This document shows positions 1 through 64,000 of a stretch of DNA of 64,000 bases, one piece after another. This DNA is from Prillingera fragicola (Eukaryota > Basidiomycota > Tremellomycetes > Trichosporonales > Trichosporonaceae), in contig BEDY01000009.1 of the NCBI GenBank assembly GCA_002335605.1, positions 610,024 to 674,023 of the forward strand, given 5' to 3'. The notes beneath the pieces were generated by a model, which worked only from the letters and a program-made list of their open reading frames with translations, did no database searches and had not been told where the DNA came from. The translations under genes and the position numbers were made by a program. The stretch's first letter is position 1; each line of letters begins with the position of its first letter.

Positions 1-3000
1 GGGAAAGCAGCGTGGAAACATTCTCTTGGCCTTGAGTGCCATGCAAGTCCTCATCGTTTGATGCACCTCTCCAACCAGAGACCCTCTCACTCCTGCAGGA
101 AATCCAAACGGCTGTGTCACCTGCGCCGAATCACCCGGCACTGGTCTGATGGACGTCTTCGAGGGCCCGACGAGGGTCGAAGGGGTCCGCCGAGCGCCAC
201 CCCAAGCCTGTCGCACCGTCGCACTCATGCACAGTCTAGCTGCTCATCACGATCTGCGTGGCTGAGCCGCAGCAGCCACCGAGACTGCCGCCGCTACCTC
301 TCCATGGCACCGCTGCCGGCCCCCGCGACCACGCAGCACGGCATACCCTCGGCATGCCGACCGGCCGCCGCTGGCATTCACACGCACACACCTTGGTGAG
401 CGCCGAGACCCATCGCTGACCACTGAGCATGCCTCGGCACACACGACGGCCACGCCACTGCCGCACTCTGCTAGTGCTGCTCAGGGGTCGTGGCACGCGT
501 CCCCGCAACGTGGCGCGATACAGAATCAGTCTCATCTGACCTCGCCGCATGCACCGAAGCGCCGAGAATCTGTGGCTTGCTTACAAAGACGTGGTGTCGG
601 TTGGGCGCGGCATTGATGTGTGGCGTGATGCGGTACGGCCTAGCTCTTGGCTGCGCAGGCAGTCACCGTTAGGGAGCACAGGTTATAGAAGGGTGACTGT
701 CCATGCAAGACGTACGCGGAAGGATCCTAGTTGTCGACACGAGGTATGCTGGAGCGACGTTGTTGCGCCATATTGTTTAAGCGATAGTCGTCCCGCTCTC
801 CACTCGTAGCAATCTCGGAGGTTGTGGGTTCGCTCCGTGTTGACATGTCCGCAGCATTGGCCATGCCGCGACCTCGCGTTGCGGTGCATGACATTTGGGG
901 CTTCAGACGTCTGCTGCATCATCGTGCTATGGAACTCTTCCCTGCAGCCAGTGTTCTCTCCCTTGATCTCGCTTAGAGTCATGACGAGAGAACCTCCACG
1001 CACCTCTCAACTTTTTAACAAGACATATTTGGCCGGTGCATACGACGTCTGCTCGTCGTCGTCACTGGAATCCATACCCCTTTGCATACTCGGTGTCCGA
1101 CCCTGCGTGCATGACGTACAACGACAGACCCAGCAGCTCCACCCAGAAACCTTATCCTCTGCCTAGGACGGGTCTCCCGAGGCCTCATCTCCGAGAAGCT
1201 AGCCAAGACGTCGTACTGCTCTATGCATGTACCTCCTCAGTGCCCGGACACGCAAAGGCACTGATGAAGCGGTGACTGCCCGTAGAGGCGTCCACTAGGG
1301 GTTCACTTCTCCGAAAATCAACTCCTACTGTCGACGTTCTCCGTGTCGGGAGCCCGGCATGTCGGCACCCTCGCCGCAAGGTTATGCGTCCGAACCACGT
1401 TGTTGGCAGCACAAAGGGCCTGGGCAGCAGCATGGAGGCATCGCTTACCCTCGGATGAGTACTGATGCATAATAATCTGCTGCTGCGCTCACGCCAAGCG
1501 GTGGGCTCGGTCCCAAGAGATCTGTACGGGAGGGCCACTCAATACAACGTCTCACCTCACTGATACCTCGATGTTTTTGATTCTTGTTGTAATCTGCTTC
1601 CACAGCGCCATCCCAGGACCATCCGCGGCATGCGCTGTCGCTGCTGCTGCTGTCTGTTCAAAACAAAAATCTGTAGAGCCAGCCATGAGTCAGGGAACGG
1701 CCCACCCGCTCCCGCGGTCCTATTTGGGCAGGTCATGATCCCTGTACAGCCTGTTGAGATCAAGCATCCTCGTTACGGCATGGCATCGCGTAAAGGGCAT
1801 GATTCCGGGTTGCATGTCCTTTTGGAATGTTCCTACGAGCACGCTGCGACTGTACACGTACGTACTCTTTCGCAGTAACTGGACATGCAGGGTAAGAGGA
1901 AGCCACCACTACTAACCTTGGATCTGGGGAGGTTACGGCACACCCATGTCTCTGAACACCTGGAGGCCAGGAAGAGCCCTCTGACCTTGCACAACTGTAC
2001 ATGTGACAATACCCAGGGTACCCAACGTCGGGCCCGCGGCCGACGCACAGTAGCAAAGTAAAAACTACATGCTTGAATAACGGTCCGAAGGCAGAGTGGA
2101 ATGCTGGGTCAGAGCCCTGCCCTGCGGCGTGGGCACGAGCCAACCCTCTGCATGTGCGTGGGCGCTGGTCGTATTTTCCGTGGCTTTTCCAGCTCGAACC
2201 CTTGGCAGCTAGGTCGTGTGAGCTGGGCATGTCGTGATGAGATCCATGCCGCGATCCATGTACGTGTGCGTGTACGTGTTCGCCAGCGGCGTTGGGAGGC
2301 CGTACTCCAGCAGCATCGCACGTTCGAAACGTTCAACCCTCTGTGGCGCTGGTAGGCCACTCGCTGCCCACCCAACATCTCCCAGTACGAGCAGAACCAG
2401 CACGCACGTACTCTTAGTCGAGGGGCTTCCAGCCGCCACCGCACCAGGGTCAAACATGCCTACAGCCACAGCGGCCTGCACTCTTGTCCAGGTATCGAGG
2501 TACAGGGGGTGTTCCACAGTGACAACCTCTTCGACAACACCCCGCTCTAGAGTGACTAACTACCCTGCCTGTTGTCGACTAGGGAGAGTCTTCCGCGCGC
2601 CGAGATCTAGTGCGTAATAATACTTTGGCATCAGGACTCCGGTCCGGAGATGAAGATTGCATGCAGGCAGCAGTGAGCGTGACATTCCAAGTGATTCCAA
2701 CACGTGTACCTCGTCGCAGGCTTAAGGGAGAATGAAGGATTACGGCAACGTTGACCCAATAGTTTCCTGCCTTCTATTCAGACAGGGAAGGTTTGCACGA
2801 ACAGATCTGGGTTTGAACATGACTCGAGACGTATGCATGGTACCGGTTTGTAACGCTTGCATCCTGCATGTGGGCATCGAATGTAGTGCGTGCGTTGTCG
2901 AGTGCGAGCTACAGTATTGTCTGCTGTACTGTCGACGACGCTCGCATGGTCATCTGCCTGCACCACTGACCACGGACACCTGTAACTGGTAACTGTATCA

Positions 3001-5211
3001 CTGCAGTGTGCCGTTTCAAACCTTTGCTCAGCCACAACCCGCAAACCGGGCCGCAGCGGTTACAGCAGGATAGCAAGCAGAAGGGTGGATAAACTGTGAA
3101 CGCCACTGGCAAGCATACCTCGCGTGCTCCAGGGGGACTCGTAGAGCATGCATCGCGCGTGGCTCCAAGCTGGGGGGCAGACATCTGACCGACATTCTGG
3201 GCCCAAAACGCCACAGCGGCTGGCCACACCCGCACCTTTACTTAATGAATTATCATCAACTAGTCTCGTGTCACTCTGACACACATGCCAGAGACCTGCT
3301 CCCCAGTACATGGAGCCCTTACTTTTGACCAACGAGCCCGCTAGCGCAGCAGTGTCTGGTGATTGAAATCTCTGGTGGCTTTGAATGTGCGTATCAGAAA
3401 TAAGGAGCGAAGAAAAACAGAGCTAGTTACCCGCGTTCCGTGGCAGTCAGGGCAGAGAAACTCTCGAGCAGTGGCGCAGTGGGGGAGGAGTACGAGGTAG
3501 GAGATGGGGATGTCGGGTCAGTAGGGATCTCGGAAGGATCGTGGACGACAAAGACCAAGACGACGACGAGGAGAATGTGGGGGATCTATGGGATTCTCGA
3601 TCATCGTTGTTGCTTAGATCCCTCCGTTCTGTTGTTAGCGTCGTTTCCATCTGCATCACTTGTCACCACCTAAACCCCGCTCTCGTCATGCACTCGGACG
3701 CCATCAAGCAAAGCGCGCTCCGATGCGTGGCTGACGGGTTGCACAATAGATCTGTACTTTGTACGGCACACCAACTGTCTCGTGATGTCAGCTGGGTATG
3801 CTTGCGTCTCGATCCGGGACAAAATCCCAGATCCCATGCTCTCGCTCTCGTCACTCTCTACAGTAACCTACAGGGTTAGCCCAGCAAGGCAAACACCGTC
3901 GAAGCAAGCAGCACTACAGGCGTCGCGAAGACCATATAGCGCATGTTTCGGCGCCGTCGCGAGTCGGTCCGATCCGACAACAGCATGTGCAGCCAGCGCC
4001 ACCTTGTCCCTCTCGGCCTCGCATGCATACTCCTGGCCATTCACTCGTGCATCTCCCTCCTGCAAAAGTCAGATCCCTATGTGCCCGACACAACCTTTCC
4101 AAGCTAACAAGAGCGGAGCAAGCGACAACGCAAACTAAGAGGCTGTGCGCTGTGTGAGCTGCGTGATGCACAGTAGCGGACAATCAACGGCGGCGGCGCC
4201 GCGCCGCGGCACGTCGATCTCACCTCTGCAACAGATTTGACAGAGGTACTAATGCTCCCATGGCTCATCACACAGCAACAATGGGGGACAATCACACAAC
4301 GGACAATGGCGACTGTGGCCGAAACAGAGGTCTCACAGCTCTGGACAGTGGAGAGACGCCACATAGGTGTGCATTCGTTTTGTCCCCTCCGCTGGCCGAC
4401 GGTAGGCCGCTAGTTGCCGGCGACAGGTAGCGTGCTTGGCGGCGAGGTCGCCGAGATCTCGCGTGTGGCATGAGAGTGGGGACGAGTCCATGCCAACATA
4501 CCAGCGTGCAAGTTCGTGGGACAGAGAGTGTCCCCGGGTTTGTTTGGGGGCATAAGGCAAATGCTTGTGGGGTTGGTGAAGTCTCGTATAGGGTGGGGGA
4601 GGACTACAGGCAAGTCTGTGAGGTGGTTGACGCGGGCCAGAGACGACGCGGCGTGGCGTTGGTGGCGTTGGGGTTCATGGATTGTGATGCCGCAGACAAA
4701 TTCAGTGGTGGGGCGAGATGCATGCTGTTTGGTAGGATCGTTGAAGCTACAGAGACCTGAATTTTATGTGTCTGTCAGTGTTGTAGCTGATCATGGGCAT
4801 CGAGGGGACTGTTCGAAGACTAGGGGGTGTCGGAATCAAGATGAATGGGGCACACTGAGCAGATGCTCTCAGATAAGTGTGACGTCTGAGAGTTGTCACA
4901 ACCACGCGCAATGAAGAGCCAGCTTTGACTCTTAACCATGAAAACTCAGAGTCTTTGGCCTGCAAGTGCTACGCACTCGTGTTGCAGAGTTGTCGCGCGT
5001 GAGCACTCAGGTTGAGCAGTACAGGAACTGTAACAATCCCCAAACCTTTACCCAAACATTTCAAAGATGTCGTCGGGCCGTAAAAAGATTTCTTGCATGG
5101 TACACTTGGTGCACCTAAGTAGTGCCCACATCCTGTTACAGAGAAAGCTGAGGTACGCTTAAAGACGTGGCAGGCAGAACGAGCACTGACACTTGATGAG
5201 CACGAGTAAGA

Positions 5212-5228
5212 AATGAAATAATTTCATT
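5212..5228. repeat. AT-rich perfect palindrome
   Basis: AATGAAAT and ATTTCATT flank a single central A, giving a perfect 8-bp inverted repeat inside the gene-poor region. No nearby gene assigns it a role. Confidence 0.6.
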
Positions 5229-6437
5229 AATTGTTCCTCACTGCACACTGCACAGAACTGCACAGAAGTCAGTATCGTAACCCCAGTGCAGCAGCACCAC
5301 TAAGAACTACATAGAGATACTTGACCTCTAAAGCGCAGCGCACTGCTGAACGACAGTAGGAGCATGGGTGTGGAGACATGGAATTGTGAGTTCCGGCAGA
5401 GGCATCTGTGACGATCTTGAACGTTCGTTCCAACTTATCGCCGTTCCATCATCGTCAACGCATCTCAAGATCTCAAACCCCCTATTTCAAGACAGCCCAG
5501 AACGTCAAACGTTCTAGCTACCCGAATGATTCCCCACAATCAGACATGTCTTGGAACAGTTAATAATGCCGTACATTCATCACACTTTGTGGCCAACAAC
5601 CTTGTCCTCGTCACACAAATTCACTTCTCACACAATACTAGCAATGCCCAGGACAAGCTGTGAAACAGCTTGAAAATCTGCCCTCCCGAGCTGAGCATGT
5701 CACTTGTTGGGGAAGCAGGATGCGCAGGCTGGACAGCCTAGTGACAAACCCAGTGCCGTAGCTCCACGAACAGGACGTCCCCTAGTGCCACTTTGTCTGT
5801 TGCACCATCCTTCGTCCCATGACAGCCACCTCCACTTCCATTCAGTCATGCTCGCAGCACCAGGCAGCTAGAACCCCGACATTCGGCCCGATAATCTTGG
5901 ACCACATGTCAACATCGAGCTCGTCATCGCGGCTCTTTACCTCGCCACACCCGAGGCTGTCCTCGATAACCGCGGTACTCGGCGTCGCGCGGCACGTCCC
6001 GCCTGTCTTCGGAACGGACGGACCCACATGTATTCCAGCTCTGGCTTACAAAGCTGGTCCGCGCGAGATTTCCGCTCCGGCATCGACGTCGACGCCCGCA
6101 CCCCCTTCCGAGTTGCGCAGCCCACACAGCGCAAACCACATGCCCCACACTTGTGAAAGTCGAGACCAGCGTGACTAACCCTCAATCTGCACGCAACTGA
6201 ATTGTAATATGACTCACAAAAACCTCATGCAGTCTGCTGGAGCGACACGAAACCAGATCCCATTCCTCGTCGGCACGCACAAACGCGAAACAGGCCCACA
6301 TTTAGGTTGTGTTTGGAGCGCCTCGTGCCGCGGGACGTCTGTCTCATGGACTTGGCGCAGTTCTGGGGCGATCGCCTGCGAGCATGTGTCCACGCACGTC
6401 GCACGTAGGTGGATCTGCGAGATCCGTAGGTCTACAG

Positions 6438-6457
6438 CTTGATATCCGTATATCAAG
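6438..6457. repeat. Short hairpin in gene-poor region
   Basis: CTTGATAT and ATATCAAG form perfect 8-bp arms around a CCGT loop, about 340 bp beyond the 3' end of the auxilin gene. It might lie in a 3' UTR or be chance. Confidence 0.5.
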
Positions 6458-6799
6458 TCGGCGAAAGGATCCTTCGGCCTTGGTGGATTCAGGTCGGTGA
6501 GTTGGAGCACTAGGTTGGCGGAGACGCGGGTACACCCCACAAGGTGTGCCGCAAAACGTGCAAATCACTGACCTGTGTATCGTTATTGTCACAGTTCCTG
6601 TTGCGGGCGGTTGGGTGCACTGCGGTTGCGGCTCCCAACATCGAGTCCACGCTGACAAGCTTGGCGTGTCACTCAGTTTCCATACAGTCAGCAGTTTGCG
6701 CCTCGGCCACTCTGTGGCTCGACAGACCAGTCAGCGCATTGTCAGACCCCCATCGCGCGCACGCAATGCATTACAACCTCCCCCTCCCCCCAAAGATCT

Positions 6800-9675
6800 C
6801 TAAGCGTTATGTGCAGCCCATCTGCAAAGTCAGCCTCCACTCTCACACACACAGAGCTGGATACTTACGCCTCGCTCAACGTCCCAAACACGCCGTTCGC
6901 AACCATTCTCTCCTCAACGCTAGCCCCCTTGAGCTTGTCGGGATGTAACCGCGCAATGACCTTCATGTACTTGATCTTGACCTGTTTTTCGGTAACGAGC
7001 TCGTGCATGCCGACCTTGACGAGCACGGCGTCCCAGAGCACCGTGTCGAGTGACGCAATAAGGGCACGCACGTTGGTCTCCTTGCCGGTACGCCACGTCG
7101 TGAGCTTGGCGTCAATACTGTCCTTGAGGGCCATGCGCTGCTCGTCCTCTGTCGCGGCGGCGGCGGCGGCTTTGCGCAGCTCCGACACGGCCGCAGACGA
7201 GTGCACGTCCACGGGCTTGGAGGGCCGCGGCTTGGGTTTGGGCGTGGCGCGGGCTGGGCGCGGTGCGGCGGCACCAGCACTGTTACCGTCGCCGCCTCCA
7301 CTGAGCATCGCCTTGGCGCGACGAATACCCTCGCTCGCCTGACCCTTGGTCGCGGCCCCACCGAGCGCGCCGTCGTAGCCAAGCACCTTTTCCCAGTCGG
7401 CGAGTGCCTGGTTCCACTTCTCCGCCATCTCCCAGGCCTGCGCACGCTTGGCCGTGGCCTTTACGAGCCCCTCGCCGAGCTTGACGTCCACATCTGCAGG
7501 CAGAGGCGCCTCCTTGCTTGGGTGGTAGGACGCGCCGACAAGCTCCACGACGGCCGTGCAGTCCTTGGCTGCCGAGCTGGATTCGCCGAGCTTGAGCCAT
7601 GTCGCGGCACGGTTGTTGAGCAGCGGCACAAGCTGGAGATGACCCTCTGGCAGCGCCCTGATGGCTGCACTGTAATCCGTCTCCGCCTCGGTGAAGCGGC
7701 CGAGCTTGAAGTGCTCGTTTCCCTTTGCCTTGAGCGCGGCGGCAGTCGAGAGCTGGCTCGCCGAAGCCGAGACAATGTCACGCTGCACCAATCGCGCAGC
7801 AGGTGCGCGCGGTGTGGCAGCCCCGGAACCCACGGGTGTAGGCGTACCACGCCCCTTGGCCTGGTGATGGGGCGAGACATACTTTTTCGGCTCGTCGCCA
7901 AACAGCAAGTCCCCCCCCTGGGCAGACATGGCAGTCCGCACCAGCGTCGGCTCGGGCTTGCGCTGCTGCTGCTGCCTCTGTTGCGGCTGGGGGCGGACTG
8001 GAGTCGGGTCGTCGTCAAAGCCGTCACGGAAGTCTCCGCCGGCTGGCACCGCATCGTGCCCGTTCGAGCGGCGTTCAGAGCCTCCGGCTTCGGCCTCCTC
8101 GGCCTCGATCATCCATCGTGGCCTCCCGTCGGGTGCTGGACCTTTTCCGCGCCGTGCAGCAGCCTGCTGCGCCTCGAGGGCCTTGCGCTGCTCCTCATAG
8201 ACCTTGAAGGCCTTCTCCTTGCCTGTGTTCCAAAAGCTCGTCGCCTTGGACAGCACAGAAGCGCCAATCTCAGAGGCTTGAGCAATGTAGTCGTCGACCT
8301 GACCCTGCTCGCCGTCCTGGCGCTGCTGCTCGGCATCCCGGGGCCGCACAGCATCGCGCGAAGGACCAGCACGCCGCCTGGCCTGGCGCTCCTGCCGCTC
8401 CTGGCGTTCCTGGTACTCGCGCATCTCACGGTCCTGCATTTCACGCGCAATGCGCTCGTCATCGATGTCGCTCTGCTCGGACACGTCGGAAGCTGCACGG
8501 CCGCGCCCACCAGAAGCGACTGGAGGGGTCGCCCCGCGGCTACCACCGAGAAGCGACTCGAGGGCCGCGGCGACGTCCTCGCCGGTGGCTGTGCGCGCCA
8601 GTGCCGCTCGCGCCTGAGCAGGCGAGAATCCCATCTCGACAATCTGGCCGACAATGTGGGGTGGAGGCGATGAGGCGCGCGCGCGTGGGTCGTGTGCCGT
8701 CGAGCGCTGGGGGGCAGGAGTCTTAGGCTGCAGCGTCAGCTCCATACAGTCTCATAAGGCCGCCGCACTCACACTAGCCTTCCTAGCCGGCCGTCCAAGC
8801 TCGCCCAACAAGTCGTCATCGTCCCCAAAGCTGCCAAACCCGCCATCGTCGTTGCTGGCAGAGGGCACAGCAGCACTGAGCGCGTCCAGATCCCACGGAT
8901 CCGCCGGCGCGGCTGCCGTAATAGCAGGCGCGGGCGTCGCGGCCTTGGGTGTAGCGCTCGACTTGGACGGAGCGAGCAAGTCGTCGTGATCGTCCCAGAA
9001 CGTGCCCGCCGACTTCTTCTGCGCTGTCGACGCAGGTCGCGACGTCGGCGGCGTGGGCAGCACTGACGCCGCCTTTGGCTTGGCCGCCGCGGCTGTGGGG
9101 GCAAGCAGGCCAGAAAAGCTGTCGGCCCCTCCCGAGCTCGCTGCAGGTGCTGGTACAGGCGCAGCAGGTTGCATGGCGCTGCCACCGGAGCTGCCTTCAA
9201 ACTTGTCCCAGAACCCGCCACCACTCCACTGTTCCCGCTCCCGCTCCTCCTTGTCCTTTTTCTCTTTAGCCATCTGCGCCTGCTTCTCGGCCATGGTCAA
9301 GTTCTTTCCCGCACCCGCAGCACCGCCAGACGCAGCGCCAAAGAGGTCGCTGAACGCGTCACCTGCTGCTGCTGCGGCTTGCGGGGGTGGAGTCGCTGCT
9401 GACCCCGGGCGGGCGAGACCCGAGGACGGACGCGCTGTGGCTGCTCCAAGGGCGGAAGACACTGGTGGCCTGGGCGAGGGTGCGAGTGGTGTGCTTGCCC
9501 TTGAGCTCGAGGTGGAGTAGTAGTTTGACCCAGAGCTCGGCTTGGCGAACAGGTCAAACGAGCTGCCTCCCGGTGGTTTGGACAGATTGCTCGAGCCAGT
9601 GCTGGACGACGACATGGATGGAGGGGTCTGTCCCTTTTGCGGCGCTGACCAGTTGAGGTCTAGGAGGTCGTCCAT
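6800..9675 (-). CDS. SWA2: Auxilin/Swa2-like clathrin uncoating J-protein
   Basis: Predicted 927-residue cochaperone that recruits Hsp70 to strip clathrin from coated vesicles. The first 300 or so residues are disordered and carry clathrin/adaptor-type motifs (DPW, FWDKF, FGSFGDDDDLL). A UBA domain (IVGQIVEMGF onward) lies near residues 325-363, a charged coiled-coil-like stretch follows, TPR repeats (GNEHFKLGRFTEAETDY) span about 631-755, and a C-terminal J domain has HPDK near residue 899. This UBA-TPR-J order matches yeast Swa2. Two introns are inferred: 8772-8728 (GTGAGT, branch CTGAC, CAG) and 6868-6822 (GTAAGT, branch CTGAC, CAG). The second joins a final 22-nt exon that completes LSEAW, the usual auxilin ending. 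Start chosen at MDDLLDLNW; no better in-frame ATG precedes it. Confidence 0.9.
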
Positions 9676-9714
9676 CGTGGGTGGGTATAATGCAAATAAC
9701 AGTCGGAGAAATGT

Positions 9715-9730
9715 AGAGAGAGAGAGAGAG
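9715..9730. repeat. (AG)8 microsatellite
   Basis: Perfect AG dinucleotide run 40 bp upstream of the auxilin start codon, so probably in its promoter or 5' UTR, where it reads as CT on the transcript strand. Confidence 0.8.
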
Positions 9731-9954
9731 AACTCAAGCTTCAAGCTTGTCGAGGAGCAACAGCGGAGCGCGGGATGATGCGTCAATAACCACGTGGCAT
9801 CAGGCACGCACCATTGCCATCCATTCGAAGTGGCCAGCTCTGTAGGACATTGTTTTGTTGCTGTACAGCTCCTGCTTGCTCCCATGCACTTGCTTGACTG
9901 ACTTGCTGATACTGCTGAGAGATACATACACTGGGTGCGACAGTCTATACCAAT

Positions 9955-11816
9955 CTACTCGTTAAAGAACACGACAGTCACAGTCATGTCGTCGCGGAAA
10001 TACCTGGCAACCTTGCCATTCAAACTCAGCAGCTCGGCCTGCAACTTGCGGTCTCCACCACCAAAGGCATTGCGCATGAGATGGGTAGCGGCGTTGTCAT
10101 CGCCCTCAAAGGCCCAGTAGCCCTGGGCACGCTTGCCGGTGCCGGGCAGCTCGTCGGCGGGGTACGGCCTGGGTTCAGTCGTGGCGACGGCCAGCTCGTT
10201 GGCGAGCGTCGTCTTGGAGACGTCGGCGCGCTTGGGGTGCTTCATGTAGCCGGCCATGAGGAGGGTGGCCTCTTCGGACGTGATGCGGTCCCAAACTATC
10301 TGTCAGCCAAAGTCGGAGCAGAACAAGAGCACTCACGTCCATCAGTCGCAATCACCAAAAACTTGAGCTTCTCGTCGCCCTGCTTGAGCTGGCGGTGCGT
10401 AACCTCTGGGCGTGCAGTGACGTAAGGTGGGGTAAAGTTGAATGCACGCGCAGGACGAGCCTTTTCGCCCTCGGTGCGGAACACCTCGGCGATGGCATTG
10501 CCGTACTCGCTCTTCCACTTGTATATCGCGTCGCCAAACGCGCGCGTAGGCTGCAGAGCACCCTGCACGCGGCCGTGGCGGATGACCGTGTCGGCCTCTA
10601 TCGCGGGGTGCTCGGCGCGCATCCTGGGTGTGTCAGTTCGCGGCTAACAACTGAGAGCACCAACACATACCTGGCAACCTCGGCAGGGTTGTCACCCATC
10701 TGGTCCTCGCTTAGCGTGTCACAGCGCCAGCTGCCATCCGTGCTCTGCCAGCCTGCAACGGCACGCACATCGCCAGTGACAGCGACGTAGAGTGCCTCGT
10801 TCTCGGCGTCAACAACGGCGGTACCCGCGACGGCGCCGTGGGTGGCAGGCGCAGCGAGGGCCACAAACTGTGCGCGAGCGCTAGCATGCTCCTCCTTGGC
10901 CGTCAGACCAGGCAGGAGCTTGAGGGGAGTCTCGCAAATGTTCTCGTCGAGCTGCACGAACCTGTGTGTGTCAGTAACAGTTGCTTCTGCCGCTCGTTCC
11001 CTCGGCGGGGTGCGTCGGACGCCGAGCCAATAACGGTGGCCGCGCCATTGGCTCGGCGTCCGACGCACCCCCTGCTTCCCACGCCCAAACTCACGCAGCC
11101 TGGAGCGTCCTAACGACATTCGGCGGCGACCAGATATTCGACCATGCGAGCGTATCTCCGAGTTTGTCGTACCAGCCCCCCCCGGGCACGATACCCGCCT
11201 GCAGGCCGGCCAGCGCCAGTGAGAGGGTAGGGTGCAGCGTCCGTGCAAGGAGCTTCGAAGTGGCGTCGCCTGCATGTCCATCAAACACAGAGACGAGCAC
11301 GAGGTCGCGCTTCCCAGGCTGGTCGGGGAGGTCAGACCTGGGCTTGGCCGGCGCGTACCACGAGCGCGCAATGGGGCCGCGCGGAATGACGTCTACTGCC
11401 GAACGGTCCTCGCATGGCTCGTTAGCCGCGACAAAGTTTGAGTCCCAGCGTGAGACGGGGTCGCCGTTGCGCAGTGGCGAGAACGACGTCTCGTGCTCCG
11501 TAAGCATGGTCTTGATCTCGTCGTCGTCCTTGAGCGTAAATGTCGCGCTCTCGCGGCCGCGGCCGACGCGGTAGTCGACTGTAAACTCGTGCTTTGGCTT
11601 GCCGCCAACAACGCCACCCTCTGAAGACTCGTAGTAGTAGACTGCAGCAGACGCCGCGAGGAGGACACCAGCGACGACGGCGTTGCGCTTGGCTGTTGAC
11701 TGCGGGGTTGGAGGCTGTGGGGCCGCGCCGGAGGATGCCAGGCGGCGGTTGGCGACGCGCGCGGCAGCGACGAGGCGGCCTGCGGTCATGCGAGGGATGG
11801 CTCTGGATGCGAGCAT
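9955..11816 (-). CDS. Mitochondrial PP2C-type phosphatase (Ptc5/PDP-like)
   Basis: Predicted 546-residue metal-dependent Ser/Thr phosphatase. The N-terminus (MLASRAIPRMTAGRLVAAAR) is Arg/Ala-rich like a mitochondrial presequence, and one membrane segment (AVVAGVLLAASAAVYYY) follows, as in yeast Ptc5, which acts on pyruvate dehydrogenase. PP2C motifs present: EDRSAV, VFDGHAG (metal ligand), QPTRAFGD, and IATDG followed by LWD across a splice junction. The C-terminus has the DDMTVTVVFF strand. Three introns are inferred: 11094-10962 (133 nt), 10670-10624 (47 nt) and 10336-10296 (41 nt). The first is unusually long here and holds a perfect inverted repeat. Ptc5 versus PDP1 orthology is from architecture only; other PP2C subfamilies are less likely. 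Confidence 0.85.
11007..11071. repeat. Perfect 25-bp inverted repeat inside an intron
   Basis: Arms 11007-11031 and 11047-11071 are exact reverse complements (arm starts GGGGTGCGTCGGACGCCGAG) around a 15-nt loop, so transcripts from either strand could form a long GC-rich hairpin. It lies wholly inside the first intron of the PP2C gene, between the donor at 11094 and the branch site near 10970. Confidence 0.9.
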
Positions 11817-12046
11817 GGTGTCCGCTGCTGCGGGTTTGAGATGCAAGAGCGTGGAGAGTTGTAAGAGTATAATGGAAGAATGGGCGATGTTGACAAGGTG
11901 CGACGGTGAGAGGAGTTGGTTGTACCGCCGCGGCCAAAACAAACGTCGACGTCCGTCGTCATTCGAGGTCGTTTGCATCTCTCACTCTCTCTTTGTCTCT
12001 CCTCGCCGTTCTACAAACACAAAAACAACATCTGCAGCGCCTCAGC

Positions 12047-13293
12047 ATGGTGCTCGCAGCTGTCTTTGCCTATATCAGTGGCCTGGCCACCTTTGGACAG
12101 GTCCTCTTGTCGCTGCCCATGGCGCTCGACCTGCTTGGTGAGCTGTCGCGGCATCCACAAACCCCAACTGACACTCGTTTGCAGGCCCTCCATCGTTTCT
12201 CTTGCTGTCGCTCTTGTTCACGCTGCATCACTTTGGATACAGCACTCTTCGCCTGCTATTGAAAAACACCATCCTCGCACCCCTGATCACCATTCTCTCT
12301 GTCCTCTCGCCAGTAATCTCGGCAGCCTGCGTCCTCATCACCCTCTACTACTACCTCTACCCCCCGCCGGCGACCTCGACCGCAGGGCACATTCTCGTCG
12401 ATGTGCTGCCATACCTGTACGCCTCGACTCTGCGCTGGGTTTCCCCGCTCTTCACTCTGCTCGAAGGCATTTCCACCTTGCTCGTCATCCAAGTCGTCGG
12501 CCGCGCAGGCAAGGGCTGGGCCGACGATGATGAAAAGGAGGAAGGCGTAGAGTGGCGCTCGCTCGTCGGCCTCATGGTCGCCGCCATCGTCTACTGCGCT
12601 GGTCTCTGGCTCATCGTCTGGGCATTCCCCGCTGCACCGCTCCCAGCGTTCCTCCTCGGCGCGGCACTGGCCACGACCCTCTTCCTGTCGTTTGTCGGCT
12701 TTTCCCTCCGCCGCACCAACGTCCTCGAGACCTCGCTCGTGCTCTTCTACGTCGCCTACTCGGCCTGGCTCTCTGCCGCCGAACGCGCAATGGAGCCGAG
12801 GTCCTTTGGCAGCTCGTGGAAGAATCACGACTGGGCCGTCCCCAAATCGGTAAACGACCCCAACGTCAACGTCCTCGCACACCGGGCAGTCTCCTCCATG
12901 CTCGACTCGGTATGGCGCGTCTCCCTCTCTCTCCCGCCACACCTGCTGCTGTCACTCATCTACCGCGTCGTAGTCCTGCACCTCGCGGCCCGCATCGTGC
13001 CCGTCATCCGCAACTCGAACATGGGATGGGACGACGACACACCAAGCAGCTCGTTCTGGGACGGCAAGTCTCTCGGCGAGGAGCCAGCAAACATGCGCAT
13101 CACCACCATTGTGTTGTCGTACCGCCGCGCAATCCTCATTGCAGTGTACACCCACTTGCTGTTCTTGGACGCAGGCTCGCAGACCTGGTGGCGCTGGGTC
13201 AACATCTGCCTGTTCCTCTCAGTCTGGAGCCTCGAGCTGCTGCTCGACGCAGACGACGACGCCGACAGCGTCGCGAGGTGGAAGGTCGAGTAG
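12047..13293 (+). CDS. ICE2: ER membrane protein Ice2
   Basis: Predicted 399-residue polytopic ER membrane protein. In yeast, Ice2 tethers lipid droplets to the ER, supports cortical ER inheritance and restrains the Nem1-Spo7/Pah1 phosphatase. Diagnostic stretches match the family: FTLLEGISTLLVIQVVGR, the RVVVLHLAARIVPVI segment, the AILIAVYTHLL segment and a C-terminal WWRWVNICLF...LELL segment. Eight or more hydrophobic helices are visible. One 47-nt intron (12138-12184, GTGAGC to TTGCAG, branch CTGAC) splits the first exon. It is shorter than yeast Ice2 (491 residues), mainly in loops. It is divergent from the PP2C gene across 230 bp. Confidence 0.9.
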
Positions 13294-13355
13294 CTCGTCA
13301 TGATGCATAATGTAAAGCACTGGCTCCGTGCTGTGGTCTAACTCTACTAACACCC

Positions 13356-15325
13356 TCACGCGTTGAGCGCGGCTTCCTCTCCGCCATCCAGGCCGTGGCC
13401 GTTAACCTCGGCCACGTCCTCCTTGGCCTTCTTCGCCGGCTGGCCCTCAACCGGCGTCCCGCTCCTCTCCCTCTTACCCTCGTCCTTGCCCGCCAAAGGC
13501 CCCTTGACGACCTTCTTTACCGACTCGCCCCCAGCCTTCTTTCTCTCCTTTTTGCTCCGCCGAGAGTCCCTCTTCTCCTTGCGCCGGTTACTCCGCGCAG
13601 CAGCCTTCTCCTCATGCGCCGCGCATCCCTGTCCAGCAAGACGACCACCGAGGGCCTGAGTGTGGGCTTCCTCCGCGTCCATCCCCCCCTTAATGGCGTG
13701 AATCGCGCGGCAGTGCACGAGACAGGCTGTGACGGGGCATTTCGTTGCCGCGAAATCGGGACAGGCCGTGCCCCCTGCTGCGGACGTGCCGACACACATT
13801 GCCGGCCTGGGCGCAGAGGTCGAGGTCGACGGCACGCCGACGGTGGGGGCGGGAGGCGAGGGGCCACGCGAGGGGCCAGCGGACCCGGCACGAGAGGGGG
13901 CTTCAGAGACAAACTCGTCGACGCCGCCGACCTCGGACGAAATGGGCTTGGCGCGGATGTAGGGCTGGGCAATGTGGACTGGGAGCGTGCGGTAGCCTGT
14001 GCGGGGGTCGAGCGGGGTGGCGCGCATGGTGGTCGAGACCTCGCCGAGGCGGGAGGCGATGAGGTCCAGCATCTCGCGGTAGTGCGTTGTGCGGTCGTCG
14101 GGGAGGAGTCCGGTCTTGCCGACAATGCCGCGGAGGTCCTCCTGCGTGTCCAGGAGGGGACGGAGCAGACGGAACATGTGTGCCTTCAAGGCTGAGCCGG
14201 AGGTGGGGGTCTTGAGCGCGTCGACAATGTCGAGATAGCGGCGGGCCAGGGCAAGACACGAGACATAGGCGTGCTCAGAGTCCGGGGAGGCAAAGAGTGC
14301 AGGGTTGGAAAGGTTGCCCTCTGCAGACATGACACCGTCGACGCCAGTCTCTTCCATGCAGCGCGCAACGTCGTCAGAGTAGAGTAAATTGCCGTTGGCA
14401 AACACTGGCACGGAGACGGCTTTCTTGACAGCCGCAATCTGCTCCCAGTCTGCCAAGCCAGTCCACTGGCCCTTTTGCGCGCGAACACGGCCGTGGCACG
14501 TTAGGATTTGGGCACCAGCAGCCTCCATCATCCGCGCGTAGGCAATCGTCTTCTCGACCTCGGGGAAGATGCGGAACTTGGCCGTAACGGGCACCTTGAG
14601 ATTCTCGTGCAACGTTGAGATGAGGCGTGCCACAAGCGGCCAGTCCTCCTGCAAGAAGGAGCCGTAGTGCCCCTTCTTGGCAATTCCCTGCGGACATCCA
14701 AAATTAATGTCCACTGCATCGACGGCGTGCTCCACCTTGCGCGCGGCGGCGAGGAGGATCTCGGGGTCGTTGGCACAGAACTGGGCAAACAACGGGCGGT
14801 CACCGCCCTCAATGCCGGCGAGGACAGCGTCACTGCCCTCCTCGGCGTCCGTGAGGTTGAACTGCGGGTCACCACCACGTGAAGCAGGCTTCGAGGCCAG
14901 GAAAACCTTTGCGTGGATCATAGGGGTGTAGGAGAGGTGTGCGCCGCCTGGGTACCGGTACAACGTCTTGGAGGTGGAGGGGCCTGCGGGGTCGGCAGCA
15001 TTGGGGACCGCGATGGTGAGCGCCTCGGGTGCTCCGCTGAGCTTGGGATCGAGGGGAGACTTGGAGAGGAGACGCCAGGCCTGACTTGTCAGTATGCACT
15101 ATCAGAGGTCGTCTGTGGACTCACCAGCTCGCTTTGGTCGACCATTGGCGCCACGACATGCTGCGGGCTGCCGATTGAGCGGTAAAACTCCCAGCTGCCA
15201 AGCTTGGCATGTTTGGGTGTAGGAGTAGGAGGCAGGTCAGGCGCGACAAAGGGAGCAGTGTGGGCAGGCCGCGGCGGCGAGGGAGGGCCAGCGGCGGCTG
15301 CGGCAATCTCTGGTGTAGAGGTCAT
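13356..15325 (-). CDS. DUS1: tRNA dihydrouridine synthase, Dus1 type
   Basis: Predicted 641-residue FMN enzyme that reduces uridine 16/17 in the D-loop of cytoplasmic tRNAs. After a Pro-rich leader come APMVDQSELAWR, SYTPMIHA, the catalytic-cysteine motif VDINFGCPQGIAKKGHYGSF and the FMN-phosphate region VFANGNLLY. This fits the Dus1 subfamily rather than Dus2, Dus3 or Dus4. A fungal-type C-terminal extension contains clustered cysteines (ACPDFAATKCPVTACLVHC) and a strongly Lys/Arg-rich tail with several possible nuclear signals. One 44-nt intron is inferred (15124-15081, GTGAGT, branch CTGAC, CAG); it restores the SEL-AWR motif exactly. The gene is convergent with ICE2, with only 62 bp between stop codons. 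Confidence 0.9.
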
Positions 15326-15747
15326 TTTGCGTACCGCCCAGAGGACTGCGCGAAAGAGTGACGTGGTGAATGGAGAGTGAGTACGCCGTGTACCCTAAGA
15401 TCTACCACGTCGAGTAGCTGTGGGAGTTGTGTGTTGTTGTTGTTGTTGATGTTGACGGAGAGAGCTGAACAACCACAGAGCCAGCATCCAAGGTGACAGT
15501 CGCCCAACTTTTATCAGCAGTCACGTGACTTTGGAGTCATGCAACCACGACGGCCAAGCTGATGGCGAGCAGCCTGTTGATGCTCTTCTGCTCTCCTTTC
15601 TCTTCATCCCGGGTCATTTCAATCTCACAAGCATTGCACAAGCATCACATTCCCCGCCTCCCACCTCCATCTCGCCCACATAGGCAGCGCCGCGACCACC
15701 CGTTAGCTGGCTGGCTGGCCACCTCCCCCCACGCACACCAGCCCACA
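15326..15747. promoter_or_regulatory. Divergent promoter DUS1 / Kic1-type kinase
   Basis: A 422-bp region serves two divergent genes. It contains a short GTT repeat (15432-15447) and the 12-bp palindrome AGTCACGTGACT at 15519-15530, centred on CACGTG. No TATA box is evident. Confidence 0.5.
15519..15530. promoter_or_regulatory. AGTCACGTGACT palindrome (E-box/Cbf1-like)
   Basis: A perfect palindrome containing RTCACGTG, the site known for yeast Cbf1 and other bHLH factors. It lies about 195 bp from the Dus1 start and 220 bp from the kinase start. Binding is inferred from sequence only. Confidence 0.5.
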
Positions 15748-18471
15748 ATGGTCAACCTCGAACCTGCCTACCTCCAGGCCCTCGCGAGGCAGCCTAAAGA
15801 TGCTCGCCCAGAACAGCTCTACGAGGTAAGCCCACTCACAGCATGGCTCACAGCTGCACGGCCCGCTCACACCTCGACAGAAACTGGAAATGGTAGGCAA
15901 AGGCGCGTATGGCGCAGTGTACCGCGGTCGACACACGGCGTCGGGGCATATTGTCGCACTCAAGATCATCAATTTTGATACTGAGGATGACGACGTTGGG
16001 GATATTCAGAAAGAGGTCTCGTTGCTGCAGCAGCTCATGAACAGCTTTGCTGGGCAAGGCGGAGGCGCCATGCCCAATGTCATCAAGTACTATGGCAGTC
16101 TGATGGAGGGGCCGAAAGTGTGGATCATCATGGAGTATGCCGAGGGTGGAAGCATCAGGACATTGGTGAGTGCTGGGACACAGATGGGCGAGCCTGACGA
16201 TTACAGTCACGAGCCAAGCCGCTGAAGGAGCTGCACATTGCACTCATCATTCGCGAGGTGCTCGTCGCGCTCACGTTCTTGCACAAGAATGGCATCATTC
16301 ATCGTGACATCAAGGCGGCAAACATTCTCCTCACGCAGCAGCCTCCACGCATCCTGCTGTGTGACTTTGGTGTGGCAGCGCTCCTCGCATCCAACACGGC
16401 CAAGCGCTCGACGTTTGTCGGAACGCCGTACTGGATGGCGCCCGAGGTCGTGACGCAGGGCAAGCTGTACGACATCAAGGCCGATATCTGGTCTCTCGGT
16501 ATCACATTACTCGAAATGGCGCGCGGAGAGCCACCAATGTCTGGCCAGCCTGCGGCACACGCCGTCAAGATTCTGGGCGACAAGAAGCTGCGCGCACCGC
16601 GGCTGGAGGGCGGACAGTGGTCAAAGGACATGCGTGACTTTGTCGTCGCGTGCTTGAACGAGGAGCCGAGCGATCGTCTCACTGCCGACGAGCTGGGAAA
16701 GCTCAAGTGGATCAAGAATCAAAGCAAGACACCGCTGACGACGCTCAACGAGCTCATGGCGCGGTTCCAGCAGTGGAAAGACCAGGGCGGCCAGCGTCAG
16801 AGTCTGGCACCAGGCGTGGGTGCGCAGATTGACGACGATGCAATGAGCGAGAGCGGTGACGACTGGAGCTTTACCGTACGCTCGAGGATGAGTATGATGT
16901 CGGACGAAGGGGATCTCGCACCTGTCGCCGCTCCTCCAGAGTCGTTGCGTCGTCTCTTCCACGACGATAGTACGGATGCCGATCCGTTCGGCGCAGCTCA
17001 GCCCTCGGCGTTTTCACACCCCGCGCCAAAGCAGCACCCACTGAACCCTGCTGCATCTTTAGGCTCGGCGTCGACTGCTGGCTCATCGAGCGGTGACGAT
17101 GGTGGAACTGTTCGCCAGTCGCGCAAGCCCCGTCACTTGTTCATCGTTACCAATCCCTCCAACCCGCTTGCAGCGACGGACACGATTGGTAGCGGCTCCG
17201 AGGAGAGTTCGCAACCCACACCTCTTGCCCGCCCACCCCTCCTCTCTCAGCCAAGCACCGACTCAATAGCGTCCAATCCTCAGACTTACAGTTCGGCGCC
17301 GAGCGCGGCAACATCGAGGAGTAACACCGAGATGCCTCGCGGCGTAACCCCGTCAGGTCGCCGCCCCAGCGGCTCTCAAGATGCTGCCGGCCTGCGCGGT
17401 TTCCAGTTCCCCAACATGACGGGCGCCACTCGCCCCAGCGGCCCCCCCTCGGCCACGCTCTCCTCTTCAGCCTCCACCCCTTCCCTCGCTGGCCCAGGAC
17501 CGCAATACCCCTCCAACCCGCGCGGCACGTTCCCAGAGCTCTCCCCCTTGGGGCCACCTCCCACGCCGCCTTTTGCTCGCGCACCAATGATGCGCCAAGC
17601 CTCCGTTGCCGTTATGGAAGGCCGTGCAGCCTCCCAGACGCAAGCGCAAGCGCAGCAGCTCGCACTGGCCCAGGCCTCTGAAGCGCCAGTCTCACCGACC
17701 CGCGCATTAGGCGTGCCACGGGCTCCCGCCCTAACTGGTTCAGTGGGCATGCTGCGCTCGCGCTCCGGATCACGGGTCGATGACAACTCGCTCGCAGGCG
17801 GCATGGGCCTGCGCGACCTGCTCAAGCTCTCCCCCTCTGTGCCGGAGAGCAACGACCTCCTGCCCCCTTCCCCCTCGACGCTCACAGGCCCAAAGCCATT
17901 CAACCCCATGCCCTCCCCTCTCGGTGTTCCAACCCCGGGCGGACTCCAGCAAACAGACAACCTCTCCTCTGTCTCGCTGCCCGCCATGCTAGCACCCTCA
18001 CCAGCCATGTCCCCGGGACTTGCCCGCCACCCCATCTCGCCAGGGATACCCATGCCGTCCCTCCGCCCTCTGGACCTGAGCACCGACCCGCTAAACGAGC
18101 TGGACAGCACGGTCGACGACCTGCGCCGGTGGCTCGACGCCGTCGAACGCGGCCTCGAGGACCTCCTCAGAGGCGGCGGCGAGACCGAGGGCTTGGACGA
18201 TAACGGCTTTGCATTCGCGCCCACCGCGCCCGGGAGTGGTGGCAGCGGCGGCAGCGGCAGCGCGGGCAGCGGGCTGGGCAGCGCCTTCAATGCCGGATGG
18301 GGGTATGCGAGTGCCGCTGCTGCGAGCGCGGGGCACGGCGCGGGAGGCGCAGAGGAAGGGGTCGTGAGGGGCTTGAGCTCGAGTGTGAGCCAGCCGGCGG
18401 CGTTGGGGAGTAGTTTGACCAGCGGCGTGCCGAGTCGCAGCGTCAACAGTCTGCACAACTATGCGGGCTAG
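15748..18471 (+). CDS. KIC1: Nak1/Kic1-type Ste20-family (GCK) kinase of the RAM/MOR pathway
   Basis: Predicted 875-residue Ser/Thr kinase. Fungal Nak1/Kic1 kinases activate the NDR kinase Cbk1/Orb6 to control polarity and cell separation. The kinase domain lies near residues 27-290: P-loop GKGAYGAVYRG, Lys54, EYAEGGSIRTL, HRDIKAANIL (Asp155), CDFGVA (Asp174) and T-loop STFVGTPYWMAPE. IIMEYAEGGSIRTL and IIREVLVAL are typical of this subfamily. About 450 disordered Ser/Pro-rich residues follow, then a conserved C-terminal helix (ELDSTVDDLRRWLDAVERGL). Introns are 15826-15880 (55 nt) and 16166-16206 (41 nt), both phase 0. Sid1-type kinase is the main alternative; a conserved C-terminal helix outside the kinase favours Nak1/Kic1. 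Confidence 0.88.
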
Positions 18472-18653
18472 GCGCGGTCGACGCTGGCGAGATGTCGAAC
18501 TGTCAACTGCCAACATATCATAACTACAATTGTTGTACCAATGCATACATAGCACAGGCGTGACGCGCACCAGCAAACAGACAAGCCAAGACGCAGCTCA
18601 AAGCCAGGTAGCATAAAGTCGTGACATGACATGAGACATCAACGTGCAACAAA

Positions 18654-21600
18654 CTACGACCTAGCAGCCCGTGCGACAGCCTCGTTGCGAGCCAACCTGG
18701 CCCGAACCGCACTCAGGCTACTTCCACTAACGGCACTCAGCCCGCTCGACGCCGACGAGGCCGGCGCCATGCTGGGGCGCGACGAGGTCTTGGCCCTCGC
18801 GGCCGCACCCATGACTGCCGACTCGCGCGTGGTCGTGGCCGGAGCGCTGCCGCCTGGACGCATGCTGGGGCGAGATGACGCGGGAATGGCGCCTGGCCGA
18901 CGTAACGCGCCCGTCTTGCCTGGCGAGCCTGGTGCCACACCGGGCTTTCGCAGCGCGGCCGTGGCCGGCGTCGACCCCGCTGTCGAGATCGGGCGGCGGT
19001 TGGCTGCCCTTGCGCCGTCCCCCAGAGCTGCCCTCGTCGGAACAGGGGGAGGCGGCATGGCCGTCCTCCTAGTTGCTGCTGTGGCTGTCGTCGCTGTCGT
19101 GCTTGACGGACGAGCAGAGCCTGCCACAGTTGGACGTGCCAAAGTCGTTGTTGGGCGAGTCGAAGTCATTGCTGGCCGCGACGACGTGCGGGAAGTTGGC
19201 GGTGCAAGTGGCGTGCGGCTAGACAGCGTCGTGCTCGTACGCGAGGTGGCGGCGCGCTGAACAGCAGGCGCCGCAGAGCTACGGGCGGTGCGTGGCGCAT
19301 CTGCTAGCCTCTCCCTTGACGCAGACGTGCTGGCGGGAGCGGACGTCTTGGCAAGCCGCGTGCTGCTGCCAGCAGAGCCGATAGAACGCACCGACGACGC
19401 GCGGGAGAGGCTCGTCGCACCCGTTGAAGTGGAGGGCAATCCACCGACGCGGGACACGCCAGTACGGCTCGATGCACTCGATGCCGAGGTCGTTGTTCGC
19501 GCCGAGTCTGTACGACTCAGCCCAGCGTGGTCCGACAACGCAGCACGCGTGCTGCTGGTCGGCAGGCCACCAGCTGCAGGACGCGAACTGGCAGGTGCGG
19601 TGGGTCGCCGGCTTGAAGCGGCGGTAGCAAGCATGCGCCTCGCGACGCCTGGGCCGGGTGTGGCACCAGCGGACTCCTTGGAGGGGGAGATGCGGCGCTC
19701 TACCGCGTCGGCCCAGCGGTCACCGCTCGAGCTCTGGCGGACCAGTGCTGGGCGGGCGGATTCAACGCCTACCGTGGGTCGTGGTGCGGGCGTGGACTCG
19801 GGACAGTGGCGCGGGACGGCATTGGCCCAGCGATCGCGTGCGGGGGAGCGCTGGGGAGAGGTCGTGGCGCGAGTTGGGGATGCGTGGGGCCGCGATGGCG
19901 GGACCTGTGCTCGCTGGGGAGATACACGCTGCGGCGATGCCAGGCTCTGGCGCTGAGGAGATGTCACACTTGTGCTCGTCGTCCGCTGGCGCACAGGCGA
20001 GCCAACTGTGCGACGCTCTGGCGACGCTACGCTGCGCATGCTCGTCGTCCTCTCCCTCACCGGCGATGCGAAGCTAGTCGTACGTTGCCTCACCGGCGAC
20101 CCGACATTGCGCTGAGGCGACGTAATACTGCGACCACTCGTGGTCCGCTGACGCTCCTCTCGGTCCGGACTGGCCAAACGACGCAAGCTGGTTGTCCGTT
20201 CCCTCCGTTCAGCGCGCTCGCGCTCACGATCAGTTGTAGCCGAAGGCTTGCGGAGCGTGAGCGGCACATCGGGAAAGTCGCGGGTACGGCGGGGAGGAGT
20301 CGCGCCAGAATCGACGGCGGCGGGGGCAGAGCCCTTGGCAAGGTTGACACGGAGTGAGGTGGAGGTGACACGCTCGCGGGGCAGGCCGAGGGTCTTGATC
20401 GAGTCGGAACGGGTCAGACCAGAGCGCAACGAGTTGGAGCGCGTGAGGCCCGACTCGGAGTCCGAGGGAATGAGCCCGCTCTTGGTTGAATCCGAACGAA
20501 CGAGGCCAGTCTTGGTTGAATCCGAACGAATGAGGCCAGTCTTGGTTGAATCCGAACGAACGAGGCCACTCTTGGTAGAATCCGAACGAACGAGGCCACT
20601 CTTGAGCGAACCCGACCTCGTGAGGCCCTTGGTCGAGTCAGACCGAGACAGCGTTCCGTTACTGTCTGACCTGGGGATGGCACGCGTGCTACCTGAGCGA
20701 ACGACACCAGAGTCGCTCCTGGGTAAAAGCTTGCTCGAGCCAGAGCGGGGCAGGGCACGCGTGGAGTCGCTGCGTCCAATCGTCCTCGTAGAGTCGGAGC
20801 GAGGAAGGCCCGCAAAGGGTTCTTCAGTGCCGAGAGGGGGCGCGGAGCGCGCCGCCAACTTCGGCCTAAGCGACGCAGGAATGACCATGTCGTCGTGCTG
20901 CATCGTCATATCGTCGTCGCTCAGGTCAGCGAGCACGAGCTCACTAGCCAAAGGCGCGAGAAAGCTCTCCTCAGTCCCACTAGGCCGCTTTGGCCTGCCC
21001 GTGCGCGTCATCAGCGCGGCCAGATCCAGCGTCACATCCGCAGCACGCGCGGGTGTGCGGGGGGCGAGATGCGTGGGCCGGCCAGGCGTCCGCGTCGCTA
21101 GGGGTGCGGGCGTGTCACGACTCCACGACGGCAAAACAGGGATGCCCCTTTCGTTGGTGAAAAGTTCTTGTGCGAGCGGGCGCGAGCGCTTGGTGCTGCG
21201 AGGAGGCGTGAGCCTGAAACTCCCTCCGTCGGCGAGAAAGTCGGGGGTCGCAGAACGAAAGGTGCTCGTGTTCAGTGCTGGGAGGCCAAGTCGGCTTGCG
21301 TCGAGTGGTGCTAGGGTCGATGTCTGCAAGAACATGCTGTTGTCTGCTGAGGCGAGATCGGCCTCGGTTGGCAAGGGAGGCAGGCGCGAGGCGTGCAGGA
21401 AGGCGCTGTCGGCGCGGGGTGGGCAGGGTGGGTTCATAGAGCCTAGCTGCGCGGCCCGGCGCTTGGGAGACGGTGACTCGGCCAGGGCAAGGTTCTGCAT
21501 CGAAGCGCTGGGAACGACACGCAGCATTGGCGGGGTGACAGCTCCAGGGCGCATGACAACCGACTCCTCCGGCTCGTCAAGGATCACGCGAGTCCCCAAA

Positions 21601-22286
21601 CCGAGACCGAGACTCTTGCGGCGTTCACGGTTAAGGTCGATCGCCACCTCCAGCTCGTCATAAGTCTTATCGCCAATGGATGGAGCAGCAAACGACGCAT
21701 CGAGCATGGACATGTCCTTGAATGCGGATGGAGGGCGCAGGGGAGAGGAAGTGCGGCGCACCCTCAGGCTGCTCATCGTCGGCGACGACGCGGCGGGGTC
21801 TGGTTTCAGTGGCGACCGTTCGTGCAGAGGTGTGCGTGTAGGTCGTTCAGGCGAGACTTTTGACCTTGCTGGCGATGAGTGCTCGTTGTTCTGCTGCCGA
21901 GGAGAAGATGGCAGTGACCTTTCAAACGGTGCGAGTCGCGCTGGGGACAGCCGAGTTGGGTTAGCTGCCCTGGCTGGTGAACCTGACGCCGAGGCGTGCA
22001 CGGCCCTCGGTGGTGAGTCCTTTGCGGCCGTAGTGGTCTTGAGGGGTGAGGTGCTGTGGTGGTCGTGTGTCGAGTTGCGCAGAGGTGACGCGAGGACGGG
22101 TGAGAGTTTGAGTGCGGAAGGGTGTGATGGCAAGGTGCTGGTTGTAGCTGCAGCCTCGGTGTCGACTTGTGGTGGTTGCTCAGGGGAGGGCAGGGGGAGG
22201 TCTGCACGGTCAGAGACGTTTGAGAGGTCTGCTGCTTGAGGGAGAAGGTGTGGTGCAGCGTGTCGCTGTGGCGATGTGTCCTCCAT
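18654..22286 (-). CDS. Large disordered protein with RSDS and RTTS phosphosite arrays
   Basis: Predicted 1,210-residue protein in a single exon; I do not recognise its family. It is rich in Ser, Arg, Pro and Thr, with many SP/TP sites in the first 250 residues. A short more ordered block (DKTYDELEVAIDLNRERRKS) may be a helix. The centre carries about 20 RSDS/RSGS/RSNS motifs, several in a 10-residue tandem repeat encoded by a 30-bp minisatellite. A second zone has repeated RTTS and SPxR motifs, and the C-terminal third is Ser/Arg/Ala-rich. Basophilic (RxxS, RSxS) and proline-directed sites suggest heavy phosphorylation and possibly 14-3-3 binding. Start is the first in-frame ATG, in good context (GCAGCCATGG). 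It is convergent with the Kic1-type kinase, about 180 bp apart. Confidence 0.8.
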   Translation of the reverse strand: MEDTSPQRHAAPHLLPQAADLSNVSDRADLPLPSPEQPPQVDTEAAATTSTLPSHPSALKLSPVLASPLRNSTHDHHSTSPLKTTTAAKDSPPRAVHASASGSPARAANPTRLSPARLAPFERSLPSSPRQQNNEHSSPARSKVSPERPTRTPLHERSPLKPDPAASSPTMSSLRVRRTSSPLRPPSAFKDMSMLDASFAAPSIGDKTYDELEVAIDLNRERRKSLGLGLGTRVILDEPEESVVMRPGAVTPPMLRVVPSASMQNLALAESPSPKRRAAQLGSMNPPCPPRADSAFLHASRLPPLPTEADLASADNSMFLQTSTLAPLDASRLGLPALNTSTFRSATPDFLADGGSFRLTPPRSTKRSRPLAQELFTNERGIPVLPSWSRDTPAPLATRTPGRPTHLAPRTPARAADVTLDLAALMTRTGRPKRPSGTEESFLAPLASELVLADLSDDDMTMQHDDMVIPASLRPKLAARSAPPLGTEEPFAGLPRSDSTRTIGRSDSTRALPRSGSSKLLPRSDSGVVRSGSTRAIPRSDSNGTLSRSDSTKGLTRSGSLKSGLVRSDSTKSGLVRSDSTKTGLIRSDSTKTGLVRSDSTKSGLIPSDSESGLTRSNSLRSGLTRSDSIKTLGLPRERVTSTSLRVNLAKGSAPAAVDSGATPPRRTRDFPDVPLTLRKPSATTDRERERAERRERTTSLRRLASPDREERQRTTSGRSITSPQRNVGSPVRQRTTSFASPVRERTTSMRSVASPERRTVGSPVRQRTTSTSVTSPQRQSLASPQRVSPQRAQVPPSRPHASPTRATTSPQRSPARDRWANAVPRHCPESTPAPRPTVGVESARPALVRQSSSGDRWADAVERRISPSKESAGATPGPGVARRMLATAASSRRPTAPASSRPAAGGLPTSSTRAALSDHAGLSRTDSARTTTSASSASSRTGVSRVGGLPSTSTGATSLSRASSVRSIGSAGSSTRLAKTSAPASTSASRERLADAPRTARSSAAPAVQRAATSRTSTTLSSRTPLAPPTSRTSSRPAMTSTRPTTTLARPTVAGSARPSSTTATTATAATRRTAMPPPPVPTRAALGDGARAANRRPISTAGSTPATAALRKPGVAPGSPGKTGALRRPGAIPASSRPSMRPGGSAPATTTRESAVMGAAARAKTSSRPSMAPASSASSGLSAVSGSSLSAVRARLARNEAVARAARS
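20461..20610. repeat. 30-bp coding minisatellite, about five units
   Basis: TCCGAACGAA recurs at 20491, 20521, 20551 and 20581 with an exact 30-bp period, and a diverged unit precedes it at 20461. On the coding strand each unit encodes ten residues of the form RSDSTK(S/T)GL(V/I). More diverged copies extend to about 20400 and 20780. Confidence 0.9.
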
Positions 22287-25199
22287 GGCTGCAGTATGCG
22301 TCGAAGAGAGTGGATGATGATGTTGTGGATAAACAAAGGACAAAACATGAACAGTTGGATGATGTTGACATGTACCTTCCTCGTGGGTGGGAAAGACGGA
22401 AGCATTTTTGAGGGTTGACGAAAGAAATCAGGCGCCGTGTTGGTGGTCATTGTAGGTGTCCTTTTCGACTTGTTTTCTGGGTTTATGCATTCACTACTTT
22501 ATGATGGATGGCCCATGGGATCCCGCAAGATGTGTTCATTCGCTGCTGCCATTATACACTACACTGTGCAAAGGTGTAGCTGTACAGAGTCCCCAGTTGC
22601 TGGTACACGGCTCGCTGGCCACGTGTTAGAATAACCAGCTCGTACTGGTGCTAGCACTGCTAGTAGACACGTCGTCTCTGACACTCTCACGCACACTCAC
22701 TGTGAGGGAATGGCCGGCCCTTCATCTGAGGAGCCGGCGGCATGGATGGTCAACCATGGACGACCGCCCTCCAAGGCTCGGTGTCTTTTCACAGCCTACA
22801 TCCAACAGTAGTGCCACCCTGCGGCGTGACCCATCGGCAGTCCACCTGGGTTTACATTGCACGAGCCCTCGGATGATGGCTTCGATCCCACTCTAAGCCT
22901 TGAGGTTAAGCACCGCTACCTGCCGTAGATCGATATTCTTTGGCCACGGCGATGGGATGAACTAACGCTTGGGTATGTATGTTGACTCACATGTTGTAGC
23001 TTCTTCCTTCTTGACAGGACCCACCCATTATGCAGAATCCCACCCATGTCAATCGTGTACTCTGCAAATAGTCCTTCGCCACCACCTTGTGGGCATGATA
23101 CTGTCACAGCCTCAGTCTGATTTGTGCCGCACGTGCTCGTGGAACTGTGCCATCGATGCCGTCTCACGCTTTAGACAAGAAGTCTCGCAAGGCAAAAGCC
23201 TCGTTCCCTCTAAAGCCTACAATGCCGCATGGAGAGCAGAAAACTTGTCGGAGCCTTGGCATCAGAGAGAATAGACATCGTGGTGGTGGGCGGTGGGCAA
23301 ACGTCGATGGTGGGCACTTTGGTCTGTACCTTTTCATCTGATCTCGTCCAGATTTCTAAAGCAACGCTCGTTACGACCACGTCCAGTCCGCCGAACACTG
23401 TCTTTCACGAATGCGCAGACGCAAGGTCACGCACACCCAGAGCTGCGCATGAAAGGGGAAGAAGGGCGCGATACACACTACAAACCTCGCTTAACGTCTC
23501 CCTATGTTGTAGTGTGCTTTCCGACTGCTCGACCGGAGGAATCTCGAGGACCGACTGCCCGCCAACCGAACCGACTGCCTACGTGCCTCCATGCCTCCTG
23601 CACGGGTCCATGTGCGGTGCTTTGGAGCTCTCCCATGGGTGTTCAGCTGTGGTATGCAGAGCCGTGTCATTGTGCAATGCCAGAGCTTTTTATGGACTGT
23701 GGCATGCTGACGGCAATGGTGGAGCAGATGGTGGAATGTTGAGTTGAGTAACAGGTGGGTCGGAGCGACTAACCTCGTGATAGGTACGAGCTATCAGCTG
23801 AGAGCTGTGATCGAGATTCACTGCTGCTGCAACCAAGATCGTGCTGCACCGTGCAAAATAGCTTGCCAGTTGCCCCACTGCCATCCCTCGCCACCACTCT
23901 GCACACGTCTATCGTTGTCTGAACCGAGTCAGCTCGACCCGCATCTGGCCACCCGCACGTAAGACATTCCTCCAAACGACATGAAGTGCACAACAACTAC
24001 CCCGAGGTTACACCGGTCAAGTCGGCGTACCGTCTCGCTTAGAAGGCCCACTCTCTGCACGATCCGCCACTCCCCGCCTTTCTCCGCCGTCGACCCCGGC
24101 TTATCTCCTCCTCCCACACACCCTTCCCTCTGCTCCCCCGCCAGGACCACGCAGCAGCGCGCAGAAGCGTACGCTTTCTTGCCATCTGCGCTGCACGGGA
24201 CACACCACCAAGGCCACGCACCAAAGCACGCAGCGACGGTGCGTTCCTCGCGCACCACCCAATTCGCACTGCCACCGCCATCCTCGCACGATACACACTG
24301 CCAGAAATCGACAGTGTGGGAGTGTTGTGTAGTGTGTTTCTCAAACCTCCCAAACACACACTGCACTCATGTAGAAACCAGCTCGCAATGCATAGCAAAT
24401 GATTCTAAACACCCATGCATCTGATGCAGACGAGTAGCAAACTACCGCAGACGCGGGGAGCCGAACCCAGACGCAGCAACCGTGAGAGAACAAACGAATA
24501 AAACCCGTCGCGCGGCTACCGAAACCCTCCTATGGGCCACCACATGGGGTCTCGTAAGCGTGCCCACGGTCGTCTTCACTGCCAGTTGCCCACGGTCGCA
24601 CTTTGCCGTGCCGCGCATGTAGCCAGCCATGTGTTGCTCACGTTGTCCACATGGTCTTGTCGTCTGTCCTGCGGATTGTCCTGCGGATGCAGGACACAGC
24701 AAAGGCACAGAGATCATGCAGACGCACTTTGTGCTGTTCCCCAGCGCGAGATGCACACTAGCCAGCAGTTCTTGACATCCACCGGTAGTGTGAATCCCAC
24801 TTGTGCCGAGGAGAGCCGTCTTGCTGTATAGGTAGGGGGATGCTGACGCGCAGAGGTGTATGCTTGGACCGGTGTCATGCACGTATCCACGCTCGTGTTT
24901 GTTTGTTCCACTTGTACGGCATGGAGTGTTCGTCTCCTTCCCAAGCCACAGCACATATGCACTCGAGTCGCTGCACTCAGCCAAAGTCTGCCACGCTGCT
25001 CCGTTCGCGCATTGCAATGGTCCATCTGTCGGCTACAATCTAATCGCACAACATCTACTCTATGTATTTTCGTCGCCTCGGGGTGTATACCACCCGGGCG
25101 TCCGCCTCCGCTCCCCAACCTCCCTCCACCGTCGCTCCCATGAGGGCCTGAATAGCAAGCAAGCTCGCGCGCTGCGCTGCGCGCACTCGCTCGCTTCCG
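22287..25199. other. Gene-poor spacer, 2.9 kb
   Basis: Frames of up to 191 codons occur on both strands (for example 24442-25017 on minus and 23229-23747 on plus), but they are Cys-rich, overlap other frames and lack the codon bias of neighbouring genes. I found no convincing splice pairs or domain motifs. A CACGTG lies at 22620-22625, in the likely promoter of the disordered-protein gene. There is a C/T-rich tract near 24060-24150 and a local direct repeat of TGTCCTGCGGAT near 24667-24690. Confidence 0.5.
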
Positions 25200-28100
25200 C
25201 TAGATATTCGGCGACATCCAATCATACTTTGTCCACTTGTCAATCTCGCTAATCTCCCCAGCGACGTTACGCGCCTCGGCCCAGATCCACAGCTTGGCCA
25301 TGGCCCAGACGTTGCCCCTGGGGGTCGCCGAGATTGCCTCGCGGGTACCCATCTGGCGTCCGAGCTGGCGCATGATGGGGAGCGCAGACTTGAAGAGGTC
25401 CATGTCCGGGTCGAGCTGCCTGCCAATGCCCTCGAGCAGCAGGATGGAGATGACCGTGTTGACAAAGTCGCCTTCGAGCTTGACGTGGTGCTGCCTCACT
25501 GCGGTGAGGACGTCGGTGAGAATGTCGGAAATCTTAATCTTGGCGAGAGAAAAGGTCTTGGATTTGACCGACAGCACGAGGTGCTGCATCTTGAGCGCAA
25601 ACGTCTCTTCATCGATCGCCAGGTCCGGGTGGCGACACCGCTCGACCATGAGCTTGCCGGCCTTGTAGCCGTCAAACTCGGCGACGGCCTGGAACAGGTC
25701 CAGAAAGTTGCGCCGGTTGACCTCGTTGAGCGAGGTGACGAGACCGGCGTCAATGAAGATTAGCTGGGGGACGAATCCCGCAGCGCTGAGCTGCTCGAGA
25801 CGCTCGAGCCACAGGTCGGGGGTGTGCGCAAGCGTCTTGAGCTCGTGAACGAGATTGGTCTCTGAGATCGACTCCATAGGAATCGGCGACGGCGGCGGCG
25901 CGTGGACACCCTGCAGCCTGTCGATGAGGGGACCGATAATGTGGTTTGTCGTGGGCTTGACAAAGCGCACCATAATGTTTCCAGGATGCAGGTCGCCGTG
26001 GGTCCAGTTGTCGAGCAGCAGCATCTCGAGGAAAGCGTCCAGACCAATGTTGGCAATCTTCTCGTCGTACGGTCCGCCCCCGTTGGCCAAAAAGTACTTG
26101 AGCGGCAGGGCATCTTCGTATTCTTCAATGAGCACATCCTTGGCCGCAGCAACAGTGCGGTTGGGACCAAGGCGGATAGGACGAGGGAACGTCACAATCT
26201 TGGAACGCTTCCTAAAGTTCTCGATAAAGTGGTCCAGGTTTGAGCCCTCGACACGCAGGTCGAGCTGCTGGTTCATCATGCCGCCAAAGGCCTCGACTTC
26301 CTCGGGAAGCGACAGCCACTCCATGCCGGGTAGGGCGTTGAGAATGTTGGCAAAGATCGACATGATGGCAATGTCGCGGCGGACAGTCTTGCGCACACGC
26401 GGGTGCAGCACCTTGATGGCCACGGTGCTCGCTATGCGCAGGTCAGAGTCGAGCGGGTTCGACGGCGTAGCAACGTCCTCGAGGGTCGTGTCCTTGTCGC
26501 CTCCAGTCAGGATTTCCGGCCGCAATTTGGCAGTGTACACCTGCGCAATGGCGCCGCAACCGATGGGCGTCTCGTCAAACTCTTCGAATATTTCGTCAAA
26601 CGTCAGACCGAATGCCTTTTCAATCACACGCTTGGTGTGTCGGAAAGAGTGTGGCGTGTTGTTCGAGTGCAACTTGGACATTTTGGTGCACAGAGCGGCA
26701 GGGAAGAGGTCTGCGCGCGAAGCTGCCCACTGGCCGAGCTTGATGAACGAGGGTCCAGCGCGCTCCATCTGCTTGACGAGGAAACCGTACCACCACACCG
26801 CACCCCAGTTATCCTCGGGCTCCTCGACGGGCTTTCCGCGCTTGCGCTTGGGCGGCGAGCCGACCATGAGCATGGGGGCGGTGATGATGACGGGGCCGAA
26901 TAGGATGGCAAGGTGGATAAAGCGCAGGAACGTGAGGAAGGGCTCGAGAATATAGTTTTTGAAGAAGTAGACAGGGCCGAAGCGGGGCTCGTTGGCGGAT
27001 CCCACGGGGTAGTCGTCGGCAGCGGTGCGCTCTTGGACAGGAATCAAGTGCTCGCCCATGGGGTGCGGCGAGTCGTTGAGCGTGGGGCGCTTAAAGTAGA
27101 GCAGCAGAGCCATACCAAGACCGGCAAAGATGAGGAGACCACGCCCACCTCCAGCATCGTGGTGACCGTCGCCGTTCGAAGAAACCGTTCCACCATTCAT
27201 GGCCATGTGCCCGCCACTGGGAGGGTTGCCGATACCGCCGAGCGAGCGGTTCAGGCGCTCAACAAAGCGGCCGCTGGCGCCATTTTCCAGCGCCTCTAGG
27301 GATGACGAACGACGCTGAGGCGGTCCCCTAGCCTCGAGATCCTTGATGTCCTGCGCACGTCTCTTGATACCAGCCCAGACGTTCTCGCGCAGCACGTCGC
27401 CGCGGACTCGGTCAAGCTCCTTTTCGAGAGAGTACAAACCGCGGCGAGCAGGCGGGGGAGCCTGCATATTCATCTTGTAGACCATGTTGTTAATTTGCTT
27501 GATATTCTCTTCATGAAACTTGCGCTCCTTGGCTTCGAATGCCTCGTCACGGCCAGGAACGGCGTGCGACGGCGGCATGGGGTGAATGCCGTGGGAAGAG
27601 AGCACGGAGCGGACAACGTGCTTGGTGTAGGTCTCGAGGAGCAGAGAGCGGAAGGCGTTGAGAGACGAGTCGAGCGAGTTTTGCATCTCAATCCATGGGG
27701 GAAGAGCTCCCTGCCGCTTGATAATGCGATTCCTGTCTGTCAGCGTCGGCTACACTCTGCGGTGGCTTACATCTGGAGTTCACCAAGAGCAATGTGCGGG
27801 TTCTTGGACTCGGGATCGTCGACGAGGGCCGCGCCGCGACCCTTGACGTCGGCAAAGAATCCAGCATCCTTTGCACTCTGTATGCGTTCCTCGACGAGAT
27901 TGGCCCACGCTCGCATGCCGCTTCCGCGGCCCTTTGCGCCGCCAAGCACTGAGCTACCGCGCAGCTGGCGGTTGCCCGCAAACTGTTCGTTCTCAGAGCC
28001 AACGTCGGTCATGTCGCCATCCTGCACACCCAAACGGTAGTCGATGGCGCCCTCCCGCGCACGGCCGAGACGGCCTTGGACGCGGTGAGAGCGGCGGGCA

Positions 28101-28750
28101 TCACGGACGCGAGCGAGAGTCTTGCTGTCGGGGTTGTTAGGGAGGCGGAGTTCGAGATCGTTGGCGAGGTCATCGGCACTGGCAGGCTTGTACAAGAAGG
28201 AACCATACTTGATGGACGGGGCGTGAGACTGATCTTGCTTGTCGCCAGTGTAGGTAGCGTGCCATGGACGGTGGAGGTGCGGCGGGACGGATGTACGGTG
28301 AGGAGAGCCTTCAGGGGAGTAGAGATCAATGTGTTCTGGGTCGTTGTTGACGACGGGGTGGCGCGGTTGCATGTCAATGTTCTTCATCCACTTGGCGATG
28401 CGCTCTTCGGCAGCATTGTCCTTGATGCCTTCCCCTGTGCGATGCGGCGGGTGAGCGTCGACGAGCATCCGAAGCACCGAGTCGGCCTGGGACTCGTCGC
28501 CGGTCCAGATGGGTCCCTGGGTCTGGACGAGGTGCTGGCGGTTGGCCATTGCCTTTGCTTCTGCTGCCTCTTCCCTCGCCGCATCTGCAAAGAGCTTTGC
28601 CGAGCCTGTGAGGGTAGGTTGTTGCTGCTGGGCTGGCGTGTCGGCGGCGTCATCCTTCCGAGGTAGCGTAGCTTTGGAGTGAGCTGCCCTGCATCCAGTT
28701 GTGAGCCATTTTGTGGAGGCGAGCAGAACTCGGCTCCTCATTGGCATCAT
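25200..28750 (-). CDS. DUF1992 (DNAJC28-like) - ABC1/UbiB atypical kinase fusion
   Basis: Predicted 1,170-residue mitochondrial protein. The N-terminus (MMPMRSRVLLASTKWL) resembles a presequence. A DUF1992 domain begins near residue 284 (NLVEERIQSAKDAGFF, GRG, NRIIKRQGALPPWIEMQ) and its usual C-terminal helices (RRGLYSLEKELDRVR) follow. A linker, a membrane segment near 525-540 (LLIFAGLGMALLLYF) and a second hydrophobic stretch lead into an ABC1 kinase-like domain: FIKLGQ near 656-661, PIGCGAIAQVY, HGDLHPGNIMV and FIDAGL. The GCGA loop resembles ADCK2/yeast Cqd1 rather than Coq8. Yeast Cqd1 affects coenzyme Q distribution. One 38-nt intron (27770-27733) splits DUF1992; the second exon runs without a stop from DUF1992 through the kinase, so the fusion is seen directly. 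These domains are normally on separate proteins. Confidence 0.85.
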
Positions 28751-29432
28751 GCTGGCTGCGTTGTGGGCGATGTCAGGTAGTAAGAGTAGAAGAATGAACA
28801 AGGAGGAGGAGGAAATGATGCGGGGGGTCGCTAAAAGTGATGCTGCGGGAAAAGGCGGATCGGCGTCATTGTTTCAGATTACGTAAGTGTTATCAAGTGA
28901 CGTCAAATGCCAACAATGTCACCGCAAGGAGGCCTAGACAGGTGCTCGAGGCTTGTAGATGGCTTGTATGCCTGCAAGGTGAAGAGAACGTCTCTAGATG
29001 TACAGAGTGTATGTATGCATGCATGCATTTCTCGCAGGAGGCAGCACCTTCCTAGACAGCAACTGCCACCACACAGCTCTCCACGCGATAAGAGGTCTGG
29101 CCCACCACGCGTCCCTGAACACGTGGCCAGGTGTTGTATTTGATTCCGTTTGATCCCGCAGCGTAAACACTGGGTGTACACGTCATTGCTGGGTATTTTT
29201 TTCCCAAAAATACTTCCGTATCAGTCATAAATTTCTGTGCCACCAGCAGTGCTCCCCCCGTCGGCGGTCGCAGCGTGCCCCGCGCTCGGTGGGATGTTCA
29301 GATTTTACATTCACTCTTCTCCTCTTGGTGGTCGGGAAAGCCAAAGCACACTCATCCAGCAGCGACTCTTCCCACCACAGACAACACTGGTGTATTCTTT
29401 TATCTCCTTCTCCCACAAAAAACACAGCAGAC
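28751..29432. promoter_or_regulatory. Divergent promoter region upstream of IMP dehydrogenase
   Basis: A 682-bp region between divergent genes. It contains CACGTG at 29120-29125 and an AT-rich hairpin at 29193-29213 (GTATTTTT, loop TTCCC, AAAAATAC). CT-rich sequence precedes the IMP dehydrogenase ATG, as is common in highly expressed fungal genes. No coding potential seen. Confidence 0.5.
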
Positions 29433-31328
29433 ATGTCTCCCAACGCTGACTCTGGCAACAACGTCAACGCCCCCGCGCGTCCGTCTGCCCTCCTTGATGC
29501 CAGCAAGGCTCTCGAGCACCTTGCCGAGTACCCCCGTGGCGACGGTCTCTCGCTTGCCGAGCTCATGGACTCGCGCAAGAACGGTGGCCTCACCTACAAC
29601 GACTTTCTCATGCTCCCAGGTCACATTGACTTTCCCGTGAGCTTGGGCATTGGCCGCCGCCGCCGCCGGCAGGCAGAGGTGCTGACAAATCCTTCTTGTA
29701 GGCTTCCGAGGTGTCGCTCCAGACTCGTGTGACGCGCAACATTGTGCTCAACGCCCCCCTCCTCTCGTCGCCCATGGACACTGTCACCGAGGACCGGTTC
29801 GTCTGATTTGTCACCCTTTCAGAATCGCCACTAACGTCGCGTCCAGCATGGCTATTGCCCTTGCCCTCCACGGTGGTCTTGGTATCATCCACCACAACTG
29901 CTCGGCTGAGGAGCAGGCTGCCATGGTCCGCAAGGTCAAGAAGTACGAGAACGGTTTCATCACCGACCCCGTGTGCCTCGGCCCCGATGGTGTTGTCGGC
30001 GAGTGAGTCTATTGATAGCGAGCGCGCCGTGATTCCATTCTGACCCGCAAAGTGTCCTGAAGGTCAAGGCCAGGCTCGGTTTCTGTGGTGTCCCCATCAC
30101 CGGTGAGTAGCTCAGTGTCTGAGCTCACGCGCACAAGGCCCGTGCGCGCGAGTGTCAGGGCACGCGACCGTCACACGACACTGACATGGTACCAGACTCC
30201 GGCAAGATTGGCGGCAAGCTGCTTGGTATCGTCACTGGCCGTGACGTCCAGTTCCGCAAGGAGGACACCCCCCTCCGTGAGGTCATGACCAACGACGTTG
30301 TCACTGGCGATGCCGGCATCTCGCTCGAGCAGGCCAACACTATTATCCGCGACTCGAAGAAGGGCAAGCTCCCTATCGTTGACGCCTCTGGCAACCTTGT
30401 CTCGCTCGTCGCTCGTTCCGACTTGCTCAAGAACCAGAACTACCCCCTGGCCTCCAAGGTGCCCTCGTCCAAGCAGCTCTACTGCGGTGCCGCTATCGGC
30501 ACCCGCCCTGGAGACCGCGACCGCCTCAAGCTCCTCGTCGAGGCTGGTCTTGACGTTGTCGTCCTCGACTCGTCGCAGGGCAACTCGGTCTACCAGATCG
30601 AGTTTATCAAGTGGATCAAGCAAGAGTTCCCCAAGCTCGAGGTCATTGCTGGCAACGTTGTCACCCGTGAGCAGGCCGCCCAGCTTATTGTTGCTGGCGC
30701 CGACGGTCTCCGTATCGGCATGGGCTCTGGCTCGATCTGCATCACCCAGGAGGTCATGGCCGTTGGCCGTCCCCAGGGAACTGCCGTCTACGCTGTCTCC
30801 GAGTTTGCCAGCCGCTTTGGCGTCCCCACCATTGCCGACGGCGGTATCGGCAACATTGGCCACATTGCCAAGGCCATTTCGCTCGGCGCCTCGGCCGTCA
30901 TGATGGGAGGCATGCTCGCGGGCACTACCGAGTCGCCCGGAGAGTACTTTTACCACGAGGGCAAGCGCGTCAAGCTCTACCGCGGCATGGGCTCGATCGA
31001 GGCCATGGAGCACACGGCCAAGCCCGGCGCTGTCGCCACTGCCGCCAACAATGCCGCCACTGCGCGCTACTTTTCCGAGGCCGACACGGTCAAGGTCGCC
31101 CAGGGTGTCTCGGGTGACGTTGCCGACAAGGGCAGTGTCAACAAGTTTGCCCCCTACCTCTACACTGGCCTGCAGCACTCGCTCCAGGACTCTGGTGTCC
31201 GTTCCATTACCGCCCTCCAGGAGGGATGCCGTAACGGCTCGGTCCGCTTTGAGCTCCGTACGGCCTCGGCTCAGCTCGAGGGTGGCGTCCACGGCCTCAA
31301 CTCGTACACCAAGCGCCTCTTTGCTTAA
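29433..31328 (+). CDS. IMD: Inosine-5'-monophosphate dehydrogenase
   Basis: Predicted 545-residue cytosolic enzyme that oxidises IMP to XMP with NAD, the rate-limiting step of guanine nucleotide synthesis and the target of mycophenolic acid. Motifs: [32 protein letters not shown], a CBS-domain pair near residues 120-240 ([20 protein letters not shown]), [20 protein letters not shown] with the catalytic Cys, the flap [10 protein letters not shown] and C-terminal LQHSLQDSG. Four introns are inferred: 29637-29701, 29797-29846 (donor GTTCGT), 30003-30052 and 30103-30195. All fall in the 5' third; the last exon carries two thirds of the protein. Family length is usually 510-545, so the model is complete. 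Confidence 0.96.
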
Positions 31329-31595
31329 GCGAGCTGTTGCAAGCGGCTGGAGTTTGATGACGGTGTGAAATCGCACAGGGAGAAAGGAGGATTCGTCTGG
31401 TGATACAAGCCACGACGCGATAGACACGGTAGAGCCCTGCGGTGGACGTACTGTTCCGCCCGGGCTGGCATTGATGTACTATATGCATGATTGGTACAAC
31501 TCGAGTGCTGCGCACGTCGTGGTAGTGGCTGGTGTGTGAATGCTAACAGAACAAAACATGCGAGGAGACCACCAAAGAAACGAGAGAGCTAGCGA
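31329..31595. other. Short convergent spacer
   Basis: The 3' ends of IMP dehydrogenase and cyclin C face each other across 267 bp. Presumably 3' UTRs and polyadenylation signals; nothing else seen. Confidence 0.6.
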
Positions 31596-33040
31596 CTACC
31601 GCTTTGTCGGCGCCTTAGTCCCCTGCCAAGGCCTCGCGTCCTCTGGATGCCCGACGTCGACCATGTGCTCCTCGATCATCTTCCTGACGAGCGCCTCTGC
31701 GTCCTCTGGCCCAAACTTTGGTCCCTTTTTCTCCTCACCACCGGCAGCCCCGCCAGCTGCCGCCCTCGCCGCGGCCGAGACTGCGCTGCTCGAGCCCCCG
31801 CGCTGCGGGGAGGGCTCAAACGCCTCCCACACGGGATACAGCGCGATGATATCCTGCACGCAAGCAAAGAGGGCCGGTAGAGAGACTTGGAAGGAGGCGA
31901 GAAACTCTGCCGCGCCCGCTGGAGGGGGTGCGAGGCGGAGTGCGGCGTTTGTTTCGAGCGTCGTGGCGTGGTTGTTGATCTGCGAGCTGGAGCGGGTGCG
32001 CGCCGCCGTGCCGCTCATGGTTGTGAGCGTAAAGGCGAGGTAGAGGGCGGCCAGGGCGATAATGTACGGTGGATACAGGAGGGGCACGTCGGTGCGGAAA
32101 GTGTCGTTTATTGTAAACCTGCGGTTGTCAGTCGACCCGTCAAAGTCATGCAGCGAGCACTGTTGGTATATTACTCGGCGAGCAGTTGAGAAACTCGGGG
32201 GCGACTCGCTGCAATCCTTGGCGCCCACTTACCATGCAATCTGCAGCGTCCCCTCGTCAATCTCCATTAGCCCCTCACAGCTTCCTCGTCCCATGAGCCG
32301 GCGTATCCTCTCCCCCTCACTCTCGCCTCCTCCATCCTCGGGAAAGACTGCCGCCCCCTTGCCTCCAGGCGGGACGCCGCGTCGTTTCTGCTCCACAGCC
32401 TCGGCCTTTGTCAGCTCGGTGTCCTCTTCCACGCGAGATTTCGGGAACCGGCCCGCGTCGCTTGGCTCGCGGCCGGTAATGTTGAGCAGGGCGCGGTACG
32501 GGTGGAAGACGATGAGGTGGAAGGAAATGTCCTCGAGGAGGTAGCTGGCGTCAGTCGCGTCAGAGGGACAACGGGACCTCACAATTCCATCTCCCCGAGC
32601 TTGTGAGGTTCTGCAGGAAACATCTTAATGTTGTGTTCTGGGCGTCAGCACAACGTTGCCATGCCGCCGCCTTGCACGCTGCCGGACTCACCAGCAAAGA
32701 CGACCTTTGCCTCGGCGACGACACTCTTGATGTGCACCGGCGTCTCCTCGACCTTGGCAGCGACAAACACACATGCCGCAAGCACGAGATACGGGTTGGT
32801 CTCGCAGATGCTGTTCTTGGTGTAGAACCGGCGAAAGTAGACGGTCGCAGTAGCGATAGGTACCTGCCTCAGCAACAGTCGCTTGCCGAGCTTCTGTATC
32901 AACGAGGCAAAGAAAATGTTCAGGCAGAACAGCTGCTGCGGCGTCGCATATTTCAGATCCACCTCGCGGGCTGCTGCGAGCTCTGAGCGCGTGAGGAGCC
33001 AGAAATTCGAGTGGGTCGAGGTGAAGAAGTTGGACGACAT
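31596..33040 (-). CDS. SSN8: Cyclin C (Mediator kinase module; Ssn8/Srb11)
   Basis: Predicted 412-residue cyclin partner of Cdk8 in the Mediator kinase module, a regulator of RNA polymerase II transcription. It starts MSSNFFTSTHSNFWLLTR, which resembles the cyclin C N-terminus. The first cyclin box includes QVPIATATVYFRRFYTKNS and LVLAACVFVAAKVEETP; then KLGEMEFYLLEDISFHLIVFHPYR, reconstructed across two junctions, and a second box with AWFTINDTFRTDVPLLYPPY. Three introns: 32691-32638, 32582-32545 (38 nt) and 32232-32119 (114 nt). An insert of about 50 acidic/Gly residues follows the HPYR helix, and a disordered Ala/Gly tail lengthens it beyond the usual 280-325 residues. Confidence 0.93.
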
Positions 33041-33469
33041 TGCGAGTTGGTCGGCGGGCCGAGGTCGGTAGCTGACGCCGCCGAGTGGCCCACGGTTGTG
33101 GATTGCTTTTTTGCTCCTCGCCTGTGGCCTGTGGCCAGCTTGCTGTGCGCGCTGCGTGCGTGGACGAGGGAAAGAGTCGTGAGATGTCTGGTGTTGCTGG
33201 ACGCTGCTGCTGCTGCTGCTGCTGCTGCGTACCGGTCATGTCGGTCGGTGGTACAGAGATGCAAGTCACGTGATTTGCCACGAGAACTTGGGACACGCGC
33301 TCGCGTCGAGGTTGACCTTTGTTCGACAGCGTTCCAACATCTTGTCCATTGTCTCTTGCGTCGTCTACAGCAGCTCTACGCTCAGCAAAACAAGAACAGT
33401 CGCACTCTCACACCACACTGCGCTACACACGTTCACCCCCGTTTTAAAACAACCAGCGTTGAACCAAAG
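33041..33469. promoter_or_regulatory. Divergent promoter cyclin C / CCT2 with GCT repeat
   Basis: A 429-bp divergent promoter. It holds a GCT trinucleotide run at 33203-33228 (about 8.5 units) and GTCACGTGA at 33265-33273. No clear heat-shock element was recognised upstream of CCT2. Confidence 0.55.
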
Positions 33470-35200
33470 ATGAACGTCTTTGCAGACGAGGTGAGGCTCT
33501 TTCGTCGTGGCTTTGCCGCACGGCCTCTCGACCCTCATGCAAATGCTGACTTGTAGGCTACCGAGGAGCGTGGCGAGAACGCTCGTCTCTCGTCCTTTGT
33601 TGGTGCTATGGCTCTTGGCGACCTTGTCAAGTCGACCCTTGGACCAAAGGTAAGCTCGTCGTCGGTACCACTCATGCTGACTCTGCATAGGGCATGAACA
33701 AGATTCTTCGTCAGTCTAGCAACATGCACATTTTACCTCTGACAGAGCTAACACTTTACAGAGTCGGCCAGTGACGGCAGTATCACTGTCACCAATGACG
33801 GTGCCACCATTCTCAAGTCAATCCAGCTCGACAACCCTGCCGCCAAGATTCTCGTCAACATTTCAAAGGTCCAGGATGACGAGGTTGGAGACGGCACCAC
33901 CTCGGTTTGTGTGCTCGCATCCGAGCTTTTGCGCGAGGCCGAGAAGCTCGTCACCGTGTCCAAGATTCACCCCCAGACCGTTGTCGAGGGCTACCGCATT
34001 GCCTCCAAGGCTGCACTTGCCGCGCTCGCCTCCTCGGCCATTGACCACGGCAGCGACCCCGCCGCGTTCCGCGAGGACCTGTTCAACATTGCCCGCACCA
34101 CCTTGTCGTCCAAGGTGCTTTCGCAGGACAAGGACTACTTTGCCAACCTCGCCGTCGACGCCGTTCTCCGTCTCAAGGGATCTACCGACCTCGAGCACAT
34201 TCAGATTATCAAAAAGGTCGGCGGCAAGCTCACCGACTCGTACCTCGACGAGGGCTTCATTCTTGACAAACAGATTGCTGTTAACAGCCCCAAGAGGATA
34301 GAGAACGCCAAGATTCTGATTGCCAACACGTCGATGGACACGGACAAGATCAAGATCTTTGGCGCGCGTGTTCGTGTGGACGGCACTGGCAAGCTCGCCG
34401 AGCTTGAGCGCGCAGAGAGGGAAAAGATGAAGGCCAAGGTGAACGCCATTGCCTCGCACGGCATCACCTGCTTTGTCAACCGCCAGCTCATCTACAACTA
34501 CCCCGAGTCGCTGCTTGCCGAGCAGGGCATCATGTCCATTGAGCACGCCGACTTTGAGGGCGTTGAGCGTCTTGCTCTTGTTACGGGTGGTGAGATTACC
34601 AGCACATTCGACGCACCGGACAAGGTCAAGATTGGTCGCTGCGACGTTATCGAGGAGATTATGATTGGCGAGGACAAGCTCATCAAGTTTTCGGGTGTCG
34701 CCGCCGGCCAGGCATGCACGGTCGTGCTCCGCGGCGCAACCTCGCAGATGGTGGACGAGGCCGAGCGCTCGCTTCACGACGCCTTGTCTGTTCTTTCGCA
34801 GACTGTCAAGGAGACCCGCGTTACCCTCGGTGGCGGCTGCGCCGAGATGCTCATGTCGTGCGCCGTCGAGGAGTCGGCCCGCACCGTCAGTGGCAAGAAG
34901 GCTTTGGCGGTCGAGGGTTTCGCCCGCGCTCTGCGCCAGATGCCGACAATCCTCGCCGACAACGGCGGCTACGACTCGTCCGACCTGGTCGCCAAGCTCC
35001 GCGCAGCCCACTACGAGGGCGCCGCCGACTCTGGTCTCAACATGGACGAGGGGTGCGTTGCCTCTATGCGCGACCTTGGTATCACCGAGAGCTTCAAGCT
35101 CAAGCGCCAGGTCGTTAGCTCGGCGAGCGAGGCTGCCGAGATGATTCTGCGTGTCGACAACATCCTCCGCAGCGCGCCCCGTAGGCGTGAGGGCCACTAG
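33470..35200 (+). CDS. CCT2: Chaperonin subunit CCT2 (TCP-1 beta)
   Basis: Predicted 523-residue beta subunit of the cytosolic TRiC/CCT ring that folds actin, tubulin and WD40 proteins. ATPase motifs: [38 protein letters not shown] and GGGCAEM. Apical and C-terminal sequence ([35 protein letters not shown]) is characteristic of CCT2 rather than other subunits. Three introns lie at the 5' end: 33491-33556, 33650-33690 and 33710-33761, leaving a 19-nt third exon. The first exon codes only seven residues (MNVFADE). The total matches the family (about 525-535). Confidence 0.96.
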
Positions 35201-35509
35201 ATGCCGGTTTGGCGGTGCGATGAGCGAGAGCGAGAGAGCATGCATTCGGTAGACTTTTGAGATGCCTAGAGACGATGGGGGACTGCAGGCAAACGAACTG
35301 GCGTTCACTGACTGCACGACGGTTCACAGCTAAAGCTGCAAAGGACCATTTGTTACATTTACACAACCTGGCTACTAATGCTACACCGCCTATTGACGCA
35401 GAAAACCACTTGTTGGCTACCCCAGCCACCTTTGCACAGATTCCCCAACCAGGTCCCTCCCATCACCACCAGGCTCAGTCACGAGCGCGCGGGATCCTGG
35501 CCGACACCG

Positions 35510-36614
35510 TCACGCAGTCTTCTCAAGCCACCTCGTAACTTGTGCCAAGCTGTCTCTGGCTTCAACCGCCTCGGCGAGCAGCGTCGCCAACCCGTCAATC
35601 TCGGGAAACGGCTGCACACTCAAAACGTCGTGTACGCGAAAGACGAAATCGGTCGTCGTAATGAGATTGGGGTCGATTTTGAGCTCTGGCTGAGCAGCAA
35701 TGCGCCAGTGTTCGCCGGTGGCGTCTGGCTTTGCTGTCAGGGTATCGAGTGTGACGGGTGAGGGGCTCGGGAGCCACTGTTGAGGAGCAAGACCTATTTG
35801 CTCGAGACGGCTGAAGAGCTCGAGAGAAATGGCGACAACGACTGATAAGGTTGGTCAGCTACTGCGCTGCTCCTGTTGGGGTTTGATTCTTGTGTGTGAG
35901 CGGGGGCGACTTACTTGCCAACATGACTTTGGGCCGCGTTGCTAGCTGGAGACGCCGGAATACCTCCTTTGCCTTCGTGTAAGCCGGATGGCGCTTTGCG
36001 CTGTCCGACTTCCAGACCTCCGACTCGAACACGTCGTGGATTGCATCGATGGCCCAGCCTGATGTGTACGTCTGGCGAATGAGCTCCTCAGATAGCGTGG
36101 ACAGCGCTGCCCGCGAGGTCGTCTGTCTGGTCGTTAGCAGCCATATGGTGGGTATGCTTTGATGAGACTGGTTCGGTTCTATACTCGCCTGCTTGATGCC
36201 ATCCTTGTACCAGTAAAAGTCTTCAAAGTAGATAGGGTACTTGTAGGCCTGAGCGAGCTGCTCGGCCGAGCCCACAGGACGAAGCGAGCCCGTCCCCTCG
36301 CGGGCAAATGGCTCTGGGGTTAACGGCGAGCAGTCACTGCGTCGAAAGTAGCCCACAGCTGGAGTAAGGACAAGACTTTGGACGAGTGAGCCAGGCGGTG
36401 GCTGGGTGAGAATGAATCGATATTGACCACACCACCAAAGGTGCTTGTCCCACTTGTACTGGGGGTGATCCCTAAAGCCCTTGTCGAGGATGGCTCTTTG
36501 TTCAGCCGAGACGACAACCGCACGTGGTGGATTACGAGCATCTTTGTCTTGGCTTTGGCACGACCGCGTCACAAGCATTAATGACTGTGCTGGACAGGTG
36601 TGTGTCTGGGACAT
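35510..36614 (-). CDS. Unrecognised protein with an inferred in-frame GC-AG intron
   Basis: Predicted 321-residue protein; I do not recognise the family. Aromatic-rich blocks (HPQYKWDKHLWWCGQYRF; YPIYFEDFYWYKDGIKQ) suggest a folded globular domain. No signal peptide or membrane helix is evident. A normal intron (35914-35842, GTAAGT, branch CTGAC, CAG) joins MLA to VVAISLELFSRLEQ. A second, 36188-36123, has donor GCGAGT after CAG, a CTAAC branch site and acceptor ACAG; it is exactly 66 nt and stop-free, so the frame stays open if retained (343 residues). Start taken at MSQTHTC, the first in-frame ATG. Convergent with CCT2. It may be lineage-specific. Confidence 0.65.
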
Positions 36615-38238
36615 GACGAAGAAGAGAATCAAGTGAAGAGCGTGAGTGAGAATGGTGTGAGCAACACGAACGAGGCGAACAACTGCCCATGAATGGGTGG
36701 CCACCGGGTCACGTGGACGTCACGTGCGTGCAGTCACCGGGGAGTAGCTACTAGTAGTGGTGGTTGTGGCCCTCATGGTGGTGGCGGAACCGGCCGAGAT
36801 GACCAGCATGCAGCAGAGGTACGTACCGACTTGCTGCTGGCATGCTGATATTAGGCGACGGCGTGGAACCGTTCAATACATGTCCCACGCTCGTCGTCTA
36901 CGTGGTCACGCATCCAGACTAACAGCTGCCAAGTAGCATGTGAAGATGGATGGTCTTGCGCGCTAGTCAGCTTGTGAGCTTTGTGACACTTTTTTGGCGC
37001 AAAATTGTTCCTGCAGGGCGGCAACCCACAACCACCAGTGGCCAGTGAGAGCAGCCAGTGGGGCCAGTGATCCAGTGATCCAGTAGTGGCCCACTAGCCC
37101 CAGTGGCCGCGGCAGGGGGGCCAGTGATCCAGTAGTCATTTAGTGATCCAGTGGCCAGTGAGAGCAGCATTGCACGAGTTGAGCAGTAGTAGGGCAGTGG
37201 CCCACAGTCCGCACTGCCCTGAAGCAACAGCGCACAGCGCACAGCTCGGCCTTCGAGCTCAGATCCCAGGATCCTACCACATTATGCCAGGGCGGCTTCG
37301 TGAAACTGACAACCCACGGCGCCACATTGCCCCGTCCTCATTGCAAGCGACTCTAGAGCACCGCATGCACCCCACCCCCCTCAGCATACTGATCAGTACC
37401 CAAAGTGCTCCAACTCGTCACTCACGATCACTCAACTCTTCGGCGCCGCGGGCCACGAATGATGCAAGATCATGCTGTATGGCAAAATGCTTTTTTGTTC
37501 GCTTTTCTCTTCTTCTTCTTCTTGATCTCGCGGCTGCTGATCCTGGTGCAATCCTGGTGCACTTGCACGCGCACTGGTGTGAGATAATGAGAGAGCGCGG
37601 CAGCCAACGAGGGATGCATGAATTGTTTCACATCACGCCACTCGTCGCAGGCGGCGCGGAAACGGAACCGACGGCACGGCGGCGTCGGCGTCGGTCAATT
37701 TGCCACTCAATGGGAGTCATCTCTAGCGCAACCTAGCGTGGTCGCGTGGTCGCGTGGCGCGTCAACCCTGTTGCCCGCTGGTCATGCTGGGCATCTGGCT
37801 ATCATGTCGCGTACCACTTATTCATAGGATCATTACCTACCTTTGCAGCGTCATGGCTTGACAAGTACATACTTGGCAAGCTTGGAGTAGCATATGCTGG
37901 CTTTCTCTGGATCTCTGGGAGCTCTGGGGCTCTGGGATATGTGCTCGCGGCTCGTGGCCTCGTGGCCCACCGGGCTGGGCACAAAGTAGCTTTTGCATGC
38001 CCGACATGGCGCCGGCAGGGCTGTTTCATCGGGGTAGCCCTGCACTACTACATAGCTTACTAGATGTCGAGTTTCTCTGTTCCAGCGTCTCTCTCTCCAA
38101 GGCCCCACTACTAGCTCTAGGGTTCTAGGATCTAGAATCCAGCTACTCTACCCAGGCCAGGAGCAGTACATAGGCATCTGCAAGAATGTTTTTTGCGTTC
38201 ACTTCTTCTCCCATCGAGTCATTTTCTTAACTCCTACA
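36615..38238. other. Repeat-rich spacer, 1.6 kb
   Basis: No gene recognised. Two CACGTG sites (36710-36715 and 36721-36726) sit about 100 bp upstream of the minus-strand gene. A CCAGTG-based degenerate repeat fills 37035-37168. Small direct repeats (GGTCGCGT near 37740-37760; CTCTGGG-like near 37905-37940) and a TTC run near 37507 add to the low-complexity character. Confidence 0.6.
37035..37168. repeat. Degenerate CCAGTG(ATC) minisatellite
   Basis: A 21-bp sequence beginning CCAGTGGCCAGTGAGAGCAG occurs exactly at 37035-37055 and 37148-37168. Between them CCAGTGATCCAGT-type units repeat imperfectly. It lies in the non-coding spacer. Confidence 0.8.
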
Positions 38239-38877
38239 ATGAACCACGAGCAGGTCATTCCAACTCGTAAGGAGGTCAGTAGGGCTGGAACTCATCCTCA
38301 CAGGCGACAACGATAGCACAGCTGGGCGGGACAACGCCGACCATGACGAGACGGCCTCACCTGGTGGCGCCGCGCAAGCTTCTCATCCTGCCCAGCCGGC
38401 CCAACCGCCCAACGTTGATCTGATTCTTCATCGTGTCCGGAAGTGTAAGTTTTAGACACCACTTTGTGCCAGCTGACAGGCAAGTGGTTTTCCGCAAGGA
38501 AACCATGTTCCTCGTGGGCGCGTCAGTTGGAATGGCCCTTCTTACGTTCATGCGCCAAACGAAGGGTTGCCCCTTTATGTAGGTGGCCTGGATTGCTGGC
38601 CGCTAACCTCAGTTCGCGCTTCGGTCTCCGGGCAGGGACCGTGGGCTGCAACTTCATGGTCAACCGCTACACGCCGGCAATCGGCGTCTGTCGCCGCCAG
38701 GACATGTTCATGGCAGCCGCTTTTGGAGCGGTAGTAGCCCTCGGGACGCTTGCCGCCCTAACGAAAGGCGACACGGTCGGTAGCTGGTTCACACTGTATG
38801 GCCTCGCGCAGTATCTTGACACTCTTTCCAACGTGGCCTTGTTCCGTGCGTTGGAGGCCATGATCGCCCTCAGGTAG
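38239..38877 (+). CDS. Small predicted membrane protein, four exons
   Basis: Predicted 175-176 residues; family not recognised. The N-terminal 55 or so residues are polar and disordered (DNDSTAGRDNADHDETASPG), followed by NVDLILHRVRK and at least two hydrophobic helices (TMFLVGASVGMALLTFM; MFMAAAFGAVVALGTLAAL), with a third weaker one (WFTLYGLAQYL). Introns: 38267-38303 (37 nt); a second either 38443-38479 or 38445-38484, which changes one or two residues only; and 38579-38612 (34 nt, branch CTAAC). All solutions keep the frame to the stop at 38877. Support is from consistent splice signals and codon use, not homology. Confidence 0.6.
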
Positions 38878-39108
38878 AGCAGTCCACGGTCCGCCACGCC
38901 CCGCCGCTCCAGCCTCGACCGCGGCCTTACTTCGTTTTGTTTCTTCTCCTCTTATAGTTTGTCTCTGTGCCCCGCGCACCTGCTGTGTATACTTTTATGA
39001 GCAATGTCACGACATCCTCCACCCCCACCCCGCTGCAGCATTTACTGTAATTGATGCAATGGGTGCATACAGGCTACTCGCCAACGACCCCGGACCGCCC
39101 CTCTCCGT

Positions 39109-41227
39109 CTAGTATCCCTTGCCCTGCATGCGCTTCATCATTCCCTTTTTCCGTCCCACCAGACTCTTGTCGTGCTTGCTCCGCTTCTGCCCCACGGCAA
39201 ACGGCATTGGCGCGCGGTGGCCGCCCGCGGCGTGAGCGTGCTTTTTGTGGTGCAGCGGCCCGGGCCCCCGCGGTGCAAAGTCCCGCACGCGGCCGTTGCC
39301 CATGGCGGCGGCCTTGTGCACCACCCGGTGGTGCTTGGACTTGAGCCCGCGCTTGGGCGACGTGGGGCTGGGAGGCATAAAGTCGGCGTCGTCAGAGCTG
39401 CCGTCGTCCGAGGCGTAGCTCTTTGACAGCACGTCGAGGGGAGATAAAGATGCGTGCGACGCCCCGTTGGCCGCGTTCACGGCCGTGGCGGCGCGCTTGT
39501 TGGGTGTGACGACGGGCGAGACGCTGTCGTCGCGCGGCCGCTTGGCGGCGACCGGTGAGGCCGGTGCCGATATGGGGGCGGAGGCAGAGGCAGAGTGGGG
39601 CTTGTCAACGGGGCCTCCGAGGCCGACACGCATGTAGCTGAGCAAGTATGCTGAGCGGTCGTTGATGACGGACGAAAACTTGACCGGGGTGACCGACTCG
39701 TCGTCGGCCTCATACCACTCGCCCGTCGGGGAGCGAACGTACGACGTGTAGTGACCATAGTGGAGCGAGCTGCCGTGGTGGCAGGTCACGGCAAAGAGGC
39801 GGTATTTGGTGTCGCCACTGCTGTTCTCGGTCATGAGCGGCGCAATGTCGAGCGCGCTGGCGTACTCGATCGTGTTGTTGGTTTTTGCCGGACGGCCGCT
39901 GTGGAGGTTGAAACCAAAGCGCTTGAGGTGCAGCGTCAAGATTGGCGGCGCAGACTCGACGCGCGTAGACTTGGTTGCTGCAGTTTTGCGCTTGCAGTTG
40001 CCACAGCTATACTTGTTGTCGCCGTCGAGCTTGTCTTCGTGCATAAACACTTTGAACAAGTCGGCAATGCTGCGCGCCCGCGCAGGCACGTCCATTGACA
40101 GGTCGAGTATGTTGTCAAACGTGTCGGACGGCTTGCGGCACGACAAGCACAGCACACGCGAGCGCACCTTGCCGCCCCAGATCTTGTACACCCAGGTCGC
40201 GTTCTTGACCTTTTCTGGCAGGTCCCTGGTTGGGTTAGTGGGCTGGCTCTGGTAAAGCCAGGCGACTCACTTGGGGTTGCCCTTGTCTGCCAACGCAGTG
40301 TTCTGCAACGCGTCCGTGACAAAGCGGAAAAACTCGTGCGTGTCCTCTTGCCTGTTCTTGCTAAACCCCTTTCGGATCTCTGTTCAAGGCGTCAGCCTAC
40401 ACCCACACAGTGGCCGCCGAGACTACTCACGCCCGAGATAGTTGTGCACCGACACAGGCCGGTACGCGGCCTTTTTCCCTCCCCAGTGCTCGACCGACAT
40501 CTTGCGCAGGGCGCACAGCATGCAAAACTTGGCCTTTGAAGCCAACAAGCCTGATTGTTTTCGTCAGCGCGCTCCGCCTTCTCCAAACGGTAGACATACA
40601 AGAGCCAGCCTCGTGCGCGGCCGCCAACCGCAACACCGGCGGCGTGTGCATGAGCACCTGCAGCGTCGCGTTGGTGTAGCAAGCCATGGAGCCGTTATGC
40701 AGCCCCGCGGGGCGCTTGGCGTGCGCAAACGCCTCGGGCCATGCGAGGTTCATCTCCCCCCTCGCCAACGTGCGAGGAGCAGCCGCGGCGTGGCCGTTGG
40801 GTGTCGCGCCGTTGGCAGACGGGAGGGCCGGGCTGGGCGCGGCGCCGTTCGGAGCCGCGTGTCCGTTTGCCTGCGGGAGCTCGCGCTCCTTGCCCTTGCG
40901 CGACGGCGTGTTCGGCGCCGACGCTGGCGGCGTCCCCGAGGGCGAGCTGGTGCGGCTGGACGCGGCGCCGCTTGCAGACGTCTCGGCAGCTGCGGCGACG
41001 GGTTCCAGCGGTACGCGGCGCGGGGCCGTCTTGGTGCTCGCTTGCACTGGCACGGTGCGCGGCGCTGCTGGGCTCGCCTTGGGCGGGAGGGGTGCGAGGG
41101 CGAGTCGGCGTTCGGGGCTGGGGCTGCGCGCTGACATGGTGACGCGGCGTGTGCCCTGCCCCAGGACGAGGGAGCGCTTGACCTCGTACGGGACAAACTC
41201 GAGGGTCGTCGTTGCTGGCTTGCCCAT
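39109..41227 (-). CDS. Ubiquitin-specific protease, Ubp10/USP36 type
   Basis: Predicted 657-residue cysteine deubiquitinase. The family (yeast Ubp10/Dot4, human USP36/42) acts in the nucleus and nucleolus on histone H2B and ribosome-biogenesis substrates. A disordered Pro/Ala-rich leader precedes the Cys box GLHNGSMACYTNATLQVL, then FCMLCALRK, NRQEDTHEFFRFVTDALQ, zinc-binding CLSC and CGNC pairs, the His box HYGHYTSYVRS and WYEADDESVTPV with YLLSYMR. The tail is basic (KRSKHDKSLVGRKKGMMKRM), fitting a nucleolar protein. Introns: 40599-40551, 40430-40380 and 40270-40226. The Cys box departs from the usual NxGNTC, though Asn at -5 and Cys are kept. Confidence 0.88.
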
Positions 41228-41638
41228 TGTGGTGTGGCCTGCCGGGGGAGGGGTTGCAGATGAACTGGGTTTGAGGAAATGTACGCGTTCGACAAAGGGG
41301 AGTGGCTTCGAAAATCAACAGTGGGAGGGACGGGAGTATTTTTTGACATTAGCTGTTTGTGGCGCTGGGCGAAGAGACGCGTCTTACAGTGGGAGATGGG
41401 AGATGGATGGCGTGCAGCGTATGCATGCGAGTATGGAACAAGAGATTTGAACAGAAGGGTGCAGGTATATGTTACAGAGTATTTTAAGGAAGCTACCAGG
41501 GTTGAAGGATGGCAGGTACAGACGCCAACAGACACCAACAGACAGCAATAATGTGGCACCTCTCCATCGTGTGACCGCCCACATGCAAACTGCACACGGT
41601 CCTGTCCACAAATCCTACCCCCCCTCATCATTTTTATC
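41228..41638. other. Spacer between USP and P-loop genes
   Basis: A 411-bp interval on the promoter side of the deubiquitinase and the 3' side of the P-loop gene. A short CAACAGACA repeat occurs near 41526-41544. No gene or clear regulatory motif seen. Confidence 0.5.
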
Positions 41639-42587
41639 TCACTTGCGCTTTCCCAGTCCAAACGTCGACATTTTCACCAACCGCCCCGCGCCCACAGCAA
41701 CCTGCGGGGGAGCATACACCTCGGTCTTTTCGACTTTGTGCTTCATCTCAACCGCCGCCGTGGGCTTGGCCTCCCTGGCCGGACCGCGCCTCTCCCCCGC
41801 ACACAGCTGGATCCACCACCCCTGGCCCCGGAGCGTGTCGAGAGAGTACTCTGCCACGACGGCCGCGGTGGTCGCCACGTCCATCGCGGTGGTGTTGAGC
41901 TCGTACTCGCCACACAGACCTTGGACGGTGCCAATGTGGCCGACTTCTTCTTCCATGCGGGTCTGGAGCAGGTGAGCGGGGTTGGTGACCAGGGCGCCGC
42001 TTGTGAGGCGGTCTGGGTGGGTGAGGCGAGAGACGTTTGTGTCGGTCGTGCAGGAGAGGATGACGTGGATGAATGAAAAGTTTGCCTTTGAGGCAAAAGC
42101 GATAAACTCGTGCATGATGGCCCTGTCTGTTGGGCGGGCCGAGACGGAGAGAAAGTCGGTCAGCACGTAGATTGGCGGTGGGGGGCCGGTCGGGGAGAGG
42201 TTTGCGTATTGCCGCGCGATAGAGTCAAAAATTGCATGTTTCTGCGACGTCGTCAGAGAGAGTCAACGCCGGGACGCACGAGATTCTTGCGCAGGTGACC
42301 ATGAGCCGGGTCGTCAGAGTCAAACAGCTGGGATGCAGCGGCAATGAGGTTGCGCGTGTCAAAGAATTTGCAGTTGGGGAGCAGCTTGCTGGCTTTGCCA
42401 ACCCGGGCGAGTAAAGGGCGAGTCGGAGGGGGAAAAGCGCAAAGGACACGAGTCGGAGGGGAACAAGCGCAAAGGACATGTTAGCACACACCTACTTTGG
42501 CAGTACGTCCACTCACACGACCTCGAGCGCCACCGAATGCTTGCCTACGCCGGGAAACCCGTTGATGAGAATGAGGGCGCCGGACAT
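41639..42587 (-). CDS. P-loop NTPase/kinase-like protein
   Basis: Predicted 260-residue protein. The N-terminus has a Walker A motif (LILINGFPGVGKHSVALEV) followed by LLPNCKFFDTRNLI and LTDFLSVSARPTDRAI, the layout of AAA_33/zeta-type small P-loop kinases that phosphorylate a small molecule or RNA end. The helix EEVGHIGTVQGLCGEYELNTT is not diagnostic. Introns: 42516-42389 (128 nt, containing a duplicated 30-bp unit) and 42279-42242 (38 nt, donor GTGCGT, branch CTGAC). The frame reconstructs to 261 codons. Substrate unknown; it may be an uncharacterised fungal family. Confidence is high for a real gene and moderate for the fold. Confidence 0.78.
42419..42478. repeat. Tandem duplication of a 30-bp unit in an intron
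   Basis: Two adjacent 30-bp units (42419-42448 and 42449-42478), each beginning CGAGTCGGAGGGG, differ at two positions; a partial copy lies just before. They lie in the first intron of the P-loop gene and lengthen it to 128 nt. Confidence 0.9.
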
Positions 42588-43788
42588 CGTGGTGTGTGGG
42601 CTGGGTGCTGTCACTGGATAACTTGCAGTGGTGGGCAGTGCGGAGGAGCAGGGTCGACGACTGGACGGCGCCCTGTTGCTGAGATTGTGTGAGTCGGCGG
42701 AGTTGGCGATGAACTGGGCAATGAGACCAGCAAAAGACGAGCGACAAAAAGGAAACAGCAGAGTTTTAGCCAGTGGGGATAGAAGAGCAGAAGCAGGGGG
42801 TATCGAGTATGGTCGAAAGGCGCAAAGCCTAGATGTGACGGCGCGGTTGTGATCCGTAAAGGACAGTGTGCGTAGCTGTGTGCTGGCGATGACGAGGGGC
42901 AGACCGTGACAGCTTGGGCGAGGGATGACGCTGGGCGGTAGTGTCGTGTGCAACGGACAATGAACGGTAAAGGCAGGCAATGGTGGAAGCAGCAGACCGG
43001 CGTTGTGTTCAAGATGGCAAGGTTGAGCGTCGAAGAGCGAGCTGGTGGTATTTATTGAGATTTACTCTTGGCAGACGATGAGTGGCAGAGACGTCCAGCC
43101 GGCAACAACGACAATGAGCGTATGTGGCCAGAGTATTCAGTGTGGAAGAGAGGTTGTCTGTAGATAAATGTCGAAACCTGAGCCCAGCATCTTATGCACG
43201 AGTCGTCCAAGCACCGCAACAGGTAAAGGACGATGCAAAGCTGGTCCTTGTTGCTCTGGCATCTTACCCCCCGCTGTCGCCAGCCTCTCAACAGGGCAAC
43301 AGGGAGTTCCCCTTGTTCGAGCTCTGTGCACATAAATCTTGGAAGAGACGTCGTCTGGGCTGTCGCTGACCCTAACCTCCCTGTCGCTCTGGCCAGCCCT
43401 TGACGAGGGGTAGAGAACATGTTGTGAGAAAGGACCCCATCAATAAACCCATTGCCGACTCTTGTCCTGCTCATGAACTCCACCGTTGGGAGAGACAGAT
43501 GCTCTGCAGAGCACACAGTGGCGGCGCTGTTGTCTGCAAGCGTGGACAAGGGCCGCTGGCCGTGTGAGAGCGGGTGCAGAATGAGTTAGTTCGGCGTCGT
43601 GAGTGGTGCACCCAGCCGTCGGTCCGAGCGTGCGTGCATTGACGACTTGCCGAAGTGCACAGACTGCCCGGCCTTGGTCACACGAGGCTTGACAGCACAC
43701 GGCGCCGCTCTCGATCCTTTGCTGCACACGCAGACTCACAGCTGAATACTAGGTCAAGATGCATCTCCTCACTCGTACAACACGCTGC
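42588..43788. other. Spacer of 1.2 kb
   Basis: It contains the upstream region of the P-loop gene and the 3' side of the STIMATE-family gene. A 165-codon minus-strand frame (43052-43549) lacks codon bias, recognisable motifs and matching splice signals, so I do not call it a gene. Nothing else seen. Confidence 0.5.
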
Positions 43789-45068
43789 TCAGACAAGACT
43801 ACTCCCCTCGGTCGCCCCCTTGCGGCCACTCGGGCTCGGGACACGGCGCACCGGGTCAGCGGCCGCTGGCGCCATGTTCAGGCTGCTGCTGACTGCCGGC
43901 GGGTGCGTGTCGTCAATGGGCGACTCTTCGAGCTCGTACTCGTCGTACACTGCTGGATCGGGCGAGGGTGCGTCCGAGCGCCGTGCGCGCGTGTCTAGCG
44001 TGACTGGAGCGGCGCCAGAGAGGCGGGTCGTTACAGACGACCACACTGATTCGCCGAGGTTGGACAGCGCAGGGGGGATGGACGAGCTGCCGCGGCGGAC
44101 CGGAGCGTGGGCAGAGCGCAAGAGACCGGCGGCTTCGGTGCTCATCCTCGGTGAGGCGGGGGGGGTTGAGCCCGAGATTGACGGGGGTCTGCGATGGGTG
44201 GCGTCGTCGTCTTCGTGCGCTGGGACGCGCTGGTAGAGATTGTCGTCGTCTTCGTCGTCCGAGTGACCGGCGGCTTCGAGGTCGCGGGTCTTGTCTTCAG
44301 GGCCTTTGCCGGCCTTAATGAGCTGATCAATGGTGACAAACTGGAGCACGTTCATGATCATTGGGAAGATGGCAAGGACAAAAATGACTTGCGCATCCGG
44401 GTTGAACCACGACAGCAGCGACTGGGAGCCACGGATGAGCGACGCCGAAATGTGCGGCAGCGTCAGGGGCAGAAGCACAATGAGCTTCATCGTCACAATG
44501 GCGAGGAGATAGGGCTGCAGCTGCTTGCCCCAGCTGGACGTTAGCTATAGCAGCACTACGGACTCACTAGCTCCACTGTGGCGGGTGGCCATACTGGCCC
44601 GACTGGTACCCCTCGCCGCCAAACCGCTTGATCAACAGGTGGGTGTAGAACATGAGCGCGAGGTAGAGTATTCCAATACCGATGGTCGTGTCGATGAGAA
44701 TGTTGAGAAAGTAGAGCGAGCACGGGTTCTGCGCGCTCGCGTCGGCCACTACGCTCGATATCTTCCAGTCAGCTCTTGTGCCTTGGTTCAGCACGCACCA
44801 AGATGTTCAACCCATGCACGACCGCCTGCCCAACCAGCTGCTTGCCCACATCGAGCACCCAGACGCGCCACCTTCGTTTCCTGCGCTCATAGTGTCGTTT
44901 AATGACCAGTGCGCCAATGACCACGACGCCCATGAGCGCCTGGACAATCAGTGCCGTCGGGCCAAACAGATGACAGCTGTCGGCTACCGGGTCCGGTGGC
45001 GCTTCGTCGACTGGTGCTGTGGGACTTGGGAACGGGGAGCCCAGTACTGACGTTGCAGTACCGTCCAT
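43789..45068 (-). CDS. STIMATE/TMEM110-family membrane protein (yeast YPL162C-like)
   Basis: Predicted 402-residue polytopic membrane protein. Family motifs: CHLFGPTALIVQALMGVVVI, KRRWRVWVLDVGKQLVGQAVVHGLN, NPCSLYFLNILIDTTIGIGI, GYQSGQYG, SYWGKQLQPYL and VIFVLAIFPMIMNVLQF. About five membrane helices precede a disordered acidic/Ser-rich cytosolic tail. Human STIMATE sits at ER-plasma membrane junctions and aids STIM1; the yeast relative is a vacuolar membrane protein of unknown role, so localisation here is open. Introns: 44798-44762 (37 nt) and 44567-44534 (34 nt, branch CTAAC). The 34-nt intron is among the shortest in the window. Confidence 0.87.
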
Positions 45069-45579
45069 CGTAGCTGGGAGATGGGTGGAGGTAAGAGGGG
45101 GGGGGAAGGAGTGGACGGGGTGTTGGTCGCGTGTGGGCCGAGATGGGTGGATGGGGCTGAGCGGCGGGGGCCGTTATGCGTGTGGTGTGGGGTGTGTGCG
45201 CATGGGTCGGGTGGTGGCGAGGGGAACGAGAGCGGAGAGCGGAGCACTGGGTGGGATTTGATGTGTTTTGAATAGGATATACAATGAGAGTGAAGAGTAG
45301 CAGATGGTACGACGAAGAGCAAGAGATCCAAGTCGAGCAATGGACCACGCCGAGAGGTCGTCTCCCTGCCCATTTCGTCACCTATTAGAAAACAAGTTGT
45401 AATACTTTTGATCCCGTGTTGTAATGGCCATGTTTGTAATGCTTTCAAATGGGAGAGCCACGTGGTCGGCTATGCATTTCAGGCACCGTTCAGCTGGGCG
45501 GCAAAAATCCAAAAATCTCATCTCTCATCCCGGCTCACTCTTGTCGTCTGACACTATCCACACCGACAACACTGGCAGT
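45069..45579. promoter_or_regulatory. Divergent promoter STIMATE-like / RRG9
   Basis: A 511-bp divergent region with CACGTG at 45459-45464, 116 bp upstream of the RRG9 start. In-frame ATGs upstream (from 45424) would add a non-presequence-like extension to Rrg9 and were not used. Confidence 0.5.
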
Positions 45580-46813
45580 ATGCGTACAGCAGCGCACACC
45601 CTCGCAGGGCCCTCACGCTCAGCAGCCCGCACACTGCACACCACTGCACCCACACTGGTCAAACGTCCCCAACGCCCATTTCAAGCCTTTATCCCCCCCG
45701 ACCCGACGAGGCATAGTGGAACCCCGCTGCAAGGCAAAAGGGAGCTCGCACACCTCCAACACCTGCAGGACGTCGAGGATGGGCACCGTGTCACGAAGGT
45801 GGAACAGTATGGGTCGGATAATGGGTTTGGACTGAGGTCTGGGGACTTCCAGAGGCACAAGTACACGGGCAGTGGGTGGAAGAGGGCTGTGGATGCTTTT
45901 CGACAAGGAAAGGATATCGCGCCAGGGAGATCGTGGGGCGGGGCAAGGACGCGTGAGCGAGAGGACTCGCAACGTCGCACTGGCGGCGGCTTTGAACCGA
46001 GGAGAACGCACACTCCGCGCCAAGACTACGAGCAGCGCGACCGTCCGCGGCGCCGCAGCACCTTTGGGCTGCGTTCCAACGCCGACTCGGAGTCGCCGTC
46101 TCATTCCAAGGAGCCGGAACCGAGGGAGCTCTTTGGCGCCGTGCGTGAGGAGAGCTCGCATGAACGGCACCAGCGCCGTTCCGGTAGTGGCTTTGGCTTG
46201 CGGTCGAAGCATTCAGAGTCTCTGGCCCATGTCAAGCAGGACCGCGCACCTAGGGAGAGCCACGACCGCCCACCCCGCGACGACCGCGAGTACCAGTCTC
46301 GTCCCCGTGAGGATCGCCTGGACCGCGCTAGCCGCACCAGCCGCATTGACGACGACGCCGCCGCGCCAACTGAGGGTTCGTTTCCGCGCCGCCCCCGACC
46401 CCACACTCGCTGACGCACCAGCATCGGCCCCCCTTGCAGCGCCAGCCAAGCGCCGGTGGCAGCCGACCAAGAAACTCACGTTTGCGGCCATGGCGGGCCT
46501 TCGCGAGCTGCACATCCAGGACCCGACGCGGTTTACGCGTTCTGTGCTTTCCGAGCAGTTTGGCATCTCTGAAGAAGCCGTCAAGCGGATCTTGCGCAGC
46601 AAGTTCCGGTCCCAGGGCGGTGATGAGGTTGCGATGGGTATGACGCCCGGCGTTGACGGTCCGCTGGGGCCGCTTGAGAGTGGGATGGGCAAGTGGGACC
46701 GCAGTCCCGAGTCGGGCGAGGATGTCAGTCCTGTGCCTACTATTCGGAGGGCGTTTGCCATGAAGCGCGCGCTGGAGGCGCAGGCGGCTGAGGCTGGTGA
46801 GGCGAGGGAGTAA
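45580..46813 (+). CDS. RRG9: Rrg9/neugrin-like mitochondrial protein
   Basis: Predicted 395-residue protein. It starts with an Arg/Ala/Ser-rich presequence (MRTAAHTLAGPSRSAARTLH), as expected for a matrix protein needed for mitochondrial genome maintenance or mitoribosome assembly. A long charged, disordered middle (rich in RxxR, DR, ER) contains GFGLRS-type internal repeats. The diagnostic Rrg9/neugrin core is C-terminal: RRWQPTKKLTF, AMAGLRELHIQDPTRFTRS and LSEQFGISEEAVKRILRSKF. One 46-nt intron (46376-46421) uses a GTTCGT donor, also seen in the IMP dehydrogenase gene, with branch CTGAC and CAG. Confidence 0.88.
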
Positions 46814-46930
46814 GAAGGAGAGCATCAGGTGTTTGCACCACTCATTTCAATGCATTGCATACAGGTTTGGTCTAGAGATACAGTAATCGTGACACGTCCT
46901 CACCAAGGCTAGCTCGCCTTGAGCTTGCAG

Positions 46931-48154
46931 CTACTCGTCACACCCCTTTGCAAACGCAATCAACACCAGCGTCCCGACCTTGCACCCAATAGACATAACC
47001 GCGACGACCCAATTATGTGCCCACCGATGCACGATGGCGCCGATAAAACACCCCGTGACAATGGTCAAGATGTACAGTGCCCGGAGGTTACGCGACCTGG
47101 CCTCCTTGTTACTCCAGCGCTTGAAAAAGTGGATGTCAATAACGAGCTCGACCATGGGCGACGTCATGGGCGCGGTGACGATTTCGGGCACCTTGCTCTG
47201 CCTCGCCGACGTGACTTGGGCGCCGGACATGAAGGCGAGCATAAACATGGGCACCCACTCAAACTTGCCGTGAATGTTGGTCAGGGGCGGGCCGACGGGG
47301 GAGACGAGCACGCACGCGGCCGTGATGAGAAAGAGCTGGAGCGTCGTCGTCGCCAGCCACCAGGCGCGGCGCGTCGAGCCAACGTGGTTGCCAATGTGGC
47401 CCAGGATGAAGGAGGCGAGGTAGAAGGTGCCCAGGGACGTGCCCGTCATTATAAGGCGGACGGGAATGGTGCCCACTGCGGCGAGGGTCATGAGGACGAC
47501 GTTTCCGGTTTCTGGTCGGGGTTAGTTGCCGCCTCGCAAGAGCTGGGGACATACGGTTGGATGCAAAGGTGCTAAAGTCGGCATAGGTCGTAGAGTCGAG
47601 CAGGCTGGGGTGTCAACAATGATCAGAAACTGGACACTTACCCAGCAGAAAACGCCTGCATGAGCAGAATGGGCACAAACTGCGGCGGTGCAATCTTGGC
47701 CATCCCCCAGCTCCGCCAGCTATCTGGATCATAGAGCACGGTGGGCCGCGCCCAGTACTTGTCCCTGCGGCGCTTACGCTTGCGCTCGAGCTCTGCTTCT
47801 GCTGCGTCGCGTGCGTGCGGGTAGTCTTCCTTTGTTGCCAGGGGTGGGGATGGGGAGAGGGAGAGGGGGGCAGAGTGGTCGTTGCCGTTGGGGAGCCGGG
47901 GGGCTGGCGAGGCTGGTCGTGTGCTCTCTGGTCCAGCGTCGAAGGTGGATGCTGGCGGCGTGTGTAGCGGTGTAGTCGATTTGACGGCCGTGTGCCGCGA
48001 GCTGGCACTCGGTTCAAGCCTGCAGGTCAGCACGCGACTATGCGTAGACGGAGACTCACAGAGACGACCCTGGTGACGGACCGATGTTGGGTGGCGGCAC
48101 GTCGTGCTCCGCCGGGCCTGCTGTTTGTTGTGGTGTTGGATTTGATGTGTGCAT
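46931..48154 (-). CDS. DUF1275/YoaK-family membrane protein
   Basis: Predicted 367-residue membrane protein of unknown function. A disordered N-terminal third ends in a basic stretch (ERKRKRRRDKYW), then about six hydrophobic helices with family motifs: GLLDSTTYADFSTFASNQTGNVVLM across two junctions, LASFILGHIGNHV, FMLAFMSGAQV and TSPMVELVIDI. Introns: 48059-48020 (40 nt), 47641-47605 (37 nt) and 47554-47512 (43 nt). In fungi the family is annotated only as DUF1275; transport is plausible but unproven. Convergent with RRG9, 117 bp between stops. Confidence 0.87.
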
Positions 48155-48806
48155 GGCGATAGAGTGGGAGAGAGAGAGGTCGTGCTAGGAACGATACAGC
48201 CAGGTCATGAAGAACAATGAGAAAATGGGCATGTATATGCTGTTGCTCGACGTTCGGAATGGCCCACTGGGACTCGGCGGAGCATGCCGAAGAGGGTAAA
48301 AACAATTTGGAAAAACAAACTCCTGGTGGGAGATGTACGTCACAGTGGCCAGGCAGTGTTGGAATCGGCGCGTAGTTGAACAGCAAGAAATAGACCTATT
48401 CGTTGCGTTGCGGGGGCATGCTTGGAACGGGAATCGGCTTGTACAGTTTGGGAAGAGCATGTTGCTCTCGTATCTCGACTGGGTGTAGATACACACACAC
48501 AAAGAGTTGGAATCGTCGGTGGCCAGGTGGCGCGTCATCCCTCGGTGCTGACCGAAACCCAAGTACATACCTCTGCGCCATGCCCAATGACTCTCTAGAC
48601 GTTCCCCAGTATTTGGAAAGCCTTGCAGAGCTTCAAGGACGCTTCCAGACAACATCAAAGTCTCACGTCAGATGCACCTGGACTGCCACCGAGACACGGA
48701 TCGGCGCACGGCCCACCTCGCCGACGCCGATCGCCACCCAACATCCGGTCATCATCGACATCAGCCTACATACAAGTACAGAAACCATCCAAACCCTCTA
48801 AGCCAC
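48155..48806. other. Spacer between DUF1275 gene and Syn8-like SNARE
   Basis: A 652-bp interval: promoter side of the DUF1275 gene and 3' side of the SNARE gene. A (CA)n-like run (ACACACACACA) occurs near 48490. No coding support. Confidence 0.5.
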
Positions 48807-49835
48807 CTAAGTCTTGAACACGATAATAAGCAGCAGCAGCACAACAATAAGCCCCACAATGGTAATAGTGCTCCCTACACTCGTCAGCTCCCCTCCAACA
48901 ACAGCCGCCTCGACAGATTCGAACCCACGCCGCACTCACCATGCTGCTTGGCGTTATCAGCCACGGTATCCAGACTCCGCCGTGCGCGATTCAACCGCGC
49001 GGCGGTACGGTCCATGCCTGCCTCGGTGTCTTCGAGGAGCTCGTGGTGAATGTCCAGCTCGTCGCCAATCTGGACTGACAAGTGATTTTGGCGGCCGATC
49101 GAGTGGGAGAGCAGGTTTAGGCGCTCGTCTTGGTCTGTAGCTGTCAGCGCATTGCTCAGACTGTCGCGGCTGCGCCGAGCTCCGCTCCAGTTGTGTGACG
49201 GACTCACCGTTCATCATCTCCTGCTGCTGCGACAGCACTGCACTGTGGTCAAACCCAGCATTCCCCTCTTCCTCATCGTCGTCATAGTCGCGGAACGGCC
49301 TAATAGGCTGCGGGGCCACCAGAGGCGGGTCGCGCTCATAGCTCTCCACACTGGGGCGTGCACGCAGGGGATCGCTCGCCTCGCTTGCTACGGATTGTGC
49401 CGCTGGACTTGGCACGCTGCAGTGTCAGCATCTAGCGCGATCTGCATCTGCACCCCCAGCCAAGCAGCCAGCCCTCTGCACAAGCACTCACCGCACCTCC
49501 CTCACCAACCCCTTTGCCCTCTCCCTCCCATCGTCGTCGGCCTGCAACATGGCGACGAGCCGGTCGTACCGCTGTCCCACCTCCTCGACAGCTTCGGCAT
49601 CCGCTCCCCCTGCCGCCGCGGCGTTCTTGCCCCCGACGCCCAGCCCGGTACCGACGATAGCTGCTGCTTCTGCCAGCTTTGCGAGATCGTTCCTGCACTG
49701 CGTGAGGGTGCGGACGAGCGAGGTCGTCGCGGCGGGGGACGGGACGAGGCCGAGCGAGAGCACGCGGGAGCGCTCCAGGAGCTGGGATTGGGCTGTTGTC
49801 AGCCTGTTGGATAGGGAGGCTAGGGCTGTCGACAT
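48807..49835 (-). CDS. SYN8: Syn8/syntaxin-8-like Qc-SNARE
   Basis: Predicted 271-residue tail-anchored SNARE for endosomal membrane fusion. The N-terminal region has helices compatible with a regulatory bundle (MSTALASLSNRLTTAQSQLL). After an acidic linker the SNARE helix reads DERLNLLSHSIGRQNHLSVQ then IGDELDIHHELLEDTEAGMD, with a Gln at the zero-layer position as in Qc-SNAREs. The last exon encodes a membrane anchor (TITIVGLIVVLLLLIIVFKT) ending three bases before the stop. Introns: 49491-49417 (75 nt), 49207-49135 (73 nt) and 48939-48875 (65 nt). Tlg1 is the nearest alternative. Confidence 0.83.
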
Positions 49836-50192
49836 GTTTTGGTTGGGGTGGAGATGTGCACTGCAGAGTGTCGTTGGGTGGATGACGCCTGGTCATGAGG
49901 AGATCGAGTGGCAAGGTGGGGGGAGTGGATAAAGTGGAGGTCGCCGCGACACGTCGAGTTGAATGACAGTTGCGATCATGAGCAGTGTTCACAACAACGA
50001 CTACGACGACTGCAAACGAGTAAAAGGAGACACTGAGCAGGCAGAGAATAGGTGAGTCGGAGATAGAGCTGCACTATGGTAGCAGCGCTGACAAACAGAC
50101 TGCTCCACCACAAAGCCCCATCCGTCACCACCCCTCCTCCAACCGCCTCTACCCTCTACAACCACACGTCGCACCCCAACGCACCAGACGAG
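49836..50192. promoter_or_regulatory. Divergent promoter SYN8 / OST4
   Basis: A 357-bp divergent region. An ATG at 50076 is in frame with OST4 and would add 39 residues; it probably lies in the 5' UTR or upstream of the main start. Confidence 0.5.
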
Positions 50193-50309
50193 ATGATCTC
50201 CGACACGGCCCTGACAGACCTCTCAAACGGCCTCGGCGTGACCGCCATGGTCCTCATCGTGGTCTACCACTTTGTCGCGGTCAACGGACGGAGGATGCAG
50301 GAGGTTTGA
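50193..50309 (+). CDS. OST4: Oligosaccharyltransferase subunit Ost4 (38 residues)
   Basis: A 38-residue microprotein: MISDTALTDLSNGLGVTAMV then a membrane segment ending LIVVYHFVAVN and a short polar tail. It matches yeast Ost4 in length, in the MISD start and in the pattern of one type I helix ending in (L/I)IVxYH. Ost4 links Stt3 to Ost3/Ost6 in the ER N-glycosylation complex. Single exon. An in-frame ATG at 50076 would give a 77-residue form whose extension (LLHHKAPSVTTPPPTAS) looks non-conserved, so the internal ATG is chosen. Confidence 0.88.
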   Translation: MISDTALTDLSNGLGVTAMVLIVVYHFVAVNGRRMQEV

Positions 50310-50751
50310 GGCAGCGCGGCGAGCCAAGGGGCGAGTGCGTGACAGCTGTGAGAGAGTACGACTGGTCGCTGAGAAGAATGAGCCGGCCGGTGTAGGCGCT
50401 GGTCGGCATAGAGGGCCTGGGGCCGATGTACATTGTATGCGTGCTGTGCGACTGACTGGCTGCGGAGCGCTGAATTGACGCCGGCTACTCGCTGCTGATG
50501 ATTGTCGCTGATGCGCATCACTGGCAGACAGTGAGGAGCATCACCAAGAGGCGCATGCAATTCCCAGCGTATCGTCGGCTTGCTCGTTCATCTCAGCCTG
50601 CGTTACTCGTCTACGTGGCAGTCGATACATGCTTCTACGCTCTACTCTACATCCGCACGCCCAGCGCGCGGTCTCTGCGCCATCTAGTTTGCTTTCTATG
50701 CGTTTTGTTTAGTTTCGAAACCAAGCCTAATCAATGTCCAACTCTCACTCT
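50310..50751. other. Convergent spacer OST4 / desaturase
   Basis: A 442-bp interval holding the 3' ends of two convergent genes. No further gene or repeat recognised. Confidence 0.5.
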
Positions 50752-52466
50752 CTAGTGCAGACTCTCACCCAGCCTCTCGGCCACCTCCTTGTCGGCAACC
50801 TGCTTGAGGATAACGAGCTGGTTGGCAACATCCTTGAGCGTGTTGAGCACCTTTTTGTTGCCGTCAATCCACCCGTGTTCGAGATACTCGATCTCGTGCT
50901 CCTTGCAAAACTCCTTGACGAGCAACGATGCCGGGCGGAGGTTGTGCCTCGGCATGCGGGGGAACAGGTGGTGTGTAACCTGCAGGTGCAGGCCGCCGTG
51001 GATAAACTCAATGTCTTCGCTGCACACCACGTCCATGGTCGTGCGGAGCTGGCGGGAGGGGAAGGATTCGGCCGGGCCCAGGTCTTCGGTGCTGCAGGCA
51101 AAGTGGCTGAGCACAATCTGGACGTGCACGGGTGACGCAAAGATGTGCGAGACGAGCATGTACGCGAGGGACATTTTCCAGCCGCCAAACTTTGCGAGGG
51201 AGCGGAGCATGGAGCCGTAGTAGAGCCAGTAGAAGGCGAGGCCGGCCATTTCGTAGACCCAGAACGCGTCGTGCTTTGCCTTGCCGCCCAGAAGGTAGCC
51301 GTAGCTGAGGGCATAGAGGTTGAAGCGCGCGAGCGACAGCACAAAGTAGTAGAGCTTGTGCTGGATCGTAATGAGGTAGCGCGACGGCGCGTCAAACTTG
51401 AGCACGCGCTTGTAGTAGGACGACCAGAGGTTGCGGAAGTACTGAGACGAAATAGCAAAGAAGGGCATGTGCTGAATGTCTGGATCGTGCTCCGGGTGGT
51501 TGGTCACCAGGTGGTGAATGTCGTGGTTGTCGCACCACCAGCCTGCCGACAGACCGCCGATCCAGTCGGCAATCGTCATGGCGATGACTCGGTCCCACCA
51601 CCAATCGCCAGTTACGCCACAGTGGCCCGCGTCGTGAACAAGGACTGTACAAGTTAGCACCGGAGAGCAGTGGACGCGGTCGACTCACAAGTAAGCTGCT
51701 GCCAGCACAAGCCCAGCAGTGCCGCGGAAACCATTTGGCCCAGCCAGCTAGTGCTGTAGAAGAACAAACCAAGTGCACTGCCAGCAAGAGCCAGGTAACG
51801 GCAAATGTCCTTTCCGTAGCCGGCCAGCGGACCCGGAGGCTTAAAGTATCCGGCGTCGACGACACGTTGCTTGAGCTTGAGGTAGGCCTTGCTCCTCGCG
51901 CGCTCCTCCCTCGCACTAATATCTTGGGGCGCAGCAGGTGGCTCCAGCTGCTCAACTGTGATCGTGACTACCTCGGGCCCATGAGGCTTGCCGTTTTCGA
52001 GCATCTGCGTGCCGAGGCGGATGTTACCCTCCCTCGCCCAGTGGCCCTTGACGCCGTCCGGGTGCTTGACAAGGCCAAGAGCAATAGGCGGAGTAAGAGG
52101 CTTCCATCCCTCGGCGTCGGTAAAGTCCTGCTCGTCGACCTGCGCGCAGGCAAACTTGAGCATACGCTCAAGGGTGCCGTCCGAGTGGTACGCCGCAATC
52201 TCGTCGCCGGCATCGCGCCCAACAAAGTGGAGTAGTGCCAGCGCGCCTCCAGGGTGGTGCTGGGCCCAAGATCCTACGTTGAGGACGAGCGAGCCGCGCA
52301 GCACGAGTGCTTGGCCTGCGACGATGCGGGAAGCAATCTCGGCGCGTGTCAGGCGTGGCAGGACGCGGGGTGCACGTGCTGTTCCTGCTGCTTCTGCTGT
52401 GGATTTCGTGGTAGTCCCTGGTAGGCCTGCGCCTGCGAGTGCCTCTGGGACTGATCCGTTTGCCAT
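50752..52466 (-). CDS. Sphingolipid delta-8 (E) desaturase
   Basis: Predicted 556-residue ER enzyme that introduces the delta-8 double bond into the long-chain base of fungal glucosylceramide. The N-terminal cytochrome b5 domain has the haem motif HHPGG and a second ligand in AYHSD. The desaturase core has three His boxes: HDAGH, NHDIHH and, near the C-terminus, HLQVTHHLF, where Gln replaces the first His as in front-end desaturases. Membrane helices lie between the boxes. One 44-nt intron (51688-51645) falls just before the first box and reconstructs LTFLVHDAGH. Typical fungal enzymes are about 540-580 residues, so it is complete. Confidence 0.88.
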
Positions 52467-53055
52467 GACTGTTGTCGTTGTGTGTGTAGAGAGAGTTGTA
52501 TGGACACGTCGTCGTTGATGGCAGCACAGAGTAACATGTCCAACATGGTTCGACTTTGGTCAGGGCTCAGGGACAGCGAAGAGGGCGCGGATGGGATGTT
52601 CATTTCAGGGTCAGACCACGTGGTAGACAGGTTGGTTCCGCTTTTAAATGGGGGGTACTTACAAGGGATCCAAAGTGTGTGGTGGCAAACAGTCACGTGA
52701 CACTACTCTTCGGACATGGCCACTTTTAGGCAGATCCTGGATCATTCGGAGTAGACGAGGTGGCAGTCGGAATGGTGGGCTGGACAACTACGACGACGAG
52801 CAGCACCTACTACGATGAGCCGGGGCAGCACGGAGTATAGGACAATAAGAACTACCTGAACGACGTGGCCAACGGTTGCTCCTACATAAACCTCTATACT
52901 CTGTCGCTGCTGGCATCTCTCCCACCCACCTCGACGTCATTTGACTTTTGCCACAACTGAAATTGGCCACCACCACCCATCTTCACCCACCCACGCGGTA
53001 ACCTCGTCTTTCCAACAGCACGACTCTCTTGCCACTGCACTTATTCTCACAAAAA
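52467..53055. promoter_or_regulatory. Divergent promoter desaturase / ETHE1-like gene
   Basis: A 589-bp divergent region with two CACGTG sites: CCACGTGG at 52616-52623 and the palindrome GTCACGTGAC at 52692-52701. Cbf1-like sites could suit a sulphur-metabolism gene such as the ETHE1-like one, but this is inference. Confidence 0.55.
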
Positions 53056-54224
53056 ATGTCGCGTCACATCGCTACCACTGGCGCCAGGCGTCTTGCAGCT
53101 GTTGCATCTCGCAGCGCCCGCGTCCTCCCCACCCTCAGCGCGTCCGTGCACGCCGGGCCGAGCACCTCCACCGCGAGGTCGGCTTTCATCAGCCAGTACG
53201 TCGTTGCCGGATCTTGCCACCACCCACAACGCAGAGCTAACATTACAGGACCCGCCAGAACCACTTTCTCTCCACTATCCGCAACGCACCCCCCGCGCCG
53301 GCTCCCGCGCAGCCCTACTCCACCCACCCCCCGACCCCCTCGGCAGCGGCCAACACCTCGCCGCTGGTCCACGCCTTCTTTGACGTGGCGACCGCAACAT
53401 GGACATACGTTGTCATTGACCCTTCGACATCCAAAGCAATCGTCGTCGACCCCGTGCTCGACTATGACCCTGCCTCGGGGCGTGTAGCCTTCTCCTCCGT
53501 CCAGGCACTCGCAGCATTCATCAAAAAGGAAAACCTCGACGTGACAGCGATAATGGAAACCCACGTCCACGCCGACCACCTCACGGGCGCGTTTGCGCTG
53601 AAAGAACTCCTCCCAGCACACCCCCCCGTGCACGTCGGCGACAAGGTACACATCGCGCAGGGCCACTTTGGCCCCGTGTACGGCCTCGACGGCGTCGAGA
53701 TGGGCGCGTCCTTTGACGCCTTCATGCCGGACGGCGGCAGCACGACGCTGGGCAACATGGCCGTCTCCTTCATGGCCCTCCCCGGCCACACGCCCGAGTC
53801 CATGGGGATCCTCATCGGCGACGCGCTCTTCGCCGGCGACTCCATCTTCCTCCCGGACGTCGGCACCGCGCGCGTCGACTTTCCCGGCGGCTCCGCCGCA
53901 GCGCTCTACGACAGCATCCAGCGCATGCTCGCGCTCGACAGCGACGTCCGGATCTTCTCGGGGCACGACTACGCGCCCGCGTCCCGCCCGCAGGTCGCGT
54001 GTATGGCGAGTGTCGGCGCGCAGAGGGAGCACAACAAGCATGTCGGCGGTGGGGCTACCGAGGAGAGTTTTGTCAGGCAGCGCAACGAGCGGGACGCGGA
54101 GCTCGGCGCGCCGAGGTTGCTGCACGCGTCGCTCCAGGTTAATTTGCGCGCGGGGAGGATGCCAGAGCCTGACGAGCAGGGGAGAGCCTACATGAAGACG
54201 CCGGTGAGGCTCCCGGGGGCTTAG
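53056..54224 (+). CDS. ETHE1-like metallo-beta-lactamase-fold protein, mitochondrial
   Basis: Predicted 371-residue enzyme. The N-terminus (MSRHIATTGARRLAAVASRS) is a strong mitochondrial presequence. The core has the metal-binding motif ETHVHADHLTGA, ALPGHTPESMG, LFAGDSIF with its metal-bridging Asp, and SGHDYAP, the arrangement of persulfide dioxygenases (ETHE1) and related glyoxalase II-like enzymes. If ETHE1-type, it would oxidise glutathione persulfide to sulfite in mitochondrial sulfide catabolism. One 53-nt intron (53196-53248, donor GTACGT, branch CTAAC). A bacterial-type MBL hydrolase of related function is the alternative. Confidence 0.83.
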
Positions 54225-54661
54225 TCGGGGCCTAGGTTGGGATCAGTAGTATCAGGTCTAATCATGCATTGGTTGAAGAAATCGTGTGAGAGGCTTCTGG
54301 CGTGCACTTGAGCACGACTTTGTGTTGCTGCATGCAGCTTGTTGGTGTTGCTGTTGCCCACTGCTGATCGGTCCGCAGCCCAGCGCCACTCGCCACTCGC
54401 TGAGGTCGACACGGTCGCCACTTGGCTCCAACGACCTGCCCCCGTCTAGGCCTTGTGCCCTGTTAGCAGCTCAGGACGTTCACTGCTAGCGCGCGCTGGC
54501 GCTCGCCGCTGCCGCCACTCGTGCACATGCTGCATAGCCCGCATCGTAACGAACCAATGTATATAGAAACCACGAATTACCGAAAGACTCGTCGCGACAT
54601 CTCCATCTCCCCCAGTGGGTATTTCAAGCGAGGTATCACTTTTGTTGTTTTTGGATTGCTT
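54225..54661. other. Convergent spacer ETHE1-like / PCT1
   Basis: A 437-bp interval between two convergent 3' ends; probably 3' UTRs. No other feature seen. Confidence 0.5.
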
Positions 54662-56199
54662 TTACTTTGACTTGTTCGCCTTTGTCAGAGGCTCGACACC
54701 CTCGACAACCGGTGCGGCCGGGGCAGTGCTGCCCTTTCTGCGCTGGGCTGCGAGGCGGCGGGCGGTGCGGCGCTCGACGCTGCGGTCCGAATCCCAGTCG
54801 ACGTCGGCTGCCAGCAGGTCGGTCTGGCCGTTCTTCTCGAGCTTGGAGTCAAAGAAGCCGTCACGGTATGAGCGGAAGATGCGCTCGAGCAGGTCCGAAG
54901 TCGAGATCGAGGGCGTGCGGCGCGTAGGCAAAAAGGTGCCCGATCCCTTGACAAACGCGTACACGTCGTCCATCTCCTTTGAGGGGTAGACGAACTCGTC
55001 GTGGGCGATATAGTCAATCTCGTACTTGTCGAGCCAGGCCTGGTCGACGACCCACGGCGCGTCCGGGAGGACCTCGTCTGCCCAGCGGCAGTGGCGAACG
55101 GCCTCGACGCGCTCGGCGTGCGTCATGGCCGGTGCAGATTTGTGCGAGGCGCACAGCTGGTCCGAGCACACACCGACGAGAAGCTGCACGCGCGGGAAGG
55201 AGAGCTTGGCCTGGCGGAGCTGCATGGCGTGGCCAAAGTGGAACAAGTCGTAGACGCCGTCGGCGTAGATGCGCACAGGACGGTCCGTCCTTGGCGGTTT
55301 TGTCTTCCACCAACGCTCGACGCCGTCCTCGGCTCCGCGACCGTCAATGGCACGCTGAACGAACGCGCGAATGTCTGCTTCGGGAAGCTCGACGGGCCGC
55401 TCGTACATGCGCGGTGGGCCCGAGGCGCTGACCGACGAAGCGTGGAGAATCTTTTCGTGACGGCAGGGATTGGCGAGGTAGTGAGACTCGGCGACGGGGA
55501 CGTCGGGTGGACGCAAGCAGGGGACTGACGGCACGTCATCGTTGGCGACCTGGGGGCGCGACGCCTTGGGTGTCGGGGCGCGTCCGAGGCCGTGAGGGGA
55601 GGCCGTCTGCGTCGTCGAACCAGGCGTGGGAGACGAGGGACGGCGAAGGTGTCCGGGTGCATGTGCGGCGTGCACCGGTGTGCCGATCGTTGATGAGCTC
55701 TCAATGTCACCGTCGTACCTGCAGTTGGTTAGCTTGCTGCACACAGGTGGCTTGCTTCAGCGCGGATTGCCACGCACGTTGGGGATTCCAGGCCCTCGCT
55801 CTCGCTGGGGATGCCCTTATCGCCACGACGAAGAATGTTCAAAGCAAGGCCTATAGGAGCGGGAACAGGGTGGCGGCTATAGTGGTTGCCGCTGCCGGTG
55901 TTGCCATGGTTGTTGAGGCGTGGCGACGATGCCGTCGAGGGGGTGAGCGAAGGTGCGTTGACGGAGATCAGCGAGCCGACGTCTGACACGTCGTTGTCTG
56001 TGTCGTGTGCAGAGGTTGTCATGGTAGGAGGAGACAGCAGAGAAAGGCACAGTGTTAGGAACAAGTCATTTGTACTTGATGGCAACTCACCCTCTTCACT
56101 TGCGTCCTGCGAGCTATCCGGGTCGCGTCCACGCCGTCCCTCTACGCGGCCGTCTGACCTCCTGTGCCTCTTTGGCTGAGCCTGAGGATTTGCCGACAT
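54662..56199 (-). CDS. PCT1: CTP:phosphocholine cytidylyltransferase
   Basis: Predicted 461-residue enzyme making CDP-choline, the rate-limiting step of the Kennedy pathway. The catalytic domain (about residues 210-360) starts RPVRIYADGVYDLFHFGHAM with the HxGH motif, then LLVGVCSDQLC, KYEIDYIAHDEF and the signature RTPSISTSDLL. The N-terminus is basic and could be a nuclear signal (PKRHRRSDGRVEGRRGR). The C-terminal region RLAAQRRKG resembles the start of a membrane-binding helix but is short. Introns: 56090-55998 (93 nt, exactly 31 codons with no stop) and 55777-55719 (59 nt). The signature differs from RTEGIST at two positions. Confidence 0.9.
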
Positions 56200-56710
56200 G
56201 TCTTGCTGTTGGCGAGGGTTAAGGTGTGGAGAGTGTAGTAGGTCACTTTACGCCTAGAGGTTGACCTGTCGGAGGTGTGCTGCTAGGGGCCGTAGAGTTG
56301 GAAGGAGGCTCGAGCGGGGCAGGAGCTGCGAGCGGAGGCGGGTGACTGCTCAGTGGTCCTGGAAGTAATAGTCGTGCGACGCAGTCGAGAGTACCAGCCT
56401 GGACTGAGAGTGAGGCTGAGAAGCAAGGTTGTTGATGCTGAAAGAACAGAGTGGAGAATGAGAGAGGGAGAGTACCCACTGGCCACCCATTGGCGTCACT
56501 TCATCGCTGCTGGCTGGTGGGGCGGAACCACCCCGTCGTCATCCGCGTCAGGACACTCACGCCAGGATAGGCGCACAGACACGTGGAGAATAGGCATGCC
56601 ACCTCCGAATTTCTCCGCAAGATGCCAACCAATGTTAGGCTCGCCACATCAACTTAAGGGAGAGGAGCAAACAAATACACGACCACTGCGTGTCCCCCTT
56701 CGCAGCAAAG
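56200..56710. promoter_or_regulatory. Divergent promoter PCT1 / SPC24
   Basis: A 511-bp divergent region. No recognised motif; a 143-codon plus-strand frame here (56353-56784) overlaps SPC24 in another frame and lacks support. Confidence 0.4.
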
Positions 56711-57662
56711 ATGTCAACAACAACGACCGCGACTGTCTTTCACCTCTCCACATCCACAATGGCACCCGAATACGAAGACTCTGAAGCAAACACCTCGACA
56801 GCATCAGACGTAGACTCATGGCGAGGATTGACGTAAGTCTTGTCTGCGAGAATCGAGCTGACACTCGGCAGACAAGTCGCCGTCGACTTGAATGGTCAGC
56901 TGGACCCGACCGAGGAGCTCGAACACCTCAAGGCTGCCGAGGAGGCTGTGCTGGCCAAGGACGATGAGAGGGTCGTTACGGAGACGAGGCTGAATGATGA
57001 GCTTGCCGGTGAGTTCTAACTCTGCGAAGGTGGCATGTGAGGGAGGTGCATGCACGCGGGGGGAGGGAAGGTGGACGGCGACGGCCAAAACTGGATGCAG
57101 TGATGAGACAATCACCGCTACGTCCAACAACTCCCAGCCAACCGCGACGCGCTGACAAGCAGCCCTCCGCGACCAACTCGAGGAAGCGACCCGCGCCGCG
57201 GCCCGCCCATCCGGCGCAATGACAGCGGAGCAGCACGAATCCCACCTGCGCGAGCTGGACAAGAAGCGGTACGCGGCGGAAAAGGCGCTGAGCGAGGAAC
57301 AGCAGAACGTCGCCAAGCGCGAGGGCGAGCTCGCGCGCGCGCGCGCCGAGCGGGACGAGGTGCGCCGGTTGGATCCCAGCGCGGGGCGGGCTATGGGGGA
57401 GGAGGCGAATGTGTGCGTCTGTGCTGTGTGCGTCGCTGACAGAGCAGGATCAGGCTGAAGCTCTTCCGCGACTTTGGGTTCTCCCTCACCGGAACGGACC
57501 CAACGACAATCCTCGTCCGTGAGTGCTCATCTCGCACGAGCGAGTGGAAAGCTGACAGGTGCAGGCAGCGAGAGGGACGGCAAACACGATATCCACCCCA
57601 TCACGGTCGGCGAGGCGGATCGCGTGGCTTGTGCAAACAGGTTGTGGGAGCTGGCGGCTTAG
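56711..57662 (+). CDS. SPC24: Kinetochore Ndc80-complex subunit Spc24
   Basis: Predicted 225 residues (209 from a second in-frame ATG at 56759, which has stronger context). Spc24 dimerises with Spc25 to anchor the Ndc80 complex to the inner kinetochore. A heptad-rich coiled coil (EELEHLKAAEEAVLAKDDE; HLRELDKKRYAAEKALSEEQ) leads to the globular C-terminal domain: IRLKLFRDFGFSLTG, DGKHDIHPITVGEAD and the terminal ACANRLWELAA, matching the family's FYANYLW ending. Four introns: 56833-56871 (39 nt), 57009-57162 (154 nt), 57413-57447 (35 nt) and 57519-57564 (46 nt). Identification rests mainly on the C-terminal domain. Confidence 0.82.
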
Positions 57663-58364
57663 GCACGAGCGGCGGGGGAGGAAGCATGTTGTACTATTAT
57701 GGATGTATCTACACCACTGATGCATGAGAGGACTGAGCCAACCAACTACTGACGCCCAGCAGCCGGACGGCCTGCCGACACTGCATGGTGCTACGGTACA
57801 CAGACACGCACGTGTGAGGCAATCTCCAGCTCTCCAGCGGTCCAGCTCGGTGGATCGGGGCTCCCTCCTCTTATCTCAGATACACTTAGCGCTCTGCGAC
57901 GTGGCGCGTCCTGCAGCGATCCTGATTCGAGCCTCCGTTCGCGTGCCACGTCGCGTCGCGAGCACGTCAGGTGTGCGTGCCGATTCCGCTCGAGGAACGT
58001 GCCTCCACTTTTTATTCCTTCCTTGCTCCATTCCTTCTCCGTCAGTAACTGCAGCATTGTTTGTGGCGGTTGAAGCCATTCATATAAACCTATTAACCGC
58101 GTCTATGTTTGTCTACTAGAAGCGGGGGTAACAATTGCTGGCGCCACACTGGAGCCGCCAGCGGTGCTTACAACAACGGCTCTCTGGAGAAGAGCCGAAT
58201 GCGAGAGGGGTAAAAGTCTACCTTTGGGGGAATGAGTTATGCGGGGGTATTGATGAAGGGGAGGAGGGGGCGCGCGAGGTGGAACTCGCGCGTGGGGCCC
58301 TCTGAGTGAGGGCGTCCCAATGATGGTGTATGATGAGGGAAGGAACGTTCAGACGGCCACAAGC
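57663..58364. other. Convergent spacer with hairpins, SPC24 / SAM synthetase
   Basis: A 702-bp interval. Within 240 bp of the SAM synthetase stop three GC-rich inverted repeats occur: 58137-58162 (GCTGGCG/CGCCAGC), 58177-58197 (CGGCTCT/AGAGCCG, 7-nt loop) and 58271-58292 (CGCGCGA/TCGCGCG, 8-nt loop). They would fall in its 3' UTR. No gene seen. Confidence 0.6.
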
Positions 58365-59675
58365 TTAGTACTTGAGGGTCTTGGGCTTCTCCCACGAGTA
58401 GGCGGGGTTGCCAAAGTGGCCGTAAGCGGCGGTCTGGCGGTAGATGGGCTTCTGGAGGTCGAGCTCCTTGACAATGACTCCGGGACGGAGGTCCCAGTTG
58501 TTGCGGATGATCTCGACAAGCTCGGCGTCAGACTTCTTGCCGGTGCCGTAGGTCTCGACAAAGATCGAGAGGGGCTCGGCGACACCAATGGCGTACGAGA
58601 GCTGGACGAGGCAGCGGCGGGCGAGGCCACCGGCAACGAGCGACTTGGCGATCCAACGGGCAGTGTAGGCAGCCGAGCGGTCGACCTTGGAGAAGTCCTT
58701 GCCCGAGAAGGCACCACCACCGTGGGCACCCCAGCCACCGTAGGTGTCGACGATAATCTTGCGACCGGTAAGACCAGCGTCACCCTGGGGGCCACCAATG
58801 ACGAAACGGCCCGAGGGCTGGATGTGGTAGATGACCTTGTCGTCAAGGAGGTTCTTGGGAATGACCTTCTTGATAATCTTCTCGAGAATCTCGGAACGGA
58901 GGTCCTCGGTGGAGATCTCCTCGGCGTGCTGGGTCGAGATGACGACAGTGTCAACACGGAGGGGGATCATGGCACCGCTCTCGTCCTTCTTGTACTCGAC
59001 AGTGACCTGGGTCTTCGAGTCGGGGCGGAGCCAGCCGAGCGAGCCGTCGCGACGGGCCTCGGCCATGGCCGAGTTGAGCTTGTGGGCAAGCATAATGGTG
59101 AGGGGCATGTACTCGGGGGTCTCGTCGGTAGCGTAACCGAACATGATACCCTGGTCACCGGCACCGTGGTTCTCAAGAGCTCCGTGGTCAAGACCCTGGG
59201 CAATGTCGGGCGACTGTGCCTCAATGGCGACAAGAACGTTGCAGGTCTTGTAGTCGAAGCCCTTGTCCGAGTGGTCGTAACCAATCTTCTTGATGGTCTC
59301 ACGGATGACCTTCTGGTAGTCGATCCTGGCGTTGGTGGTAATCTCACCAAAGACCATGATCATACCAGTCTTGGAGGCAGTCTCGCAAGCAACCTTCGAG
59401 TTGGGGTCCTCGGCAAGGCAGGCATCGAGAATGGCGTCCGAGACCTGGTCACAGATCTTGTCGGGGTGGCCCTCTCCAACCGACTCGGAGGTGAAGAGGA
59501 AGCTGGTGGGTTAGTTGACTGGCGACGACACGTTGCAGCATGGTCCAGAGGTGGGAACGTGCGCGGTGCGAGATTTTTGTTGGGGGAGGTGGAGTGGGAG
59601 CAAGGAGAAAATGAACACTTACTGGCCAGGTGCGAGCTGGTGGGCGGGTCCGTTACCGTTGACGACGTTGGTCAT
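58365..59675 (-). CDS. SAM2: S-adenosylmethionine synthetase
   Basis: Predicted 396-residue cytosolic enzyme forming AdoMet from methionine and ATP. Motifs: [56 protein letters not shown], the P-loop-like [18 protein letters not shown] and the terminal [18 protein letters not shown]. One 120-nt intron (59622-59503, GTAAGT, branch CTAAC, CAG) separates a 17-codon leader. Codon use is extremely biased, as expected for an abundant protein. Length fits the family (about 380-400). Confidence 0.96.
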
Positions 59676-60728
59676 TTTGAGTAATAGGTGTGGAAGGGGT
59701 GAGGTTGATGAGGAGAAGGAGAAGAAAGAGAAAGAGATGGAGGAAGAGAAAGAGAAATGGGGGGGGGGGGGGTTAGGGGGAGTACGTCTTTGAGGAAATA
59801 ATACTTTAGGCTGGGTGGGACCTGACACACGCCCACAGGCAGGAGACCCAAGGGAAGTGGACGCGCTGGGTGCGGTCATGGCTGCATGGGGTGTCCCTGG
59901 CTGTACCACGAGCATGGCTGGCTGCACTCGCTGTACTGCTGCTGCCTGGCTGGCTGCCTCTCTGCGCACGCCATCGGTGCCATCGTAAGACTGACATCGC
60001 TCACCATACAAAGTGCAACAAAGCACACAATCCCGGAATCAAAAAATTACGAACATCTGCCCTGCCCTGAACTCTCTCGTGCTGCTGGGCTGCTGGCTGG
60101 CTGAGCATTCCACCGCAGCTGGGCTGGTGGTGCACCGCGGCTGGCTGCCTCGAGCTCTACAGCACGCCGTACACACACCGTGCCGCAGCTGCCGCCGCCG
60201 CCCAGCTGCCCCACCATCGCACGACGGAGCACCCGAATAACCCCGACCCACGGCCACACCTGCACCACGCCTTACTTGCCTCGGCATCATCATGCATGTC
60301 ATGCTGCCCAGCCAAAGGCGGATAAGCTCCGAACTGCAGCATGCGGTAGATCTGTCGGTGGATGCCGCTGGCTCCAAGGCGGGTGTTTGATCCCGGATAT
60401 GCGCAAATCGTGCATCCTCGATAAGAGGTTGGTACCAGCGAAAGATCAGCTGCGAGCCCAAACCTGCTTTGTCTTGCTTGGAGCTCCAGAGCTCCAGAGG
60501 CTCAGAGGCCAGCTAGTCGCTTGGGCTAACGGTAGGCTACGGTGTGTGTCAAGGGACGTGGCAGCACGCATGTCTTCGAGGCAACTTGCACTTGCCAGTT
60601 CTCGGCAGTGGCAGACTAGTGACTTTCGGTTCAAAGTCGCAGTCAACGTAATGATATGATAGTACATGAACTCGTGCGGTATCGATCTACACCCAGAGAT
60701 GGCCAGCAGTCACAGACGACACCAAGCT
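59676..60728. promoter_or_regulatory. SAM synthetase upstream region with purine tract and G14 run
   Basis: Positions 59698-59785 are almost all purine on the plus strand (pyrimidine in the transcript), a CT-rich leader typical of strong fungal promoters, and include a run of 14 G at 59759-59772. The rest (about 59800-60728) has CTGGCTG-rich low complexity and the 3' side of the Vps24 gene; no coding support. Confidence 0.55.
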
Positions 60729-61553
60729 CTACCCACTCAGGAGATCGTTCATCTCGCGCTGCATGCGCTCCATCTCGGCCTCGTTCTCCTCCTCCTCCTC
60801 GGCCTGGCCGTCAGTGTCGCCCAGCACAAAACCACTCACAGGAAGCTCGCCGCCGACCTTTCCTGCCTCGCCGAGCTTGCCGTCGGTGAGCTCGAACAGG
60901 ACCTTGTCGACTTCTGCGTCGGCTTCCTCTTCAATCTCGTCGTCGTCCAGACCCTCCAGTGTCTCCTCCATCATCTCCTCCATGATGCCCGACTGTCTGT
61001 CAGTTTCTGTAGCCTTGCCTCGCAGAAGGTGCGCACCTTCATCATCTCCATTGACATTTCGCGCATCGTCGCACTCAGCTGCGGCAGCTTGACCAGCGCG
61101 TTGGTCGTCTTCATAATCTCGGTCGACTTTTGGAACGCCCCAGTGACCTTGACCATGGCTGTGTCGTCAGCATCCCATGCCTCAAAGCTCGCCACCCTCT
61201 CGCCGAAACGGAGAAACCTACCAAGCTGGTGCTGCAGCTGCATCTTGACACTCCCAACCCGTGCCTTTCCAGACAACAGCCTGTCCCGCTGCTTGTTGGC
61301 ATGCACGATTGAGCGCGCAAGCGTCTTGGCAGACTTGACGTCGCCCTTTTTGGCGTAGCGCTTGACTTCTGCCCGGGCCTTTGCGGTTTCCCGTTCCAAC
61401 TGTGGACGTTAGCTCTTCGCTGTTGCGAGGTCATGGACGCACGCTCTGGACCTCACGGTCGAGCTTGCGCTCTTCTGTGCGCAGCTTGGACTGCCATTCC
61501 CGGATGCGCTCCTCTGGTGTTGGTCCGTAGATCCACTTGGTGACGCTCTTCAT
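60729..61553 (-). CDS. VPS24: ESCRT-III subunit Vps24/CHMP3
   Basis: Predicted 245-residue ESCRT-III protein for multivesicular body sorting. It starts MKSVTKWIYGPTPEERIREW, the Vps24 signature, followed by the basic helices (LERETAKARAEVKRYAKKGD, AKTLARSIVHANKQRDRLL) and the switch to an acidic C-terminal half (GIMEEMMEETLEGLDDDEIE). The C-terminus (EMERMQREMNDLLSG) resembles a MIT-interacting motif for Vps4. Introns: 61442-61400 (43 nt) and 61036-60993 (44 nt, donor GTGCGC); the latter restores the family EMMK-xGIMEEM block. Confidence 0.92.
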
Positions 61554-61916
61554 CGTGGGGAGGATGGAGATGAGGGATGAGGGGATGAGGGGATGAGAAG
61601 ACGGGAGATGTGTGTCGGTCAATGGAATGAGTGCAGGCTGGCTGATCAGCTCTTGCAGTTGAAGACAGTCTTGCTAGCACTGTAGAGGGATGTGCGACGC
61701 TGCCAAAAGGTCAATGAGAGAGATGAGGAGCAGATGGCTTGTTGGACAACGTCGAGAGTGAGTTGGGTGGCGGCACTGGTTGCAGCCCAGGCACGCCGCC
61801 CAGCACGTGGCACGGACATGGTATCATTCTCCGCTGTTGGTATGTTGACTGGACTGTAGAGACTGGTAGAGACGCGCTGCTCGTTATCGAATGCACTCTC
61901 GGTCACCAACGCAGCA
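61554..61916. promoter_or_regulatory. Divergent promoter VPS24 / NBS1
   Basis: A 363-bp divergent region. A 94-codon minus-strand frame (61646-61930) overlaps the NBS1 start; it has no recognisable domain and is not called. Confidence 0.45.
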
Positions 61917-64000
61917 ATGTGGCTCGTCACAGCTGTAGGAGACGTAAAGGGACAGCCTAGTGAGTACTCTACCTCTCCTGCAGAGTCAAATCCCCGCCCT
62001 GGATACAGCTCACGAGCGCAGACTTCACCTTTGCCCTCGAGCAGAGGCAGTCGTACACAGTAGGCCGCAGCAAGGACAGCAAGATCATTTTCGCCGGCAG
62101 GACGGTGCGGCCGAAAGAAGGCGTTCTAGAGGTCGGAGACTGGGATCCCACAGACGTGAGTCTGCCGTCTCGCCTGCGTTCCAGCACAGCACTGACGCCG
62201 ATCAGCCAAACACACCACCAAAGCTCGTGTTCAAGTATGAGCCAAAGAAGTCGGGCGCCTACGCGCCGCTCAAGGTCCTCGGCCCCAAGAGTCTTGAGCA
62301 GGGCTGCGTAGATCGCGAAAACTATGTCGTCGACGAGAGACCGCCAGAGCACTCGGCCGAGGTCGAGTTCGAGGTGCAGGGAAAGGGCGTCGAGCTCGCT
62401 GCTGGCTCGTGGTTCACGTGAGTTGCCTTTCTTGCGAGGAGCTGATGAAACAGTACATATTGGCGGCCGCTAAAGTTTGATCACGAGCGGATGAAGGATG
62501 AGACCGACGAAGCGCGTGACATCCTCCGCAAGCACTGTGAGTCCGCCGTGCCCAGTACGCACTGACGCGCAGGCATCTCGTGGACGGAGACGGTCGAGCC
62601 AGATAACCTACCCGAGGTGGTCATTTCCAACACCCTCAAGCAGTCGACGAGCTGCAGCTTGGCAGTGTGCTATGGCCTGCCAATCGTGTCGCCGCAGTGG
62701 CTGGCGCTGCTCCGCCATCGTCTCAAGATTTGCTGGAAAATGCAGGCCGACTCGGAGGACACGTTTGCGATTCCAGACTGGAGTCTGCCCGACTTTCAGC
62801 CGCCTTTCGACTCGCAGACCCCGGCTTGGCGGCAGGATCCCGCCATGTGGCAGGCATTGCCGTCCAACAGGACCATGTGGAAGGGATGGCGCGTGCTAGC
62901 CCTCAGCGTCGGAAGGGTAGGCTTGTGCACGTCGGGAAGAAACTGACATCTCTAGCCTCTTATTGACAAGCGCTATTTTCTCGCCATGAGTGGAGAGTGG
63001 GAGGAGGTATTGATCAACAATCCCTTTGTCACAACGTCTCAAGAGCTCCTCGAGCGGCTGGCCGAGCCCATGGCCAGGGCAAAGGCGGACGGCGTCAAGG
63101 TGGTTATTGTCTCGTGGCCGTCGGTCAAGGCAGACCTGATCAAGAAGGGCCTAGATGGTGCTTCCATTCTTGGCACATCTGTAGAGTACGTTGCAGCTGC
63201 GTTAAGGCCGGGTGCTAACGGACAAGGGGCGCATACAATGCTGTCGGACGAGTGCTGTGGGACGTAATGAAGTTTGGAAGCGTGCAAGAGTTCTTTGACC
63301 AGAGGGGCGGACCACAGCGTGAGTTGAGTATTGGTGTATTTGGCTGATACTGTAGCGGACTCTTCAGGCGCAGCCCAGTCCAGCAGGCCGCCGTCGGCTC
63401 AGCCAGAGGCCAACAAGGAGCCAGGGACAGCGCCGGCGGGAGCGGAGGTTGGTGGTCGTCGTCTTCCCCGGCGCGCCACTTCTCGTGCAACGTCGGCAGC
63501 TCCATCCAGAGCTCCTTCGGTGCCACCACAGGAGGTTCAGCCTCCAGCCTCGACTCAAGAAGAGCCTCCGGCTGCGTCGGCGAGGAGGGTGAGTCGTTGC
63601 CTTCCAACCTTGACTAACTCGGCAGCCACTGAAGCGACGCGCGAACCGCGAAGCGCCAAAGTTTATTGATTTCGACGAAGACCTCGACCTTCCCTCGCGG
63701 GAGCCTACCCAGCTCCCTTCTTCGGCATGGCAGCCGTCACACGTCACCGAGACGCAGTTCACCGGTGCACCAAGCACGAGCGAGCCGTCCGGATCTCTGC
63801 CGTCGCAGATTCCAGATTCAATGGAGCAGGAGTCGCTTCTGTTCACCCAGCCACCGCCATCCCAACAGGCACCACCAGCGACAGGGAGAGGACGGCTCAA
63901 GCGCCGCTTCGGCGCTGTAGCACAGTCGTCTATTCTCGACGACTTTGACACCACCATGGACTATGAGGAGGAGCGGCAGAAGCAAGAGACGGCAAACGAG
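61917..64000 (+). CDS. NBS1: Nbs1/nibrin-like DNA-repair protein (3' end outside window)
   Basis: Partial. Nbs1 joins Mre11-Rad50 at DNA double-strand breaks and recruits ATM. It starts MWLVTAVGD, like other Nbs1 proteins. An FHA-like region follows (QRQSYTVGRSKDSKIIFAGR), then a BRCT-like region (CSLAVCYGLPIVSPQWLALL), a second BRCT-like block (PLIDKRYFLAMSGEWEE) and a disordered Pro/Ser-rich region. Introns after the first: 62156-62205, 62418-62453, 62537-62572, 62917-62955, 63186-63226, 63319-63355 and 63589-63625. The first is unresolved: 61960-61985 (26 nt), 61960-62021 or 61944-62008 each restore the frame. The frame is open at 64000; the Mre11-binding C-terminus is not seen. Confidence 0.78.

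Follow-up and report, generated by a model that had tools for sequence, protein, structure and literature searches.

The locus raises the question of whether one gene in the window, the 64,000-nucleotide stretch of Prillingera fragicola DNA analyzed here, encodes a single protein in which a DUF1992 module is joined to an ABC1/UbiB kinase-like domain of the Cqd1/ADCK2 type, and what the two halves might do together. The initial annotation had placed such a fusion at 25200-28750 and had guessed a product of about 130 kDa. Both ends prove exact, with the ATG at 28750 and the stop codon at 25200, and the two-exon gene, which like all of its features discussed below lies on the minus strand, gives a spliced product of 1170 residues and 130.2 kDa. 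Exon 1 (28750-27771) begins with the ATG, and exon 2 (27732-25200) includes the stop codon; between them is a 38-nt intron (GTAAGC...ACAG, 27770-27733) that lies inside codon 327 and splits the DUF1992 domain. We infer the splicing of this intron from the sequence; an alternative acceptor four bases upstream was rejected because it leads into a stop. Exon 2 had been described as free of stops, and it is indeed open throughout its 849 codons from stop to stop. Third-position GC content lies between 0.67 and 0.84 in each of the 12 blocks of 100 codons into which the gene was divided, linker included. On the plus strand, a divergent IMP dehydrogenase gene lies at about 29430-31330 (start placed by eye; the ORF at 30123-31325 matches PF00478 with an E-value of 6.6e-95 and has a CBS domain), the starts of the two genes being roughly 0.7 kb apart.

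The intron is supported by the DUF1992 domain that it interrupts (DJC28_CD, PF09350; residues 285-355, 27648-27898). In the spliced protein, this domain is matched from position 1 to 70 of 70 with an E-value of 1.3e-15 and 57.7 bits against a cut-off of 27, whereas exon 1 alone matches positions 1-36 with 19.0 bits and exon 2 alone positions 42-70 with 25.6 bits, both under the cut-off; a match of this strength is thus reached only after splicing. The domain had been assigned to exon 2, which encodes part of it, but it is not confined to that exon. Stand-alone fungal DUF1992 proteins can likewise be aligned with the part of exon 1 that precedes the domain, and 12 such proteins from Agaricomycetes cover, when aligned jointly, most of residues 1-450 (27363-28750), which we refer to as the DUF1992-protein half. 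Residues 285-450 are 55-69% identical to the window protein in seven fusion homologues, and named stand-alone DUF1992 proteins are 33-38% identical to its N-terminal half. The first 25 residues (28676-28750) contain four Lys/Arg and no acidic residue, and an acidic residue is likewise missing from this stretch in 22 of 25 fusions, window protein counted, suggesting a presequence-like N-terminus that may direct the protein to mitochondria. One listed DUF1992 protein, P0246 of Blastosporella zonata, also has PF03443 and is probably two merged gene models.

The fusion is real, and both Tremellales and Trichosporonales have conserved it. When 5.8 billion proteins were searched and about 8,000 candidates scored, 945 matches were obtained, of which the best 120 were examined: 25 are full-length fusions (52-63% identity, 96-100% query coverage), all of them with both PF03109 and PF09350, 14 more are partial or truncated fusions, and the remaining 81 are kinases of about 650-820 residues, none with PF09350. 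Among the matches listed, full-length fusions occur in the Trichosporonales genera Cutaneotrichosporon, Vanrija, and Cryptotrichosporon and in the Tremellales genera Kockovaella, Kwoniella, Cryptococcus (including a 60-member C. neoformans cluster), Tremella (two entries, one species), and Naematelia, as well as in one further Tremellales species and one metagenome protein. The junction (residues 451-540) is crossed by 18 of the 18 partial or truncated predicted proteins compared, which comprise the 14 listed and four from another search and include one truncated gene model. Moreover, the linker of the window gene contains neither a stop nor a separating intron, and the fused relatives do not carry two genes at that locus. 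The fusion that had been proposed therefore stands. Three pairs of pieces, each with one piece from exon 1 and one from exon 2, lie on contigs identical in size; one such pair breaks at the splice site of the window gene (327/331), while P0125/P0026 and P0129/P0024 break near residue 290, indicating that the position of the DUF1992 intron differs between relatives. We saw no re-separated DUF1992/Cqd1 pair among the listed matches from this clade.

In the P. fragicola genome (20.2 Mb, 17 contigs), a stand-alone DUF1992 query matched only the two exons of the fusion gene, and a stand-alone Cqd1-type query returned the fusion gene at 6.1e-237 and one other match, 27% identical, at an E-value of 6.5e-5; no second Cqd1-like gene was found in this search, which very short exons could escape. 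With no second gene for either half in evidence, both functions seem to rest on the fusion gene.

In the Agaricomycetes listed, DUF1992 and Cqd1-type sequences are two separate proteins, as the initial annotation had held to be normal, and Mrakia and Phaffia (Cystofilobasidiales, a third order of the same class as the two fusion-bearing orders) have a stand-alone kinase; no stand-alone DUF1992 protein from Cystofilobasidiales appeared among the best 120 of 451 matches. When Agaricomycete species were paired by eye, a pair being both stand-alone proteins listed under one species name with the longest contig per cluster, the two genes lay on contigs unequal in size in 31 of 31 pairs (Dichomitus squalens, Lentinus tigrinus, Lentinula edodes, and L. 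raphanica were left out because strains or clusters were mixed). The genes therefore do not look adjacent in the Agaricomycetes compared; joining them probably took a relocation in addition to read-through, and on the basis of these species we rejected simple read-through of neighboring genes. In trees of either half, all fusions fall on the same side of a branch supported at 100/100; neither tree is rooted from outside. The tree of the UbiB half comprises 25 fusions, counting the window protein, and 14 stand-alone proteins (two of the 16 chosen were dropped, their motif being unmatched), and that of the DUF1992 half comprises 25 fusions and 18 stand-alone proteins and has long branches. The simplest reading of these trees would be one join before the divergence of Tremellales and Trichosporonales that has been retained since. 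To judge from the alignments, the parts joined are a whole DUF1992 protein with its presequence-like start and a Cqd1 that lacks its own presequence region and begins at about the first hydrophobic segment.

The linker between them (residues 451-521, 27150-27362) is partly Gly/Ser-rich and hardly present in stand-alone proteins, residues 451-520 being almost empty in the joint alignment for stand-alone DUF1992 and Cqd1-type proteins alike. It is 49-87 residues long across the fusions and only 10-51% identical to that of the window protein in seven homologues, and this fast evolution fits a flexible spacer and a cleaved spacer equally well. An internal start in the linker was rejected because the Met residues of the window protein (about 503 and 505) vary among the fusions in an alignment read by eye. 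Downstream, a membrane segment had been noted; a hydrophobic segment exists there, but it is one of two, H1 (residues 522-540, 27093-27149) and H2 (residues 599-617, 26862-26918), and both have counterparts at similar spacing in stand-alone kinases. The position and hydrophobicity of H1 are retained in fusions and stand-alone Cqd1 while its sequence is not (19-62% identity in seven fusion homologues), and H2 is more hydrophobic than H1 in most rows. The median KD of H1 is 1.54 in 25 fusions versus 1.29 in 75 stand-alone proteins (those with the anchor motif among 81 given), a comparison between related rows and hence not an independent test; for H2, the median is 2.40 in stand-alone proteins versus 2.02 in fusions. 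Matched by spacing rather than by alignment, H2 is the likely counterpart of the transmembrane segment predicted at residues 125-141 of yeast Cqd1, for which a presequence is also predicted at residues 1-15 (PMC10214851).

The C-terminal half (residues 571-1170, 25203-27002) is Cqd1/ADCK2-like by ABC1 match and alignment. PF03109 is found in the spliced protein with an E-value of 3.3e-37 and 128.4 bits against a cut-off of 22.9, and 16 stand-alone Cqd1-type proteins fill these residues almost completely in the joint alignment. The motifs of the ABC1 core, which had been called complete, were found: KLGQ (residues 658-661, 26730-26741), GCGAIAQV at residue 718, VAIK at 765-767, the catalytic-loop motif HGDLHPGN (residues 905-912, 25977-26000), and FIDAGL (residues 986-991, 25740-25757). 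We take FIDAGL to be the DFG-equivalent. The Lys, Glu, Asp/Asn, and Asp that mark the kinase-like motifs of the UbiB/ABC1 family are present as well, presumably in the same roles. Nine motif residues examined are invariant in 25 fusions and 16 stand-alone proteins apart from two changes: a single fusion shows D-to-E, and a single stand-alone protein shows L-to-M at the x of KxGQ, a variable position. Residues 571-1170 are 67-75% identical in seven fusion homologues, and the Phaffia stand-alone kinase is 61% identical to the UbiB half. This Phaffia protein matches the fusion locus at 6.1e-237 and has no match at E <= 1 at the Coq8-like locus of the P. fragicola genome (C3:1519596-1520312), and the fusion groups with stand-alone proteins, including a Mrakia protein named Cqd1p, apart from the Coq8-like gene. 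The latter has KLGQ and AAASIGQV motifs. A UbiB-type fold is seen in an AF2 model of the homologue P0001, whose best matches among solved structures in Foldseek are ABC1 proteins and COQ8A (E-values of 5.5e-7 to 1.6e-5 versus 0.04 for the next); the model is only fair, with a mean pLDDT of 65.8 and a C-terminal part mostly below 55, and would tell nothing reliable about contacts between the halves. The KxGQ motif (26741-26730) varies together with fusion state, reading KLGQ in 25 of 25 fusions and, in the 75 stand-alone basidiomycete kinases with a motif match (six of the 81 given had none), KLAQ in 69, KLSQ or KMSQ in five, and KLGQ in one. One 790-residue fusion, P0034 of Cutaneotrichosporon sp. 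HIS471, has a match that ends at about residue 762 in the kinase N-lobe and is probably a gene-model error.

How, then, might the two halves be arranged? For yeast Cqd1, a location in the inner membrane has been described, with the C-terminal part reaching into the intermembrane space (PMC10214851; PMC8346625), and the protein is reported to take part in CoQ/phospholipid homeostasis (PMC8346625). Because yeast Cqd1 faces the intermembrane space, the inner membrane probably separates the two halves of the fusion: DUF1992 lies N-terminal to both hydrophobic segments and would be expected in the matrix, provided that the chain still crosses the membrane an odd number of times. If both segments crossed, the kinase would be in the matrix instead. 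We consider it fairly probable that the fusion acts as one polypeptide in which a matrix DUF1992 module is tethered to an intermembrane-space UbiB half. In this model, the N-terminal presequence would target the polypeptide to mitochondria, the helical DUF1992 half would end up in the matrix, and a hydrophobic segment would halt transfer within the inner membrane, leaving the UbiB half in the intermembrane space to act like yeast Cqd1 in coenzyme Q/lipid distribution while the linker would tie the matrix module to the membrane site. We infer the targeting, the topology, the activity, and the tether linking both functions, and the coenzyme Q/lipid role would be transferred from yeast Cqd1 by homology.

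Of what had been proposed initially, a true conserved fusion of a DNAJC28-type and an ADCK2/Cqd1-type protein thus holds, and the suggestion that both act in the same step we carry forward as hypothesis: a layout across the membrane would be a poor fit to the simplest form of it and would fit anchoring, sensing, or cross-membrane coordination. Functional coupling of the halves is no more than a good, testable hypothesis; it could consist in anchoring across the membrane or in shared dosage and import only, or there could be none.

Other explanations have to be weighed against the tether, and they are not mutually exclusive, as a neutral fusion could share the same layout. The chief alternative, which we take seriously although we judge it less likely, is that mitochondria import a single precursor and cleave it, within the linker or at H1, into free matrix DUF1992 and mature Cqd1, so that the fusion would secure only co-expression and a shared presequence. 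The variable length and sequence of the linker and a Cqd1 half that keeps H1 without a presequence region would agree with cleavage, as would the migration of yeast Cqd1-3xHA at 66 kDa versus 74-76 kDa calculated (PMC10214851), which may reflect removal beyond the short presequence but may also be abnormal migration; the junction, however, is intact in the 25 listed full-length fusions, with no re-separated pair seen in the listed clade matches. That drift fixed a functionally meaningless fusion, whose halves work like their unfused relatives, we regard as doubtful: both halves are conserved while the linker between them is not, and no new conserved linker element is seen across the fusions as a whole, as would be expected of a neutral join, whereas its long retention without re-separation seen and the move that probably had to accompany read-through speak for a function, albeit in a manner compatible with drift.

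It is improbable that both hydrophobic segments cross, or neither does, placing DUF1992 and kinase together in the matrix, where they would act on the same complex in line with the same-step idea of the initial annotation. The somewhat higher hydrophobicity of H1 in fusions, measured on related rows, points in this direction; both segments are nevertheless present in stand-alone proteins too, in which H2 is the more hydrophobic, and the C-terminus of yeast Cqd1 is placed in the intermembrane space (PMC10214851; PMC8346625). Hardly credible is an annotation artefact in which two adjacent genes have separate transcripts. A single open exon spans the junction in the window, every partial or truncated predicted protein compared crosses it, no Met is conserved in the linker, and homologous gene models exist in many species; we therefore reject the two-gene reading. 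The tethered polypeptide remains our preferred reading.

Within the reach of our search, the fusion is already in databases as gene models with both Pfam domains and is undescribed in print: titles and abstract openings among the matches listed contained no description of the DUF1992-UbiB architecture, and among these matches the literature naming DUF1992, as far as its retrieved text goes, consists of two J-protein gene surveys in animals and describes no function for it. The fusion offers a concrete geometry to test, with a matrix module, a membrane anchor, and an intermembrane-space ATPase. Its retention in two fungal orders, with no further copy of either gene found in this genome, hints in the manner of a Rosetta stone at a partnership between DNAJC28-type and ADCK2-type proteins and thereby gives a testable clue for DUF1992. 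Laboratory species exist, since Cryptococcus, Kwoniella, Tremella, Vanrija, and Cutaneotrichosporon are among the genera listed with this architecture. It is tempting to speculate, though we think it rather unlikely, that DUF1992 is a general matrix-side partner of Cqd1/ADCK2, such that this clade would have a permanent trans-inner-membrane machine with an intermembrane-space UbiB ATPase moving coenzyme Q or lipid, while elsewhere the unfused proteins, including DNAJC28 and ADCK2, would cooperate as separate chains.

Among known systems, animal DNAJC28 shares the DJC28_CD domain, which Pfam names after it, and appears as a mitochondrial gene in a study using the MitoCarta3.0 gene list, in the retrieved text of that article (PMC13025475). 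Stand-alone fungal PF09350 proteins of Agaricomycetes, mostly 440-480 residues long, can be aligned with the fusion over a region that starts with the N-terminal blocks SAKLFADA and W-G-E...VLRMLVDKYKPLR and extends as far as the last helix of the core, but where they have a C-terminal tail the fusion has the linker and Cqd1. DNAJC28 has a J domain (PF00226) N-terminal to DUF1992; unlike it, neither the fusion (Pfam matches at E 0.001 for the spliced protein and E 10 for either exon) nor the stand-alone fungal DUF1992 protein P0205 was found to contain one. COQ8 has an A-rich loop; unlike COQ8A/ADCK3, the fusion reads GCGAIAQV. COQ8 is also described as a matrix-facing protein of CoQ biosynthesis (PMC8346625). 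The closest likeness is to yeast Cqd1 (YPL109C, S. cerevisiae)/ADCK2, with which the fusion shares a hydrophobic segment ahead of the kinase-like domain and the same ABC1 motifs; unlike in yeast Cqd1, a 450-residue DUF1992 protein and a linker replace the short presequence region.
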